From Obelidium mucronatum (Eukaryota > Chytridiomycota > Chytridiomycetes > Chytridiales > Chytriomycetaceae), in the NCBI GenBank assembly GCA_025765595.1, contig JAIVFH010000115.1, positions 1 to 64,000 of the forward strand: DNA of 64,000 nucleotides. The letters run 5' to 3'. Of the stretch, positions 1 through 64,000 are shown in pieces. The notes beneath the pieces are model-generated. The model made no database searches, had not been told where the DNA came from, and saw nothing but the letters and a program-made list of their open reading frames with translations. Made by a program: the position numbers and the translations under genes. The stretch's first letter is position 1. Each line of letters starts with the position of its first letter.

Positions 1-272
1 CTCTGTCGCTTTACTTTCATTGTTTGTTGTCGCAACTTCCCTTTTTTCCCCTTGTGCGTTCATTTCGTCCTGTATAACTGTGAGTTTAATGTGATTTCGC
101 CATCTTCAGATTCCTTATCATGATCAGCACAATTTCACTCTTGATTTCGAATTGAACAAACTGAATTTTACGGGTTACTAATGCAAGAAGCACCTTATGT
201 CGTTGAAACACCAGCTAAAACAATTTTTTTTAGTTTTTTTTTTTTCTGAAAGCAAAACACATCAATATCAGA
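1..272. other. Upstream flank of the first bHLH gene
   Basis: No coding region is supported here. The stretch is AT-rich and contains a T-rich run at about 222-245 immediately before the first bHLH start codon, so it probably holds that gene's promoter and 5' UTR. No specific regulatory site was recognised. Confidence 0.4.
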
Positions 273-1643
273 ATGTGGACCTCAACGAATGCTCTACCAC
301 TTATCGACCCAACACCTGTAGAACTTTCCAATGCTGATATCGAATTCCTGGATGCTCTTATCGATAATGGTTGCTTCAGACAAGGAAATTCTAATACAAC
401 AAGTCTCATGACAAACCATGACTTGGACCCATTTGCCTCCTTCGGTTGCTTCGACGCCCATGCAAATACTTCAGCCGTTAATTCAACGCATCAGCAGCAG
501 CAACAACAGCAACAGATAAATAGCTTATCAAATGGCATGAGGTTCGATATGGCCATGGAGATGGCATTCTCCGGATTTGTCCCGAACCAACCAACCCATG
601 GATTCATGTTTCCCGGCGATACCAGCAACATTGATGCGCAGTGGAGTGCAATGCTTTCAACGGCAGTGGCAAGCCCATTTTACCAGTCGCCACAGCTATC
701 TTATCCACTGGCCAACTTTTACTCAAGCCCCATGTCCGTGAACACCACGCCCAGCCTGCATTCATTCCAACAGGGATTGAGCAGCAACAGCGTCCAGCAG
801 CCGTCGCCTGCCGGCTCTGTTTTGGCCGGTGTAACCCAACCATCACCATTAATCCGTCAAGCCCAGAGGGCACCAATAGTGCCAAGAAGGTCAGCTTCCA
901 GCAACATGCAAGCAAAAAGTCAGTCTGCGGCAAGAAGCAGCAGAACTCAGTCTACTCCTTCATTTGCGCCATACACGAAACCCGTCCGTGGTTCAGCAGC
1001 AGTCAATGCAGCAGTGCCAACAGCGCCAGTATCGCCTCCAGCAAGAATGACGCCTTCTCTGCTGATGGCTGAATCGAATACCGATGCAAATGCCCGAATG
1101 ACTCCGTCCAGGCTCATGAACTTGGTCCCAATGATTATTACGTCGTCGCCACTTTCAGCTGGTTCGCCTTCTTCTCCTGTAATGAAGTTTGAAGCATCTG
1201 TATTGACGCCTCAGTCGATTTTTGCTGGATCTCGGCCTTCATCCGCTTGCAGTATGACTGCAGAAACCTCAAGCAGGAAGGGCGTAGACCACTCACAAAA
1301 ACCACCCGCAGCCAATATTTCAAAAGCAAACCCTTCCTCCGCATCATCCTCCAAGGGATCCACTCGAACACTCGAAGAGCGTAGACAATACCGAAAGCAA
1401 GCTGAAAAACAACGACGAGAGCTCATCAAGACCAGTTTTGATCAAGTCAAGCAAATTCTTCCGAGAAATTCTTTTACTGAAAAGCTACCGTCCAAAGAGA
1501 AGGTGCTCGATGTTGCCACTGATTACATTCTTGATTTAATGAGGGAGGAGGACAAAAAGGTCAAGACGATTTCTGCACTAGAATACGAAATCAACAGTTT
1601 AAAAGCGCACTTTACGTTTTCCGCAATGATGGCCTGTGTTTGA
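273..1643 (+). CDS. bHLH-zipper transcription factor, array copy 1
   Basis: Single-exon gene for a 456-residue protein, and the cleanest member of a ten-gene tandem bHLH array. Residues 1-360 are low-complexity (Ser/Pro/Gln-rich, with a run of eight Gln near residue 74). They carry two copies of the array motif, RMTPSLLM (1044-1067) and RMTPSRLM (1095-1118). The C-terminal 80 residues form a basic region (RKQAEKQRR), helix 1, a loop ending in PSKEKVLD, helix 2 (ATDYILDL) and a short leucine-zipper-like helix. Glu9 and Arg12/Arg13 of the basic region are kept, but position 5, His in Max-type proteins, is Arg. It presumably acts as a nuclear dimeric DNA-binding regulator. Unlike most of its neighbours it has no intron in the HLH. 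The start is the first in-frame ATG. Family assignment is firm; targets are unknown. Confidence 0.9.
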   Translation: MWTSTNALPLIDPTPVELSNADIEFLDALIDNGCFRQGNSNTTSLMTNHDLDPFASFGCFDAHANTSAVNSTHQQQQQQQQINSLSNGMRFDMAMEMAFSGFVPNQPTHGFMFPGDTSNIDAQWSAMLSTAVASPFYQSPQLSYPLANFYSSPMSVNTTPSLHSFQQGLSSNSVQQPSPAGSVLAGVTQPSPLIRQAQRAPIVPRRSASSNMQAKSQSAARSSRTQSTPSFAPYTKPVRGSAAVNAAVPTAPVSPPARMTPSLLMAESNTDANARMTPSRLMNLVPMIITSSPLSAGSPSSPVMKFEASVLTPQSIFAGSRPSSACSMTAETSSRKGVDHSQKPPAANISKANPSSASSSKGSTRTLEERRQYRKQAEKQRRELIKTSFDQVKQILPRNSFTEKLPSKEKVLDVATDYILDLMREEDKKVKTISALEYEINSLKAHFTFSAMMACV

Positions 1644-1721
1644 TTTACTCCTTTTTTTCGTGCCCTGTTCATTCATTTTACACGTACAACAATAATTGAC
1701 ATTAATAAACCATTTAATCTG

Positions 1722-3839
1722 ATGCAAACCAGTGCCGCCGCCCCTGCCGAAGCGTCGGATAATCCCGGGCCGGCTGCCGATGAGTCTGTGGCTTTGGACA
1801 ACGCAGGCGACGAGCCGCAGGGCCATGCGAACAGCGGCCGCAGCGAGGCCACGCGACGGCACTCAAACGAGCCAGAAGCGGCGCGGGAAACGATCGCCGG
1901 CCGAGAAGCGGCGCAAAACGATCCGCGGCGGCGCAGTCCGGCGGCGGGCGCGCAGGACCAGGGCCCGTCTCGGCCGCGGTCTTCTGGAAGGTTGCCGTAC
2001 TACCCGCCAGACTACGCAGGCGAAGACGAAAACGGTTATGACGATGATCGAGAATATGGGGGCTATCCAGGGTATCCTAGAAGCTGGACTCCTGGGAGCA
2101 GCAGCTCTCGTCGATCGGCCATGATGCACATGCCATCATCCCGCCTGCAGAGGGACTTCTATCCACCGCAATTTGGAAGACACGGGCCGCGACACGGTTA
2201 TAGCGGCTATCCTGAGTCGCAATCCCCACGCAACACTATGGACAGCGCAGATTGGGAAACGCCTTACTATTCAAATTACAGATACCATCAAGATGCAATC
2301 GAGTATGACAATTTCTTCAGGCGAGAACGCAGGACTCCGCGTCACTTTAATGATTTTGATGACATGGGATCTTGAATTTCGTAGAAACTCGATACGTCCT
2401 AGAATTGCTCGGAGGAATCAACCGCAATATCCTTTTCATTTACCATCTCGCCGTACTTCAGCAATGTCGCAGCAGCATTCCGATTCACCAGCCAGTGCTC
2501 CTCCGGCAACTCCCCGCAATACCGACGAAGGCGATTTAACCAACGCCGGTCTTGGAATATCCGGTCATCATTTACTGCCGACAAGGGAAGCTCCTACTCC
2601 TGCCAGATTGGGGTCATTGGAACCTGATGAAAGGTTCTCATCACGGCCCAGCAGCGCATCATCAAGACTCAGACCGGAGCCATTGGATTACCTCAGCAGA
2701 TTTGAATCCAATTCCGTTGCACTAGAAGATCCGTATGATGATATTAGTGGAAGGAGATATTCTTTTCTGCAACCGTCCAATTTTACCGAGATGTTGACGA
2801 TGGAACCTTCAATATTTGGTATGCAAGCTGATGGCGGTGTAATTCAAGCTGCGACGCCTTCTTGTTTGCCAAGTGAAATGCTGAGAAGGATGAACGCAGA
2901 TGACGCGAATGATGAGGCGGAAGACGCGGCCCCTAGCAGCGACATGGGGATTTTACCAAGTCGATCTCCTCCAATGCTCCCCAGTACGTTTTTATCCACA
3001 GAATTCATTGGTTACGAAGACGATTCGCGCGGGGGTCGCAGTCCCCCGTTTATCAACAACGCTACGCCCTCATCACCAGCAGAAACTCGTCCCACAACTG
3101 TGAACGCTCCGCGGCAGCGCCAAACAAGACCAAAACCTAGAGCGCCAAAAAAGACTTCCAAACCCACTTCTTCTCTTCGAAATGAAGTTGGGACGAGTTC
3201 AACTGCTGGCACACAACAAACTACTGCCTCGTCTAGTATCTCCCGCACAGTTCCGCAACAGCCGGTAGAGATAGGTCCACCACTTCAAAGAAGAATACAC
3301 CGACGATCTTTGACTCCTGAAGCCAGCTGCCCGATTCTCACTTTTCAAGAATACGAGATAAAGTGGACTAATACTCCTTTCCATATCGGGATGTTGGATG
3401 AAGAGCCGCACCATATACCTGGGTTTACCATAAGCTCAGCCGATGATCCTCCGTAAGTCCTTGTTTGTAGTTGTTTTTAAGCGCGCGCGGATCATATCAA
3501 CATGAAAATATAGAGCCGATCCCAAACTGCGGCGACTGCTAAGAAGGAAAATTGCCGAGCAGAAGCGGAGGCTGAATGAAGCGAGATTTGAAAACTATTT
3601 ACGATCTATTCTACGTTCTATGGATAATATTACCCATTTGCAAACCCCTAAAGAAGTTGTTTACGACCGAGGTGACTTCTTGTTTTATTTTCTTTGGCAG
3701 GCCATGATTGATGGTATTTAATTATCTAGCATTGCAATGCATCAAGGAGTTGACTGCGAGTGCAAAAGAGAAACGAGAGATTGTGGCAGCACTTGAAAGG
3801 GAAATTAGCGAGCTAAAAGCCAGTTTGCTGAGTCAATAA
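1722..3839 (+). CDS. bHLH-zipper transcription factor, array copy 2
   Basis: Proposed four-exon gene with introns at about 2303-2384, 3453-3513 and 3672-3729. Removing them joins all frames: each donor/acceptor pair restores an open frame without extra edits. The N-terminal exon is very GC-rich and encodes an Ala/Arg-rich then Tyr/Asp-rich disordered segment. The last two exons encode the bHLH (RKIAEQKRR basic region) and a zipper ending in LKASLLSQ. Helix 2 is divergent: it reads ALQCIKEL where Max-type proteins have ATxYIxxL. The final intron splits the first Ala codon of helix 2 in phase 1 (G|CN), as in copies 3-7. No good copy of the array TP motif is present. The first intron is the least certain; the protein could instead start at the ATG at 2464. 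Confidence 0.75.
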
Positions 3840-3949
3840 AAATCAAAGAAAGTCTCGACCATTTTAATTTTGACAAAAACAAGTCAAAATGAAAGGCGCG
3901 TGGGAGATTCGGTTTTGGGCTTGATTTATTTTCGATTCAACAAAGTCAA

Positions 3950-4958
3950 ATGGAAACTATCGATGCCACCGACTTAGAGCGCCAGTCACCGCCCAAGGAG
4001 GGTAGCCGGAGTTCTAGGAACAGCAGAAACTATGGATTCGATGATATCCCGTTGCAGTACGGAATGCTTCCCCACCCTGACTTGTTTTACACTCCCAATG
4101 GACTCCTCCCACAAGCGCCCGTCTTTGGCGTCCTGCAAAACCCATTGTCGAACTCCAGTGAAATGCAAGCAGAAGTCGATGTGAACCAGTGGAGCGGCCT
4201 CGGTCTCGACTTTGACCCACCGCCTGTTTTGAGTGCAGCTTCCCAGTCCCAGACTCTGTTCAACAATGCTTCTTCAGCAGTCTCCAGCCGAATGACTCCA
4301 GCTCAGATCCTCAAAATGGGCGAGCAAATGCAACAAAGTCACGATTCTACTTTGGTCCACCCACAACCCCAACAACCACTTTCTTCATACCCCTTATTCC
4401 TGCAACATGCCAATCAATTGAATTTGCACTCGCCGACTATGCAAGCGATACCGCAGCGCCCAATACACAACTCATCCGTGCCACCCTCGCTCAATCAACA
4501 TCAACAGTTTCGACTTCCCCAACACACCACCCCAACCCGTCCTCTTTCCACTCCAAACAACCATTTCATGAATTTCCCTGATACTTTGCCATTTATTCCC
4601 TCCCCAATGTCGTTCCACGCTTTCCGGTCCACCGCGCCGTTACTGGATTCTCCTGCATTTTCTGCCTATTCTCCAAGTTTGGATCCCACCAGCGGTAGCG
4701 CAGCAACACCTTTATTGACGGCTGTTGGAACAGGAAAGAGCGTGTTTGGATCGCTGGGGAACAGACCAGCAGCATCAGAAAACAATGATAATGCACAAGA
4801 CCAGGAGGAGCAGCATAACTTGCTGTGGAATTGTGGAACGCGGTTGGATGAGTTGCATGTTGCAGATGAAGGTAGCGGCTCCGACGCGGTGAAACAAGCT
4901 GCAATGGAAGCTGTCGTTGGTGCTGTTTTTCGAGAACGGAAACCGAAGCAATCAAAGT

Positions 4959-5045
<87 letters not shown>

Positions 5046-5429
5046 TCGATTGTAATTAAGTTGGGTTTCTTTTTTCCATGTATTAGGCGGTCAAGAAAGA
5101 ACAAGTTGAATGAAGAAGCCGTCGAGTTACGGAAAGTGAGTAGGAAAGAGGCAGAAAAGCATCGACGAGATGAAATGAAGAAATGCATTGATGAACTCAA
5201 GACACTGATACCAAAGCGTGCAAAAAATGAAAAGTTTGCTTCAAAGGAAATGGTTTTGGAGAAAGGTTCGTTTCAAAACACTGTGTGTGGCTTTCTCTGT
5301 TCACTGATTTTTTTTCTATCAGCATTTAAATTGGTGATGGATTTGAAAGAGCAGGAGGTTCAAAAGCTTGGAATTGTGGGGAAGCTCGAAGCAGAAGTCG
5401 AGGCATTGAAACGGCGACTGGGCTGCTGA
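3950..5429 (+). CDS. bHLH-zipper transcription factor, array copy 3
   Basis: Three exons, with introns 4957-5086 and 5266-5322. Exon 1 encodes about 335 disordered Ser/Pro/Gln-rich residues with one TP motif, RMTPAQIL (4289-4312), plus an FMNF block and a downstream SVFG block also found in copies 7 and 8. Exon 2 carries the basic region (RKEAEKHRR), helix 1 (KCIDELKTLIP) and the loop (FASKEMVLE). Exon 3 carries helix 2 and a zipper ending KRRLGC. The second intron is the conserved phase-1 intron in the helix 2 Ala codon. The first intron contains an uninterrupted run of 80 T. Probable nuclear DNA-binding protein with unknown targets. Confidence 0.85.
4963..5042 (+). repeat. 80-nt poly(T) tract inside an intron
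   Basis: Uninterrupted run of 80 T within the first intron of bHLH copy 3, starting six bases after the donor GT and ending about 44 bases before the acceptor AG. It may be a real expanded homopolymer, or its length may be an assembly artefact. Confidence 0.95.
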
Positions 5430-5713
5430 CTTTATTCAACTTTTCGCTAGATCTATATTTGCTTGTTATATTATTTGCTTACATCTGCCTATATAAATTC
5501 CCTTGGATCCTTTTATTATTCTTATTATTAAATAAATATTAAAATAAGCTTAATTTGCAACTCTCGGTTCAGGCGCGTGCCAAATGTTGGGCTTTAACAG
5601 CACGCTTCCTTCCACGCACCAAAGATTTTTTTAATTTTCCGATTTTGGAATAATATTTACGTTGTTAAAAGAGGGTGGAGATACTACAAAAAGCAACGAT
5701 TGATTTTAACCAA

Positions 5714-7097
5714 ATGGGCGATCGCGAGTACTTTGATGATGTAGATGCTGCCCGGGCTGTTGCGATGCCAGACCTTGGATGTGCAACATCTGATGATTCA
5801 GAGGCAACCGAGTCGGACTGTAACATCAGACAAGTTTATAGAAAGCGATTGCGTACTTCAGAGCCATCGCTGTTTGTTGGTGCCAAATATTCAGCTTGTG
5901 AAGGAATTGAAGGGCAAGGATGTCAGACAACCAGCGGCACAGATGGAGATCACTTGTCGAATGAAAGCCACTCTAGTACATCATCGGTGAATTACGAACA
6001 CAAGTGTACGATACCATCTGTGGTCTATTTTACTCCTCCTTCGACCAGAATGAGAGTAAATCAATCAGTCACTCTGCCACCTTTGTCGTCATTCTTGCCA
6101 GTATCCCCACCATTCACTGAAATTCGAACTCAAGAATATCAACCAAATTATCGGAATGTTGTGATTCCTGTTTCTAGAGGATTCGGAGGCGGGCTGGAGG
6201 CATTAGTCTCTGTTTTGGAACACGACTTGGAACAACGTCAAGAAACACCTTTATCCACTCAAGAAGGCATCAATAAGAGTCTTGAAAATGTAACCACACC
6301 AATTTCCTAATACTTTTTTTGCTGAAAGTTTTTTTTTCGTGGCTTTTATTTTATAGGACCCAACGCGTTTCTCACTTTCTCAATCCGCACTACACGACAA
6401 ATCATCAATCGCAGCAATTAATTATCCTATCTTAATAAGACCGCCGGAGCCATCTCATGTGACGTTATCCACTATGAATGGACCTGCGAGTTCTCTTCGG
6501 AGCGACTCTAGTGCAAATATACCCTCATTGCGATCAGCATGAATTGAGTGGTGTGATTTCGCGTTCCTCGACGGCTGGCCCGTCTCACAGCTCAAAAGCA
6601 ATTACAGCCCAAAATTACCAACACACGCCACGTTAGATCTTGACGAGCATGCTGCAATCCGAAAAGGAAAGAAGCCAAGAATTAATTCAAAAAACGAAAG
6701 GTGATTTTTTGGAAGTGGGAGGGTTTTTTTGTGGTGTTTGGGTTCACACACACAACTCTCCTTTCGTGGTTTTAATGTGAAAAAACCAATTTCGCCAGTC
6801 CTATAGATATTGACCAGAAACGCATTTATCGTCAGCAGGTTGAGCAAAAACGAAGGGATCTTTTGAAACAGTCGTTTGATGCTCTTAAAGCCTTGGTTCC
6901 CACAAAAAGGAAGTCTCCGCCAAAAGATGAGTTGCTGAACGAAGGTATATTCGTTTTTGTTCGGGAGCTGCGATATTCATATAGATTCTTTTTAGCGACA
7001 AGTTATATTCCTTCAACTGCAAATGGCTCGCGATGAAAAGATGAGGATGATCGAGGAGATGGAGGCGGAAATTGTAAAAATTAGAAGCGCATTGTAA
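5714..7097 (+). pseudogene. bHLH-zipper gene, array copy 4, disrupted
   Basis: A recognisable bHLH gene with at least one lesion. The first exon starts at the ATG at 5714, in frame with a GTG 39 bp upstream. Introns at 6290-6356, 6701-6798 and 6945-6995 are well supported by phase. The third exon encodes the basic region RQQVEQKRR and helix 1, and the fourth begins ATSYI of helix 2. After ATSYI (about 7005-7009) the zipper continues only in the next frame (LQLQMARDEKMRM...), so one extra C truncates the protein after about 13 further residues. An in-frame TGA at 6540 in exon 2 is a second problem, removable only by a weak extra intron such as 6459-6590. No TP motif was found. It could be a decaying copy, or a functional gene with one base error and one missed intron. 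Confidence 0.65.
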
Positions 7098-7273
7098 ATT
7101 TAGCTCATTGAATAATATAGAGAGCGTATGTATATGTTCAACTTTTGTGGGATGTGTTTGAGAAATTTCTGCTGGGCATGCTTCTCAATTCAGGAATTTT
7201 CCGAATCCCAAGTGCCAATCTTTTTTTCCGACGATCAACCATTTCATTCAATTGAATCGCGACCATTCATCAA

Positions 7274-8676
7274 ATGTCTAGCAGAAGCATTTCGTATGAC
7301 AGCAGATCGCCGTCGCTCATAACCCACGAAGAAGTCAGTCTGATCAATGCGCTTCAGTTTGACTCAGCGACGATGGTTCACAGCCACCCAATCTCTGACT
7401 TTAGTCCAGAACAATCGAGACTTATTGGAGCATCTTCAGGACTTACACCAATGTTCAATCACTTTGATCCGTTTATTCCAAACTCAAATGCTGGAGCATG
7501 CTCGATGGATCATGATTTCGTTGCATTAGATACTACGGAAGGACCCCGAGCACCACCAGCAACTCCAATTACATTCAATCGGCACTCAATTGTTTCGTCT
7601 CCGCTTCAAAATCACGTTTTGGCACCGGAGGGGGCTGAAAGGATCTCCAGAACCCCTGATTCGAGATCTCAACAGCCAAACCTGATTACGTCTCCACTAT
7701 CAAATCACGGACCATCCCCATCACAAAGCATATCTAGTATATCGTCTGGAATTTCAAACCCTACTACTGGACCTGCACGAAAAAAATTACATCGAAAAAC
7801 AAGTCCGTTAGGACACCCAGGAGATGACCACAGTTACCAGTAGTAGTCCACACAGCTCTCGCAGTGGTTCGAGCACTCATTCGAATTCCTCCGTCAGATT
7901 GACTCCCGCCCAAATTATGGAAATTGCCCCCCAACATTTCAACGCCGAACCATTATCTTCAAATTCAAGCGCCATTAACACAACGAGTTCTGCGCCTCTA
8001 ACTTTCAGGATGATGTCTTTACCACTGGCCGAAGTTCCAGTAGTTTCGAATGACCCTATGGAATACTATGAATCTCGCACTGCCCCGATATATGTTGCAT
8101 CCTCTGAGAACTCAACGACTGGCTCAATGTCAAGTGGGTCATCAAAAGGAAGTGAGACGCTGCAACCGACTATGGCGTCGGCGGTGATGGTGGATCGAGG
8201 TGATGTCACGTTAGATATTCTTGAGAGTTTGAATGAAGGCACGACACGAAGGAATCAGTTCATGTGAGTTTTGAATATCAAATAGCTTGTTTTTTGGACT
8301 CTTGAACTTAAAAAACTGTACTCAGGGAGGGTGAGAATAGTCCTGGGTCACGAATACGGAGAGAAGCGGATAAGAAACGACGCGAAATGTCAAGACAGAC
8401 GTTGCATGAAATCAAAAGGATTTTGCCGGGAGGTCCGTCGACTCTTGAGGGCGTTACATCCAAAGAAAAGGTGTTGGAAAAAGGTACCAAAATACCCACA
8501 TTTCTTGTCAGACAATTAACGGGTTCATTGTCCTTCCCTTTTTCAAATTTGGTTCCGATTTCAAAGCTGCTGAATATATTGCCGAGCTACAGAGAACTGA
8601 AACTGAGAAAGTTCGGCAAGTTAATAGTTTGGAAGCGGAAATTAAGGAAATGAAGCAGAGACTGATGAAAGAGTGA
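7274..8676 (+). CDS. bHLH-zipper transcription factor, array copy 5
   Basis: Starts at an ATG (MSSRSISY) and encodes a disordered Ser/Thr/Pro-rich N-terminus, one TP motif RLTPAQIM (7896-7919), and then the bHLH. Introns 8264-8325 and 8484-8566 flank the exon with the basic region and helix 1; the second is the shared phase-1 intron in helix 2. The frame changes once between about 7800 and 7843 with no convincing intron, so a one-base error or lesion is likely. The basic region reads RREADKKRR: the invariant Glu9 that contacts the E-box CA step is Asp here, which should weaken or change DNA binding. Helix 2 (AAEYIAEL) and the zipper are typical. Confidence 0.75.
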
Positions 8677-8864
8677 ACTCTCAACTCTGAATGAGATGTT
8701 GAATATACTGTTTTGGTAATAGAATGAAACCTAGCCCTTGGATACTCTATTATACTTTTTTTCAAAAATCCTGCAAAAATCCAATCAAATTGCGAGAAAA
8801 AGGCACGCGCCGGGTTTGGTAAAAAAGAAGCCGTGATACTTCCAGAACCCACCACCAGTCAACA

Positions 8865-9896
8865 ATGGACAACAGTCTCTCTCTATCTGCCGCTAGTACC
8901 GAATGGGACAGTAAATTCCAGCAAAACGGATGGTGCTTTGGATTTCTGTGGAATCCAACTGTCAAAGTCAGATCTAGACTTTTTTAACTCTTTTGCGGAT
9001 TCGCTCGCTGATCCTAGGGATAATTTATCTATTGGAAACCTACCGGATGACGAGTCCGACGAGTCTTTCAAGGCGGTGACAACTGTTAGTGGGTACAGTC
9101 CCATCGCCAGAGAAAACTACCAAATTTGCAATCGAGCGACGCCAGCGCAGCTGATGAATCTCGGAGTAACTTTAAGGAATAAGGGACAACTCGTCGTCGA
9201 GTTTTGGATCAATACCTGAGAATTTGTCAAACTCAATGTCACAGGACGCGTTTGACAATCTCTTCCAACAAACCAACTTTCCTAAACATGAGGCAATCTA
9301 CTCGAACTATATATCAGCATCTGAAGCCACATTATTTTATTCGCCGGGCGGAGCACAAACGGATGCACTTATAGCTGCATCTTTGCAAGAAACCTTGTTC
9401 TTATTAAGCCCCCCAAGCAAACCGCAGCCACAAAACTTCAGCATACTCAACCCTTCAGAGATAAATTCATCTTGTTTGCCGCTTCCTCCACTACCGTCAA
9501 AAAAGGCGTGAGTCTTCCGAATCAAACTGCGATCCTCAGATCGTCCCTTAACCCGACACTTCTTTCAAACAGAGTTTCAAAAAGACCAGACCTTATAGAA
9601 AGACGTAAGTTACACAGGAAGGAGGCAGAGAGTCAGCGCAGGCGATTAATTGCCAAGTATGCGGAAGAATTGAAACAGTTGACCCCAAAAGCGATGGTGA
9701 GGAATATCTCTCAAGAGAAAGTGATAAATTCAGGTGAATATTCCTGACGATGGGATTTGTTTCTTATTGACGTTGAATCCTTGATTCAGCTGTGGAATTT
9801 ATACTTCACCTCCAGCATCAAGCCATCGAGAAAAAGAAAGAAATTAAGCAGCTCGAGCTTCAGATTTCTCTCTTAAAAGCTGGAATTAAGTGTTAA
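8865..9896 (+). CDS. bHLH-zipper transcription factor, array copy 6
   Basis: Probable start at the ATG at 8865. The protein has the array layout: a short acidic region (SKSDLDFFNSF), one TP motif RATPAQLM (9133-9156), then a basic region (RKEAESQRR), helix 1, loop (ISQEKVIN), helix 2 (AVEFILHL) and zipper. Introns 9508-9572 and 9734-9789 are clear, the second being the shared phase-1 intron. Two frame changes are unexplained: one near 8925-8945 after the start, and one near 9160-9200 just after the TP motif. Either the sequence has base errors or the gene is degenerating. The bHLH exons themselves are intact. Confidence 0.65.
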
Positions 9897-10009
9897 AGTT
9901 AAGATCCTCAAGGATGACAACACGTGTTTTCCCTTTTTTTTGATCTCCAAAAACAATTTTTGCACTCGTGCCAATAATCGCTACCAACCCAGCCGACTTG
10001 TTGATACTG

Positions 10010-11597
10010 ATGGCAGACGGAGCAGGACAGCAGCGACCAGTTGGACACCAAATACCTCCGGGGAATGATCTCGATCTAGAAAGCTTTCTCTTCGAGAACA
10101 CATCCCAGGCTCCGCAAATACCACCAGTTTCAAACGGTTCACTTCCGTATCAAACTCATCCTGATGTCAATAACCTGGCGCATGGCATTCATAACTCCTT
10201 TTGGATGAGTCCCATGCCCACTCACTTGGCTGAAGAACAGAGCGACCCCTGGTCTGCAAACTATGACACTACACAATCGAACAACTCTCAAACGCAAGAT
10301 CTTCCGCAGATACATCAGCATAACCCATATTCATATGCATTCAACAATATCTTTCAGATGCCTCCTCGACCGTCCACCCCGCAGTTCCAACACATCATCG
10401 AGGAACAGTCTATGCCATTCACACCAGCATTTGCAACTCCCACACTGCCGTTTTTATCATCGAGCTCGTCTCAACAAATGCCTCCTCACACAGCGTCAAC
10501 GCAATCAGCAACACCCATCCGGAAAAGCCCGCCAAAATCTGGCAGTCTTCGAAGTATCAAGAATCCAATGATTGCAAAAGAATCCAATTCCTCCAATCGA
10601 GCAACACCGGCTCAAATTATGAGTATGAATAGTCAAGCGGCTTTGCCCGAAGCGGTTGGCACCAGGTCTATTTCAAACCCGGCACTGCAAACTTCTATTA
10701 ATTCTTCAATACCACGAAATAATTCTCTTCAGAGTGAGATAAGCTCTCCTTTTATGAACTTTTCGCCACCTGGATTCCTCCAAACTCCATCGTCACTTGT
10801 GCCTACTTCTGCATCTGGGACTGGAGACAGTGTTTTTGGTCAAGCTGCCACTTTGTATGAAAATACAGGCAATACCTTCTCATCCATGCTGGAACAAACA
10901 TTATTCAGTCCCATGAACGTCATGCCGGACAGCAACATACATAATAATCAGGGAGCTATTCACGACCAGTTTTCTGGTCTCAACTTTTCTCCCATGCCGT
11001 TTGGGATGGGCGCCTCTATCACAACGGCGAATCAGCTGTCATCTTCCGCAACGCCTATTATCTCTTCACAGCCCTCGAACACAAGCAGTAGTGCAAAACG
11101 ATTAACGCCGATGGAAGTAATGAATCACACTTCTTCACCTCTGCATCCGTCACCGCTCCAACCAGTTGCCATCAAACGAAAGCTCACCACATCGAACCCA
11201 GCAAGTCCAGTGTATGAGTTTTTTTATGTTTTATGTTTTCTGCTAACTTACAAAACAACCGACACGTTTTTCAGGGAGTCGCATTTAGCAGACAACGCGG
11301 AACGACGAAAAGCATACCGCAAAGAAGCGGAAAAGCAAAGACGCAATCAGTTGAAATCCGGGTTTGATGCAATCAAGGATTTGATACCAACGGCCGATAA
11401 ATCCGCTTCCAAAGAGAAACTACTGGAACTGGGTAACATTTATTCCATGTCAACAAGCTTGATCAACTCTGAATCTATATTTTTTAGCCTATGACCATAT
11501 TTCGGAACTAAAGGAATCAGAGAAGGCGAAAACCTCGGCCATTCGGGCGATTGAATATGAGATTCATGAGTTGAAGGAGAGGCTTGGACAGCAGTAA
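10010..11597 (+). CDS. bHLH-zipper transcription factor, array copy 7
   Basis: Three exons, with introns 11212-11274 and 11433-11487. The start is the ATG at 10010; an upstream GTG in the same frame is less likely. About 400 disordered residues carry two TP motifs, RATPAQIM (10598-10621) and RLTPMEVM (11099-11122), an FMNFSP block and a SVFG block. The bHLH follows: RKEAEKQRR basic region, SGFDAIKDLIP helix 1, SASKEKLLEL, and helix 2 beginning AYDHISEL across the phase-1 intron. The first intron is 63 bp, in phase and free of stops, so retaining it would add 21 residues just before the basic region. The gene is intact throughout. Confidence 0.88.
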
Positions 11598-11743
11598 AAC
11601 ACTAATAGGGATGTTTTTGTAATGTGATAATATATTTAGATATTGCAAATGTGTGTAGTTGCTTAGAAATGGAGATGAAGAGGGGGCACGCTTTGTTTTG
11701 GAATTGCCTTTTTTTCCTCAACAAATCCCAACCAACGTTTACT

Positions 11744-13203
11744 ATGAGCGAAGCCGTTGTTGAAGGAATCTTTAGCAGTCTACTTGGAGACAATCCTCCA
11801 ATAGAGCATCAGACTGGAGCTGGCAGCACTGGCAGCATCCCTCTTGCCTGGCTTTCAAGCCCCCAACCACAATTTAAAGAGCAGTTACCGCAAAGCCCGC
11901 TGCAGACTAACAATCAGCAACAGTTCTTTATACCAAGTCACTTAGGGACATCAGATTTGTGCAATCCATTGGTGCCATCATCAACTCCACTTCGAACTGT
12001 TGATCACCACAAACTCCGGCGTATCATCAACCCGACCCTTGTAAAACCAACACAGAAAGCTATCAAAAGAATAACTCCGTCTCAGTTGATGACATCTTCG
12101 CCCCTTCAGAATGCGAAATCTGAAGTTGACTTCACTCAACTTTTTAGCCCCATTGCAACACAGATTGAACAGCAAACTCCGCAAACATTTGCCTTGTCGA
12201 ATTTTGTACCAAGCCCAATGATGTCTCAAAATCTGGAAGCTGAAATCATGGGATTTTCTCCGCAACAGTTTGGATTCTCAACGCCTTTCATCGGACCCTT
12301 TAAAGTTCCAGAGTTCACGGCATCAGGCAGCAACATTCTGGCAAGTCCGATGATGCATCGCTCAATGAGATCGTCCAGTACCTCATCGGCTGGTTTTGGT
12401 TCTTCTAATCCCAGCCCTTTCTTTAATCGAGCAACTCCCTTCGAAATGATGAATGCTGTTGCTGCGATGGGGCCTCCGACTTCTCAAACACCAGTAAATC
12501 GTGCATTCGAATCGCCCTCTATGTTTATGAACTTCGCTCCCGGTCAACGTTCTCTGTTGCCTTCAAATTCTTTGAATGTGGTATCAGATAATACAATACG
12601 AAACAACTCGGAGCCGATTGTGTTTGGATCTCCTCGGCCGTCGACATCTGCTTCAGCTGGTCCTGCCTCTTTTATGACGACAGGATCTTTCACATATTCA
12701 AAGGAAGCAATCCTGTCCAGCTTGAGACAGTTCAGTACCCCGTCAACATTGGATGATATTGAAGGCGAAGAAATTATCAACTCATTCATGCCTCCTACCT
12801 CGAATCCATCGACGGTTGATTCAGGAGTTGCAAACGCGAAGTCCCAAAAGGCAACAGCAACAAAGTGAGTTACCTTTTTTCATTGCATTACATGTTGAAC
12901 TTAAAATTGTTTTATTCTTGATGTTATTATAGAAAGCGAAGAGCCAAGAAGGGAGATGGGCCAAGTGATCGAAGAGAGTACCGAAAAGAAGCTGAGAAGC
13001 AAAGGCGTGACATGATGCGCGAAGGATTCGAAACGATAAAAGTACTGGTGCATGTCGAAGACAAGACTGCTTCGAAAGAACAGGTACTGAGTGCTGCGTT
13101 GGATTGTATCACGGAATTGCAACGGTTGGAGTTAGAGAAGGAAGCACAAGTATTCTTCTTGGAGCAAGAAGTGACTCTTCTTAGGAGTGGGTTGGGGATT
13201 TAA
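11744..13203 (+). CDS. bHLH-zipper transcription factor, array copy 8
   Basis: Two exons with one intron at 12865-12932. The start chosen is the ATG at 11744 (MSEAVVEG); an in-frame ATG at 11669 is possible. The N-terminus is disordered, with two TP motifs, RITPSQLM (12068-12091) and RATPFEMM (12428-12451), an FMNFAP block and a VFG block. The second exon holds the whole bHLH-zipper: RKEAEKQRR, helix 1 (EGFETIKVLV), ASKEQVLS, helix 2 (AALDCITEL) and a long zipper (EKEAQVFFLEQEV). The helix 2 intron found in copies 2-7 and 10 is absent. This, with the zipper wording, pairs it with copy 9 as a recent duplication. Confidence 0.88.
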
Positions 13204-13256
13204 ATGTTATATTACATAGACGTGGGTTAAAATATAATCTAATTTCATGATCACCA

Positions 13257-14223
13257 ATGCTGAGCCCCGCCGCCCTGGATGAAATGTTCAATATTATCAT
13301 GGCGCGCCAATTGACATCAACGTCTCCGGAATCATCTTCTGAGTATCCTAGTGCCCCTCTTCGGACTTGAGTGCCCCGCAACCAAGCCTAGGATCGATCG
13401 GCTATCAATACCATTCTAGCCATCAACGCATTACTCCGTCTCTGGTTATTCAAAATGAATCGGCGGCTGTTATTGGATCCAACATAAGCCAACCGTTTCT
13501 CCAATACTTCGGACTTTCTCGTCAATTTGAACCAGATCAATCAAACTTCTTATGCCCTTGCATAGTACCCACCGCAGATTCAATGAGACTGCCTTTCGAT
13601 CTAACATCTGCAATTTCACAAAATCGGCCGACAAGCTGCTTGGCTTGCCATGCGTTTTCGACTACAAATTACCAACCTTTCTTGGACCCAATGGCAAGAG
13701 CAACTCCATCGGCCTTTATGAATATTTCTTCCCCTGAATCGGTGCTTTCTTCGAAGCACCACAGCCACGGCTCTGAGTCACAAAAAACGGGGTTGCAACA
13801 CACTGCCAAAACCAACAAAGCCAGAATGCTGAATCCGTCAGCACAATCTATAGTGCATCCAAATAGACATCCAGTTCCTCGAAAAGAACCGTTGAGTGAT
13901 TTTTTCCTAATATTCTAAACACTTGTAAAAACTTAACTGATGGCTCGTCATTAATACATATTAGGAGGTCCAAGAATGGTCGTGTCGATCGCAGAGAATA
14001 TCGAAAAGAAGCGGAGCGAAGCAGAAGGGATTTGATGAAGTGCAACTTCGACATGCTCAAGGAACTTTTGAACATGCCCAAAAGGCTTGTTTCTCGAGAC
14101 TACATTTTGGACTGCGCAACGGGGCATATTCTGGATTTGCAAGCACAGGAGAAGGAGAAGGAAGAACAGGTTTTGTTCTTGGAGAGAGAGTTGGTCACGA
14201 TCAAGAATCAACTTGGACTTTGA
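13257..14223 (+). CDS. bHLH-zipper transcription factor, array copy 9
   Basis: Probable start at the ATG at 13257 (MLSPAALDEMF), only 54 bp after copy 8. The frame changes once between about 13340 and 13400 without a convincing intron. Two TP motifs follow: RITPSLVI (13427-13450) and RATPSAFM (13697-13720). One intron (13891-13964, with an unusual gttgag donor whose phase nevertheless fits exactly) precedes the exon with the basic region RKEAERSRR, helix 1, loop, helix 2 (ATGHILDL) and zipper (EKEEQVLFLEREL). Like copy 8 it lacks the helix 2 intron. The break near 13370 is either a base error or a lesion. Confidence 0.7.
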
Positions 14224-14349
14224 AACCCGGACAATCCGTTGTACATACCTTTTTGATGATGTAAAATATACGAAAATATATAGTATGTCCTGCTGAACTC
14301 GATTCTAATTGCCTTTTTCTGATCAATCAATCAGTCAATCACCAAAACC

Positions 14350-15372
14350 ATGTCAACGTCGATGGGAACTCAACGTGACGATAACCGAGCAAAATTAGCA
14401 GCGACCTACAACAGCCAATACAATCTGTTGTATTCTCAGACACATCAACAGGACTATTTAATGGCGATGGACCCATACATCACCGTCTTTCAAGCAGACC
14501 AATACCAACAACTACTCCCCATGGCTCTCAACTCCAGTACTATAAGCTCGATAAGTCTTCAGAGAGATGTAGAAGCGATGTTTCCGATTTGGCCGCTGTT
14601 TGATGCGAGTTACGTGTTTGGGACAAAGTCAAACCTAGCTCTTCAGTCTGATTCTTCCGCACATCATGGCTATTACGATGAATATTCACACGCACGTCCC
14701 TTACTGCAGCCACAGTTTTTTGCTTCAAACTGCGCTTTGCCTTGTTCAACAACCTCAGCAGCGCCCCCTTCTCAGCATCCAACAAAATCAAACCCTCGAC
14801 AATATCGAACTCGCCTCAACTCCACCTGCAGTTCTAATTCCAACACTCCCGGGATCTCAAAACCAAGATCCGCACTAGTTCTAAAGAATACGAGAGCGAC
14901 ATCACTGCGTCGACTCACACCGGCCCTTGTACTTCAGATCCCACAATCACGCGAAGAATTTTCATCCTGCTCACAAACAGATAGATTGACTCCATCGCAA
15001 ATTATGAATATACCAGGGGATTTTATTGACACGAATTTAACACAAGAATCACAGTTGGGTCTTGGTTCTGTTGGAGTTAATGCCAAGCAATCTACACGAA
15101 TAACTCCGACTGATGTATTCAAAAAGATTTCGACAAAATCATTGCTGACCTCGAACTCTTCGTCCCCAAAGAAGCTCTCTCAAGAAGAAATCCTGACTAT
15201 AGGTATTTAATACTTCCTCGTTTAGTGATGGTGATTCGCTGATATGTATTACAAAGTGTACAACCAAATTGCAAAACTTGGAACCATTTCAAGAGAAAAA
15301 GCCCAGAAAATCAGTAGCTTAGTGCATCGAATCAACGCTCTGAAGGTGAAACTCGGCGGTGGTCGACTTTAG
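14350..15372 (+). CDS. Degenerate bHLH paralogue without basic region, array copy 10
   Basis: Two exons with an intron at 15203-15256. The protein is about 320 residues with three TP motifs, RLTPALVL (14911-14934), RLTPSQIM (14983-15006) and RITPTDVF (15097-15120), the most of any copy. Past the last motif the sequence goes straight to KKLSQEEIL, equivalent to the loop segment SKEKLL of its siblings, and then across the shared phase-1 intron into helix 2 (VYNQIAKL) and a zipper. The basic region and helix 1 are missing. The frame is otherwise intact, so this is a clean deletion rather than decay. It cannot bind DNA in the usual way but could still pair through its zipper, which suggests, as inference only, an inhibitory partner for the other nine. 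Confidence 0.75.
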
Positions 15373-15474
15373 ATTATTTATTTCAGTGAACGAGAATTAA
15401 AACTCACTGTTATTTATTATGTATTGATTTGTTTTTATTATTTTTTTAATTCCTCTTTTTTTTATTTCTCCAAA

Positions 15475-16739
15475 ATGCCAGTCGACACCAAACAGTTGCG
15501 CCCTCCTTTTGTGCCTTTCTCCGATCGACGATACTAACCATTGGCAAATTTTTTAAAGACAATGGGGCGATGACGTTGAAGACGGTCCGTGCCTGTTGCT
15601 GGAGCGCCGTTCAATAGACTAACATTCACTTTCACGAAGATGACCAAGTGTTCCCAAAGGTCATTGAACATGAAGACGGAACCAAAACTGTTATTGATAT
15701 TCGAATCAACGATGATGGACGGAAAGTGAAGGTGTGTGGCTACAGCTCCTAGTCGCTGAAGAGTGACCAAAAAGCATTGACTGACTGTATTTGAAGGTCA
15801 CATCAAAAATCCGCACAAAGACGATCACTTCGCAAGTGAATCCAGCGATTGCAAGAAGAAGAAACATTAGGAAGTTTGGAGATTGCACTGGATTGAAAGC
15901 AGGGTACAGAAAACAACAAATACGAGTCAACTCATTCATATACTCCCTGATTTAAATAGACCTGACACGGATTCCACATCTTTTGGAGAAGTTGTTCACT
16001 TAAAGCTCGCTGTGTCTGCCAAGTCATCGGAACTTGATGCCCCCAACCCAGATGAACTTAAAAAGAAGACTCTATTGGCCAGTGCCAAAATCTTGTGTAG
16101 AATCTGTAAAGGAGAGCATCTTACAGCGAAATGTCCATTCAAGGACACTCATCAGCCGTTGTTGACTTCTACAGGATACAAAGGTACTTTTGTGGTCGTC
16201 ACCATAGCTACCTTTCAAGAAGGGCGTGTTTTACTCATCAGGTTTTTTCTCATTTAAGGAACTGGAGAGACTCTGGCGGACCTTTCGAGGGCCGATAAGC
16301 CTGGAGGTGCTGCATCAGGCGGACCTGCAAAGTACGTTCCGCCTGGTATGCGTGGCTGGAGCCGGTGGAGCCGAAAGAGGTGGTGACAGGATGGGTGGAG
16401 ACCGTGACAGAGATGATCTTCCAACAGTTCGCATCTCCAATCTTTCTGAAGAAACAACTGAATCTGATGTGAGGGATTTGATTGCTCGCTTTGGAGCTAC
16501 TGCCCGTGTGGTAAGACTATTTCCTGTCTGTCATTGGTTTTGTGCTCACTCATTTTCCTTGAAAACCGGTTCCCTAGTTTGTGGCCCGTGATAGAGATAC
16601 AAATATGTGCAAAGGTTTTGGATACGTTACTTTCTACAATACACATGATGCTGAAAAATGCATTGGTGCTCTGAATGGATATGGTTACGACAATTTGATT
16701 TTGAGTGCAGAGTTGGCAAAGAACAAGCCAAGAGCGTGA
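15475..16739 (+). CDS. TIF35: Translation initiation factor eIF3 subunit G
   Basis: Multi-exon gene for eIF3g, the RNA-binding subunit of the eIF3 complex that promotes scanning and reinitiation. Recognisable parts in order: WGDDVED near the N-terminus; a conserved KTVIDIRINDDGRKVK segment; the zinc knuckle with CRICKGEHLTAKCPF at about 16096-16140; the KYVPPGMR motif; and a C-terminal RRM with RNP2 (VRISNL) and RNP1 (KGFGYVTF). Good introns lie at about 15724-15796, 15905-15960, 16182-16258 and 16512-16578. Two places do not join cleanly: the first exon-exon phase, and a one-base shift near 16346-16356 in the Gly/Arg-rich linker. Because eIF3g is a core, often essential, factor, a sequence error is the likeliest cause. 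The exact start is moderately certain. Confidence 0.88.
15532..15538 (+). promoter_or_regulatory. Intron branch site TACTAAC
   Basis: Perfect match to the fungal branch-point consensus, about 20 bases upstream of an AG acceptor in the proposed first intron of the eIF3g gene. Confidence 0.7.
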
Positions 16740-17100
16740 TTGTTTCTTTTGTTATCAAAGGTGTTAATACCTTGAGGGAATAAATATATTCTTTGACCCA
16801 GACGTTTTACCAAATTTTGAATGTACCCCCGAGCAACTCTGAAGTATGTTGGCAGCTCCCACTTCTTAGCTTTTATTGTCAATTTTATCACATTTTTGCA
16901 ACTATTTTAGACGATTTTTCATATGATTGATTGTTCACAGCACAAATCCTTAACAAAGCTTGTACAGATTAAGAAACTGAAGTCCATTTCTGGTATGGAT
17001 CGCTCTGACCAGATATGGACCACAGATGGGGAGAATGGACTCCTTCCACTTGCTGCGCTCGCGTTAAGACTATACTAATAATAATTACCATGAAAGTTAA
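16740..17100. other. Intergenic, eIF3g to tRNA-Glu
   Basis: No gene is supported. The reverse strand at about 16950-17070 holds a short open stretch without start codon or neighbouring exons; it was not strong enough to call. Confidence 0.4.
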
Positions 17101-17172
17101 TCCGATATGGTCCAATGGTTAGGATCCCGCCCTTTCACGGCGGTGGCCGGGGTTCGATTCCCCGTATCGGAG
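17101..17172 (+). tRNA. tRNA-Glu (anticodon TTC)
   Basis: A 72-nt cloverleaf with no intron. The acceptor stem TCCGATA (17101-17107) pairs with TATCGGA (17165-17171), followed by discriminator G. The anticodon stem CCGCC/GGCGG encloses the loop CTTTCAC with anticodon TTC at 17134-17136. The T arm carries GGTTCGATTCC. It closely resembles eukaryotic tRNA-Glu. A T-run follows about four bases downstream, as expected for RNA polymerase III termination. Confidence 0.96.
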
Positions 17173-17448
17173 TGTTTTTCTTTTCGATTGGTTTTACCCA
17201 ATAACTTCAATGTTTTATTTTGCTAGGTCGACTCCATTGATACACTGCTTTCTTCAATTTAATGCCATCAAACTTTCACCCAAATTCCAAAAAAGTTCCT
17301 TGGATTTCTGCGTGCAAGCATTGCATGTTGGGAGTTCATGGTAATCTCGGCCTTCTAAAACTTGTTTTGATTTTGTTTTTACATTGTTATGTCTTCATGA
17401 GAGACTTTTATTTCGCAATTTCTCTTCTCTTTTCTTAAAAAGGTGTAT

Positions 17449-17536
17449 TTACTCAGTAGCAAAGAGCTTGCTGGGATCCTTGAAAGTTTTGAACTCCAAC
17501 GCGTTTCTGTACAAAGATGATATTATATATAAATAA

Positions 17537-17578
<42 letters not shown>

Positions 17579-18330
17579 ATTTTAAGAATTGCACACGATC
17601 GCAAAAAACGTTACCCGGATGGATCCAGGAAAAACATGGTACTCTGCTCACCAGGAAGACCAACAAATCTTACCCACACACACACACCAAAAAAAACCCC
17701 CTTTTTAAGATAATAGACTAGTTTCATAAACTGGAATAAAACAGAAATACCTGGTGGTGGGTTCGATTTCAAATTTGAAGTTGTTTTGGCTTTTGAGATG
17801 GTCTGCCCACTTGTGGAAAGCGTTCCATTCGAGAACAACACCAAAATGTGGAATAGGGACATTATGACTGTCGACTTGAGATCGGGAGACAACGGATGGC
17901 GCGGTCTGAGATAAAAAGTTTTTGGTCAAATTGCAACTTGCTTTGGACAATTCATTCTTTTTTTTTCCGAGATACATACGGGATCGATCATTTGATGACC
18001 TTTAAAAAAATAATACGACTGCTGATTAGGCTTCGAAAAATATGTCCGCTTTCGGCAACAAACTTACACACAATCTGATGTCCAAACAAATCAAAGTCAA
18101 TCCACTTCCCCGCAAGCTCCTGAGACATTTGATAAGGAGTTCAATCAACAACTGGTCGGTCAATGGTAAGTTGCCGTTTTGGGGCTACTCACTCGGCCTT
18201 GACGACATCCCAGAACTTGTCCATAGAACTTGCGAGAGACTTCCAAATCGCGGACAGGAAAAGCCAAGTGAAAAGGAGTCAATAATGGCTGCTTGACTGA
18301 CGTTGAGAACATTCGCTTGGCGGTGAACAT
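17449..18330 (-). CDS. VOC-fold (glyoxalase/dioxygenase-like) protein
   Basis: Proposed six-exon gene on the minus strand; every junction keeps frame. The first exon (18193-18330) gives [13 protein letters not shown], a plausible mitochondrial presequence, then [18 protein letters not shown], the typical opening of a vicinal-oxygen-chelate module. Next come [14 protein letters not shown], the [14 protein letters not shown] block, [15 protein letters not shown] and finally NALEFKTF before the stop. His, His and Glu ligands for a metal are in place. The closest remembered relatives are VOC-family proteins annotated as glyoxalase-like or dioxygenase-like; the substrate is unknown. A (GT)15 microsatellite lies inside its last intron. 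Confidence 0.85.
17541..17570 (+). repeat. (GT)15 microsatellite
   Basis: Fifteen uninterrupted GT units inside the last intron of the minus-strand VOC gene. Confidence 0.97.
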
Positions 18331-18492
18331 TTTTTTGGATTTGCCTGCTGCCTTGTCGTTGGGTGTTTGGTAGATTTTTTTTTCCTTAGCGGATCAACTA
18401 CGTTCCGGCTTCCGGCCCAAAGTATACTCTAATATTTATTTATAGTTAATTATTAAATAAATAACGTTAATTTTTGAAAATACAATAGGTAA

Positions 18493-19334
18493 ATGAATCT
18501 TTTCGAAAAGGAAAGTCTGAGACGGTCATGTAAAATCTGCCCACCGCCGTCATCAGCATCATGCACCTGTGAGTGGATGATACAAAAAGCGGCATTAATA
18601 CCGATCCTTCAAAAAGGGCCAACGTAAGTCAAAGCTGACAACAACCGCAACGCACATGTCGTTAAAACTCATCAACAAAAAAAAAAACTGAAACAAGAAA
18701 AGATGTGGTCTTGTTGCTTTAACGATCGCTGCCAATTACTTCAACTGCTTGAAAAAGAATCTGCCTCTCAATGACGGTGCCGACGATGATCGTGATGATG
18801 CTGCTTCTACTAATTTGATGGGCAACTTGAACACTGGATCAATGCTGTTGTCATCGAGCGACCGCGTTCGATATCATAATCAAGATCCAAAATCAAAACT
18901 GCAACCTTGTACTTCTCCTCCTCCGCCTCCTGCTCCTCCAACGCAATCATCGAAACCAAACGACACCACCACACCAACACTGTACTCGGAAACCCTAGAA
19001 ACTCTTCTATCAACCGCGCAATCCCTCAGATACACATGGAAAGGCGAGATATTCTCAGCTGAATGGCTTGCCGAGTTGGCGCGCCGACAATACGGCTTAC
19101 ACGCTTCCGTAGTGGAATGGAAGCCGTCAAAGCCAATAGGGACGAATCAGCAGGAACAGGATTTGATAAAAGAGTGCCTATCAAAGGGCGGGCTTTGCCT
19201 TGTCGCGTATGATAAGGATGGGAACAATGAGCCGTGTTTGAAAGGTGGCTCGAAGGCGCATTGGGCGGTTATTAATGGTGGGTTCAAACTGCTTCTCATC
19301 TCTGGCAGATTGGTGGGTTTTTGACGGGTTTACC

Positions 19335-19365
<31 letters not shown>

Positions 19366-19807
19366 TTTCGCTTATCGAGGGAACGCGACCATCGGTGATG
19401 GAGATGATTCCAGTTCCAAAAGACCCGAGTTTTTGCTGTGTTTCCATGGAAAGTCTTTGCATCAAGCGGTTTGGTCGTATGAAAGCTTGCAGACGAGTTG
19501 TTGGAACTTGGCACGAGTAAATGATGTTGTTCTTGGAATGTCAGTGTCAAACTGTTTTCAGAAACACTGGAATGACATGGGTGTTGAGAATGAATCACTT
19601 GAAGATGCAGCAGCGAATAACAAGGAGGGTGACGATTATTTGGTCGACGCGATGTCGGTCACAGCAACAGCTGCAGCGGTGAAATCCACTGGAAGGGACG
19701 GGTATATTCTTCCTAATCCGGATGGGATATTGACGGAATCGTTGGCAGGAAAACTTGTTTTGATTTATTCGATGGATCAAGCGCACTTCAGCAATGGTAT
19801 TCTGTGA
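18493..19807 (+). CDS. Actin maturation protease-like (ACTMAP/UPF0692 family)
   Basis: Three exons, with introns 18624-18702 and 19278-19364. The product has the C39-like cysteine peptidase layout of ACTMAP, which trims the N-terminus of newly made actin. The candidate nucleophile Cys lies in GPTCGLVAL, its codon at 18704-18706 straight after the first splice. A SAEWLAELARRQYGL segment, a KGGLCLVAYD strand and the AHWAVING block with the candidate catalytic His follow. The third exon encodes CFHGKSLHQAVWSYESL and a C-terminal LPNPDGILTESLAGKLVLIY, both matching the family pattern. A poly-Pro stretch near residue 110 is a plausible profilin-type contact. The second intron has a 29-A tract directly before its acceptor AG. 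Assignment rests on motif order. Confidence 0.8.
19335..19363 (+). repeat. 29-nt poly(A) tract at an intron acceptor
   Basis: Run of 29 A whose last base forms the acceptor AG of the second ACTMAP-like intron, so a purine tract sits where a pyrimidine tract is usual. Splicing here is required to join the GFAYRG exon in frame. Confidence 0.9.
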
Positions 19808-20287
19808 ATGTCAAGGCAATGGTTCGGTTCGGATTACATCTCATTGCTATAGAATCGGGAGGGAATAAATAATAAAATTCTTTAATGCTGAACCAAAGAC
19901 GATGGTGCACTATATTTGTGTGTTTCTGCCTTCCAGCTTTTTTCTGTGTTCATATCATTATTCTCTATACGTATTTAACTTAACTCATCGAAGGTATATA
20001 TTATACTATATATTCCTTGGCGAGCCATATTTTGTTGGTTTCCTTGAATGCAATCGGAGCAGAAGTTTTCAATCCCGAGCGCGGTAATGCCAACGTGAAT
20101 TCCACTTTGGTTTTTTTATTGGTGGGTCGGTCATCTGTTATATCATGTTATGAATTGAGTCAAACAACATAAAACTGCCAAAAATGCTACAAGTTTAAAA
20201 TAAATAGAAACATACTGACGGGTTCACGCTGTATTTATTGAGGAAATGGAACGGATTACGAAAAAAAAGCAACTGCAAATCATCTCT
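19808..20287. other. Intergenic stretch between convergent genes
   Basis: AT-rich, without a supported gene. It lies between the convergent ACTMAP-like gene and the minus-strand membrane protein, so it should hold both 3' ends and terminators. No clear motif was recognised. Confidence 0.4.
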
Positions 20288-20848
20288 TCACTGATGCTTC
20301 ACTGACTGCTTACGCCACATGAAAACCCCACAGCCAACAATCAACACAAACACGCCCACAACAATATAAGGAGCCACATCCAAAAACTTGCACGTGGATC
20401 TAGCTGCCTCGACTCCAGAGTTCAAGTCCAGCCCCGCTGGCGCGCATGCAGTCGAAAACTGCTGCAACGCAACGGGGACAGCAGGGCCACAGAAATCGAG
20501 TTTCAAAGATCCTTGCTTCCTGGATTCAATCAGTACTGTTGAGAGGTTTGTGAATGAGTCTGTGCATTGGTGGAGGATTAGCGTGGTGGTGTTGTTGGTG
20601 TCGGTGTTGGTGGCAGCAACGGTGGTTGTAGCAACAGGATCCCATTTACAAGACGTTTCGAGTTGCTGTAAACCACTGGTGAAGTTGTAGGTGGGATAGC
20701 AGGCGGCTGTGAAGGCTTGGAAACTCTTGCGTGAGTAACAGATACTGGAAAAGGAGTCTGGGTTTTGGGTGAGCGCCATGTCGTAGACCAGGTCATGGAA
20801 ACTGTTCTGGCATGCGGTGATAATAGCAGCTTCTGTTGTTGAGTCCAT
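20288..20848 (-). CDS. Single-TM protein with duplicated four-Cys module
   Basis: Intact single-exon ORF for 186 residues. Residues 160-177 (APYIVVGVFVLIVGCGVF) form one clear membrane segment near the C-terminus, followed by a short basic tail (MWRKQSVKHQ). The rest is two copies of a module with Cys at 13, 37, 50, 67 and at 95, 120, 135, 153: similar spacing, and matching words around the Cys residues (SFxxL, FxxAC, TC). A Thr/Asn-rich linker with N-glycosylation sequons (Asn-Thr-Thr) joins them. No conventional signal peptide is visible, so either it inserts through its C-terminal anchor or a first exon is missing. I do not recognise the family. The even Cys count suggests disulfides in an extracellular domain. 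Confidence 0.75.
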   Translation of the reverse strand: MDSTTEAAIITACQNSFHDLVYDMALTQNPDSFSSICYSRKSFQAFTAACYPTYNFTSGLQQLETSCKWDPVATTTVAATNTDTNNTTTLILHQCTDSFTNLSTVLIESRKQGSLKLDFCGPAVPVALQQFSTACAPAGLDLNSGVEAARSTCKFLDVAPYIVVGVFVLIVGCGVFMWRKQSVKHQ

Positions 20849-21080
20849 TATAGGTTTTTTTTAATGAGGTTTGGGCGTTTTTTCGTGTGATTCTTTTTTT
20901 TTTTGATATCAAGTCCGCAATTTTTCAAAAAAAATTCATTTACTCACTGGCAAATTGACTGTTGGATTATCGATTCCAAAAAAGAAAACTACACTTTAAT
21001 TGGCTAATATATAAAATTTAAATTGTATTGAATTTTATCGCGTCTAACAGTTAAAAAAAAAGCCCCACCACCTCACAGTT

Positions 21081-22997
21081 TCAGTAATAAACGCCAAGCG
21101 ACGTTTTACTTCTCCGCGGAATATTTGAAGGCCTCGAACTAGATCCAGCAGAATCAAGATTCAATCGACTGATTCTCAACATCCCTTCATCTTCAATCGT
21201 TCCAGGATAATAGTCCGCAGCTGCAGCAGAAGCAGTGGTAGTCCCAAACAGGTAATCGAACATAACTCCTTCGAGGAGTCATTGAACGCTGTGGTGGTGG
21301 TGGTCGTATTCGGAATGAAACCTATTTATCGAATCGTATCGCGGGATATTGGATTCAGGAAACAATTGCGCCATGGAGGATGTTGAAATCAGAGGGAAGC
21401 TTGAGGATGGACGTCGCTGATAATCGAATTGGATCGAGTTGGTAATTCTGAGGGTGCGTGGGTAATCATGTTGGTGGAGGAGTTGACTAGGGATGAGCGA
21501 ATCGAGCAGGATGGCGGCCGCTGCTGTTGATGCTGCTGTGACAGAGATGTAACTGAAGTTACAGATCGACGTTGTTTGAGGTAGTTCCAGTGGTCAGAAT
21601 CGTCAGTAGAGACTTGTGGAGGTTTTGAAGTTGATGATCCACCGCCTCCGGCAGGTATTTGATGCATCTCGCGCTGCTTTGGACTCGTTCAGAGGCTGTT
21701 GCGGGTCGTAGCTTCGCCGTATTCTTCCCTGCTAGTGTATTTCTTTGCCACAATCATGTTGGAGTTTGCAAGCGATTGATGTAGTAAATTATTGTGTGTT
21801 TCGTAGTCGCGATTCGAAAGGCTGCCGGGTGGTGTAGAAGATATAGGGTATGCTTTCGCAAATGTCATGGGCGTATGTTGGACATAGGAGGCTTTGGGTG
21901 CAAGTCCAGATACAGGACGAAGAGACTTTTCGAGAGCGAGAAGAGTTTGTCGCCGTTGACGAGGTGTCATTCTTGGAATCGATTGTTGCTGTTGTCGTGC
22001 AGAAAGGAGACGATTGGTTTGACTTTTTCTGAATTGCGCACCCATGTCCTGAGAATGGGGGTCCCAAAAACTGCACCATGTATCATCGGGAGCTGCACTC
22101 TCGGTTTCTGGTTGATCCCTTTCGTCGAATACTTCTTCTTCTTCTTCTTCTTCAAGTCCTTCGCCGCCACGACTGTCCTCTTTCCTCGGTTTCGAAAGAT
22201 TTGATTTAACTTTGACGCGAATTGAATCTTCCAGTAGATTGTTGTTTTCATTGTCATGATCATCGATTCCAAATTCCTGGTCAATGTCAGCCAACGTTTC
22301 CCCCTTGTTTTCTTTTTGCAAGACTCTCTTCCCCCGCGGCACTTGTTGAAATTGCTTCTGCACTTCCGCGTATTCGCCTTCACCTGGTAAATCCCCCGGC
22401 TTTCCCAGCTTCACAGTGCGGCATGGGAATCGGATACGGGTTTTCGGCCATCAGCTTCTGCAGCAGCAGGGTGTCTGAGTCGTCGGCGCCCCAGGCGCAC
22501 ACGGCAAACTGCTCGCAGACGGCGGGTTCGAGCGGCCGACTCGGCGCCGTTGTTTGCGGCCAGCGACACGACAAACTCGACGACTTCGACGCCGTCGTCG
22601 CTGCCGCCCTCGTCGCCGTCCGCGTCCGCCTCGGACCTGCCGACTGCGCCGCCGCACATGTCGCCGACGCGACACGCGGCTTCGCGCTGTTCGCCTCGCG
22701 CGCCTCTTCCTGCTGCCCGCTAGCAGCTGGTCGACGAGCCGCGAGCGCGCCGTCGCCGACGCAGGCGCCGCTGGGCGGCCGCGCGGCAAGCGACACGCCG
22801 GCGGCGCGGACGGGCGTCGGCGGCGTCGCTGGTTGTTCGCGTTGCTTCGCGTTCAAGTTGTTCTTTGCCTTCATTGCAAACACAAGCTTCTGGCGCGTCG
22901 CCGGCGTCGGCGTCGGTGTCGGCCGCAGTTTGCCCGCGTCGCAAGTGCGGAACGCCGAGGGCGGCAGCGCCGCGAGGGGCATGTTGACCACACTCAT
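21081..22997 (-). CDS. Low-complexity hypothetical protein, structure unresolved
   Basis: A set of minus-strand coding-like blocks that probably form one gene. The 5' block (22380-22997, start MSVVNMPL) is strongly GC-rich, rich in Ala/Pro/Thr/Arg, and open in other frames too. The next (21689-22414) encodes an acidic run of seven Glu, then WCSFWDPHSQDMG, RMTPRQRRQTLLALEK and a Ser/Asn-rich tail. Further blocks at 21389-21667 and 21081-21263 are Ser/Gln-rich and end in SKTSLGVYY. Blocks two and three lie in the same frame but are split by a TGA at 21691-21689, and the first join overlaps by 35 bases, so introns, base errors or lesions remain unresolved. No known domain was recognised. Confidence 0.4.
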
Positions 22998-23172
22998 TTG
23001 ATTTCTAGTGTGGTGTTCTAGAAGTCTTCAACAAGAGAGTCAACGAGAGAGTCAATGAGTAGAGTCATGCCTGGCCTGCCCAAGTCCACTGAAAAATGAT
23101 ATCACGGTGCTGTGCCACTTCCGGGAAAGTGTTATAAAGTCCACTCCAAACAAAAGTCAAAATCGAAAAAAG

Positions 23173-26100
23173 ATGACTCGGTCAAAAACTCTCCACTTGT
23201 ATCCGTCGTACGAAGGATATATCGCAACGATAGATTGTAACCACATCAGGATGCACCTAGTACCCAAACAATCTTCAACAACGTTGTGTTTCTTGATATA
23301 TCCGGATCCATGGGAAACAATGTTCAAAAAGTCGTGAATGAAATCCTTCCGATAATGTTCTACAAACTCCGTTGCAAGCCCACTGATTCAGTGACATTGG
23401 TAACCTTTGACTCAGTATCTGATGTTCATCATTCCACGGTGGCCAGATTAAAGGAGCTACCAATCCGCGCTAAAGGGGGTACTTACATGGCTCCAGATAT
23501 CAGCAATCTTGAAAAAGTTTTTCTTGCTTTGGCTGATGATCACAACAACACGTTACGTTTGTTGACTGTGTCCGATGGCGAAATATTTGATACGGAGGAA
23601 ACACTGAAAAAGGCATCTGTTCTCTCTGCTTGGTCCAAGAGTCGAAATATGAATGTGGATTCGCAAGCAGTTCGGTTCATGTCTTCAACTTATGCACAGC
23701 CGGATACCCGAGCATTGTGCTCACTGCTTCAGTTAAATAATTCGATTGCTTCAGCAGTGGATGTGTCGTCAAATCTCGATGCAGAGGCTGCTGGAATGGA
23801 GTTTGCAAATCTGTTTGATTCGACTTTATGCGCGTGTACTCTAGAGATTAAGGTAGTGACATTCTTAACCAAGTAATGGAAAGAGTTACTAAACCTAATC
23901 TCATTCCAAAAACGATTAGAATCCAACAAATACCAATCATCCAAAATTCAAATTATTTCCATGGAATAAAGCCGGAACTTCCGTGATTCGACTTGTTGAG
24001 GGCCGGAATGTATTCTGGACTGACGGAATTCCATCAGAATCAGAATTGAGTGTAAACGGCGAACCAGGAAGCCTCCAAATACTTGTCCACGACGACTCAG
24101 AACTGTCTTCTCAGGCCTACGAGTCGCTCCTGTACCACAAACTCTCGATAATCATCAACCAAATCAAGGTCCTGAAAATCGTAAACACACCAGACGCTAT
24201 CGCCAACATTGCTACAATCCATGACTACTTTTCCGGTCTTGAACAAGACCTCCGACAACGAGATCAAACAGCTCAAGCCAAACTCGACACCAAAGCTGGA
24301 TCCTCCTCACCAACCGACTCTCGCAACAGTCTCGCGAACCGTGTCACCCGCCTCAAAGCATCCATCACAAAACGATCTCGCTCCATCCTCCAAGAACTCC
24401 TCCAAATCGCCAACGACAACAAAGTGAATCAACTCAACTCTGCACAACAAGCAGCGTACCTCCGCACCGCGGACCTCTCCCGAAACTCCAAAGGCCTCGC
24501 GAAACGCGCGTTAAACTCGTCCACCGGTCTCGACTTTGACGAAATCGCGCGCCAGGAAGTACGAGCAATGCATTCGCACTTGAACGAGTTGACGGAAATC
24601 AACGATTCCAATCACGAAAAGTCCTTCTTTTCTTGGGATACGACTCTAGGCGGGATCCGAACCGTCTGTCAACTCGTGGACGATAACCTTCTTGACAATG
24701 CATCTGCAAATGAAATCCTTGAGTTGCTGAATATAGTAGGTGTTCCTTGCATCAGCAGTATCGGAAACTTCCCGGATTCAATGAGTTACCGTGTTGACCA
24801 GTTCCTATTTGGTTCGTTCGTGTCCATGAGTGATATCCTCACGTACCAGCTCCAAAGCAACGGCGAAACCATTAAAATGCCTGGAACCAACGCGGAGATT
24901 GTAAACACAATCCCCATGTTCGAAGACCCCCGGCTCGCGAAATTCTACTGCCAATACGCGCCAAAACTCCTTGAATTCACGTGTAGCATTGGAATGCGGC
25001 GGTTGATTGCGGATGTTTCAATGTCGTTTGGGTATTCCGTGTTGGCAGGGTTTTGGAGAATGGTGGAGTTGATTGAGACGAATAAGACAGAGTTGTGTGC
25101 GAAAATCCTTGTTTGTTTGGGGGAGTCGTTGCAGGTTACTGTTGGTGGTTATGTGAAGCATATTTTGCCGTTTTTCGATCAGAAGGCGTTGGCGTCGAAA
25201 TCGGCTGTTGTGGGGAGGCGGGTTTTTGTTTTGATTTGGGTGGGAATGGGATCTCCAACTGCTTGTATCCCATCATGCATGCCTTGCAATCGGAGGATAA
25301 AGATGACTTCATGAATCTGTCGCTACCAGCAGCGCTTCGTGCATTGTACTCTTTTGAAGTATGGGTGGCAATCCGAAAGTTGTACCGCCACCAAGAGAAA
25401 TCAAACGAAGCCATCCAAGAAATGTTCCAAAAGCTGTTTTGCGTGGACTTGGAGTCCTCACGACTGGTTCCAACGCCGCTTTTCGAAGCGGATCATGAAA
25501 CCCCGTTGTTCAATGACGCGTTCAAAGTGAACGAGGCGTACTTTGAGGAACTCCGCCAGAAATTCTATTACGTGGATGGAATCCACTTGATGGGCCCGGT
25601 CCTCTCCATTGTCGCTGACAAGTCACTCAATCTTGTCGACAAGATTAAACTCTTGCAGACTACACTGCCGAAACCCACACCCGACAGAATGAGCACCGCT
25701 CTCAACCTCAGCTACGACTTCAAAACCTTCCAAGTCTACACGGTCGCACAGGCGCTCCTGTATCCAACAAAGTCAACACGAATCGACGACGAAACAAAAG
25801 AATCAATCCTCCCCGACGTCGGGGGAAACCCATCCACCGCCGGCCCTCGCATGATCCAAAAACGTATCCGAGAGATGCATAGCGAGCGGTACGCGCAAGA
25901 TTTGAAACTCAAGGCATCCCAGGAACACGCGCTTCTCACAAAAGAACTGGTTGATAGGATGATTGCAACCGACAACCTGAACGAATTCTGCAACTTATTC
26001 CGGGACGGGTTAACCCGCGGCAACGGACCAACCCCCTCCAAAGCCCAGATACTCAACCCAGCGTCCCCCGGGTTCTCAGACCTAACAACCCAACTCTTGA

Positions 26101-26505
26101 GCCTCACCGCAACAACAATCCCTTGTCAAGTCCCTAAAGCCCGGATCCTCCTACTAGGCCGCATGCCGATCCGGAAACACCGAAACGAAGAAACAGGACG
26201 CCTAGTCTGGAACAATGGGAACGTGTTTGGGTTCGCAGACATCCCCCAATTCGAAGCACTATACAATCGGTATGGGATGGTTGATTCCTGGGCGGATGAT
26301 TTGAAAGAGTTTTAATGAACGTCGGAAACATGTGTATCGAGAGGGGCGGGAGAATCGACATGGTCATTCGAATGGGAAGGTGTCGTATTGGGCGTTGGGG
26401 TATTCGAGTATGCGGGAGATGAGGGAGAAGGTGTCTGGGGAGATTTTGAGGGAGTATTTGGTGGCGCATGTTGGTTGTTGTGTTGATGTTACTGCGAAAG
26501 AGTAG
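23173..26505 (+). CDS. Large von Willebrand factor A-domain protein
   Basis: Encodes roughly 1080 residues. Residues about 40-230 form a vWA domain: MIDAS motif DISGS at 23295-23309, a conserved Thr in KGGTYMAP, and Asp in LLTVSDGEIFD. The remaining 800 or so residues are an unfamiliar region with helical, Gln/Arg/Lys-rich stretches and no motif I can name. One intron (about 23853-23918) joins in frame. Three other frame problems occur: between the ATG at 23173 and the vWA start, at about 25195-25230, and at 26310-26313, where removing one T of TTTT lets the protein run on for 64 residues to the TAG at 26503. It has no signal peptide or TM segment, so it is likely cytosolic. Confidence 0.7.
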
Positions 26506-26686
26506 GAATGAATAAAAAAATGTAGTAGCTTGTAGTTACTATGGTTTGCTTTTGAAAGTCCTTTCGCGGTTTCATACTCCATTTGACTATGAATTGAGTT
26601 GTTTTATTGTTGTTATTGAACAAACGAAACAAGAAAAGAATCAGGGCTTCCTCTGATGAGTCTTTTTGGCAGGGGGTTTTGTTGTT

Positions 26687-27519
26687 TTACACACGTCCAT
26701 TTCCAAACAATCCAACGCCAGGTCTTTCGACAACACTGAATTTCATCTTGTATAAATCATTTGACGCTCCAGCAGATCGCACACCACAAGTGACAATATC
26801 GCCGGGATTAATTCTGCCAACTCCAGCAGGAGTTCCAGTCAAGATGACATCACCGCGTTCCAAATTCATGATTGAAGATACATAGGAAACTAATTCCGGG
26901 ACTTTGAAGATCATATCACTTGTTGGGCCGTTCTGCAAACAACATAAGAACAACAAGACAAAATTACACAATGCTACCTGCTTCACTTGCCCATTCACAT
27001 TCAACCACAAAACCAAGTTATCAGGATCTTCCACCATAGTCTTTGGAATGAATTCCCCAATCGGCGTGAACGTGTCGAAACCTTTCGCCGTACTCCACGG
27101 CTTCCCTTCCTTCTTTGCCTTCTCCTGTAAATCCCGCGCTGTGCAGTCGATCGCGAGCGCGTATCCGCCAATATGGTTCCACGCGGCGGAGGCGGGGATG
27201 TCTCTTCCTGGTTGGCCAATCACGAGGCCTAGTTCGATTTCGTGGTGGACGTTGCTTCCGCGTGGGATTTCGATGGCTCCGTTGGGGGTGAGGAAGGAGG
27301 ATGTTGGTTTGAGGAAGAAAAAGGGCGTGGAAGGGACTGCGTTGCCGAGTTCCTTTGCGTGTTCGCTGGTTGTGTTTTTGTGTGTGCAAAAGAGGTTTGA
27401 GTCTCTTGGTTTTACTACTAGGCAGTGAGAGTTGAGACGTCTTACGCGTAGTTGCGGCCGATTGCGATGATCTTGCGGCTCCAGGATGGGAATGTTGAGA
27501 GAGGCAGTTGTGACGCCAT
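26687..27519 (-). CDS. FAHD1-like acylpyruvase / oxaloacetate decarboxylase
   Basis: Minus-strand gene of three exons matching FAHD1 almost along its full length: IIAIGRNYA at the start, then FFFLKPTSS, the metal-site block HHEIELGLVIG, the GGYALAIDCTARD block, KGFDTFTPIGEFIPK, WLNVNGQ, and the C-terminal MIFKVPELVSYVSS and GDVILTGTPAGVG. The ligands Glu, Glu and Asp that hold Mg2+ are present. FAHD1 enzymes hydrolyse acylpyruvates and decarboxylate oxaloacetate, usually in mitochondria; a short N-terminal MASQLPLSTFPSWSRK could be a weak presequence. The start codon lies 39 bp from that of the divergent glycosyltransferase gene. Substrate choice is inferred from the family. Confidence 0.92.
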
Positions 27520-27558
27520 CTAATTACAAGAACTTTTTTATTATTGAACTATCCAAAA
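27520..27558. promoter_or_regulatory. 39-bp divergent promoter region
   Basis: Everything between the start codons of the minus-strand FAHD1-like gene and the plus-strand glycosyltransferase gene. It is AT-rich with a T-run. Promoter elements must overlap coding sequence or be minimal, unless one start codon is misassigned. Confidence 0.5.
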
Positions 27559-28693
27559 ATGTCAGCACGGAAGTCAACAGCGCGTCAAAAGGCATGGATT
27601 GTTCTTGTTTTATTATCCGCTCTCGGTTTATTTGAGCTCTTTGTTTGGTCTGGACTACCGAAAGACTCAAACGAATTTTCCCAAACTCGGAAAATACATC
27701 CAAACGATCGAGTTTCATTGATCAAACATGGCTGCTTCCAAGAGCCAATTCAAGTCTCTCATACCTCTGCCGAAAATTTCAACGCGCCTCTGCTTCATGA
27801 CAGCCAAACGGCATGGTCGATTCTCGACAACCAATGCTCACACTTTGAGAAAGCTGCTCTCGACAGATGCCCTATCCCGAACGCTTTCCATCTGGTAATC
27901 GCAGGAAAGATGACTTTCAAACTACATCATTACATTGCCCTCAAAAGCATCCACGACATTGTCCAGCCCTTCGCCATATACATCCACGGCTTTGAATTCC
28001 CTCTCACCGATTCTCTCTTCAAACGCGCCATCAGAGAATTCAACCTCAAACTGATCCCCAGTCGGAACGTGACACACGTCTTTCAAACACGCGTTCATAA
28101 AAAAGAGCACAAGTCAGACGTTCTTCGACTTGAGACTTTGATTCAGTATGGTGGTGTGTACGCGGACTTGGATGTCTTTTTTTGAAGCCGTTGCATAACT
28201 GGACAAACTTTGACGCTGGATACCGGGGTGTGAAGCAGCCTGAAGATTCATACCTGACTGATCATGAGGCAGGTGTTGGGTGTGGAGGTGGAAGGTAAAA
28301 AGTTTGGGAATGGAATCATTTTGAGCAAGCGGTGCGGGAGATTTGTTATGGATTGGTGAGAGGAATTTGAAGCGGCCCCTATGATTCTAAAGTCTGTTTT
28401 GTTTTCAAGGTACCAGCACTATATTCAATTTAATAATCAAGGCTGGGGAGAGCAGAGCCTGTTCCTACCAATGAACTTGTGGCAACAAGCAGTACAAGAA
28501 CTCGGCAACTCGAAATTCAGCTCTTTATTCTGATGAATTGTCTTTACAGCAGCCTGATATCAAGAACAAGCATCTGATTTATGATTCTAAGCCTTCTTTG
28601 CCGTGGAAATTTTCAAGGAATCATGCTGTTCATTTGTGGTACCGTTCTTATGGAGCTGAACATACACTGCAGAGTCTTGCTGAGCTAGACTAG
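27559..28693 (+). pseudogene. Golgi-type DXD sugar transferase, disrupted
   Basis: The first part is a normal type II membrane glycosyltransferase of the Gly_transf_sug (DXD) family: a TM anchor at residues 12-33, then a lumenal domain with KSDVLRLETLIQYGG followed by the donor-sugar motif DLD (about 28166-28174). The frame then breaks. A 7-T run (28177-28183) leads to TGA, whereas one more T would continue into LKPLHNWTNFDAGYRG. An in-frame TAA follows near 28296, before KVWEWNHFEQAVREI. After an intron (about 28360-28410) another one-base shift occurs near 28480-28500, before a final block ending VHLWYRSYGAE. Three faults in 350 bp suggest a decaying gene, although the 7-T site alone could be a read error. 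Family assignment of the 5' part is good. Confidence 0.65.
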
Positions 28694-28893
28694 CGCGTTT
28701 GGTCGTCTGGCTCGGTATATACTGTGTGGTGAGAAATCTGTTGGCTTCGAGGATGATAATGAGTATCATTGTGTGACTACGCACATTTGAACTCGATAAA
28801 GAAAATGAACCGAGTCACTTCAAATAGCATATCTTTTGATTGGATTGCTGTATGGATTGTTTCTGAAGTCGAATGAAAAAAAAACATCATAAT

Positions 28894-29900
28894 ATGAAGA
28901 TGGCTTCACACTCAGCCGCTGCCGCCTGTTCCGGTGGAAGTCTTGGAACAAGTGCTTCTGTATCTTCCACTCAAAAACTTAGCATCCATCGCGTTTGCCT
29001 CTAAGGCCTATCTCGCCCCCTTCCTTCTTGAGAGTTACTCCTTCGCGAAAAGACACTTCCATTTCCAGCAGACGCTATCTCTTCCTGCGAGGATGCATTC
29101 TTTGGATTGGGACTCATCGTTGCCTCTCACGTATAAGGTCGCAGTGTACCATGCCTTCATAATTAGCAACAATGAGCCACTTGATAACAGCGGAAATGCC
29201 AGTCAGGATAGTGGACGCTCAACACTTCAGATGGACGAATTTGAGACCATACAAACTCTGGAAGCTTTGATAACGGAAGACCCTGCCTTCGTTCCTCTAT
29301 ACATCAACAGCATCCTCCGCCAGGCACTGTTGATGAAGCAAAGCCGCGTGATGGAGCTACTCTTGACGGATTCACGTTTTGGGTTCGGACTCACTGGATG
29401 TCTTGTTTTAGAAGACCCTTGGCACATGCATCGATGGGCTTCATTTGAGCACCACTTGATCCATCGTGAAGAATCCAAAGAAACTCTGATTGTGACACTA
29501 TTCGCTACAGACGTCAGCCCTGCCCTTTTGTCTCTAATCCAGGACTTCTAGAGTTATTATTTCGGAAAGCAGTGTCAGCGCTGCCTGTAGGGATTCGTTC
29601 AATACCTTCATGCCTTGGGGATTTGACTTCTGGGATGCGATTCTCAAAAACGCGTGTGAATATTCGTGGAAAATATAGTGTTGAAATGATGCGAGATGCA
29701 TGCCGAATTGGGAAGTGTTCAAGATGTTAAGCTCCTTTTGGCCTAGTGGTCATGTGGATCCCAGTGCACAAGACAACGTTTCCATAAAGGAAGCCCACTC
29801 TCATGAAAATTATGAGATTATTGAAGATTTTACTACGCGACTCTCGAATCAGATTGAATACGTTTCAAAGGATATTCTTTGAATATTTTACATTTGCCAC
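28894..29900 (+). pseudogene. F-box / ankyrin-like gene relic
   Basis: The longest open part (28934-29551) begins VPVEVLEQVLLYLPLKNLAS, a good F-box, and continues with about 190 helical residues. The ATGs at 28894 and 28900 are one base out of frame with it. Past 29551 the coding text moves between frames: a block with LLELLFRKAVSALP, an ankyrin-like block (SVQDVKLLLA, then GHVDPSAQDN, then KEAHSHENYEIIED, then LLRDSRIRL), each in a different frame and one split by a TAG. Genes of the form F-box plus ankyrin repeats are common in chytrids as I recall. With four or more breaks in about 1 kb this is best read as a relic. Confidence 0.55.
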
Positions 29901-31378
29901 CATGCTTTGGGTTTTGCAGCGGGTTTACTTTTGGTATGTTGTCTTCAAATTTGGCCTCCACTGGGATTCTGTAAACTATGTCCAGGAGCTGATATATTTT
30001 ATTGGAGGGTCATTGTTGGGGTTTTTTATGATTGGAATGTTCAGTGGGATATTTGTGCAGCTCTTAATACAGGCCATAATGTGATGTCGAAACATCACCA
30101 AAAGTTTCCAATGAAGTTTTTGTTTTAAAACAACAAAAGCAACCCAACATGCACCCTTCAACACTCAAAGGCGGTGGCAAAGAGACGGTCTCTAGGATAT
30201 CGAAGACGGAATCAGGAGGGGCTGGAGTCAAAGTTTGTGTCAGAGCAGAAGTTTGTAGTTAGCTCATCTGACCCGACTGCACCACAGTCTGCCCCAATGG
30301 CCTCATCAGTACTTTTGTTTACTTGGAAGGCTCCGAAACTAGAAAAAAAATATGAAGAGCATTTTGTGTCAAAACCAGTTACCGCCCTTTCATACTGATA
30401 GCGCCGACTATTTTTTTCGCCATTAAAAAATACGCAGAAAACGTGAATCCATTTGTAAGCTTATTACGTAAACTGTCCTCATACAGTTTGTCAACCAGAC
30501 TGTTCCAGGCTTTGAACCTAGAGCCACCATGCAGTAGAGCGTTTCATTGGAGTGAAAAGTCTAGTAACAGGCGTTATTCCGAGAATTTAGAGGTTAGGAC
30601 GTAAGGCTTTGGGCTGTTTGTAAAACTAAAACCCCTGAAATTTGAAATTGATAAGAAAGGAGTACAGAATCTGTCACTAAACTGCTCAAAGTTGTCGCCT
30701 TCAAAAGAATGCAATCGTGTGGAGAGTAAGTAAATACAAAGCCAAACTAGAGCATTCTTTTCAAACAACACCTCCAGCCACCATCCTCGAGAGCTCCATC
30801 CTTAAGAATTCTTATCACACTTTGAGGCAATTTCAAGAATGGTCAACTGCGTTGAATTTTCTCAAGAGCGGCCATCTTTTTTCACATCCTGTGGTAATTT
30901 TGGCGAGCTCAAGAGAGCTAAAACGCGGATAGGGTCGATATTTTGACAACTTGCGGCTTGTCTGCTGAAGTCAAAGATTGGAATTAGCTCTTTACCTACT
31001 GGAACGAGTGACAAGTATCATCAAGCGAACGCCATATGATTCCCGACTGCATATTGTCCTTGTGAGAATGGTTCAAAATCTGTATTACACCAAAGAAGAT
31101 TATGTGAACGGCAGTTGGACTTGAGCTTTCAAACCAATTTGCTGTCTGCCAATGAAATCTAGCAGACGTGGAGCCTACTATTCAATCTTTTGATGGGATT
31201 CCTGTCCCCAGTAGCTCCGTCAGGCGTGCATTTTATTTATTTTGTGTCCTATCATTTAATAATCAAAACTCAATAGTTATGTGGCATTATAAGAGACTAT
31301 AGGATGTTGCAAAAATGGAGGATCATCTACAGAATCAAGTCGAATTGGAGGGCTGCAAATACTTCTAAACACCAACGA
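29901..31378. other. Gene-poor stretch
   Basis: Only short open frames without recognisable domains occur, and none has convincing splice partners. One at 29803-30084 is hydrophobic (FIGGSLLGFFMIGMFSG) but overlaps the relic's 3' end. The stretch probably represents decayed sequence and the 3' flank of the ASCC3-like gene. I see no tRNA, large repeat or transposon protein in it. Confidence 0.4.
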
Positions 31379-34300
31379 TTATTTATTGGTATCTGCGCTT
31401 AACCCTTGATTGACTGCAAGGAGACGAACAGTTACTTTCTGGTCGAGACCCAAATACCCATCACTATTAACGTACACTTCCAGCTCCATCGGACCAGGGT
31501 CCATAGCTACTCTGAACTTCATGGAGCAACGCAAATCAGAAGCACTGCCACCACTTCCACTAGAACCGCCAGCAATACGCTTCAACGCCAGCAATTCATC
31601 TGAATCCTCCTTGCCCAAGAACAACAAACCATCCCTCAACTTGAGCTTTTGGGAACTTTGGCGAATGAATTCGGTACTCTTTAGCGTTGTTGCGCGCATT
31701 CGAAGGAACACGATTGCGAGTTATGGACACTTTGAGTTCATACTCTTTCCCACAATCCACCACCCAGACTCCGTTTTTGTTCATACTCGATTCCACGGAA
31801 ATAACAACATTCATCACGGGTAAATTCGCCACAACAGCCGCAATTTCTTGTGCATGATTGGATCGGACACCAGGCAGTGTTGAAAACAGCCGAACGACAT
31901 CCATATCGCCCATCTTGCATAAATCAAACAAGCCAGTTACAGGCTTCGTCTTGTGGGATCTCAGAGCTTCCACATTCTCTTCTGTCAAGTGAGGCAACGA
32001 GAGAAGTGGTGAATCGGAGGGCCATCTCGCCTGCTTCACGGCCTGCATCATGTTGATAACACCCAAAGTAGTACCCAAGATGCCCTTGTCCGCCGCAATA
32101 TCAACCATGGCCTGCATCACACGAATCGACTGATCCAACACAGAAGTTGTATCGGTATTATAATCAGAGCAAGGAAGAGTTTTGACGCGTGTCAAATGCG
32201 CTTGAAGCAACAAGAACGCCTTGACATGTGGATCCTCAAAGCCAAGGTTCTCTGGAACGCCTCCAAACAACTCCATACCAGGTTTCCAGTAAATCAACAC
32301 TGGAACTGGAAGGCTCTCTTCCAAAGTTTGATTCATTTTGTCTTCATTGTGACGGACGGGTAATTCATTGAATTCTGGTACATCTGAGAGAATTCGAAGC
32401 ATATGGGCAAAATCTCCGTCAGGCCGCTCCCCCTTTTCAACATCTCCAACAGGTTTGTAGTCTTTTGTGAGACGGCGCATGACGAGTCCAACAGTCTTGT
32501 ATGACAGATAGTAGTAACTGGCTATTTTACCATACACTGTTGGTTTCACATAGAATCCTTGATCAATTTCAATACAGAAGGCATTCGACAAATCTGTGAA
32601 AGTTGTTTCAATCAAATTGGACAAGAACAAGTTGATTCCATCTGGCGTAGTATCAACAACTCCATAGTAAGTCGGGTTCTGAATAAAAAAATTTTAAAAA
32701 AAAATATTAACATTAAGGGAGTTCAACAAACCATTTGCAGGCGGCGGTAAAAGTAAGTCCAAGTCAAATAATCAATCGCATCCTGTTTTGACTTTATAGT
32801 TCCTCCAACAATCTCAGCATTCATATGATCATGGATACAGTTATGCAAACTACTCTCCACAGGAAACGGCTCATGCAAAAACTTTTTGTAAAAGTTCTTT
32901 TTCGAGTCTTGAACAAGAATCCGGGCCACACCAGAATCATCAAACTGAGGTCGACCTGCTCGTCCCATCATTTGAAGTACATCTGTTATCGGGAAATCAA
33001 CGTATCCTTTTGTTTTGGCATCGTAGAATTCTGTCCCCTTCACTACTACCAAGTGGGCCGGGTAGTTTACACCCCAAGCCAGAGTCGACGTGGCAATCAA
33101 GATTTGAATCTTTCCATTCACAAATAGCTCTTCACTGAGTTTTCTGTCGGGTTCAATCAATCCAGCGTGGTGCAGCCCGATTCCGAATTGGAGAGAAAGC
33201 TTAAGGCTTTGGTCCTTCACGTTCTCCACCAACGTTTCAAGGTCGTGTTCGGGCATATGGAGGAATCTTTTGGGATTGTCTTCGAGACCACAAAACGCAA
33301 TCAAATCCTGAGCTGTGAGACGCGTTTGACGACGGGATGAAACAAATACTATCACTGGTTTTGTCGGGGAATGCGTCAAAATCGCAGAGTACGTAGGTTT
33401 GTTCATTGATTGCATTCTTGGGCAGTCTTAAAATTGGTTTTCACATCGTTTTAACAAGTGCACACGTAAAATGAAAAAAAACGGGGGAGGAAACTCACAA
33501 TGCTTTCCAGCAAACCCGTCAATATAGACTTCCAACGGAACAGGACGCACAGAATGCCTGAAATTAAACAATCCCTCATTCTGAATATGCAACCAATCCC
33601 CCAAATCTGTGGCATTAGCTAACGCCGTACTCAATCCAACAATCCGAATCTTCTTTTTTGTTTGCGCACTGATGTAATTCATTCTCGATACAATAACCTC
33701 CAGAATAGGTCCACGATCCCCTCCAAGCAAGTGGATTTCATCGATAATAACCAACGACACATCCGACACGTATTTACGAGTTTGCCAGTTACGACTGATA
33801 CCATCCCACTTTTCAGGAGTTGTAATGATGATATCTGCGCCCTGGATGGTTCGTAAATCTGGAGTCACGTCTCCAGTAAGTTCGACTAATTTTCGACCCA
33901 TTTGTTGGGTAAGCCGAGACTTCCAGTCCTGTACTCTTTCTCGGACAAGAGCCTTCAAGGGAGCTATATAGACAACCTTTGACTTGGGGAAATCACGAAA
34001 CGCTGCCCTGTATTTTCGCAATTGAGTTAGAAGTGTATTTTATGCAGAAGGAGGGAAGTAATACCAGAGTGCCAGTTCGGCGGCTACGGTTTTACCAGAC
34101 CCAGTCGGCGCCCCAATCAAAGCATTATTAGTAGTCCGATACAAGGTATGGAAAATCTGCGTCTGCACAGGATTGAAGTAATCAAACCGCTTCAAACAAA
34201 TCTCTTCCAACACTGTATCCCCCAAAGCCGACACCGGCAGCGGTTGGAGATTCAATAAATCCGTGTGCGGAGATCTCTTCATGGCAGGCAGAATCAAATG

Positions 34301-37300
34301 CTTGAATGATACGGCTTCCACTGTTTCCGAGCCAATCCACTTGTCGCTGAGGGCGCGAACGTAAATTTGTGCGGGCAGTTCATCTGCTGTTGAACTTGTC
34401 CGTGGAATCGGAATTGTGAATACGAGTTTCTGGGTTTCCAGAGCAGCCTTTTTTGTGAGGAGAAAGTACTCGGAGTGGAGAATTTCAATGCTTTCGGAAT
34501 CTTCTACCCAAATCCAGAAGGGTTCGACGGATCCATGAACGCGGTCGTTCCAGTAGAAGTCTGGAAGGACAAAAAAAAAACCCTCTGCATCAACTCAAAA
34601 ACACATGGAATAGGTATCATACCTGGAGTAATGTAAAGAGTGATTCTTATAACAGACTGGGTAATTGGAGCAATCTCCGTCTCCAAATACAGCGCCGGAA
34701 ACTGCTCAACACACTTTGCGACTGTTCCACCCATCTTCATGTGCCGCACAACTCCACCAATTTCCTTCAGATCCATGAACCGAAGTTCTTCAATTCCCAT
34801 ATTGGAACGGTTTAGTTTCTCGATAATGTCAAAGGGTAAATCAAATTGAGACAATGGATGCTCGAACGGCCACATGCGGCGGTCGACTGATTTACAGAGC
34901 GATATAATCACAGAGGCGGTTGGGCCCCAATTTCTCGACAGACATATTTCAAATAGTGCGCGAAGAATTCTGGCCGCGTTTTGAGCGACATAGGCACAGT
35001 CTGAAACTAGCGCAAAGTCGTTGATGTTGGCCCGGGAAATATATGATTGGAGTAAGATGTTGGTCTTTCCATAAGGTGTGTCGGTTCCTCCCTAAAAAAA
35101 TAGTTCAACAATCAGGCGTGCTCCTATTAACACCAAGCCATATGTCTTTTACCTTCACATCACAGTGACAACTATTTTTGAGCATGAGCTTCAATTCAAT
35201 CACCTCTTCCTCTCTCAACTTGATATTCTCAAACTCAGTCGCCATACTCAACATGCTCAAAACATCCGCTTCCGTCATTATTGGTCGCATCATTTCATTA
35301 AACACTTCGATGGTTGCACTTCGGATATAGTAAGAGCTTGAAATCCGACACAAATCTTTGGGAGTCAAGAAACCATTTCGCTCATCAAACACAATCATTT
35401 GTGCCTTGTGTAATTGCTTTGCTGCCATGGTTATTAGTTCTCCACACCGCTTCCCCAAGTTGGGATCATCTTCAAGCACCTTCCAATCCAAGCCATAATG
35501 AAACGGATTCTTTCTCATTCGAACAAAGAGGTATGAATAGCTTAACCACTTGATTGCTTCATCCACGGTTGTGACAGTCCCAAGAGAAATTTCAGCATTC
35601 AAGTTATCAGTCAAATGCGACGCAAACTTTGATTCAATAGGGTGCTGCATCGTCATGGCACTGACGTAGTGGCTCAGTTTGTCATGGCTTGTGATAATAT
35701 ATCCCACACCGCGATCTTCATACTGAGGACGCCCAGCACGACCAAAGATTTGCAAGACGTCCAAAATCGATAAATCAATAAACGACCCCTTCTGTGAGTC
35801 GTACAACTGAGTTCCCTTAATCAAAACAGCGTACGCGGGCAAATTGACACCCCACGCCAACGTTGCGGTACAACACAAGACCCGCATATACCCCTTTTCG
35901 AAAAACTTTTCCACCATGTTTCTGTCACTGCGCAACATGCCTGCATGGTGAATTCCAAACCCGGATCCAAAGAGTTCTTTTAATTCCTTGTTTCGCGTTT
36001 TTCTCATTTCCTTGACTGCGTTTGCGTAGTTTGGGTCGTGGCTGGCGTCAAATAAGCCGCTCAGGTTTTCGGCGAGGGCTTCATCGCGGAGCATCATTGC
36101 TGTTTTGACTGTATCTTTACGGGAGTGGACAAAGACCATCACTTGATGGCCCTCGCGAACGAGGTCAATCAGCTTTTCATAACAGACTCTGTCCATGTTT
36201 GCTTTAGAGGATGCGGATCCAGCGCGCCCTTTGGCTCCAATAAAATGTTGCTCTAAAGGAACAGGACGGAATCCGGAATCAAAGTAAAAGAGACCTTGGT
36301 AAGGGTTGACGCTGCAAGAGAAAGGATTAAAAAATCGTTTAGATGGGAATCCCTTTTCACACGACGACTCACCCCAAAAACTGAGCAACATCGACATAGT
36401 TTGGCAACGTTGCAGACAATCCGACGATTCGAATCATGCTTTGACTAGTCTCCACTTGCCGCTGCGTTCTGGCAACGATGCTTTCAATGACGCTTCCACG
36501 GTCTTCGTGAAGCAAGTGAACTTCATCAATAATCAAAAGCCGCACTTTCTGTGAGAGTTCAGTGTCTCCGGTTCCCTTACGGGTGACGACATCCCACTTT
36601 TCAGGCGTTGTAACAATCATTTGTGTGGCTGCGATTTCAGCTTTCGTCAACTGCATATCACCTGACAGCGATTTTAACAAGGAGTTACGGGCAAGTAGGT
36701 TTACATACCGGTCAATTCTTTCACAGTCAGTCCCAAGCCCCCCTCTGCTTCGCTACCACCCAATCGCTTTGAAAACTTGGCAACTACTTCAGCTGCCAAC
36801 GCTTTCATTGGAGCCACATAAACAATCTTGAATTCATTCTTCATAATGAAACCATGTCTTCGATGCTGTCCGATACATCTCAAAATCGTCAACATGGCTA
36901 CATCCGTCTTACCGGCACCAGTGGGTGCACACACGAGCATGTTTTCGTTGGTTTCGAAGGCGACTGGGAATACGATACTTTGCACTCTATTCAATGACTT
37001 GTATCCCTTGTATGCTTTTTGGGCCCAGGGTTCGAATGAGGTGCAGAGAATTAAGGATTCTTGAGCGCGTTTAGGCGCCACTTTTGCAACGGGGATGGTG
37101 ATTTCTTCGTATTCTTGGTATTCTTCACGCGTTGATCCGATCGGCAATGCCGATTTTGTGGCGTAAGCAGAAATGCTGTTGGTATCGGCAGCTTGATAAA
37201 CATTCGGGTATTTGACAACAGGGGCGCTTTGGAAAGTCTGATTTTGTCGTGAGTTGGAAATGTTTCTTTCAAGGACTACTACATACTGGGTTGGATATTC

Positions 37301-38356
37301 CTGTACTCGACGCTCCAGCCAACAATTGTTCTTCTCTGGCTCTTTTCAGCTGTTCAACATCGAAACCCAAAAGATTGGCAGATTCGGCAACAGTGCTTTC
37401 GCCTTTGGCATAGTCAAGGGAGAATCAGTGGCAATGGAACTTGTCTTGAATTATTCCATACCTTCTGTCATCTTGGCTCTTTTCTTTGCATCTTTTCTCT
37501 GCCTTTTTAGCTCCTGCTTTTCTGATTCCGACATGACCGTAACTTGGGCGCCGTATTGTGGCCTGAAGGGTTGTTTTGATGATCCAGATGGTTTTGAAGA
37601 TGCATTCGGATCGGACTGGCTCTACAACAAGGAATATTCGAATAAGCAGAAATTGAAGAAAGGAAGGAAGCATACATTCGCAACAATGTTTGTGATGATG
37701 TCTTTGCGGTGCAGCAGCAGTTCAGCAACAAAGTCCATGTTGCCATATCCAAGAGAATCAAGCAGGACACTTTGGATCTCGTCATCTGCAAGTGCGGTCA
37801 GTGCTAGTCAGGACCGAAAGACAAAGAACCTCCTTGCGGATCGCGCAGCGTCGTGAAGATCTGAGTGCACAGCGCCAGGGGCGACAGCGCGCCGGCGTCG
37901 GCGAACGCCGCGAGGTGTTCTTCGCACTTTCTGCGTGTGGCGGTTAGCGTCGCGGCGGCGGCTTGCTGACTAATCACCTCAGCAGCCAGTCGCGGTCGAA
38001 AGCTTCGGCGACGCGCCGCTGTTTGCATTCGTCGGCGCGGCTTCGCGGTCAAACTGCGACTGCAGCGTGCGCGCAAAGGCATCGTCGTCGTCGTCGGTGT
38101 CGTTCTCAGTGGCGACTTCATGATCTTCTTCTTCTTCTTCGTCTTCTTCTTCTTCTCGTTCTTCAACCTTCTTTCGCCCAAACTGAAGCGGCGAATTGAA
38201 TTCAATCCCAAACCCAAATTCTTCCTTTTCTTGGTCGTCTTTCGGCTCGTTGCTTTCGATGCGCTTCTTGAAGGCTTCAACAACGCTTTCGCTCCAAAAA
38301 CTGTGAAACTCGTCAAACGACGAAAGCGTCTTTTGCGCGAGGAGCTGTGTAAACAT
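31379..38356 (-). CDS. SLH1: ASCC3/Slh1-type double-cassette Ski2-like helicase
   Basis: Long minus-strand gene of about 2000 codons with many short introns. Order: a variable acidic N-terminus; a conserved [20 protein letters not shown] segment; helicase cassette 1 with Walker A APTGAGKT (36905-36928) and DEVH (36516-36527); a Sec63 unit; cassette 2 with APTGSGKT (34088-34111) and DEIH (33731-33742); and a second Sec63 unit ending [11 protein letters not shown]. The order and wording fit ASCC3/Slh1, the ASC-1 (RQT) helicase that splits stalled, collided ribosomes, better than Brr2. A one-base shift near 31607-31625, between GWFVVLG and [11 protein letters not shown], breaks the C-terminal Sec63 unit and is probably a sequence error. 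The start chosen is MFTQLLAQ; an upstream ATG at 38479 is in frame. Confidence 0.93.
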
Positions 38357-38510
38357 GGATGGCTTTTTCTGATCTGTTTTTCTTTTGTGTTTTCTTTTGA
38401 AAGTAACTTCACCAAATGGACTTGACCACACATCATCGCATCGAGCCAGAGCAGTTGAGCAATTTATTAGTTTTTTCAATTATTTCATCGTAATAGTTTT
38501 AGTGGTCAGG
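38357..38510. promoter_or_regulatory. Shared promoter region of the ASCC3-like and PPCS genes
   Basis: Short region between two head-to-head genes. It must hold both promoters and probably a small, unrecognised first exon of the PPCS gene. No individual element was identified. Confidence 0.45.
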
Positions 38511-39671
38511 TTCTTTGAAGTGCAAAAGGCACCTGGAAATCTACAAGCAATCAGATCTCGAATCGACGCCTTTGTTGAAAAGCATCAACGTGTTTCAGGA
38601 CGAAGAGTAGTTTTAGTCACGGTAGTTTTCTATTTCTGTCGTTTGGGGTAATGGTCGGCAATGGGGTCAATCATGACCAGTTGACAGCCTCGAGATCCAT
38701 CACGCCATGTCTGAAAATCAAAATTCAACTTCAAATAGTCTGGCGGTACAACTGTTCCACTCGAATCTCAAACTGTTCGTTTCATCGATAACTTTTCTGC
38801 TGGAACTCGTGGCTCGATTTCTACGGAGGTCTTTTTGGAAAGGGGTTATGCTGTCATCTTTTTGCACAGACAGTACTCTCTCCTGCCGTATTCCAGGCAT
38901 TATTCTCACTCAAAGAATTGCTTCCTGGATTTCATGGTGGAAGATGGAAAGGGTGGAGTTTCGGGTGTGTTCCAGTTTCTTTGCATCATCAACTCTGCCA
39001 ATTTGAGATTCGAACACCATTTTAGTCGCACCTCAATACACAACTACCATGCTTAAAGTATTGGAGAAATACAACACGGTGAAACGGGAAGGCCTCTTGG
39101 AAATGATCAGCTTCGTCGACGTGAATGAATACTTGTTTCTTTTGCGCGAAATCACAGCAAGTCTCGCGAAATTAGAACAAAGGGCAATGTTTTATCTGGC
39201 GGCAGCTGTCAGTGACTTTTATATTCCATTGGGAAAGATGGTGCACCACAAGATTCAATCGGGCGATGGGCAACTACATCTTGAGTTGGACCAAGTTCCC
39301 AAAGTGTTGTCTCCGCTTGTGAAGGAATGGGCGCCTAAAGCCTTTGTAGTTTCATTTAAGGTGTGTCTATTTTTCGTCATTATCATTCAATTGCCTCCAT
39401 GCCTCAACTAACACGATAATTATGGCAGTTGGAAACAGATCCCTCAATTTTGATTCAAAAAGCCAAAGGCTCGCTTACAAGATACGGTCATCAAGCCGTT
39501 ATTGGGAACATCTTGTCTACCCGCAAGCATCACGTCATTTTGATTACAAATGAAGAGGAAAAAGATGTTCGATTGACTCCCGCAGAAGTTGAACGTAATG
39601 TCGAAATTGAAGAATCCTTCATTCCCGAATTGATATCCAGGCACGAAGAATGGATTTCAAATAAACTGTGA
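38511..39671 (+). CDS. CAB2: Phosphopantothenoylcysteine synthetase (CAB2/PPCS)
   Basis: Catalyses joining of 4'-phosphopantothenate with cysteine, the second step of coenzyme A synthesis. The sequence shows the family hallmarks: VVLVT, then SGGTTVPLE and [13 protein letters not shown] straight after an intron (38622-38738), [13 protein letters not shown], the [13 protein letters not shown] block, HKIQSGDG, and a C-terminal [15 protein letters not shown] with GNILSTRK. Two more introns (about 38961-39030 and 39361-39427) join in frame. The coding sequence can be followed upstream to [12 protein letters not shown] at 38511, but no in-frame ATG is visible, so a small first exon upstream, beyond an acceptor at about 38502 or 38509, is likely. 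The gene is divergent from the ASCC3-like helicase. Confidence 0.9.
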
Positions 39672-39782
39672 TTCTTTTTCGTGTCGGCATAACGTCGGGA
39701 TGATTCAGACATCCAAAGAAGGAAAAAGATTATCTAAAATCAGTTGAATGACAATGAGTTATTTTGATTTACTTGTGCATAG

Positions 39783-40261
39783 ATGGCATTCTATTCAAAA
39801 TACATGCCAAAAAACACCAGCAAATCAAAGCCACACTTACTAGTTTCCAGCGACTCGAGCACAGACGATGCATCTGAAACTGCATCTTCCGAAAATGCAG
39901 TCAATCCACTCATTCGACCGGTACTCAAAACAAAAAAAAAAACACAAGCTGGTTCTTTTCTCTGAAAAAACTGTTTTGTTGCAAGAACTTTGCCCATCTA
40001 AAGCTACCTTTGGGACCGCCACTCGTTTTAGGAAAACTAGGAAATCGCACTATCGAAGTCTGTCCAGCAATCCACCGCTATTTACGTAGTTATCAATGCG
40101 ATGGAGCTGCGTTTTTGTTCAACCACTATGCGAATGGGAAAGGAGGACTGCTTTGTGATGATATGGGTCTGGGAAAAACTATCCAGGTGATTGCATTTCT
40201 ATCCGCCGTTTTGGGTGAGTTTTTTCCAACAGTTGTCGACCTTAGCAAGCTGAACACGCCC

Positions 40262-40297
<36 letters not shown>

Positions 40298-42971
40298 CAC
40301 TAGGAAAAATTGGACACCCAGAAGAAAAAAACACGAGAAAAGCATTACACCGAAGCGGCCGCCTCGACCCCGCAAAAGTCTTTCGCGCTCTCATTGTCTG
40401 TCCCACATCCGTCATTTACAACTGGGAACGCGAATTCGAGACTTGGGGATATTTCTCAACTGGAATCTATCATGGAACAAGCCGAAAGGAAACTCTTGGG
40501 AAAGCAGCGAACGGGCTGCTGGAAATCACAATCACTAGTTTCGCGACAGCTAGGAATTATCAACATGAGTTGGATCCGATCCTTTGGTCTTGCATTATTG
40601 TAGATGAAGTGCATCAACTGAAAGGTGAGACTCGGGAAAGTTATTTTTATCTGGCTCAAACCATTTTACCCTCGACTTGCAAAAAAAAAAAAAAAAAGAA
40701 TCCACCTCACAAACCACACAAGCAATGAAATCCTTCACAAACGTGAAATCACACTTCGGTCTCACAGGAACAGCAATCCAAAACAACTACAAAGACCTCT
40801 GGTGTGTCCTGGATTTCTGTAACCCCGGATCCGTTGGCTTGGAACCCCATTTTGAGAAATCTATATCAATTCCACTGAAACGGGGCCAAGCGTTTGATGC
40901 AACCAAACGTGAAATTGCGGAAGCAAGAAGAATTGCGGCAAAGTTCCGGGAACTTGTGTTGAAGCAGTTTATGTTACGTAGGACAAAAGCGTTGATTGCG
41001 CATCAGTTGCCCAAGAAGGAGGATAAGATTGTGTTTTGTCCAATGAGTTCGAGTCAGAAAGTTGCTTATAGTAACTTGCTTCAGAGTGAAGACTTTCAGT
41101 TGTTGATTCGGAAAGATGAGCGTTGTGATTGTCTGGAGGCGCAGTTGAGTTCTTCTTTTTTTCCGCTAACGGTTATTTTTCTTTTTTCTCCGATGCTAAA
41201 ATGTGGAATGTTTAAGATTAAACTTGTCTCTTACGCGTGGCAAGTGCTGCTACTCGCGGAATAGCGAAAATGTCCCAATCGGTGTAAGTGTCCCAGAAAA
41301 AAAAAAGGCGAATCCCTAATTTTTGCTTGAAAGCACACAATATTGCCTGCACTCGTTACTCTTCAAAAAGTTTCAAATCATATTGCTCTCATAATGCCTG
41401 GTTCGTCTCTCTATCGCGTTTCTAATAGGTTGCCATAACACTGTTGTTTTTTAAGACCAGGCTGATCCGAATGACAAACAAGTAAAAGATAAAAAGCTCA
41501 TTAAATACGCGTTTCCCGAAGTATCAGACGCAGAATCACCGAGAATGACGTGGATAAATATGCGGAACCCAGAGTTTTGTGGAAAATGGAAGGTGAAAAG
41601 GAGTCAAATAGTAGTTTCAAACCCTTGATGCCGCCCCCCCAAACCTTTCCCCCCTCCCACTTAGGTTCTTGAAAAACTCTTGGAAATCTGGAAGAAACTC
41701 AACTCCAAAGTCCTACTCTTCAGCGCGAGTGTGAAGCTACTCAACATGCTGGAAATATTGATGAGTGACAAGTCCTACTTTTACAGCCGTTTGGATGGCA
41801 AAACGCCGATTTCGGATCGCCTTGAAATCGTTGATAGGTTCAACAATGACCCGAAACAGTTTGTGTTCTTGATTAGCACAAGAGCGGGGGGTGTTGGTCT
41901 GAATTTGACGAGTGCCAATGTGGTGGTTATATTTGATCCAAATTGGAATCCAAGTCACGATTTGCAAGCACAGGATCGAGCGTTCAGAATTGTAAAAAAT
42001 GAGAGATCATTTCTCTTTTTTTCTCAAAGCCTCGTTTCACTGAAGTCTTCGATTTTTTTTTCGGACAAAACTTCAGGGACAACAACGAGATGTGAGCGTG
42101 TACCGCTTAATTGCTGCAGGATCTCTAGAAGAAGTGATTTACGGGCGACAAGTATACAAACAGCAGCAAGCGCAAATCGGGTACGAAGCGAGTGAAGAAC
42201 GCCGCCTCTTTTCTGGTGTTCAAGGAGATAAGAATAAGAAGGGGGAATTGTTTGGCCTGGAAAACTTGCTCACTGTTTACAACGACTCGGATGTGATTAC
42301 AAAACTGATTATCGATAAGCTGGAGAAGGCGGAATCAAAATTCTTGGTACAGGGAAGGCAAGTTGTGGTTAGTGGAGTGGAGATTGTCGATATGATTCCG
42401 CCACAAGGTGTTGAGGAAGAAGACGACGCTTGTCTGGAAGGTGAAGGCGAGACAAGCTCAGCAAGCAAAAAGCGTAAAACAAGCGATGCCGCAGATGATG
42501 AAACGACTGAGATTATGAAGGCTTTCAAAGGTTCGATTCACGCGTTTTTTTTTGGAAAAAATTCAATTAAACCAAAGTCGTCCTTCTCAAGATTGTACTG
42601 AAGACGAAAGAGCCGTGTTGGCGAAACGCGAGAGGGATGCAGTCTCGGCTATTTTAACAGGACATGATATCGCATACACCCACGTGAACTCTGAGATTTT
42701 GGGCTCGTCAAAAGCAGAGAGACTTATTACGAAAGATGCAATTCACGCTCTGGAAACCGGTCAATCTACTCAGGAAGCGGTTTATGGTTTCGCACCGGAA
42801 GATGATGCTGGAGATGAAGGTGCAATTACAGAAGAAGTGCGGAAGTCGGTTTTGATGGCTATGGCGGCACATCAACATATATCGGTGACGGAGTTTGCAG
42901 AATTTGTTCTAAGATCTTCGCGAGAAGAGCGTGAGCTTATGTTGGAAAAGTTTAGGGCGAGTTTGCATTAA
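39783..42971 (+). CDS. ERCC6L2-like Snf2-family DNA translocase
   Basis: Multi-exon Snf2 ATPase. The N-terminus is short and Ser-rich, followed by [17 protein letters not shown], motif I DDMGLGKT (40160-40180), [24 protein letters not shown] (40603-40614), [20 protein letters not shown] and [11 protein letters not shown]. The C-terminal lobe has [34 protein letters not shown] and [15 protein letters not shown]. This last block, and the [10 protein letters not shown] that follows, is specific to ERCC6L2 (Hebo) proteins, linked to genome stability and end joining. A C-terminal helical tail follows a final intron. Introns hold a 33-C tract and an A-run. The junction near 39940-39995 after an A-run is uncertain. 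Confidence 0.9.
40263..40295 (+). repeat. 33-nt poly(C) tract inside an intron
   Basis: Run of 33 C, ending seven bases before the CTAG acceptor of an ERCC6L2-like intron. Together with the 80-T and 29-A intron tracts it is the third very long homopolymer in this window. Confidence 0.95.
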
Positions 42972-43028
42972 ATTATGTAATATATTATGTTTTTATTTCA
43001 TCGAGATCCCTCTGTGTGAATAGTTCTT

Positions 43029-45153
43029 TTAAAACGCCATTGCTTTATCCAGCCACTTTGACTGCAATCCTGGCTGAATTCCCAGTACAAGTTTGTTGGC
43101 CATAAAAATACCAATTGCGAGCGCTATCAGAAAAAAAGCAGTGTCAGAGGCATCAATCGAGACAGTTATCTCCTACCCATCGCCATTTGAATCATATCTG
43201 TTCCGAACGACATTCCATCTGAAGTTTCTTGAAAAATCTTGATTGCGCTTTTGACTCCCAAAGCGCCCGGTCCCAAATATTGCATGGCAGCCAAAATGAA
43301 GGCAACTTGGATTTCATTTGTCAATCTAGCCATCAAATTCGCGATAATCGCCATTCCAAAGGAAGCGACACCCGCCGCCTCCGTCGACGGCAAGTAATTT
43401 CGACAGATTGTGAAGATGACAAAACTGGCTGTTGTGGCAATCATCATTTTCCAAACCTGTGTTCGATGTGGTGTTAGGTTTACGATTCCAGCGATGCTGA
43501 ACTGTGAAAAGAAATAACAATTCAGGGGTACATAGAATGATGTAGTGTGTCTTATGATTTACCAAGATGGATAAAAGAAGCCGATCCCACGTTAATTGCA
43601 TCACAGAGGAAAAATCTGTAGGACAGTTGGCTGTCGCCGTCACTCCAAAAGATGGATTTTCCAATCCGGCAATAGTCAATATAAACACACCCAATCGTGA
43701 CCCTATCGAGATACCGTATCCCAGCTTTAGGGCTCGAATAAAGCTTTGAAACATTCGGACAGACCCAGCAACTAATCAAAAAAAATTGGGTTCAGATATA
43801 GATACCAATCAGCAAGTCGCGTTACCTGGGTTATCATTCAGTTCCAGCATACCCAATGTTATTTGGGTTCCAGGGAACAAACGAATCAACGACGCCAAAC
43901 CAAACACAGATTGACATACAGGAGTTCCATTAAAGATACCCAAATCATCCACGCTTGTTCCCGGGAAGATATACGGATAATTTCCAGGCCAGAGTCGTTG
44001 GATCACATGCGCTGCTGCAGACATTATCATTGCCACGAGTAATTCAGGGACTCCCTGTGATGATGTCTTTTCTAGGTACTGAATATACCAACCACTGAAT
44101 CCACCCAGAAGAAATCCAAGAATTCCATCGCCCGCGGAGCCACCGTAATTCAGAACTGATATCGTGGATGCTTGAATTGCACATGTAAGAGGACTTGTAA
44201 TATACTTGTAAGTGTGTTGCTTGGAAGCGATTGCATCAAGTTTGTTGAGAATCTCTTGCAGCTCGAAGTCTGTTTGAAGCTCAAAGCCCGTTGTTCGTGG
44301 AATCCCCTTCAGTTTCGGCGAATATGGAATGTTGGGAGGTCCAGCAGGTGTGGTGGATGTGGAATGCCGTTGAGGGAGATGATCTAAATCTACAGTATGA
44401 AAATCACCCGTACTTTCTCGTTTCAAAGGAGCTGGAGGTAGTGGGACAGGTTGTGGCGCCATTTCGCAGATATCCAGAGCCAATCGGTCCACATCATACA
44501 CCTTGCCCACTTGAATTTTCTAAAAATATTAGTTAGAGAATTCGTTCTTCCGTTCCATACCGTCTACACTGCTCTCCAGCGAAATGAAGTGCGTCCTTGT
44601 CGGATGAGCAACTGTGCCATCACCGATACTTATTATAAGAATCTGCGGAAGGCATTGTATCGACGTAGGAACTTTCAAAACGTCTCCGACGTTGATGACA
44701 ATGTGGGGAATCCTTGTCAAAGGTGCCCCATAACTAATTTGGAGTTTTCAGTCTTCAGAATAAGATCTCAAGATTCCAAGAGTCTCACCGAAATAGCAGC
44801 TGCGCAATTCCATATATAATCGCCGCTTCTTTTGTATCCGCCGAATATTTTCCACACACTGTCCGACCTTCACTAGGCTTCCAAATTTGTCTTTGCAAAG
44901 GTCGCGACCCAAACATTTGGGACATGCTGGTCAGCGATTGAGAAAGCCGCGCCATGCTAGAAGACGATTTACTTTCGGGCTCTGGTTTTCCTTTGTGAAG
45001 CTCGGTGTTATGAGCTGCTTTTACAATCAGATTCAAGGTGTGGGCCTTCGAAAACACGGTACCCTCTTTGCTGCCTCCTTCTGCATCGACAGTTATATCT
45101 TCTTCTGATATGCGTTCTTCGTTCAGCTTTGCATATTTTGGCAGAGGGGACAT
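43029..45153 (-). CDS. ThrE/Prm10-type multi-TM transporter-like protein
   Basis: Minus-strand, multi-exon. The N-terminal cytosolic part starts MSPLPKYAKL and is Ser/Lys-rich. The conserved soluble half follows (YGAPLTRIP, then GDGTVAHPTRTHFISLES, then KVYDVDRLALDICE). After a variable Pro-rich insert comes a long hydrophobic half with some eight to ten membrane spans, including GGSAGDGILGFLLGGFSGWY, FPGTQITLGMLEL and the amphipathic SDGMSFGTDMIQMAMG, ending LDKAMAF. This is the layout of bacterial threonine/serine exporters (ThrE, DUF1212) and fungal Prm10. The substrate is unknown; amino-acid export is only inferred. It ends 57 bp from the convergent ERCC6L2-like gene. Confidence 0.85.
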
Positions 45154-45216
45154 CTTCTCAGATCTTTGCTGGATTTACAAGGTTTGACAGTTTGACTTTT
45201 TTCAATACATTTAAAT

Positions 45217-45711
45217 CTATATTTTGCAGCTATTAACTATAATAGTCGCGTCAGAGATTCTAAATCGACTCAGCCTCTTCTCTTCTTTCGCAGCTTCGTT
45301 TCGCCATTGAGCGTGTAACGACAGTTTCATGCCAAACAAAACCGCCACAACCAAGTTCATGGTGCAACTATAAATTGCTGTTACAACATTGAAGATAATT
45401 CCGTATTTGGCTTTTGGCACTGTAAAGTATGTTGCGATATTTATGATCCACAATGGAATCATGAGAATGCACAGCCCTGTTGAAACGACGCCAAACTTTG
45501 CAATAATTAAAAACTTGGGATCAGTTTCCTCAGAATCATCGACACGTGTTCGACGGAGGAAGGAGACAAAGCAGGTCAGGAATATCGTGTCAAACCCCAT
45601 CAGTATGATAGTGCAGAGAATCTGACTGCACTGATACCAGAAAAACTCGCTGTGTCCACCATTTTTTGTGTTGAATATACCGGGGTTGATTGCCTTGCAG
45701 ATTGCAAGCAT
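45217..45711 (-). CDS. Small multi-TM protein, unknown family
   Basis: A 164-residue open frame with about four hydrophobic spans: ILCTIILMGFDTIFLTCFV, VVSTGLCILMIPLWIINIA, GIIFNVVTAIYSCTMNLVVA and a weaker first one. The second loop is charged (RRTRVDDSEETDPK). The C-terminus is basic. An intron with a good acceptor (CCAG at about 45753) precedes the block, so the true protein probably begins further upstream, but no clean first exon was found. I do not recognise the family. It has the feel of half a fungal seven-TM protein, like its neighbours at 48.4-50.4 kb, without clear sequence similarity to them. Confidence 0.55.
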   Translation of the reverse strand: MLAICKAINPGIFNTKNGGHSEFFWYQCSQILCTIILMGFDTIFLTCFVSFLRRTRVDDSEETDPKFLIIAKFGVVSTGLCILMIPLWIINIATYFTVPKAKYGIIFNVVTAIYSCTMNLVVAVLFGMKLSLHAQWRNEAAKEEKRLSRFRISDATIIVNSCKI

Positions 45712-46052
45712 GGCGGGTATCCTCAGGCGGGATGGGGAGTAGTGATTCTGCTGGAAATAAAGAGAATTGAGTATCCAATAATTTTTTTGTTATCATGGTT
45801 CAAATGTCAAAGTTTACCCAGCTCGCATGGCCCAATTGATGATTTGCCTATCTAATGACACGGCGTCTTGGTGTATTGTACAATTGGTAGCCAACAGGCT
45901 GAAGTTTACAATTAATCTGCCTGTACTTCTGTGAAATTCAATTACATTTGTTGGAAAATTTCATCCGGCTTGACACTGTCGTTTGATTGCGTGACTTGTC
46001 TTGTGACGTATGTCACGAGACCCGCGCCTCCCAAAAAGACTTAAATTGAGAC
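45712..46052. other. Upstream region of the chitinase gene
   Basis: Holds the probable first intron or exon of the minus-strand membrane protein (to about 45830) and then the AT-rich promoter of the chitinase gene. It includes a short dyad-like TTGTGACGTATGTCACGAGA at 46001-46020, close to a CRE-type TGACGT core, 33 bp upstream of the ATG. Its function is not shown. Confidence 0.35.
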
Positions 46053-48342
46053 ATGCAACGCCGTATACTCCCCAAGATGCTTCTCTCCACACTTGCCACT
46101 ATCATTGCTGGCGCACTTACCTGTGTGCAGGCAGCCCCAGCTCCCAGAGCCTCCGCAAACAAGATCATTGGATACCATGGTACGTTTGATGTCCAAAGAG
46201 GAAGTTTCTCGATGTGTTCTTACCGTTTCGTCTATCAGAGTCTTGGTACTGGTATGACAACGGCAACCAACCAATGCAGTTTACTCCCGAGTTGACTTCG
46301 AAGTACACTCACATCAACTATGCGTTCGCCACCATTCACTACCACACTGCCACAAAGCAGGTAAGGCGCAACAGCGAAATTGACACTTGCAGTCATTTCT
46401 TACTTCATCATTTCAGTTCTATGTTGGATTCACCGATGCTTGGGCTGATTACCAAAGTTCCCCGGGAATCAGCGCTCCAGCGGAGTGCTTCAAAGTCCCT
46501 GTGTCCCAGCAATGTACCGGAGGAGGTGTTTCTTTGGTTCCATACATTGGTGCCAACGGAACTTGCCCAGACAAGGGCTGTTACAACCCATCTGGTGCCC
46601 CAGGAGCACCCCGTAAGCCGCAATGTGAGGCTGTCTTGGACTCCCAGGGTCTTCAATACGACTGGACCACCACCCCACCTTCTCCATACATCTGTGGTCA
46701 CTACGCGTACGTTATGAACAAGGTCAAGAAGGCGAACCCAGGATTGAAGTTCCTGATCTCCATTGGTGGTTGGTACGACTCCAACTTGTTCTCTGCTGCT
46801 ACAGAGCCACAGTACATTGACAAGTTCGTCACGTCAATTGTCGAGTTCGTCAAGTTCTTTGGATTTGATGGTGTCGACTTTGACTGGGAATACCCAGGAT
46901 GGGAACACGGAGGATCCCCACCATTCGCCGGTGGTGCTGCCGGAACTGGAGACGCAGAAGCAATGACTGACTGCTCCAAGAAGACTTGTGGATACCCAGC
47001 CCGTACCAACGACATGGCCAAGTTCAACGCCATGGTCACCAAGGTCCGCACTGAGTTCAAGAAGCTTGGAAAGAACTCGTCTGGACGGGACTACTTGATC
47101 TCTATGGCTGCTCCAGCTGGTTACGACAAGATGAACAAGTTGGACATCAAGACTATTTGCCAACAGCTCGACTTTATTAACATTATGACTTACGACATTC
47201 ACGGACCATGGGACCCAGTGACCAACCACCAAGCCGCTTTGTATGACAACACCCCAGCCGAATTCCAAGACAAGTCCATCCCAGCCACTTCTGTTGACTA
47301 CGCGGTTTCCTACTGGATCGACAATGGATGCCCAGCAAACCAAATCGTTGTTGGAGTTCCATTCTATGGACACGCTTGGGAGGCTCCAAAGGGTAACTCC
47401 AACGGTCTTTACCAACCAGGAAAAGCCGCGCCTGAAGCAGTCACCGCCAAGAAGAACTTTAAAGATATTACTGCTTCGGCAGCTGTTACGTACTGGGACG
47501 ACAAGGCTCAAGCCAGTTATGCGTACGACGCTGCGAAAAGCGTGTTCTGGTCATACGACAGTCCCCAAGCCATCTCCACCAAAGTTGGCTATGCCGCTCA
47601 AAGAGGACTCGGAGGGTTCATGGTTTGGCCAGTTGCTGGAGATGACTCCAAGGGTACGTTGCTCAAGGCTTTGACGGGTCCAGGTATCACCCCACCACCA
47701 CCACCATCCTCCTCCCAAACCGCTGCATCCAAGAGCACCACTACCACCACCACTGCCACCACTGCTGCCCCGACTACTACTACTACCACTACCACGACCA
47801 AGGCCCCAACAACTACTACAACTGCGGCTCCAACCACCACCACCACTACCACTACCACTGCTGCTCCAACCACCACAACCACTACCACCACCACTACTGC
47901 CAACCCAACTACCACTGCCGCTCCAACTACCACTCTTGCATCTGACTGCTACCCAGCCTGGTCTGCTGCTACTGCTCCATACATCCAAAACGCAAAGGTG
48001 TCATACGCTGGTTCTAACTACGTCGCCAAATGGTGGTCTGGTCCAACGGATCTTCCAGGCAAAGCTGACTCTTGGAACCTTGTTGGCACATGCGGGAGCG
48101 GCCAAACCACCACTACAACAACTACAACCACCAAGGTCGTCCCAACCACTACTACTACTACTACCACTACTTCCAGCGTGCCAACTACTACTACCACCAC
48201 CACTACTTCCAGCGTGCCAACTACAACAGCTAGTGGGTCCCTTGTTGGCCAGCCATGTACCCAGTCCAGCTCAATTTGCTCTGCTGGAACCAAGTACTAC
48301 TGCCAAGTCAACACTTGGATCATCTGGTATGTCGGATGTTAA
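46053..48342 (+). CDS. Secreted GH18 chitinase with CBM5/12-like chitin-binding module
   Basis: Three exons, with introns 46180-46238 and 46361-46416. The N-terminus MLLSTLATIIAGALTCVQA is a signal peptide (second Met of MQRRILPKM). The GH18 barrel begins KIIGYHESWYWYD and holds the catalytic DGVDFDWE (46867-46890, acid Glu at 46888-46890), MTYDIHGPWD and GGFMVWPVAGDD. A long Thr/Pro linker leads to a module with CYPAWSAATAPY and VAKWWSG, the aromatic pattern of CBM5/12. A second Thr linker precedes a short Cys-rich tail (CTQSSSIC...WYVGC). It should cut chitin outside the cell or at the wall during growth or release. Codon use is noticeably more C-ending (AAC, ACC, CCA, AAG) than its neighbours, suggesting high expression. 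Confidence 0.95.
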
Positions 48343-48453
48343 GCGACGGTTACTTTTTTACGATTTTAAGAGGAGGGAAGGACATAATACTTTAAATTCA
48401 AAACTATGATGGCAAAGAAATAAAAGTGCATGCGCTGCTTGTTTATGTCCTTT

Positions 48454-49389
48454 TTATGTCGAAACATACGCAACAGACCCTTTTACACCTGCCGCACTGG
48501 CGGCTGTTCCTCCATTATCATCGCCCTCAGCCAAAAACCCCTTTACTTTGTTTTTCGTGCTGGTTCCATAGACGGAAAAGAGGCCTGGTTGAATCAACTT
48601 GATTTTCATGAGCAACAACCCAACAGCATCCGCCATCAGAAATAAGTCTTGGCAAATCACCAAAACCATCGCGGCGCTTTCGTTCTTGACAAAAGACGAA
48701 ACCGAGTAAAAAAGTAACCCCAGGAGTCGAAAAATCGTGCTAATCGCCGTGTACTTTGCAATGACGCGATATGCAGGGGGTATATCAACGCGACTTTCTT
48801 CTAACGAAAGGAGAAGCTTTGTGTATGCAACAAGGCAACTCAAATCGACGTTCGCGACAATAGAGGTCCCTATTCCCATGGGGATCGATGCGTATAGAAT
48901 CGAATTGAGGATTGGTAGGAACTGAATGATACAAGGGAGTGTGTAGAGGACAGGCGCGATCGAGAGTAAAATAGTCAAGATTTTCACATGATGCGGAGAA
49001 AAGTGGAGTGCAATCACCGATTTCGAACGAAGCCAGGCAAACCATGCTATTGAGACTTGGCTGATTCCGACAAAGAAAAAGAGGCAGCGTCCTGCCCGGG
49101 GATATAACCCAGAATAAAATAGCGCTTCACATATATAGAATCCAGCGTTTGATATAAATACAAGTGTTAGTAATGACGTCATTGGATTGAAGATGTTTTG
49201 AATCGTCAGACTGAGATTTCGAGATGGTAAGTCGCGTCGCAAAATGAAGTATACACAGAAAAGCGCTAAATAAAAGCTTGCCGCAGCTAGAGTCAGCTGG
49301 ATAAAAAACTCAAGCAGTTTGTAGATTGAGAGCTGGGAGTAACTCAATTGTTGCGTCTTTGTCACATCTGCGTCCAACATATTGAACAA
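48454..49389 (-). CDS. Seven-TM-like protein, tandem paralogue A
   Basis: Single-exon, 311 residues, about seven hydrophobic spans with a hydrophilic C-terminal tail. It is clearly paralogous to the next gene: both share FN/SPMT near the third span, GISQV.IAWF.WLRSKSV, PCIIQFLPILN, VDIPPAY.VIAKYT and a C-terminal KNKVKGFL. The topology resembles a G-protein-coupled or rhodopsin-like receptor, but no class-defining motif (DRY, NPxxY or a retinal Lys context) is obvious. I do not recognise the family. It was probably created by local duplication with B, 62 bp away. Confidence 0.75.
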   Translation of the reverse strand: MFNMLDADVTKTQQLSYSQLSIYKLLEFFIQLTLAAASFYLALFCVYFILRRDLPSRNLSLTIQNIFNPMTSLLTLVFISNAGFYICEALFYSGLYPRAGRCLFFFVGISQVSIAWFAWLRSKSVIALHFSPHHVKILTILLSIAPVLYTLPCIIQFLPILNSILYASIPMGIGTSIVANVDLSCLVAYTKLLLSLEESRVDIPPAYRVIAKYTAISTIFRLLGLLFYSVSSFVKNESAAMVLVICQDLFLMADAVGLLLMKIKLIQPGLFSVYGTSTKNKVKGFLAEGDDNGGTAASAAGVKGSVAYVST

Positions 49390-49451
49390 TAGTTGCTGAA
49401 CAATGGGCCATTCTAAAAAAATGAAGACTGCTGGTAGTTTGAATTATTTAT

Positions 49452-50357
49452 TTATACTTGGTTTGACTTTGCTATGGTGGTTTGGGGTGTGTCGCTTCCA
49501 TCCAGAAACCCCTTTACCTTATGCTTCGTTCCACCACCACTCCAATTCAATTCCAAAAAACCAGGTTTAATCCGTTCAAATTTCATGGTCATAAGGCCCA
49601 CAACATCAAGAAACATGAACAAATCCTGAATCATGACAAGAGCCATTGCGGCTTTGTAGTCTGTCAAGTAGGCGCTCACGGAATAACAACAGAGACCAAT
49701 TAGCCTCAAAATAGTACAAGTGCCAGTATATTTTGCTATCACGTGATAGGCAGGAGGAATATCCACAGTATTCTCCTTCAAACTGAAAATCAACTGCGAA
49801 TAGGACATCAAACAATAAACATCTACATTGATAACAAGAGCAACACCAACAGCAATAACAATTGATGCATATTGGATGGGGTTGAGGATCGGCAAAAACT
49901 GTATCACGCAAGGAATCGCGAAAATGAAGGGTATCGCCTTTAACTGAAGCTCAAGTATGTTTATCCCTTTCGTGGAGCAATAAAGCGAGACAACGCTTTT
50001 TGAACGGAGCCATGAAAACCACGCGATGCAGACTTGGCTGATTCCGCAAAAAAAGAACAGGCCATATCCGATTTCCAAATTCAAAGAGGTGTAGAACACC
50101 GCTTCCGTCATGTAAAATACCCCGTCAGATAGAAAAACTGGCACTAGAAGGAAAGTCATTGGAGAAAAGATGGTTTTGAATGTTCCTTGCAAATGGCGAG
50201 CTGGTAATTCGTGGCGGATGATAAACACAAAGGAGTATATACCCAGGAGAAGGGAAATAATTGCGAGCGTTGATTGATAGTAGAGCTGGAAAAGTGAAAA
50301 GGGCGGTAGATCGTAATATCGTTGGACAACCATTGCAGAGAGGTTGCCGTTGACCAT
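49452..50357 (-). CDS. Seven-TM-like protein, tandem paralogue B
   Basis: Single-exon, 301 residues, with the same about seven-span plan as paralogue A and the same fixed blocks (GISQVCIAWFSWLRSKSV, PCVIQFLPILNPIQYAS, VDIPPAYHVIAKYTGT, KHKVKGFLDG). The differences lie mostly in the N-terminus and the tail. No intron and no frame damage occur in either copy. Conservation is highest in a cytosolic-loop-like segment and the C-terminal KVKGFL, hinting at a shared partner. Function is unknown; a receptor role is only suggested by topology. Confidence 0.78.
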   Translation of the reverse strand: MVNGNLSAMVVQRYYDLPPFSLFQLYYQSTLAIISLLLGIYSFVFIIRHELPARHLQGTFKTIFSPMTFLLVPVFLSDGVFYMTEAVFYTSLNLEIGYGLFFFCGISQVCIAWFSWLRSKSVVSLYCSTKGINILELQLKAIPFIFAIPCVIQFLPILNPIQYASIVIAVGVALVINVDVYCLMSYSQLIFSLKENTVDIPPAYHVIAKYTGTCTILRLIGLCCYSVSAYLTDYKAAMALVMIQDLFMFLDVVGLMTMKFERIKPGFLELNWSGGGTKHKVKGFLDGSDTPQTTIAKSNQV

Positions 50358-50622
50358 TGTTGTTTAAAACAATAAAAAAAGCGATATCCCAAGCATTTGA
50401 AATTAGAATATTACTTAACCTCCGACTATGCATCACTTGACGCGTCCGCTGACGATTACTTTGCTGTACGAACAATCTGAATTACATCTTTATCAATATC
50501 TTGATTATGGAATGAGAGACATCGGACTTAAGCAGCTGCTAATCCAAGTGCACTGGTACAATCAACGTGACAATAGCATTACACAACCCGCCTCAGCAAC
50601 ATTCCATTGCAATTGGCTTTAT

Positions 50623-53297
50623 TCAAACATAAGTTGCGTTAAGAACGATAGAAAGATACGTGTACTTGTCCGCTGTCTCTTCGATAATCTGCTGCATGCT
50701 CTTTCCAGCTCCGTGCCCCGCTTTAGTATTGATTCTCATCAAGATCGGATTGGGACTGTCGCTCAAATTGTGCTGCAGAGTTGCAGCCAATTTCATTGAG
50801 TGCAATGGAACCACACGGTCATCATGGTCCCCAGTAATAATCAAGACTGCAGGAAAAGGTCCACTCGATGGAACGTTGTGCAACGGCGAGATTTTGTGGG
50901 CGTACTCAAAGTCCTCCTTCACGTCCGGGTTTCCATAGTCACTGGTCCAAGCGCTTCCGATTGTGAATTTATGGAAACGCAAGAGGTCCATAACACCCAC
51001 TTCTGCGATTCCCAGTCCAAAAAGTTCCGGTGCTTGGTTCAAGCAGGCTCCTACAAGGAGACCACCGTTTGAGCCTCCGTTGATGGCGAGTCTTTCAGGC
51101 TTCGTGTATTGAGTGCCAATGAGATACTTTGCCGCACATTGGAAATCTGTGAAGCAGTTTTGCTTCTTGAATAAACGGCCGGCTTCGTACCAGGCTTGTC
51201 CATATTCAGCACCACCACGAATGTTTGCGACAGCCACAACCCCATTGAATTTCTCGATAAACGTCAGCCATCCAACCTGTTCAAAACAGAAAAGTCAGGA
51301 ATGATTTGAATTGTTGTATAGAACCCAAAAAATACTTACAGAGAAAGCGGGAAGAATTGAAATGTTGAAACCGCCATATGCGTACAACAAAGTGGGATTA
51401 TTGCTGTTTAAGGTTAAACCTCTCTTATGCACGATATACATTGGAATTTTCGTGCCATCTTCGCTCGTGTAAAACACTTGTTTAACTTCGAAAATACTTG
51501 AGTCGAAACCCTTAACACTGGTCTCTCTGAACAAAGAGTCCTTCCGTGAAGCAAACTCATATCTGTAGACGAGCAAAATCAGTCAAATTCAAAACCGCAA
51601 TTTTAGACACATACCTTCTGGTGATTCCAGGAGAGACAAAGGAACCAAAGCTGTAAAACATTTCGGCGTCTTTCTGATAAACATCAAAAGCGGATATTAG
51701 CAAAAAATAAAAGACGTTTGTTTATATCCTACTCTGTTTCCAGACATGCCCTTAATAATTGAACCGGGAGGCATTTCGATATCGTTCAAATAGGAGCCAG
51801 TAAATAAGTCATACACCTTCATAACATGCTTGACATCTTGCAAGTAAACCAGAATGAGCTTGTTGTTGTCAACGACATTGATAAAGTCAAGAGGATTTTC
51901 AGTTTCAGCAAGTACTTCAATGAAACCAAGATCAGGCTGGGCTACATCGTACTTCACGACTCGTTTCTTTGGAGCATTTAAAGTAGTTTCAAAGAAGAAC
52001 AAAGTTCCTTCGTTGGTGATGTAGCTATATTCGGCTTCCCACTCGTTAACAATGGGAGCAAACTTTGGGACACCTAGAAAAAATAAATCAGACAATTTAT
52101 GTTAAGAGCATGAGAAGACATAAATACCGAGCACTGAATTTCCACCAAATTGTTTCTCAAGATCAGCATAAAAGACCAGGTTCTTTGGATCACAACTTTC
52201 GCTTTGATTTAAAAGCAAATAACGTCCACAATCAGTCACTGATACACTGAACATGCGAGTTGGGTGATCAGCATCCTTGTATACCAGAATGTCATCGGCT
52301 TGGCTAGTTCCAACGCGGTGATAGTAAACCATTTGATTCTCAGCACTGTCTGTTTCAGTACCAGCTTTATCGAGAGAAACGGAGGGAGTTGGGTAACGGT
52401 TGTAAAAGAAGCCCTTTTCATCGTGGGTGAAGGATATGCCAGTGAACTTTGCCCACTCGAGAGGGGTCTCTTCCAGATCCTTTTCATCTCCGACCACTTT
52501 GACGTGGATCTTGACCCAATCACTTCCACTGGCCGACCTGTTGTGACTATCGCAGTCAGATGTTGCGCCATAATAAATTAACAATCACTTAACAAAGCAT
52601 ATGCAAAAAGTTTTCCCTTTTCCGAGAAGCTATACGTTCCTAAGCTGACGGTTCCATCATCAGACAACTTGTTGGGCTAGTTTTGTTGAAAGGTGGCGTT
52701 TTGGTAAAAACCGATATTGATTATGGTCCACATACGTCAAAGAAAACGGATGCTTCTCCATCAGCTGACTTTTGAGTGTATAAAACAGATTGAGGTTGAA
52801 GGCCAGAGTTGTGGAAGTCTGAAATGCGAAATTCGTTACAGCCAACTCCAGCGAGCCGTAAAACAAGACATACAGTAATAATTGTCGCCCTTCTTAAAAG
52901 GAACTCCGTATCTGCACAAATGGATCATAAGAATCCAGGAATGCATTGAAGCTTATTACCTTTCGTAGTTGTACATTTCGGTAAGCTTTGCTTCGAGCTT
53001 TGGTCTCACATCGCTGTTCTTAATGAACCCTTGAAACAACGAGTTTTGGGCTTCGACGAAAGCCTTTGTCTCTGGGGCATCGGGGATCTTCTAGGTGGCG
53101 GTATCTTTGGGCTTTGGAGTCAGTGGCAACAACACACGGAGCAACCCGGATAACTCACGGATCCTGATAGGAGATGGTTAGAACACTCTGCGTATTCACA
53201 CGCGCTCTTCTGACTATACACTTACGCTCACAGACACTCCGTGGAGGATATCGACGTGGTCAACTCGTCGAACAGGTGGGTACGCAATTTTGGACAT
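50623..53297 (-). CDS. Prolyl oligopeptidase (S9A)
   Basis: Multi-exon minus-strand gene with start MSKIAYPPVRRVDHVD. The beta-propeller half has ETKAFVEAQNSLFQGF, YGVPFKKGDNYY, SASGSDWVKIHV and FTHDEKGFFYNRYP. The alpha/beta-hydrolase half has IRGGAEYGQAW and the catalytic triad: Ser in NGGSNGG (codon 51070-51072), Asp in DHDDRVVP and His in KAGHGAGK (50716-50718). These cytosolic enzymes cut short peptides after proline. Exon joins are in frame where checked; the region 53040-53160 is the least clear, because the expected WLED block lies beside a weak acceptor. No signal peptide. Confidence 0.93.
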
Positions 53298-53423
53298 ATT
53301 TCTTGTGATGAGGTGACTTGCCAACTTCTGAATTCTATTCATTTTCTTCCCGGACCTCAATACCAACAACGGTGCCATTCGTGGCCGTGTTACTTAACTT
53401 TAATTAAATATTTCGAGCTTTGA

Positions 53424-56400
53424 CTATTTAAATAACACAGGAATTCCGTAAACAACTGGGGCTGCACCAATGAGATACTTCAATTCACAGCTATCCCGCG
53501 AAAAAGCTACTGCTTCCGTCAAGAGTGGGTACCCCGTGAATATCAGCAACAACTGTTGAAGGATCCCGATAAAAGCGGCGTTCATTTAGGATTCCCTTCC
53601 TCCTCAGTCCATAAACCGTTCCTTGGAAATGGTCTTTCTTGAAGACTTCTCAACAGGAAACATCTCCTCTTTCGCGAGACCGACTCGACACAGCATGGTT
53701 TTTGTAAATCGATCAATATCTCGATCCGTAACATCCCATAGGTTGCCAACAATGGAAGGGCTGTAATATGATAGAGTTTATAATATTCCAGCAACTATTC
53801 AATGTCAATTTTGACCAAACCTTCCACCCATCAAATAGTTCAAGGCAGTCCCAGAAACATCAAATTCTCCTTGAGCGGACAACTTTCCACTTGAGCAACC
53901 CATTAAGAATGCCGCCGCACAGCGGTCCAGGGATCTAACGTGATGTCCCCGTACATATTGTTCAGCCCCTCCGTGCCCAAAGTACCTGTATCAAGAATTA
54001 TTCACCGTCAAAAACCCGCTCTCCCAAAAATACTGTACATAAAAATAGATTTGGATTTCAGATTTTCCTCCAGCTCGGTTTGCGTCGGCGCTCGGTTTGA
54101 AATACCTTTCCATTTGGGGTTTCTGGTAAAAGTTATCAGAACCCTTTTTGAAGAAATAACTACTGAATCACCCTTTGAGGAACTTTGCAAATTGCTTCTC
54201 GGTATTCACCAAGTCGCTACTGGGATTAAGCACGAAATAAAGATCGTCCTTGTCAACAACTGGGGTGCTATGCTCTCCGGCAGCAGATGATAAAAGATCT
54301 CGTAGCATGCATAAGTTCGGAACTCGGGAAATTGAAGTCCCTCGAAGACATGGCAAACTTTCCCACGGGATTGATTGCAGCTTTTTGTCCAGGACCAAAA
54401 CCAAGTGGGGCCTCGTTACTTCCTCCGTAGTCTCTGAGTCTAAGATGGAGCGATGGCGATGAAACTTTGAAATAGATTCCCTAAGAGATGCTTCCATCTG
54501 CAGGAACAAAAAACAATCAAGCTTAAATCCCTGTTTTTCTCTCTTCTTTATGGAAATAGGAGACTCACTGCGTCAATGTTAATTTCATCATACGCTATCG
54601 GGAATCCGGCGTACTGATATGCGTCCATCAAGTAGTAGAGAATATCCTCAACATCGAAAGGATCTGGCTCAACACCAAGTTTCAAAATCATACAACAAAG
54701 ATCCAGATCCAATATAGGTGCTTTTGCTTTTGCTTTTCCTGATATTGCCTTGGTGAGTAATCCCTCCACCGATAACTTGAACTCGTTTAATGCATCCGAT
54801 ATATGGGCTTTCTAAAATCATCTCTGAGCAGTAAACCCTTCAATAACAACACCGTTAGCCCCTGCCACCAAAAATCAGAGACTCCAGCAAACCCACCTTG
54901 AATCCCCCAATCCAGTACTTTTCTACGTGGCAAAGGAGGTCTTTTAATCTTTCATTCAATTCCCGCCTCGTTGTCCACCACTCGGTCTTCTCTTTTTGTG
55001 TTTGGGTTCGGTTTTCTGAGGCTATTCCAGCGGCGGTTTTTGCACTTAAATCGTTGGTAGAAATAATATCCACCATCTCTGTTAAGAGAGTCTCAAGGCC
55101 AAATCCGTCGTCTTCTCCTTCTCGTATTGCCTGTCTTTTCATTGGTAAACGAAAAGTGACAGGCGTGTTTCCCTGTGTTATACGGGTAATGTAGAGATCA
55201 TCCAGGGAAGCTTCCGCTGAGAGAGAAACGACAATCCAATTAGCCGGCAAGTTCTCAAGAACTGATGTGGCGAAATCAATTGGAGTCCAGCTCAATTCAA
55301 AGTTATGCCGCTCGAATAGATGTCCATCAGACCGCTTTTGGTATAAAGAGCCGAGAAGCTCGCGTTTGGTGGTTATTCCGTTGCTTTGGTCTAAGTAGAA
55401 AGCGGTGGCCAGCGACAACTCTTTTGACAGGATTTCCGATATGCCACCGGTAACATATGCGCGAATGATGTTCAAGAGAACAATTCGATGGCAAGTTTCG
55501 TAGACTATTTGAGTGGCACCATAAAGTTTGGCACAGGTGAAAGCTTGTTTCAGTAGGTCGTCCACCAGCAAAATACTCTTTTCCAATGCAGAAGGACCCT
55601 TGACTTTACTTTTGGAAGTAGTGGCACTCGCTGACTTGACAGGGACGCACCAAGGAATGGAGAATGCTATTTTGGGGTCAGATATGCTTGAATATCTGCT
55701 TGATTTCCGGTGCAACTACAAACCAGAGTCGGGAAACATTTCTAGCAAGGGACTTCCGGCCAAACTATGATAAAGCTTCTTGAACTTGATTGTTGAGAGT
55801 GCATTTAAATATTCAGCCTGCAAAAACAAAGCCAACAAGCGAATAAGAAATAATAAGATCAATGATGTCATGATGGGAAAACAAACTTGTTCCAGCCCGC
55901 GCTGAGGAGACTCTTGGACAGGGGCGAGGTACTTTTCCGCTTTTTCCAGCTTTCCTTGCAAGCTTAAGACTCGGCCGATTCGACTAAGTACTTCCGTTTT
56001 CAAGAACGAGAGCCCATAGCACCTGAGGTCTATCAGAGCAAAGAGTTATATTTCCCATCAATAAAAAGCGACAAATCGTCATACCGTCGGATGATTTGGT
56101 GTCAATGCTTCCTGACTTTTTCGTGGGCGTGGTCGGAACCTTTCTTTCTTTTGGAGAACTTAAATAACATTGTGAGAAAGAAACGAAAAAACTGACATGA
56201 TCCAACTTACCCTTCAATGGAGTGGGAACTTTCGAGTTCGACCAACGACTTAAACGTCATAGCTTCTTCGAGTTGGGAATTGGCAATTGTGTACAAGTTA
56301 AGAGCCGAATCCAAGTCATCTTCCTTGAGCAGTAAGTCCCCTTGTCGAACCAGCAAAATTACCGCTTCCGACGCCGATGGTCTCATCTGAAACCAATTTA

Positions 56401-59400
56401 GCAGACATTTACTTCAGGAGATTAGAATAATCACCTGTAACTCTTCCGTTAACTTGAGCTCGGTCCTGCTGTCCTCCAACAGTCCACGCCTACACTTCAA
56501 TTCCCCAAGATTTGCAGAAAATATTTGCTTATAAGCTGGAGAATGGGATGTCTCCGCCACAGACTCCCCAAGCTTGAAGAAATATTCAGCCTCGCCGACA
56601 GAGCCTCGAATTATCAAAAGAGATCCGACCCAAGAACAGTATTCAAAATATCTCTATAAATTGAACAATTTTTAAAAGTATCCATTCATGAAAACGTGAT
56701 CCAAGCTACCTGCGCAATCTGGAATCGTGATGTCTTAGACAACGAGTCTTTGGACGTCCATAGCTTATTCAGTTTGCGGATACAGCTCATACCCTCGTTT
56801 ATAGATTCTGCTAGATTTCCCTGTAATATGCAGCTGTCAGCCAAAGTGGCCGGAGAAAAATTAACTACCTTGAAGAAGAGCAGGTTGGAATTCACAAATT
56901 GAGAAAAGGAAGGAATCAAACTATTCGGAGACAGCACTGGAGAATCCTTCATCAAAAAAGTCGAGCGGCTGTTTACGAATTTTAGCTCGAGTAATAGCAT
57001 TTGGGACTTTCAATTACCCCTGATCGACATCTCCAATATTGCAGAAGTAATGAGCATAAAATAATTTCCATGTTAAAGCAGCATCCTCGCCAAGGGGCGC
57101 GCTTGTTTCAATGATCCCCTTCGCTTGAAGGTACGCTTGCCCTGCCTTCCCGCTGTATCCCAGACGCAAATACAGGTGACCAATTACACACAAATTATGA
57201 ACGGCTAATGAACCATTCTTTCAGATTTTTTGTGTTTAAAGATCGCAATTATTCATGAAATACCTTTTGTTGGAGCGTCCGGTGTCGAATAGTTGGAGTA
57301 ATCGAAGAATTAACCTCCTTGTATGAATCTGATTCAGCTGTTCGTTTATATGCCCAAATGCTTCAGCGAGGGTTTCTAGTGTGCGTGTAAGTCGAAAATT
57401 GAGAAAACCGGCAGTTCCCTACCAAGGTTCTTGTATGCTTCATCCAAAGCAAAAAACTTATTTTTGAGGTGAGTGATACATTCGTCGGATTCTTAACAAA
57501 GCAGCGTTATACAGCTGAATGAGGATCACTGGTTATACACTTACTTGAAGGAAATGGATGAACTCCAAAAAGAACTCTCTTCCACAATTTAAGGGCGAGG
57601 AGCAAGGATGGTCCACCAAGAGATCCATTCTCATTCAAACAAATCCCCAAGGTCGTATGCGCAAAAGCCAATTCCGAGGCAGCGCAGTCGCCCACATCTG
57701 AGTCATCGTCCCACCGTGATGGCTTAAAAGTACCGCATATGGTAAGAAAAACGAAAAAAAAAACAAGAAAGAAACCTCCCGAACCTCTTCTATGTACATC
57801 GATAACACGTCAATGGCCTCGTTGCAGTATGTGACGGCTTCATTCAGGTCTGGACAATCAGCTAATCGGTGCAAATTCGCCTTTTGAACAAGACATCTGA
57901 CAAAAGCATCAGACCAGTGAAGCCTTACGAAAAGGACCAACCTTCCTCGTCGAACCGGGTTTTGGCCACGTTCAGTCAAATCAAGTATGATCTTCATCAC
58001 ATCTTCAATTTTCTGGCCGTCAACTTTCCCATTCGCCAAATATTGCATTAAAAACTGCAGTTCATACTCCAGCAAAGCAAGCGACGAAGAAGTATCAACT
58101 GGAAAGGATATCAGAGATGTCAAGCGAATGTCGCCATTCGATTGAGAATTCAGTACTTTCATGGCCTTATCCAGGGATTTTCGAAACGCAGCATCTTTAA
58201 GCGACACTTTAATATCGTTTCCCACCGCGTATTCCAACATTCTCTGGTAGGCCAGAACGCACTCCTTGATATAAGAAAAGTCAATAAATGAGATAAACTG
58301 TGGTTCAGGGTTTTTTTGTTTCACCTCCATGTTGTTCAGAGAATTTGCGCACATGGCAACAGCTTCATATCGCTTTGTCAACATCTGCTTAAACTCTCCA
58401 ATTTTCAAGGGAGTATCCGAACCATCAAGGCACAGCGTTAGTTGACTACATGATGCTTTCAGCCAATCTTGAGCACGCTCATAGTCTCTGCTTCTGTATA
58501 ATTCAGTTCCAACATTATAGCACGTTGTTGAAATCCAAGTCAATCCATCCCAAAAAGATAACCCAGACGATATCTGAACAGCCGCCTGCAGCTCCTGACA
58601 GGACTCAAACAAAGCGCGGGACGATGCTTCTGCGCGCACTTGAAGACGCTCAAGTACAAGCTGATGATTGAGGGAATTAATTTTCTGACAACGCCTTCAT
58701 CGGGAAAGATTTGGGACCGATTCATCCACCAGTTGAAGCATTTCAAAGAGCTCGAAAGAATGCTTTCTAAACTTTTGAAAGAGAGTCCTTCTTGTCCTTT
58801 GGATTGGTCCGACATGACACCATCCACAGTCGCCAACCCTTTTTTTAAAACTTCAAGAATACGACCATAAAGTCGGGAAACCTCTTTAAAAGTGTCTTGC
58901 GACATTTCCTGCGTCGATGAATCCAAAAGGTGGTTCAGATGTTCGATGGAATTGTTGACTAAGCGGCCTTCGTTTTCAAGTTCAGACACAGGGCATTGTC
59001 CATTAACAAAAGAGTCGATTTCAATCAAAGAAACAAGAGCGGCGGCAAGGCATGCAGATGATGAATCAGAGTCAAGCACTGTTTTCGATATTTGTCGCGC
59101 AAGAACACAAACACGAGCAGACAGGACAACATCATCGAGCTAAAAAGGAATCAACAAAAAAAAACACAAGCTTATAAAAATAATAAAGTAATCAAACCTT
59201 CTTGGAAGAATGGAAACAGTGATCCATCATCAGTACAACTTTGTGGCCCACTTGATTAACTGGTATTTGCTTATTTTCAAAGGCGTCAAGGACCCATATA
59301 TAAAAGTCGGAGAGAGCTTCGCGTTCAATTTTTTCAAACACTGTTCCGGCGACAGTTGAGATTGACGAAAGAATAAATGAATATACCTTGAATGGATTTT

Positions 59401-61113
59401 TCAAAACAAACAGCTGATCGAAGAGACAGATCCGCAAATATATCAGGAGTAAATGAATTCGAGTGGACCAAGAACCGAATACTCAAATAACGGCACCGAA
59501 ATGCAGCCAATGGTGCTGAATTTGCAGTGAGAAATCGGTGGTAGGACATCGGCTAACATACCCAGCAACGACGAGGAAACCTTTTGCAGATATCTGAAAA
59601 TAACATCAAACATGCGACAGCTCAAAGCAGGATCGACTGCCTTTAGTTCTTCACACCAATAAAACAGGCCAAACTTTCCAAGAATGAGGCGATCAATAAT
59701 CTAGGGCGAACAGTCAACAATTGAAATTACAAGCGAATCGAGACAGTTACTATTGAATGCTTTGTGTATCCTTTCTTGATGGCACATTTTAGAGAATTAA
59801 ATAACATCGCTGTGGCAAGCGATGCAGGTGGACCAGCACACCAGGGTGGATGTTCGCCAGGCGGTGATTGATTAGTTACGTAAATAAGCATTAACTCTTG
59901 ATTTGGAATAGTTGTTGTAACCAAATTAGGTTTGACGAATTGGGTTTGCGTCGCGCTGGACTTTGAGCGAACTGTGGCGCTTTTAGAAGACAAAGGGCGA
60001 CTGACAGCAGAACCCTTCATGTTATCCAACGGTTCAGATACTGAAATTCTTGAATGGACCGATTTCAATAACGTCTCGGCATGTAAAATCTAAAAACGTG
60101 GTAACGCCGTAACTCAGAAGGAGACAACGGTATGACTGTTTTCATACCTGATTGGCTTCAATTAATCGAGTAATAACGTTTGAAAGCGCCTTTTCTGTTT
60201 CAAAACTCCAGTAGCTTGCGCGAAAGTACCCGTCCGCCTTTTTGGTAAAGTCAATAAACTGCTGGTCAAATCCAGATTCATGGCGTTCCATTTCTCCAAG
60301 CTATTCGCAGCGTCGGCACATATTTGAGTAATAACAGAAAAATAGCACGATTGTGATTGAGATTCTGATGTCGCGTCTTTTACAACAGTCGGTTGATTCG
60401 GGAGGTACCGTTGACTAGGACCACTTCGCTGGGCAATATTAACCTTTACGAAATTCACTTTAGATTTCATTGGCTTCATGTTCTCGACGGAAACGGATGT
60501 GGCATTTTCTTCTGGTGAGGGCCCAGTGGTGGGAATCGTGTTAAGGGTTTTACACAACTGATGCAGCAGTTTCAACGCGAATGATTTTAAAGTGCGAAGC
60601 TCCAAGGAAAGACCCAGATTGACGTTTTTCATTGCATCTGTGATGTTTGATATTGAATCCTTCGTCACCAGCGTTGAAGCTGACTTCTTGTGATTCAGAT
60701 GGAGGTTGTTATTGGATATGGCCAACAACGGCGCTAGACGCGTTCTAATTCGGGCGGCGAGCTCAAGGGTACATTTTGAATAGTCTGAGACCGATTCAAG
60801 GAGAGTCTCAAGCGATGTCGCATGTTCTGCAGCTGCGGTACGAGTACTGCTTGGTTTCAAATTGCTGGCACTAGCTGCTGCAGTCATGGCTCATTAACCA
60901 AAGTATACTAAGCAAATAGAACATAAGACTCACCTTTTGAACGAGGTTTCAATGTGCTGTTTGTCATGGTCCTCGCTTTTATCTGGCATAGCTTGATATC
61001 AACGCTGAGTGAAACATACATCCCATCTTTCAAAAACTCACTTTCTGCTCGTTGATGCCGCTGTCCTTATTTTTTGAGGCTGAGGTGCCCAGCACTTTAC
61101 GAGTTGTTGACAT
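53424..61113 (-). CDS. ESP1: Separase (cohesin-cleaving C50 protease)
   Basis: Very long gene with many short introns. The start MSTTRKVLGT (61113) joins through two small introns to MTAAASASNLK. Most of the product is a helical repeat superhelix. The C-terminal protease domain contains LVLVLDKKLQSIPWESLPCL, VPNLCMLRDLL, DDLYFVLNPSSDLVNTEKQF, the catalytic His in YFGHGGAEQYVRG (codon 53973-53975) and the catalytic Cys in FLMGCSSGKL (53895-53897). These are followed by IVGNLWDVTDRDIDRFTK and the terminal CELKYLIGAAPVVYGIP. Separase cuts cohesin at anaphase. The 3' join near 53580-53650, between KERFMD and NAAFIG, needs an intron I could not place. Exon structure of the 8 kb is only partly resolved. 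Confidence 0.93.
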
Positions 61114-61276
61114 AATTAATAGTAAATATCAATATGATGAATTCGAAATAAAACTGTATTTGCTTGAAGCTCATTACTTGCACTTATTATATATTTTCTT
61201 TCGCTATACCACTTGATGATATTTTGATTGGAATTTTGTTCAGCAGTAAAATAACTTAAGTAGAAAGGCTTAAGTA

Positions 61277-61666
61277 TTAAGTAGGAACACGCTGCCAAGA
61301 CGCGTCCCTGCAAGTGCAGAGGTTGTGCATTAATTCTACCTGCGCCTCCAATTGACGCAGTTCTGCATGAAATTGGGCTCGATCAGAAGCACGGTCTGCT
61401 GCGGCTTGAGCACGATCTGCTGCGGCTTGACGACGATCAGCTGCGGCTTGATTCTCAAGCGCAAGTATCCTGGCTTGGTGCTCGAACAATGACTTTGTCA
61501 GCCATTTCAGCCGAGAAAAGACTTCCAGAACTGGAGGCACAGCAACGCCAGCCATCTGGGCGTGAATCGCTACCGAGTTCAGGTCGTTGGTTGCGATTAA
61601 AGTTGCTGTTGGAATTTGGCGGATTGTACCGGAATAATCCAATAGACGCATCCACGTGCTTGTCAT
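61277..61666 (-). CDS. Coiled-coil protein, divergent paralogue 1 (frame-broken)
   Basis: About 130 residues from the ATG at 61666 (MTS...). The C-terminal half has LKWLTKSLFEHQARILALE, a run of AADR/QAAADR heptad-like repeats and a closing LEAQVELMHNLCTC. It mirrors the plus-strand gene at 62210. In the N-terminal third, the block homologous to the partner (DASIGLFRYNPPNSNS) lies in the next frame, so two opposite indels, at about 61645-61660 and 61560-61590, would be needed to align them. Without them a different 25-30 residue segment is made. It may be a diverging or dying copy. No known domain besides the coiled coil. Confidence 0.5.
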   Translation of the reverse strand: MTSTWMRLLDYSGTIRQIPTATLIATNDLNSVAIHAQMAGVAVPPVLEVFSRLKWLTKSLFEHQARILALENQAAADRRQAAADRAQAAADRASDRAQFHAELRQLEAQVELMHNLCTCRDASWQRVPT

Positions 61667-62209
61667 TTGCACGGTTTGGAATGGCTTTGTAATTTTTGGG
61701 ATATTTTTTTTTGGGGTTGACAGAGCTTCTTTCGCCATCCTCCATAAATAGAAAAATGAAAAATGGAGGCGTAGTACCAATCGAAAAGTGCTGAGTAAAT
61801 GCCCCGAGAGGTAATAAAAGTTATCACATTCTATTTCTTATCAATGGGTACACAAATTGGTTTGCTGACAAACCCAAACAATGTCAAACTGTAGAAGGCA
61901 CACCGATGGGAAAAGGCCAAGTTTTATTGCAAATAAATCATATTGCAGTATTATTCCCGTGACATGCCAAAAGTTGAATATTCCAGTTGACTGTTTATTT
62001 TATTCCTTGGTTGTAGAGAGTTTTTATTGAACACACTGGACAGACAAGGTTTGATGTAACCGGCCGCGAGTTTTTCATACACCCATCGGGGCATTTTCCC
62101 TATTGGTGCGCCTCGTTCTCCCAATTTGCTATTTATAGAGAATGGGAAGTGTGTTACCACAACAAAAAAAAAATCCCCAAAAATTACAAAGCTATTCCAT
62201 ACAGTTAAA
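61667..62209. other. Divergent intergenic region with inverted shared leader
   Basis: Separates the two head-to-head coiled-coil paralogues. Each start codon is preceded by the same roughly 40-base leader in opposite orientation (CCAAAAATTACAAAGC, then ATTCCA, then the ATG), so the duplication included the 5' flank. Within it, 61780-62100 holds no supported gene. Confidence 0.6.
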
Positions 62210-62671
62210 ATGACCAGTGCGATCACACTCAACGAGAGTGAGATCTCTGTAAGTGAGTCCATCGGATTATTCCGATTTAACCCAGCCCCTTTGAATCGCC
62301 GTCAACAAGTACAATTATCAGCTGCAATGACTCCTGATGTGGTGGTTCAAGATGCTTCTCCTCCAGCGATGGAGACGTTTTCTTGGTTACAGCGACTGAC
62401 AAAATCAGTCTTCAAGCATCAAGCCAAGATTATAGCACTTGAACAACAGGCTGCCACCGACCGCGCCAGTATAGCGGCACTTGAACAACAGGCTGCCAGC
62501 GACCGCGCAAGAATAGCAGCACTTGACGCAAGAATTGCAGCGCTTGAAGCTGAGCGCATTGCTGACCGTCTCCAATTTCAAGGAGCAATACTTCGATTGG
62601 AGGCGCAGATGGAGCTGATGCGCAATAACTGCAGTTGCGGTGGTATGTCAAGACAGAGTGTCTGGGCTTAA
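62210..62671 (+). CDS. Coiled-coil protein, divergent paralogue 2
   Basis: Intact 153-residue product from the ATG at 62210 (MTSAITLNES), an in-frame start that matches the partner's. The N-terminal 50 residues are Ser/Gln-rich with SIGLFRFNP. LQRLTKSVFKHQAKIIALEQ then opens a long coiled coil with repeats of the form ALEQQAA.DRA. It ends LEAQMELMRNNCSC, a Cys-x-Cys pair shared with the partner. The coiled coil suggests oligomerisation; the family is unknown. An upstream ATG-like start at 62126 is a weaker choice. Confidence 0.65.
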   Translation: MTSAITLNESEISVSESIGLFRFNPAPLNRRQQVQLSAAMTPDVVVQDASPPAMETFSWLQRLTKSVFKHQAKIIALEQQAATDRASIAALEQQAASDRARIAALDARIAALEAERIADRLQFQGAILRLEAQMELMRNNCSCGGMSRQSVWA

Positions 62672-62794
62672 GAATTAACAATTGCTATATATTTATATGC
62701 ACGTATACAATAAATATCCGTTAAATAATGCTACCAACTTATAATTACGTTTTTTCTCCTGCTTTCTCAAAGGAAGTTGTTTCAAGAGCAAAAA

Positions 62795-64000
62795 ATGCGG
62801 TTGTCATTCAGCCATTCCCGCCAGAACGCCTCAACCCATCCACAACAACAGCAAAGAATGATATCTCTATTCCGAATCTTTCTAGCAGTTGCCCTGGTTG
62901 CAGCAATCGGCGCAGCAACATGGATCGTCATCATGAAGAGCTTCGGAAACTCCCAGCAGCAGTTGGCGCCAATGGGACTCGATGGCTGCTTTGACCCTAT
63001 AACCGGCGACCCATTTTCACTGTTTGCGTCTACAAATGATCCCGTTTCGCAGACATCCGGAGAATGTGAGGCGTTGAAGGACCTAGCAGTGAGGTTTGGG
63101 TTTGGGTGGATTGACGGGTCGCTGTGTCTGCAGAATGTGAGTAATTAAAGACATTTAATCTGAACGACGCAACTGGTTGTTGGAAGTTAAAAATCGGGAC
63201 TCTCTTTAGACTACGATTGTTAATCCTGCCGATTCGTCATCGTTCTTGCAAGCGGGGTTTTGCGATCCCACCACGGTTTACTCGTTTCGTGTTTATAATC
63301 CGCCAATCACGCTTTCAGAGTATCCGAATTCGCTTTTGTTGTTTAGAAAGTTGTGGGGGCTGGGGCTTCATAATGCGTTCTATGGGAGCAAGGTTTTGGA
63401 TCCTTTGTTCAAAACTTTGGCGACGCCGCCGTACCTTGCGGTTCTGTAAGTTGTTAAAACCTGAAAAAAAAGCGGGGGTGAATTAATCCGCCCTCAAAGA
63501 AACCTGACGGGTTCAGTAGAGAATCAGAAAAACAATTCCAGAATCATGAGCGGCGAGATACCCGAGATTCCAAGGAATCTAAAGTTTTTGCAAGCAATCT
63601 TTTTAGCAAATAACAACTTTTCTGGATCAATTCCTTCTTCGTTGTCGGATACTATTGGATTGATGTATGTTGGTTTTTATTATTTTGTTGTTGATATACA
63701 CGTGATTAAAAATAATTCCAGAACTTTCGCAAATAATACGTTCTTGTCTGGTCCGTTACCTGCATCTTCTATTCAATTGAAATCTCAAACTCCTCAATGG
63801 ACAAACACGATGCGTTGCAATTTCAATGGCACGGGACTTTGTGTTCCTCCGAATTGGAAGTACCAGCCAGCTTGTATCAGAACGATAGCCAACTCAATAC
63901 CGACATGTTCCAATGACTCGTCACCTGTTTCTTCTGCCCCAGTACTTGGGATTGATCCTCGGGATCCAGGGCCTCTCCTTCTCCAGCCTTTTCCCGATTC
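62795..64000 (+). CDS. Leucine-rich-repeat membrane protein (3' end beyond window)
   Basis: Partial gene, cut by the window edge. The start chosen is MRLSFSHS (62795). A single membrane segment (FRIFLAVALVAAIGAATWIV) near residue 30 is followed by an extracellular Cys-containing region (DGCFDPITGD, GECEAL) and LRR units (LQAIFLANNNFSGSIPSSL, then ITFANNTFLSGPLP) of the plant-receptor-like GxIPxxL type. Four exons are visible, with introns at about 63137-63209, 63446-63542 and 63666-63720, all with matching phase. A Ser/Pro-rich stretch begins before the edge. Chytrid genomes contain many such LRR proteins; the ligand is unknown. Confidence 0.8.

Follow-up and report, generated by a model that had tools for sequence, protein, structure and literature searches.

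We determined that an octamer, R-[MLIA]-T-P-x-x-[LIVFM]-[MLIF], recurs in the disordered regions of proteins encoded by a tandem array of 12 bHLH genes in the aquatic chytrid Obelidium mucronatum (Chytridiales), with 16 copies distributed over 10 of the 12 genes. The motif is non-random, is enriched in the array alone, and persists in two other genera, in one protein of each. We assign a probability of roughly one half to the reading that it is a short N-capped docking helix for a candidate partner common to the array, maintained by selection at the protein level. The octamer is the only recurrent element that we found in the disordered parts of this expanded factor family, its best-defined form is array-confined, and it provides a clean example of a selected short motif told apart from background. 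To our knowledge, recruitment of the transcription machinery by chytrid transcription factors has been little explored, and our literature searches, which included written forms of the motif, found no description of either the motif or the array.

The array extends beyond the left edge of the window, the 64,000-nucleotide stretch of DNA that was analyzed; two further members (copies A and B), each with one motif, lie to the left of it (C10 haplotype). The array genes in the window are all on the forward strand: copy 1 (273–1643, a single exon, with its bHLH domain, PF00010, at 1380–1538); copy 2 (approximately 1722–3836, several exons, with a divergent bHLH and without the motif); copy 3 (3950–5429, modelled by hand with exons 3950–4956, 5087–5265 and 5323–5429); copy 4 (approximately 5675–7094, bHLH at about 6821–6913, also without the motif); copy 5 (about 7274–8676); copy 6 (about 8865–9896); copy 7 (10010–11597, with BDR26DRAFT_854145 as its allele on the other haplotype); copy 8 (11744–13203, allele BDR26DRAFT_854146, bHLH domain at 12970–13122); copy 9 (about 13257–14223); and copy 10 (about 14350–15372, exon structure tentative). 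An HLH domain scores over the Pfam curated cut-off in copies 1, 3, 4, 7, 8 and 9, while copies 5, 6, A and B, together with part of copy 2, match only a profile derived from six members of the array, one of them copy 5. Copy 10, of which two pieces were submitted, has neither a Pfam match nor a match to the array profile. By eye, a basic region precedes helix 1 in copies 1, 3–9, A and B; it is divergent in copy 2, and none was seen when we looked for it in copy 10. The array proteins resemble PF00010 bHLH factors in having a long disordered N-terminal part and, at the C-terminus, a bHLH with a long helix after it, and the copy 1 model shows a short hydrophobic-acidic helix at the N-terminus; they differ in forming a 12-gene tandem array with a common octamer outside the domain.

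A six-frame scan of the whole window returned exactly the 14 strict matches, all on the forward strand between 1044 and 15120, that had been listed in the first-pass annotation, and two loose, non-strict matches elsewhere. Two copies each are found in copy 1 (RMTPSLLM, 1044–1067; RMTPSRLM, 1095–1118), copy 7 (RATPAQIM, 10598–10621; RLTPMEVM, 11099–11122), copy 8 (RITPSQLM, 12068–12091; RATPFEMM, 12428–12451) and copy 9 (RITPSLVI, 13427–13450; RATPSAFM, 13697–13720), and one each in copy 3 (RMTPAQIL, 4289–4312), copy 5 (RLTPAQIM, 7896–7919) and copy 6 (RATPAQLM, 9133–9156). Copy 10 has three (RLTPALVL, 14911–14934; RLTPSQIM, 14983–15006; RITPTDVF, 15097–15120), the last of which has the lowest weight-matrix score and, aligned by eye, falls where helix 1 of the HLH would be expected to begin. 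In our array constructs, the position of the motif ranges from residue 59 to residue 364, with 0 to 3 copies per protein.

The 12 disordered regions comprise 4,038 residues; when they were shuffled 20,000 times with composition preserved, the mean number of matches was 0.0116 and the maximum 2, compared with 16 observed. Motif discovery without the regular expression recovered exactly the same 16 sites from these regions, and in three subsequent rounds nothing exceeded the best result obtained from 10 shuffled sets. Scored with a weight matrix derived from these sites, the sites themselves reached 16.6–25.1 bits and no other octamer exceeded 3.9 bits. Arg, Thr and Pro had been called invariant, and this proved correct: relaxing one position at a time added a single octamer for Arg (VLTPQSIF) and none for Thr, Pro or positions 2, 7 and 8, nor did Lys for Arg or Ser for Thr yield any. 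Because this relaxation yields only one near-miss, the invariance is not a product of the regular expression.

Furthermore, the surroundings of the motif are indeed non-alignable. Once the motif was masked, BLASTP with the low-complexity filter on found no pair of paralogous disordered regions at E ≤ 0.01, and nucleotide identity in the 60-nt flanks (0.268 and 0.272) was close to that expected by chance (0.254). Three, three and four different codons are used at Arg, Thr and Pro, respectively, so the motif copies did not arise by recent duplication of DNA. Together, the shuffles, the regex-free discovery, the masked alignments and codons, and the near-miss count rule out a chance or low-complexity origin. 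The proposal that a short motif was kept across the family as its surroundings turned over is supported. That it is shared by the whole family, however, holds only for 10 of the 12 array proteins, as the weight matrix detects nothing resembling it in copies 2 and 4 and no strict match was found at 18 loci of other bHLH genes (the arrays C74/C359, C35 and C31 and single loci, leaving aside the places on C72 and C13).

Residue preferences were counted over 19 copies, including those of the orthologues. The form initially described as most frequent, R-[AL]-T-P-A-Q-[IL]-M, needed correction at position 5, where Ser (9) outnumbers Ala (5), giving R-[MAIL]-T-P-[SA]-Q-[IL]-M. Position 2 is Met, Leu or Ile in 14 of 19 copies and Ala in five; position 6, which the regular expression leaves free, is Gln or Glu in 13. 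Position 7 is hydrophobic in all 19, which the expression enforces, although the array lacks near-misses there, and is Ile, Leu or Val in 17; position 8 is Met in 14, and Asn follows the octamer at position 9 in seven.

Genome-wide, the broad DNA pattern matched 603 times, compared with 909 for a reversed control. Matches ending in ATG numbered 50 (control 57): 23 belong to the array, spread over four contigs, and of the 27 that lie outside it, eight fit the strict expression when their codons are read by eye. Allowing Gln, Glu, Asp or His at position 6 and any permitted end gave 67 matches, 23 of them in the array and 44 elsewhere (control 109), and the form with Ser or Ala at position 5 gave 53 (control 50; four in the array). 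One DNA match of this last form, at C74:13686, lies about 10 kb upstream of another bHLH array. Two outside matches that we examined lie in stop-to-stop frames of 22 and 40 amino acids. Looser forms thus occur outside the array at about background, and a general proteome motif is ruled out by these counts against reversed controls. For the defined form R-x-T-P-x-[QE]-h-M, searched with position 2 limited to codons NYN, 17 of 34 DNA matches encode the form when read by eye, and all 17 are on the four array contigs. The outcome that had been named as refuting the motif, a background frequency across the proteome, was therefore not seen: broad forms are near or below control, and the defined form is found in the array only.

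Loss from orthologues in sister species was the second outcome named in advance. Two orthologues, from Podochytrium and Rhizoclosmatium, keep the motif in place, but the query itself contained motif words, and therefore the search could not have revealed loss of the motif. In the Podochytrium orthologue of copy 8, which has RITPSQIM and RATPMQIM at the two sites, 12 of 16 motif residues are kept, whereas the remainder of the disordered region keeps 119 of 350 residues, or of 310 once gaps are disregarded; in the Rhizoclosmatium orthologue of copy A, RITPSQIM is aligned to RMTPSQIM. A block in the copy 8 orthologues, EAEIMGFSPQ.FGF, is conserved better than the motif. Homologue searches with copy 7, using the whole protein or the bHLH alone, returned its own allele and no other species. 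In the domain tree, 2 of 20 inner branches are well supported, and copy 8 and the Podochytrium protein are joined at 90/82.

A docking role, as suggested in the first-pass annotation, is plausible. We infer that the motif may fold, or be captured, as a brief helix in which position 2 would be the hydrophobic N' residue, Thr the N-cap, Pro N1, Ser or Ala N2, Gln or Glu N3 (completing a capping box), and positions 7 and 8 N4 and N5, forming a hydrophobic face; the invariant Arg could make a charged contact in front of the helix. All copies would recruit a common partner, for which a transcriptional coregulator is the likeliest candidate, and valency would be set by copy number. With 0 to 3 copies per protein, the array itself offers a built-in valency test, and a motif peptide is a handle that could pull out the partner.

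In sequence pattern alone, the octamer has what a Ser/Thr N-cap with hydrophobic staple and capping box calls for, a hydrophobic N' and N4, Thr as N-cap and Gln or Glu at N3, in agreement with the N'/N3/N4 triangle and the N3 preference described in PMC11101637. However, that pattern is known from folded proteins, whereas here it lies in disordered regions and Arg and Pro are also fixed. In the AlphaFold model of copy 8, the sole helix outside the bHLH spans residues 112–115, within RITPSQLM, at low confidence; residues 105–116 include no three-residue run with pLDDT below 50. At the second motif of copy 8 and at both motifs of copy 1, the models, likewise of low confidence, have no helix, so that one of four motif copies examined is helical in models built on 4–5 sequences. 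A 24-residue motif peptide matched a single PDB sequence at E ≤ 10, HeliScrew4 (E = 0.041), which from its name we take to be a designed protein and which has LTPEQIAAL-like units; this match is an analogy, not homology. The strict Thr, with no Ser, Asp or Asn, exceeds what N-capping needs and counts against the helix reading. So does the fact that the expression itself demands hydrophobic residues at positions 2 (or Ala), 7 and 8, although relaxing these positions gave no near-miss.

A phospho-switch is possible though in our view doubtful. Here the Thr would be the target of a proline-directed kinase and, once phosphorylated, would be bound by a reader specific for phosphothreonine (Cks1-like, FHA or F-box), with the hydrophobic pair aiding docking to reader or kinase. 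As in CDK and MAPK phosphosites, Thr-Pro is found in disordered regions, where it is fixed and has no Ser variant. Yet ERK prefers Pro at −2 and Cks1 a hydrophobic residue or Pro, whereas the octamer has Arg there (Val in the sole exception), and FHA readers look at +3, which here is mostly Gln. Nor does the octamer resemble a MAPK D-type docking motif, a basic cluster followed by hydrophobic-x-hydrophobic: it has one fixed Arg, and its hydrophobic residues, at +4 and +5, are adjacent rather than alternate. Proline-directed kinases also take Ser, yet none of the 68 SP sites in the array disordered regions, which contain 56 TP sites, carries the motif frame. The optimal CDK consensus, as given in PMC12062237, has Lys or Arg at +3, a feature of one of 19 copies; the minimal S/T-P form is present in all. 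CDK or MAPK targeting is therefore the less supported part of the original proposal. Phosphothreonine-specific readers do exist (Cks1; PMC12062237) and would account for the absent Ser substitution; the invariant Thr suits such a reader, and phosphorylation is therefore still compatible with the motif.

Returning to the docking helix, it could be elaborated into a private recruitment code, in which the octamer is read by one dedicated chytrid coregulator for which the 12 bHLH proteins, each bearing 0 to 3 copies, compete; the member lacking a basic region would then act as a decoy, sequestering the partner while not itself binding DNA. This would be a speculative and rather unlikely arrangement. 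Somewhat harder to credit is an internal contact, with the motif packing on its own or a paralogue's HLH-zipper and so steering dimer choice within the array. Such a contact would fit an enrichment limited to array proteins, beside bHLH domains and including copy 10, but motif position and copy number vary, the HLH sequence of copies 2 and 4 is not accompanied by the motif, and single-chain models have no confident structure at the motif.

It is very improbable that the octamer is a D-box-like destruction motif for an APC/C activator, although its register is similar, with Arg at 1, Ile, Leu or Val at 7 in 17 of 19 copies and Asn at 9 in 7 of 19. The Met at position 8 of 14 copies is not known to be needed by a D-box. 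Moreover, where the D-box (RxxLxxxxN; key residues R1, L4 and N9, with I, V or L at position 7, according to PMC12401543) buries its Leu 4, the octamer has Pro, and no octamer of this form with another residue there was found. Finally, it is extremely unlikely that the octamer is an unselected leftover of common array descent or has clustered by chance: all observed carriers are tandem paralogues or their orthologues, but the octamer is intact amid scrambled surroundings and codons, chance is excluded by the shuffles and genome-wide counts, and the motif is kept in Podochytrium and Rhizoclosmatium.

The first-pass annotation had counted 14 copies of the motif R-[MLIA]-T-P-x-x-[LIVFM]-[MLIF] in the tandem bHLH array, and a six-frame scan of the 64 kb recovered all of them as strict matches, on the plus strand, from 1044 to 15120; elsewhere in the 64 kb the scan found no strict match and two extra matches to the loose form only. 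Contig C115, which forms the window (48.3-Mb assembly, 694 contigs), starts within the array. Contig C10 carries the array of the second haplotype, with 96–98% identity to that of the window, and has two more bHLH genes upstream of copy 1, A (RMTPSQIM) and B (RMTPNQIL), which lie to the left of the window's first base (L051 and the start of L031, about C10:388600-391876). The full array thus comprises 12 genes, 10 of which contain the motif, in 16 copies. In Obelidium mucronatum (Chytridiales), window copy 7 matches protein BDR26DRAFT_854145 and copy 8 matches 854146. By our reading of translations, the array sits between an eIF3g-like gene and a FEN1-like gene, the latter separated from it by one gene of uncertain type.

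The 12 disordered regions, pieced together from the two haplotypes with frame joins, contain 56 Thr-Pro pairs; 17 of these have Arg at -2, and the full motif is present in 16 of the 17, while the full motif frame occurs at none of the 68 Ser-Pro pairs. Shuffled regions contained a mean of 0.0116 motif copies (maximum 2 over 20,000 shuffles). A motif search blind to the regular expression recovered the same 16 sites in 10 proteins, and its later rounds did not rise above what 10 shuffled sets gave at best; among the paralogues, the motif is the only conserved element found in common. Relaxing Arg added one octamer (VLTPQSIF in copy 1), and relaxing position 2, Thr, Pro, position 7 or position 8 singly added none. 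A weight matrix made from the sites gives them 16.6 to 25.1 bits, against 3.9 for the octamer ranked next; the best scores in copies 2 and 4, which lack the motif, are 2.7 and 0.3 bits.

The motif appears to be under selection at the protein level. Its retention amid surroundings that cannot be aligned, as originally described, was borne out: once the motif was masked, paralogous disordered regions gave no pairwise alignment at E<=0.01, and DNA identity among copies is 0.600 within the motif, as compared to 0.268 and 0.272 in the 60 bases on either side and 0.254 for random sequence. The 14 window copies use three codons for Arg, three for Thr and four for Pro. Between the C115 and C10 haplotypes, residues are unchanged in 12 of these 14 (nine DNA-identical, three differing by a single silent change); in the remaining two, C10 has one-base insertions that break the motif and could be either real or errors of assembly.

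Background frequency across the proteome, which would have spoken against a family-specific motif, was looked for genome-wide. A loose DNA pattern gave 603 matches versus 909 for the reversed control, which rules out the motif as a general proteome feature; total counts for looser motif forms were likewise at or below control. Requiring a terminal ATG, with position 2 restricted to NYN codons, left 50 matches (control 57), 23 of them within the array (10 on C115, 11 on C10, and one each on C414 and C454, contigs that carry copy A). Adding Gln/Glu at position 6, under the same restriction, gave 34 listed matches against 7 in the control, in a search that also admitted Ser and other codons at the Thr position; 17 of these encode R-x-T-P, as judged by eye from the codons, and all 17 are in the array, while the remaining 17 encode another residue at R or T.

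Two earlier homologue searches returned no other species. A query combining motif octamers with a bHLH consensus (498 candidates) returned three proteins: Obelidium copy 8, HDU98_004247 of Podochytrium sp. JEL0797 and BCR33DRAFT_719124 of Rhizoclosmatium globosum. When their disordered parts were compared with the 12 array regions, copy 8 was the best match for the Podochytrium protein (5e-34 without composition correction; runner-up 7e-7) and copy A the match for the Rhizoclosmatium protein (4e-25 with the correction). Podochytrium RITPSQIM and RATPMQIM align with RITPSQLM and RATPFEMM of copy 8, and Rhizoclosmatium RITPSQIM with RMTPSQIM of copy A; RLTPSSLR in the Podochytrium protein is an additional near-miss. 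Two orthologues from other genera keep the motif in the aligned place, although, as the query itself held motif words, this demonstrates that motif-bearing orthologues exist and not how frequently the motif is lost. Identity between copy 8 and its Podochytrium orthologue is 12/16 in the motif, 119/350 in the rest of the disordered region (119/310 without gaps) and 44/78 in the bHLH part. The most conserved disordered stretch in this pair, EAEIMGFSPQ.FGF.TPFIGP (12236-12298), is better kept than the motif, which is therefore not the sole conserved element in copy 8.

Over 19 copies (the 16 array sites and three in the orthologues), position 2 holds M, A, I or L and position 5 chiefly Ser or Ala; Gln occurs 11 times and Glu twice at position 6, Ile/Leu/Val 17 times at position 7, Met 14 times at position 8 and Asn 7 times at position 9. 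These preferences match a helix N-terminus in which Thr is the N-cap, Pro occupies N1, Gln/Glu forms a capping box at N3 and a hydrophobic contact links N' to N4; such a helix might dock onto a putative shared coregulator. Thr cap, N3 residue and N'-N4 hydrophobics agree with the N-cap pattern given in PMC11101637, a study of Asp/Asn caps that describes the patterns of Ser/Thr caps as similar. Just ahead of the basic region, copy A and its Rhizoclosmatium orthologue have KLTPAEA and NLTPEEDAK, whose T-P-x-E we also read as a probable helix start. In the AlphaFold model of copy 8, the sole helix outside the bHLH domain is at residues 112-115, inside RITPSQLM, and residues 105-116 have no three-residue run below pLDDT 50; no helix was modelled at the second motif of copy 8 or at either motif of copy 1. 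Since a helix thus appears at one of four motifs, in models built on 4 and 5 sequences, we propose it from sequence, with weak model support.

The first-pass annotation had also suggested that Thr-Pro may be a CDK/MAPK phospho-switch. The invariant Thr could point to a reader of its phosphorylated form such as Cks1, which PMC12062237 describes as specific for phosphothreonine, and for this reason the phosphosite keeps a minor share of our expectation; however, the CDK sites described there are S/T-P, optimally with K/R at +3, whereas a basic +3 residue occurs in 1 of 19 copies, Arg occupies -2 and Ser never replaces Thr. A D-box-like degron would share Arg 1, Ile/Leu/Val 7 and often Asn 9 with the motif, but the D-box, as outlined in PMC12401543, carries a buried Leu 4 where the motif has Pro.

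Alongside the proposed docking helix, array N-termini (273-380 and others) have short hydrophobic-acidic stretches (ADIEFLDALID, LDLESFLFEN, SDLDFFNSFADSL) looking like activation domains; that of copy 1 is helical at residues 20-31 in the AlphaFold model. Gene 10 (14350-15372) has three motif copies and helix-2/coil-like sequence; by eye, we saw neither a basic region nor a clean splice, and it looks Id-like or degenerating. Its third motif, the weakest copy overall, lies by eye at the expected start of helix 1, and the haplotypes agree over this stretch save for a few substitutions. Within an apparent intron of copy 3, a run of 80 T (4963-5042) lies a short distance upstream of the exon that encodes the bHLH. 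Contigs C74/C359, C35 and C31 (L033-L039) carry other tandem bHLH clusters, which belong to a different subtype (REAEKQRRESLR.GFEKLKDLLP) and lack the motif; bHLH genes have thus expanded in tandem more than once in this genome. The window also contains SNRNP200/Brr2-like helicase pieces (Helicase_C, winged helix, Sec63; 31599-33427, minus strand) and a glycosyl hydrolase family 18 (chitinase-like) gene (46384-48339).
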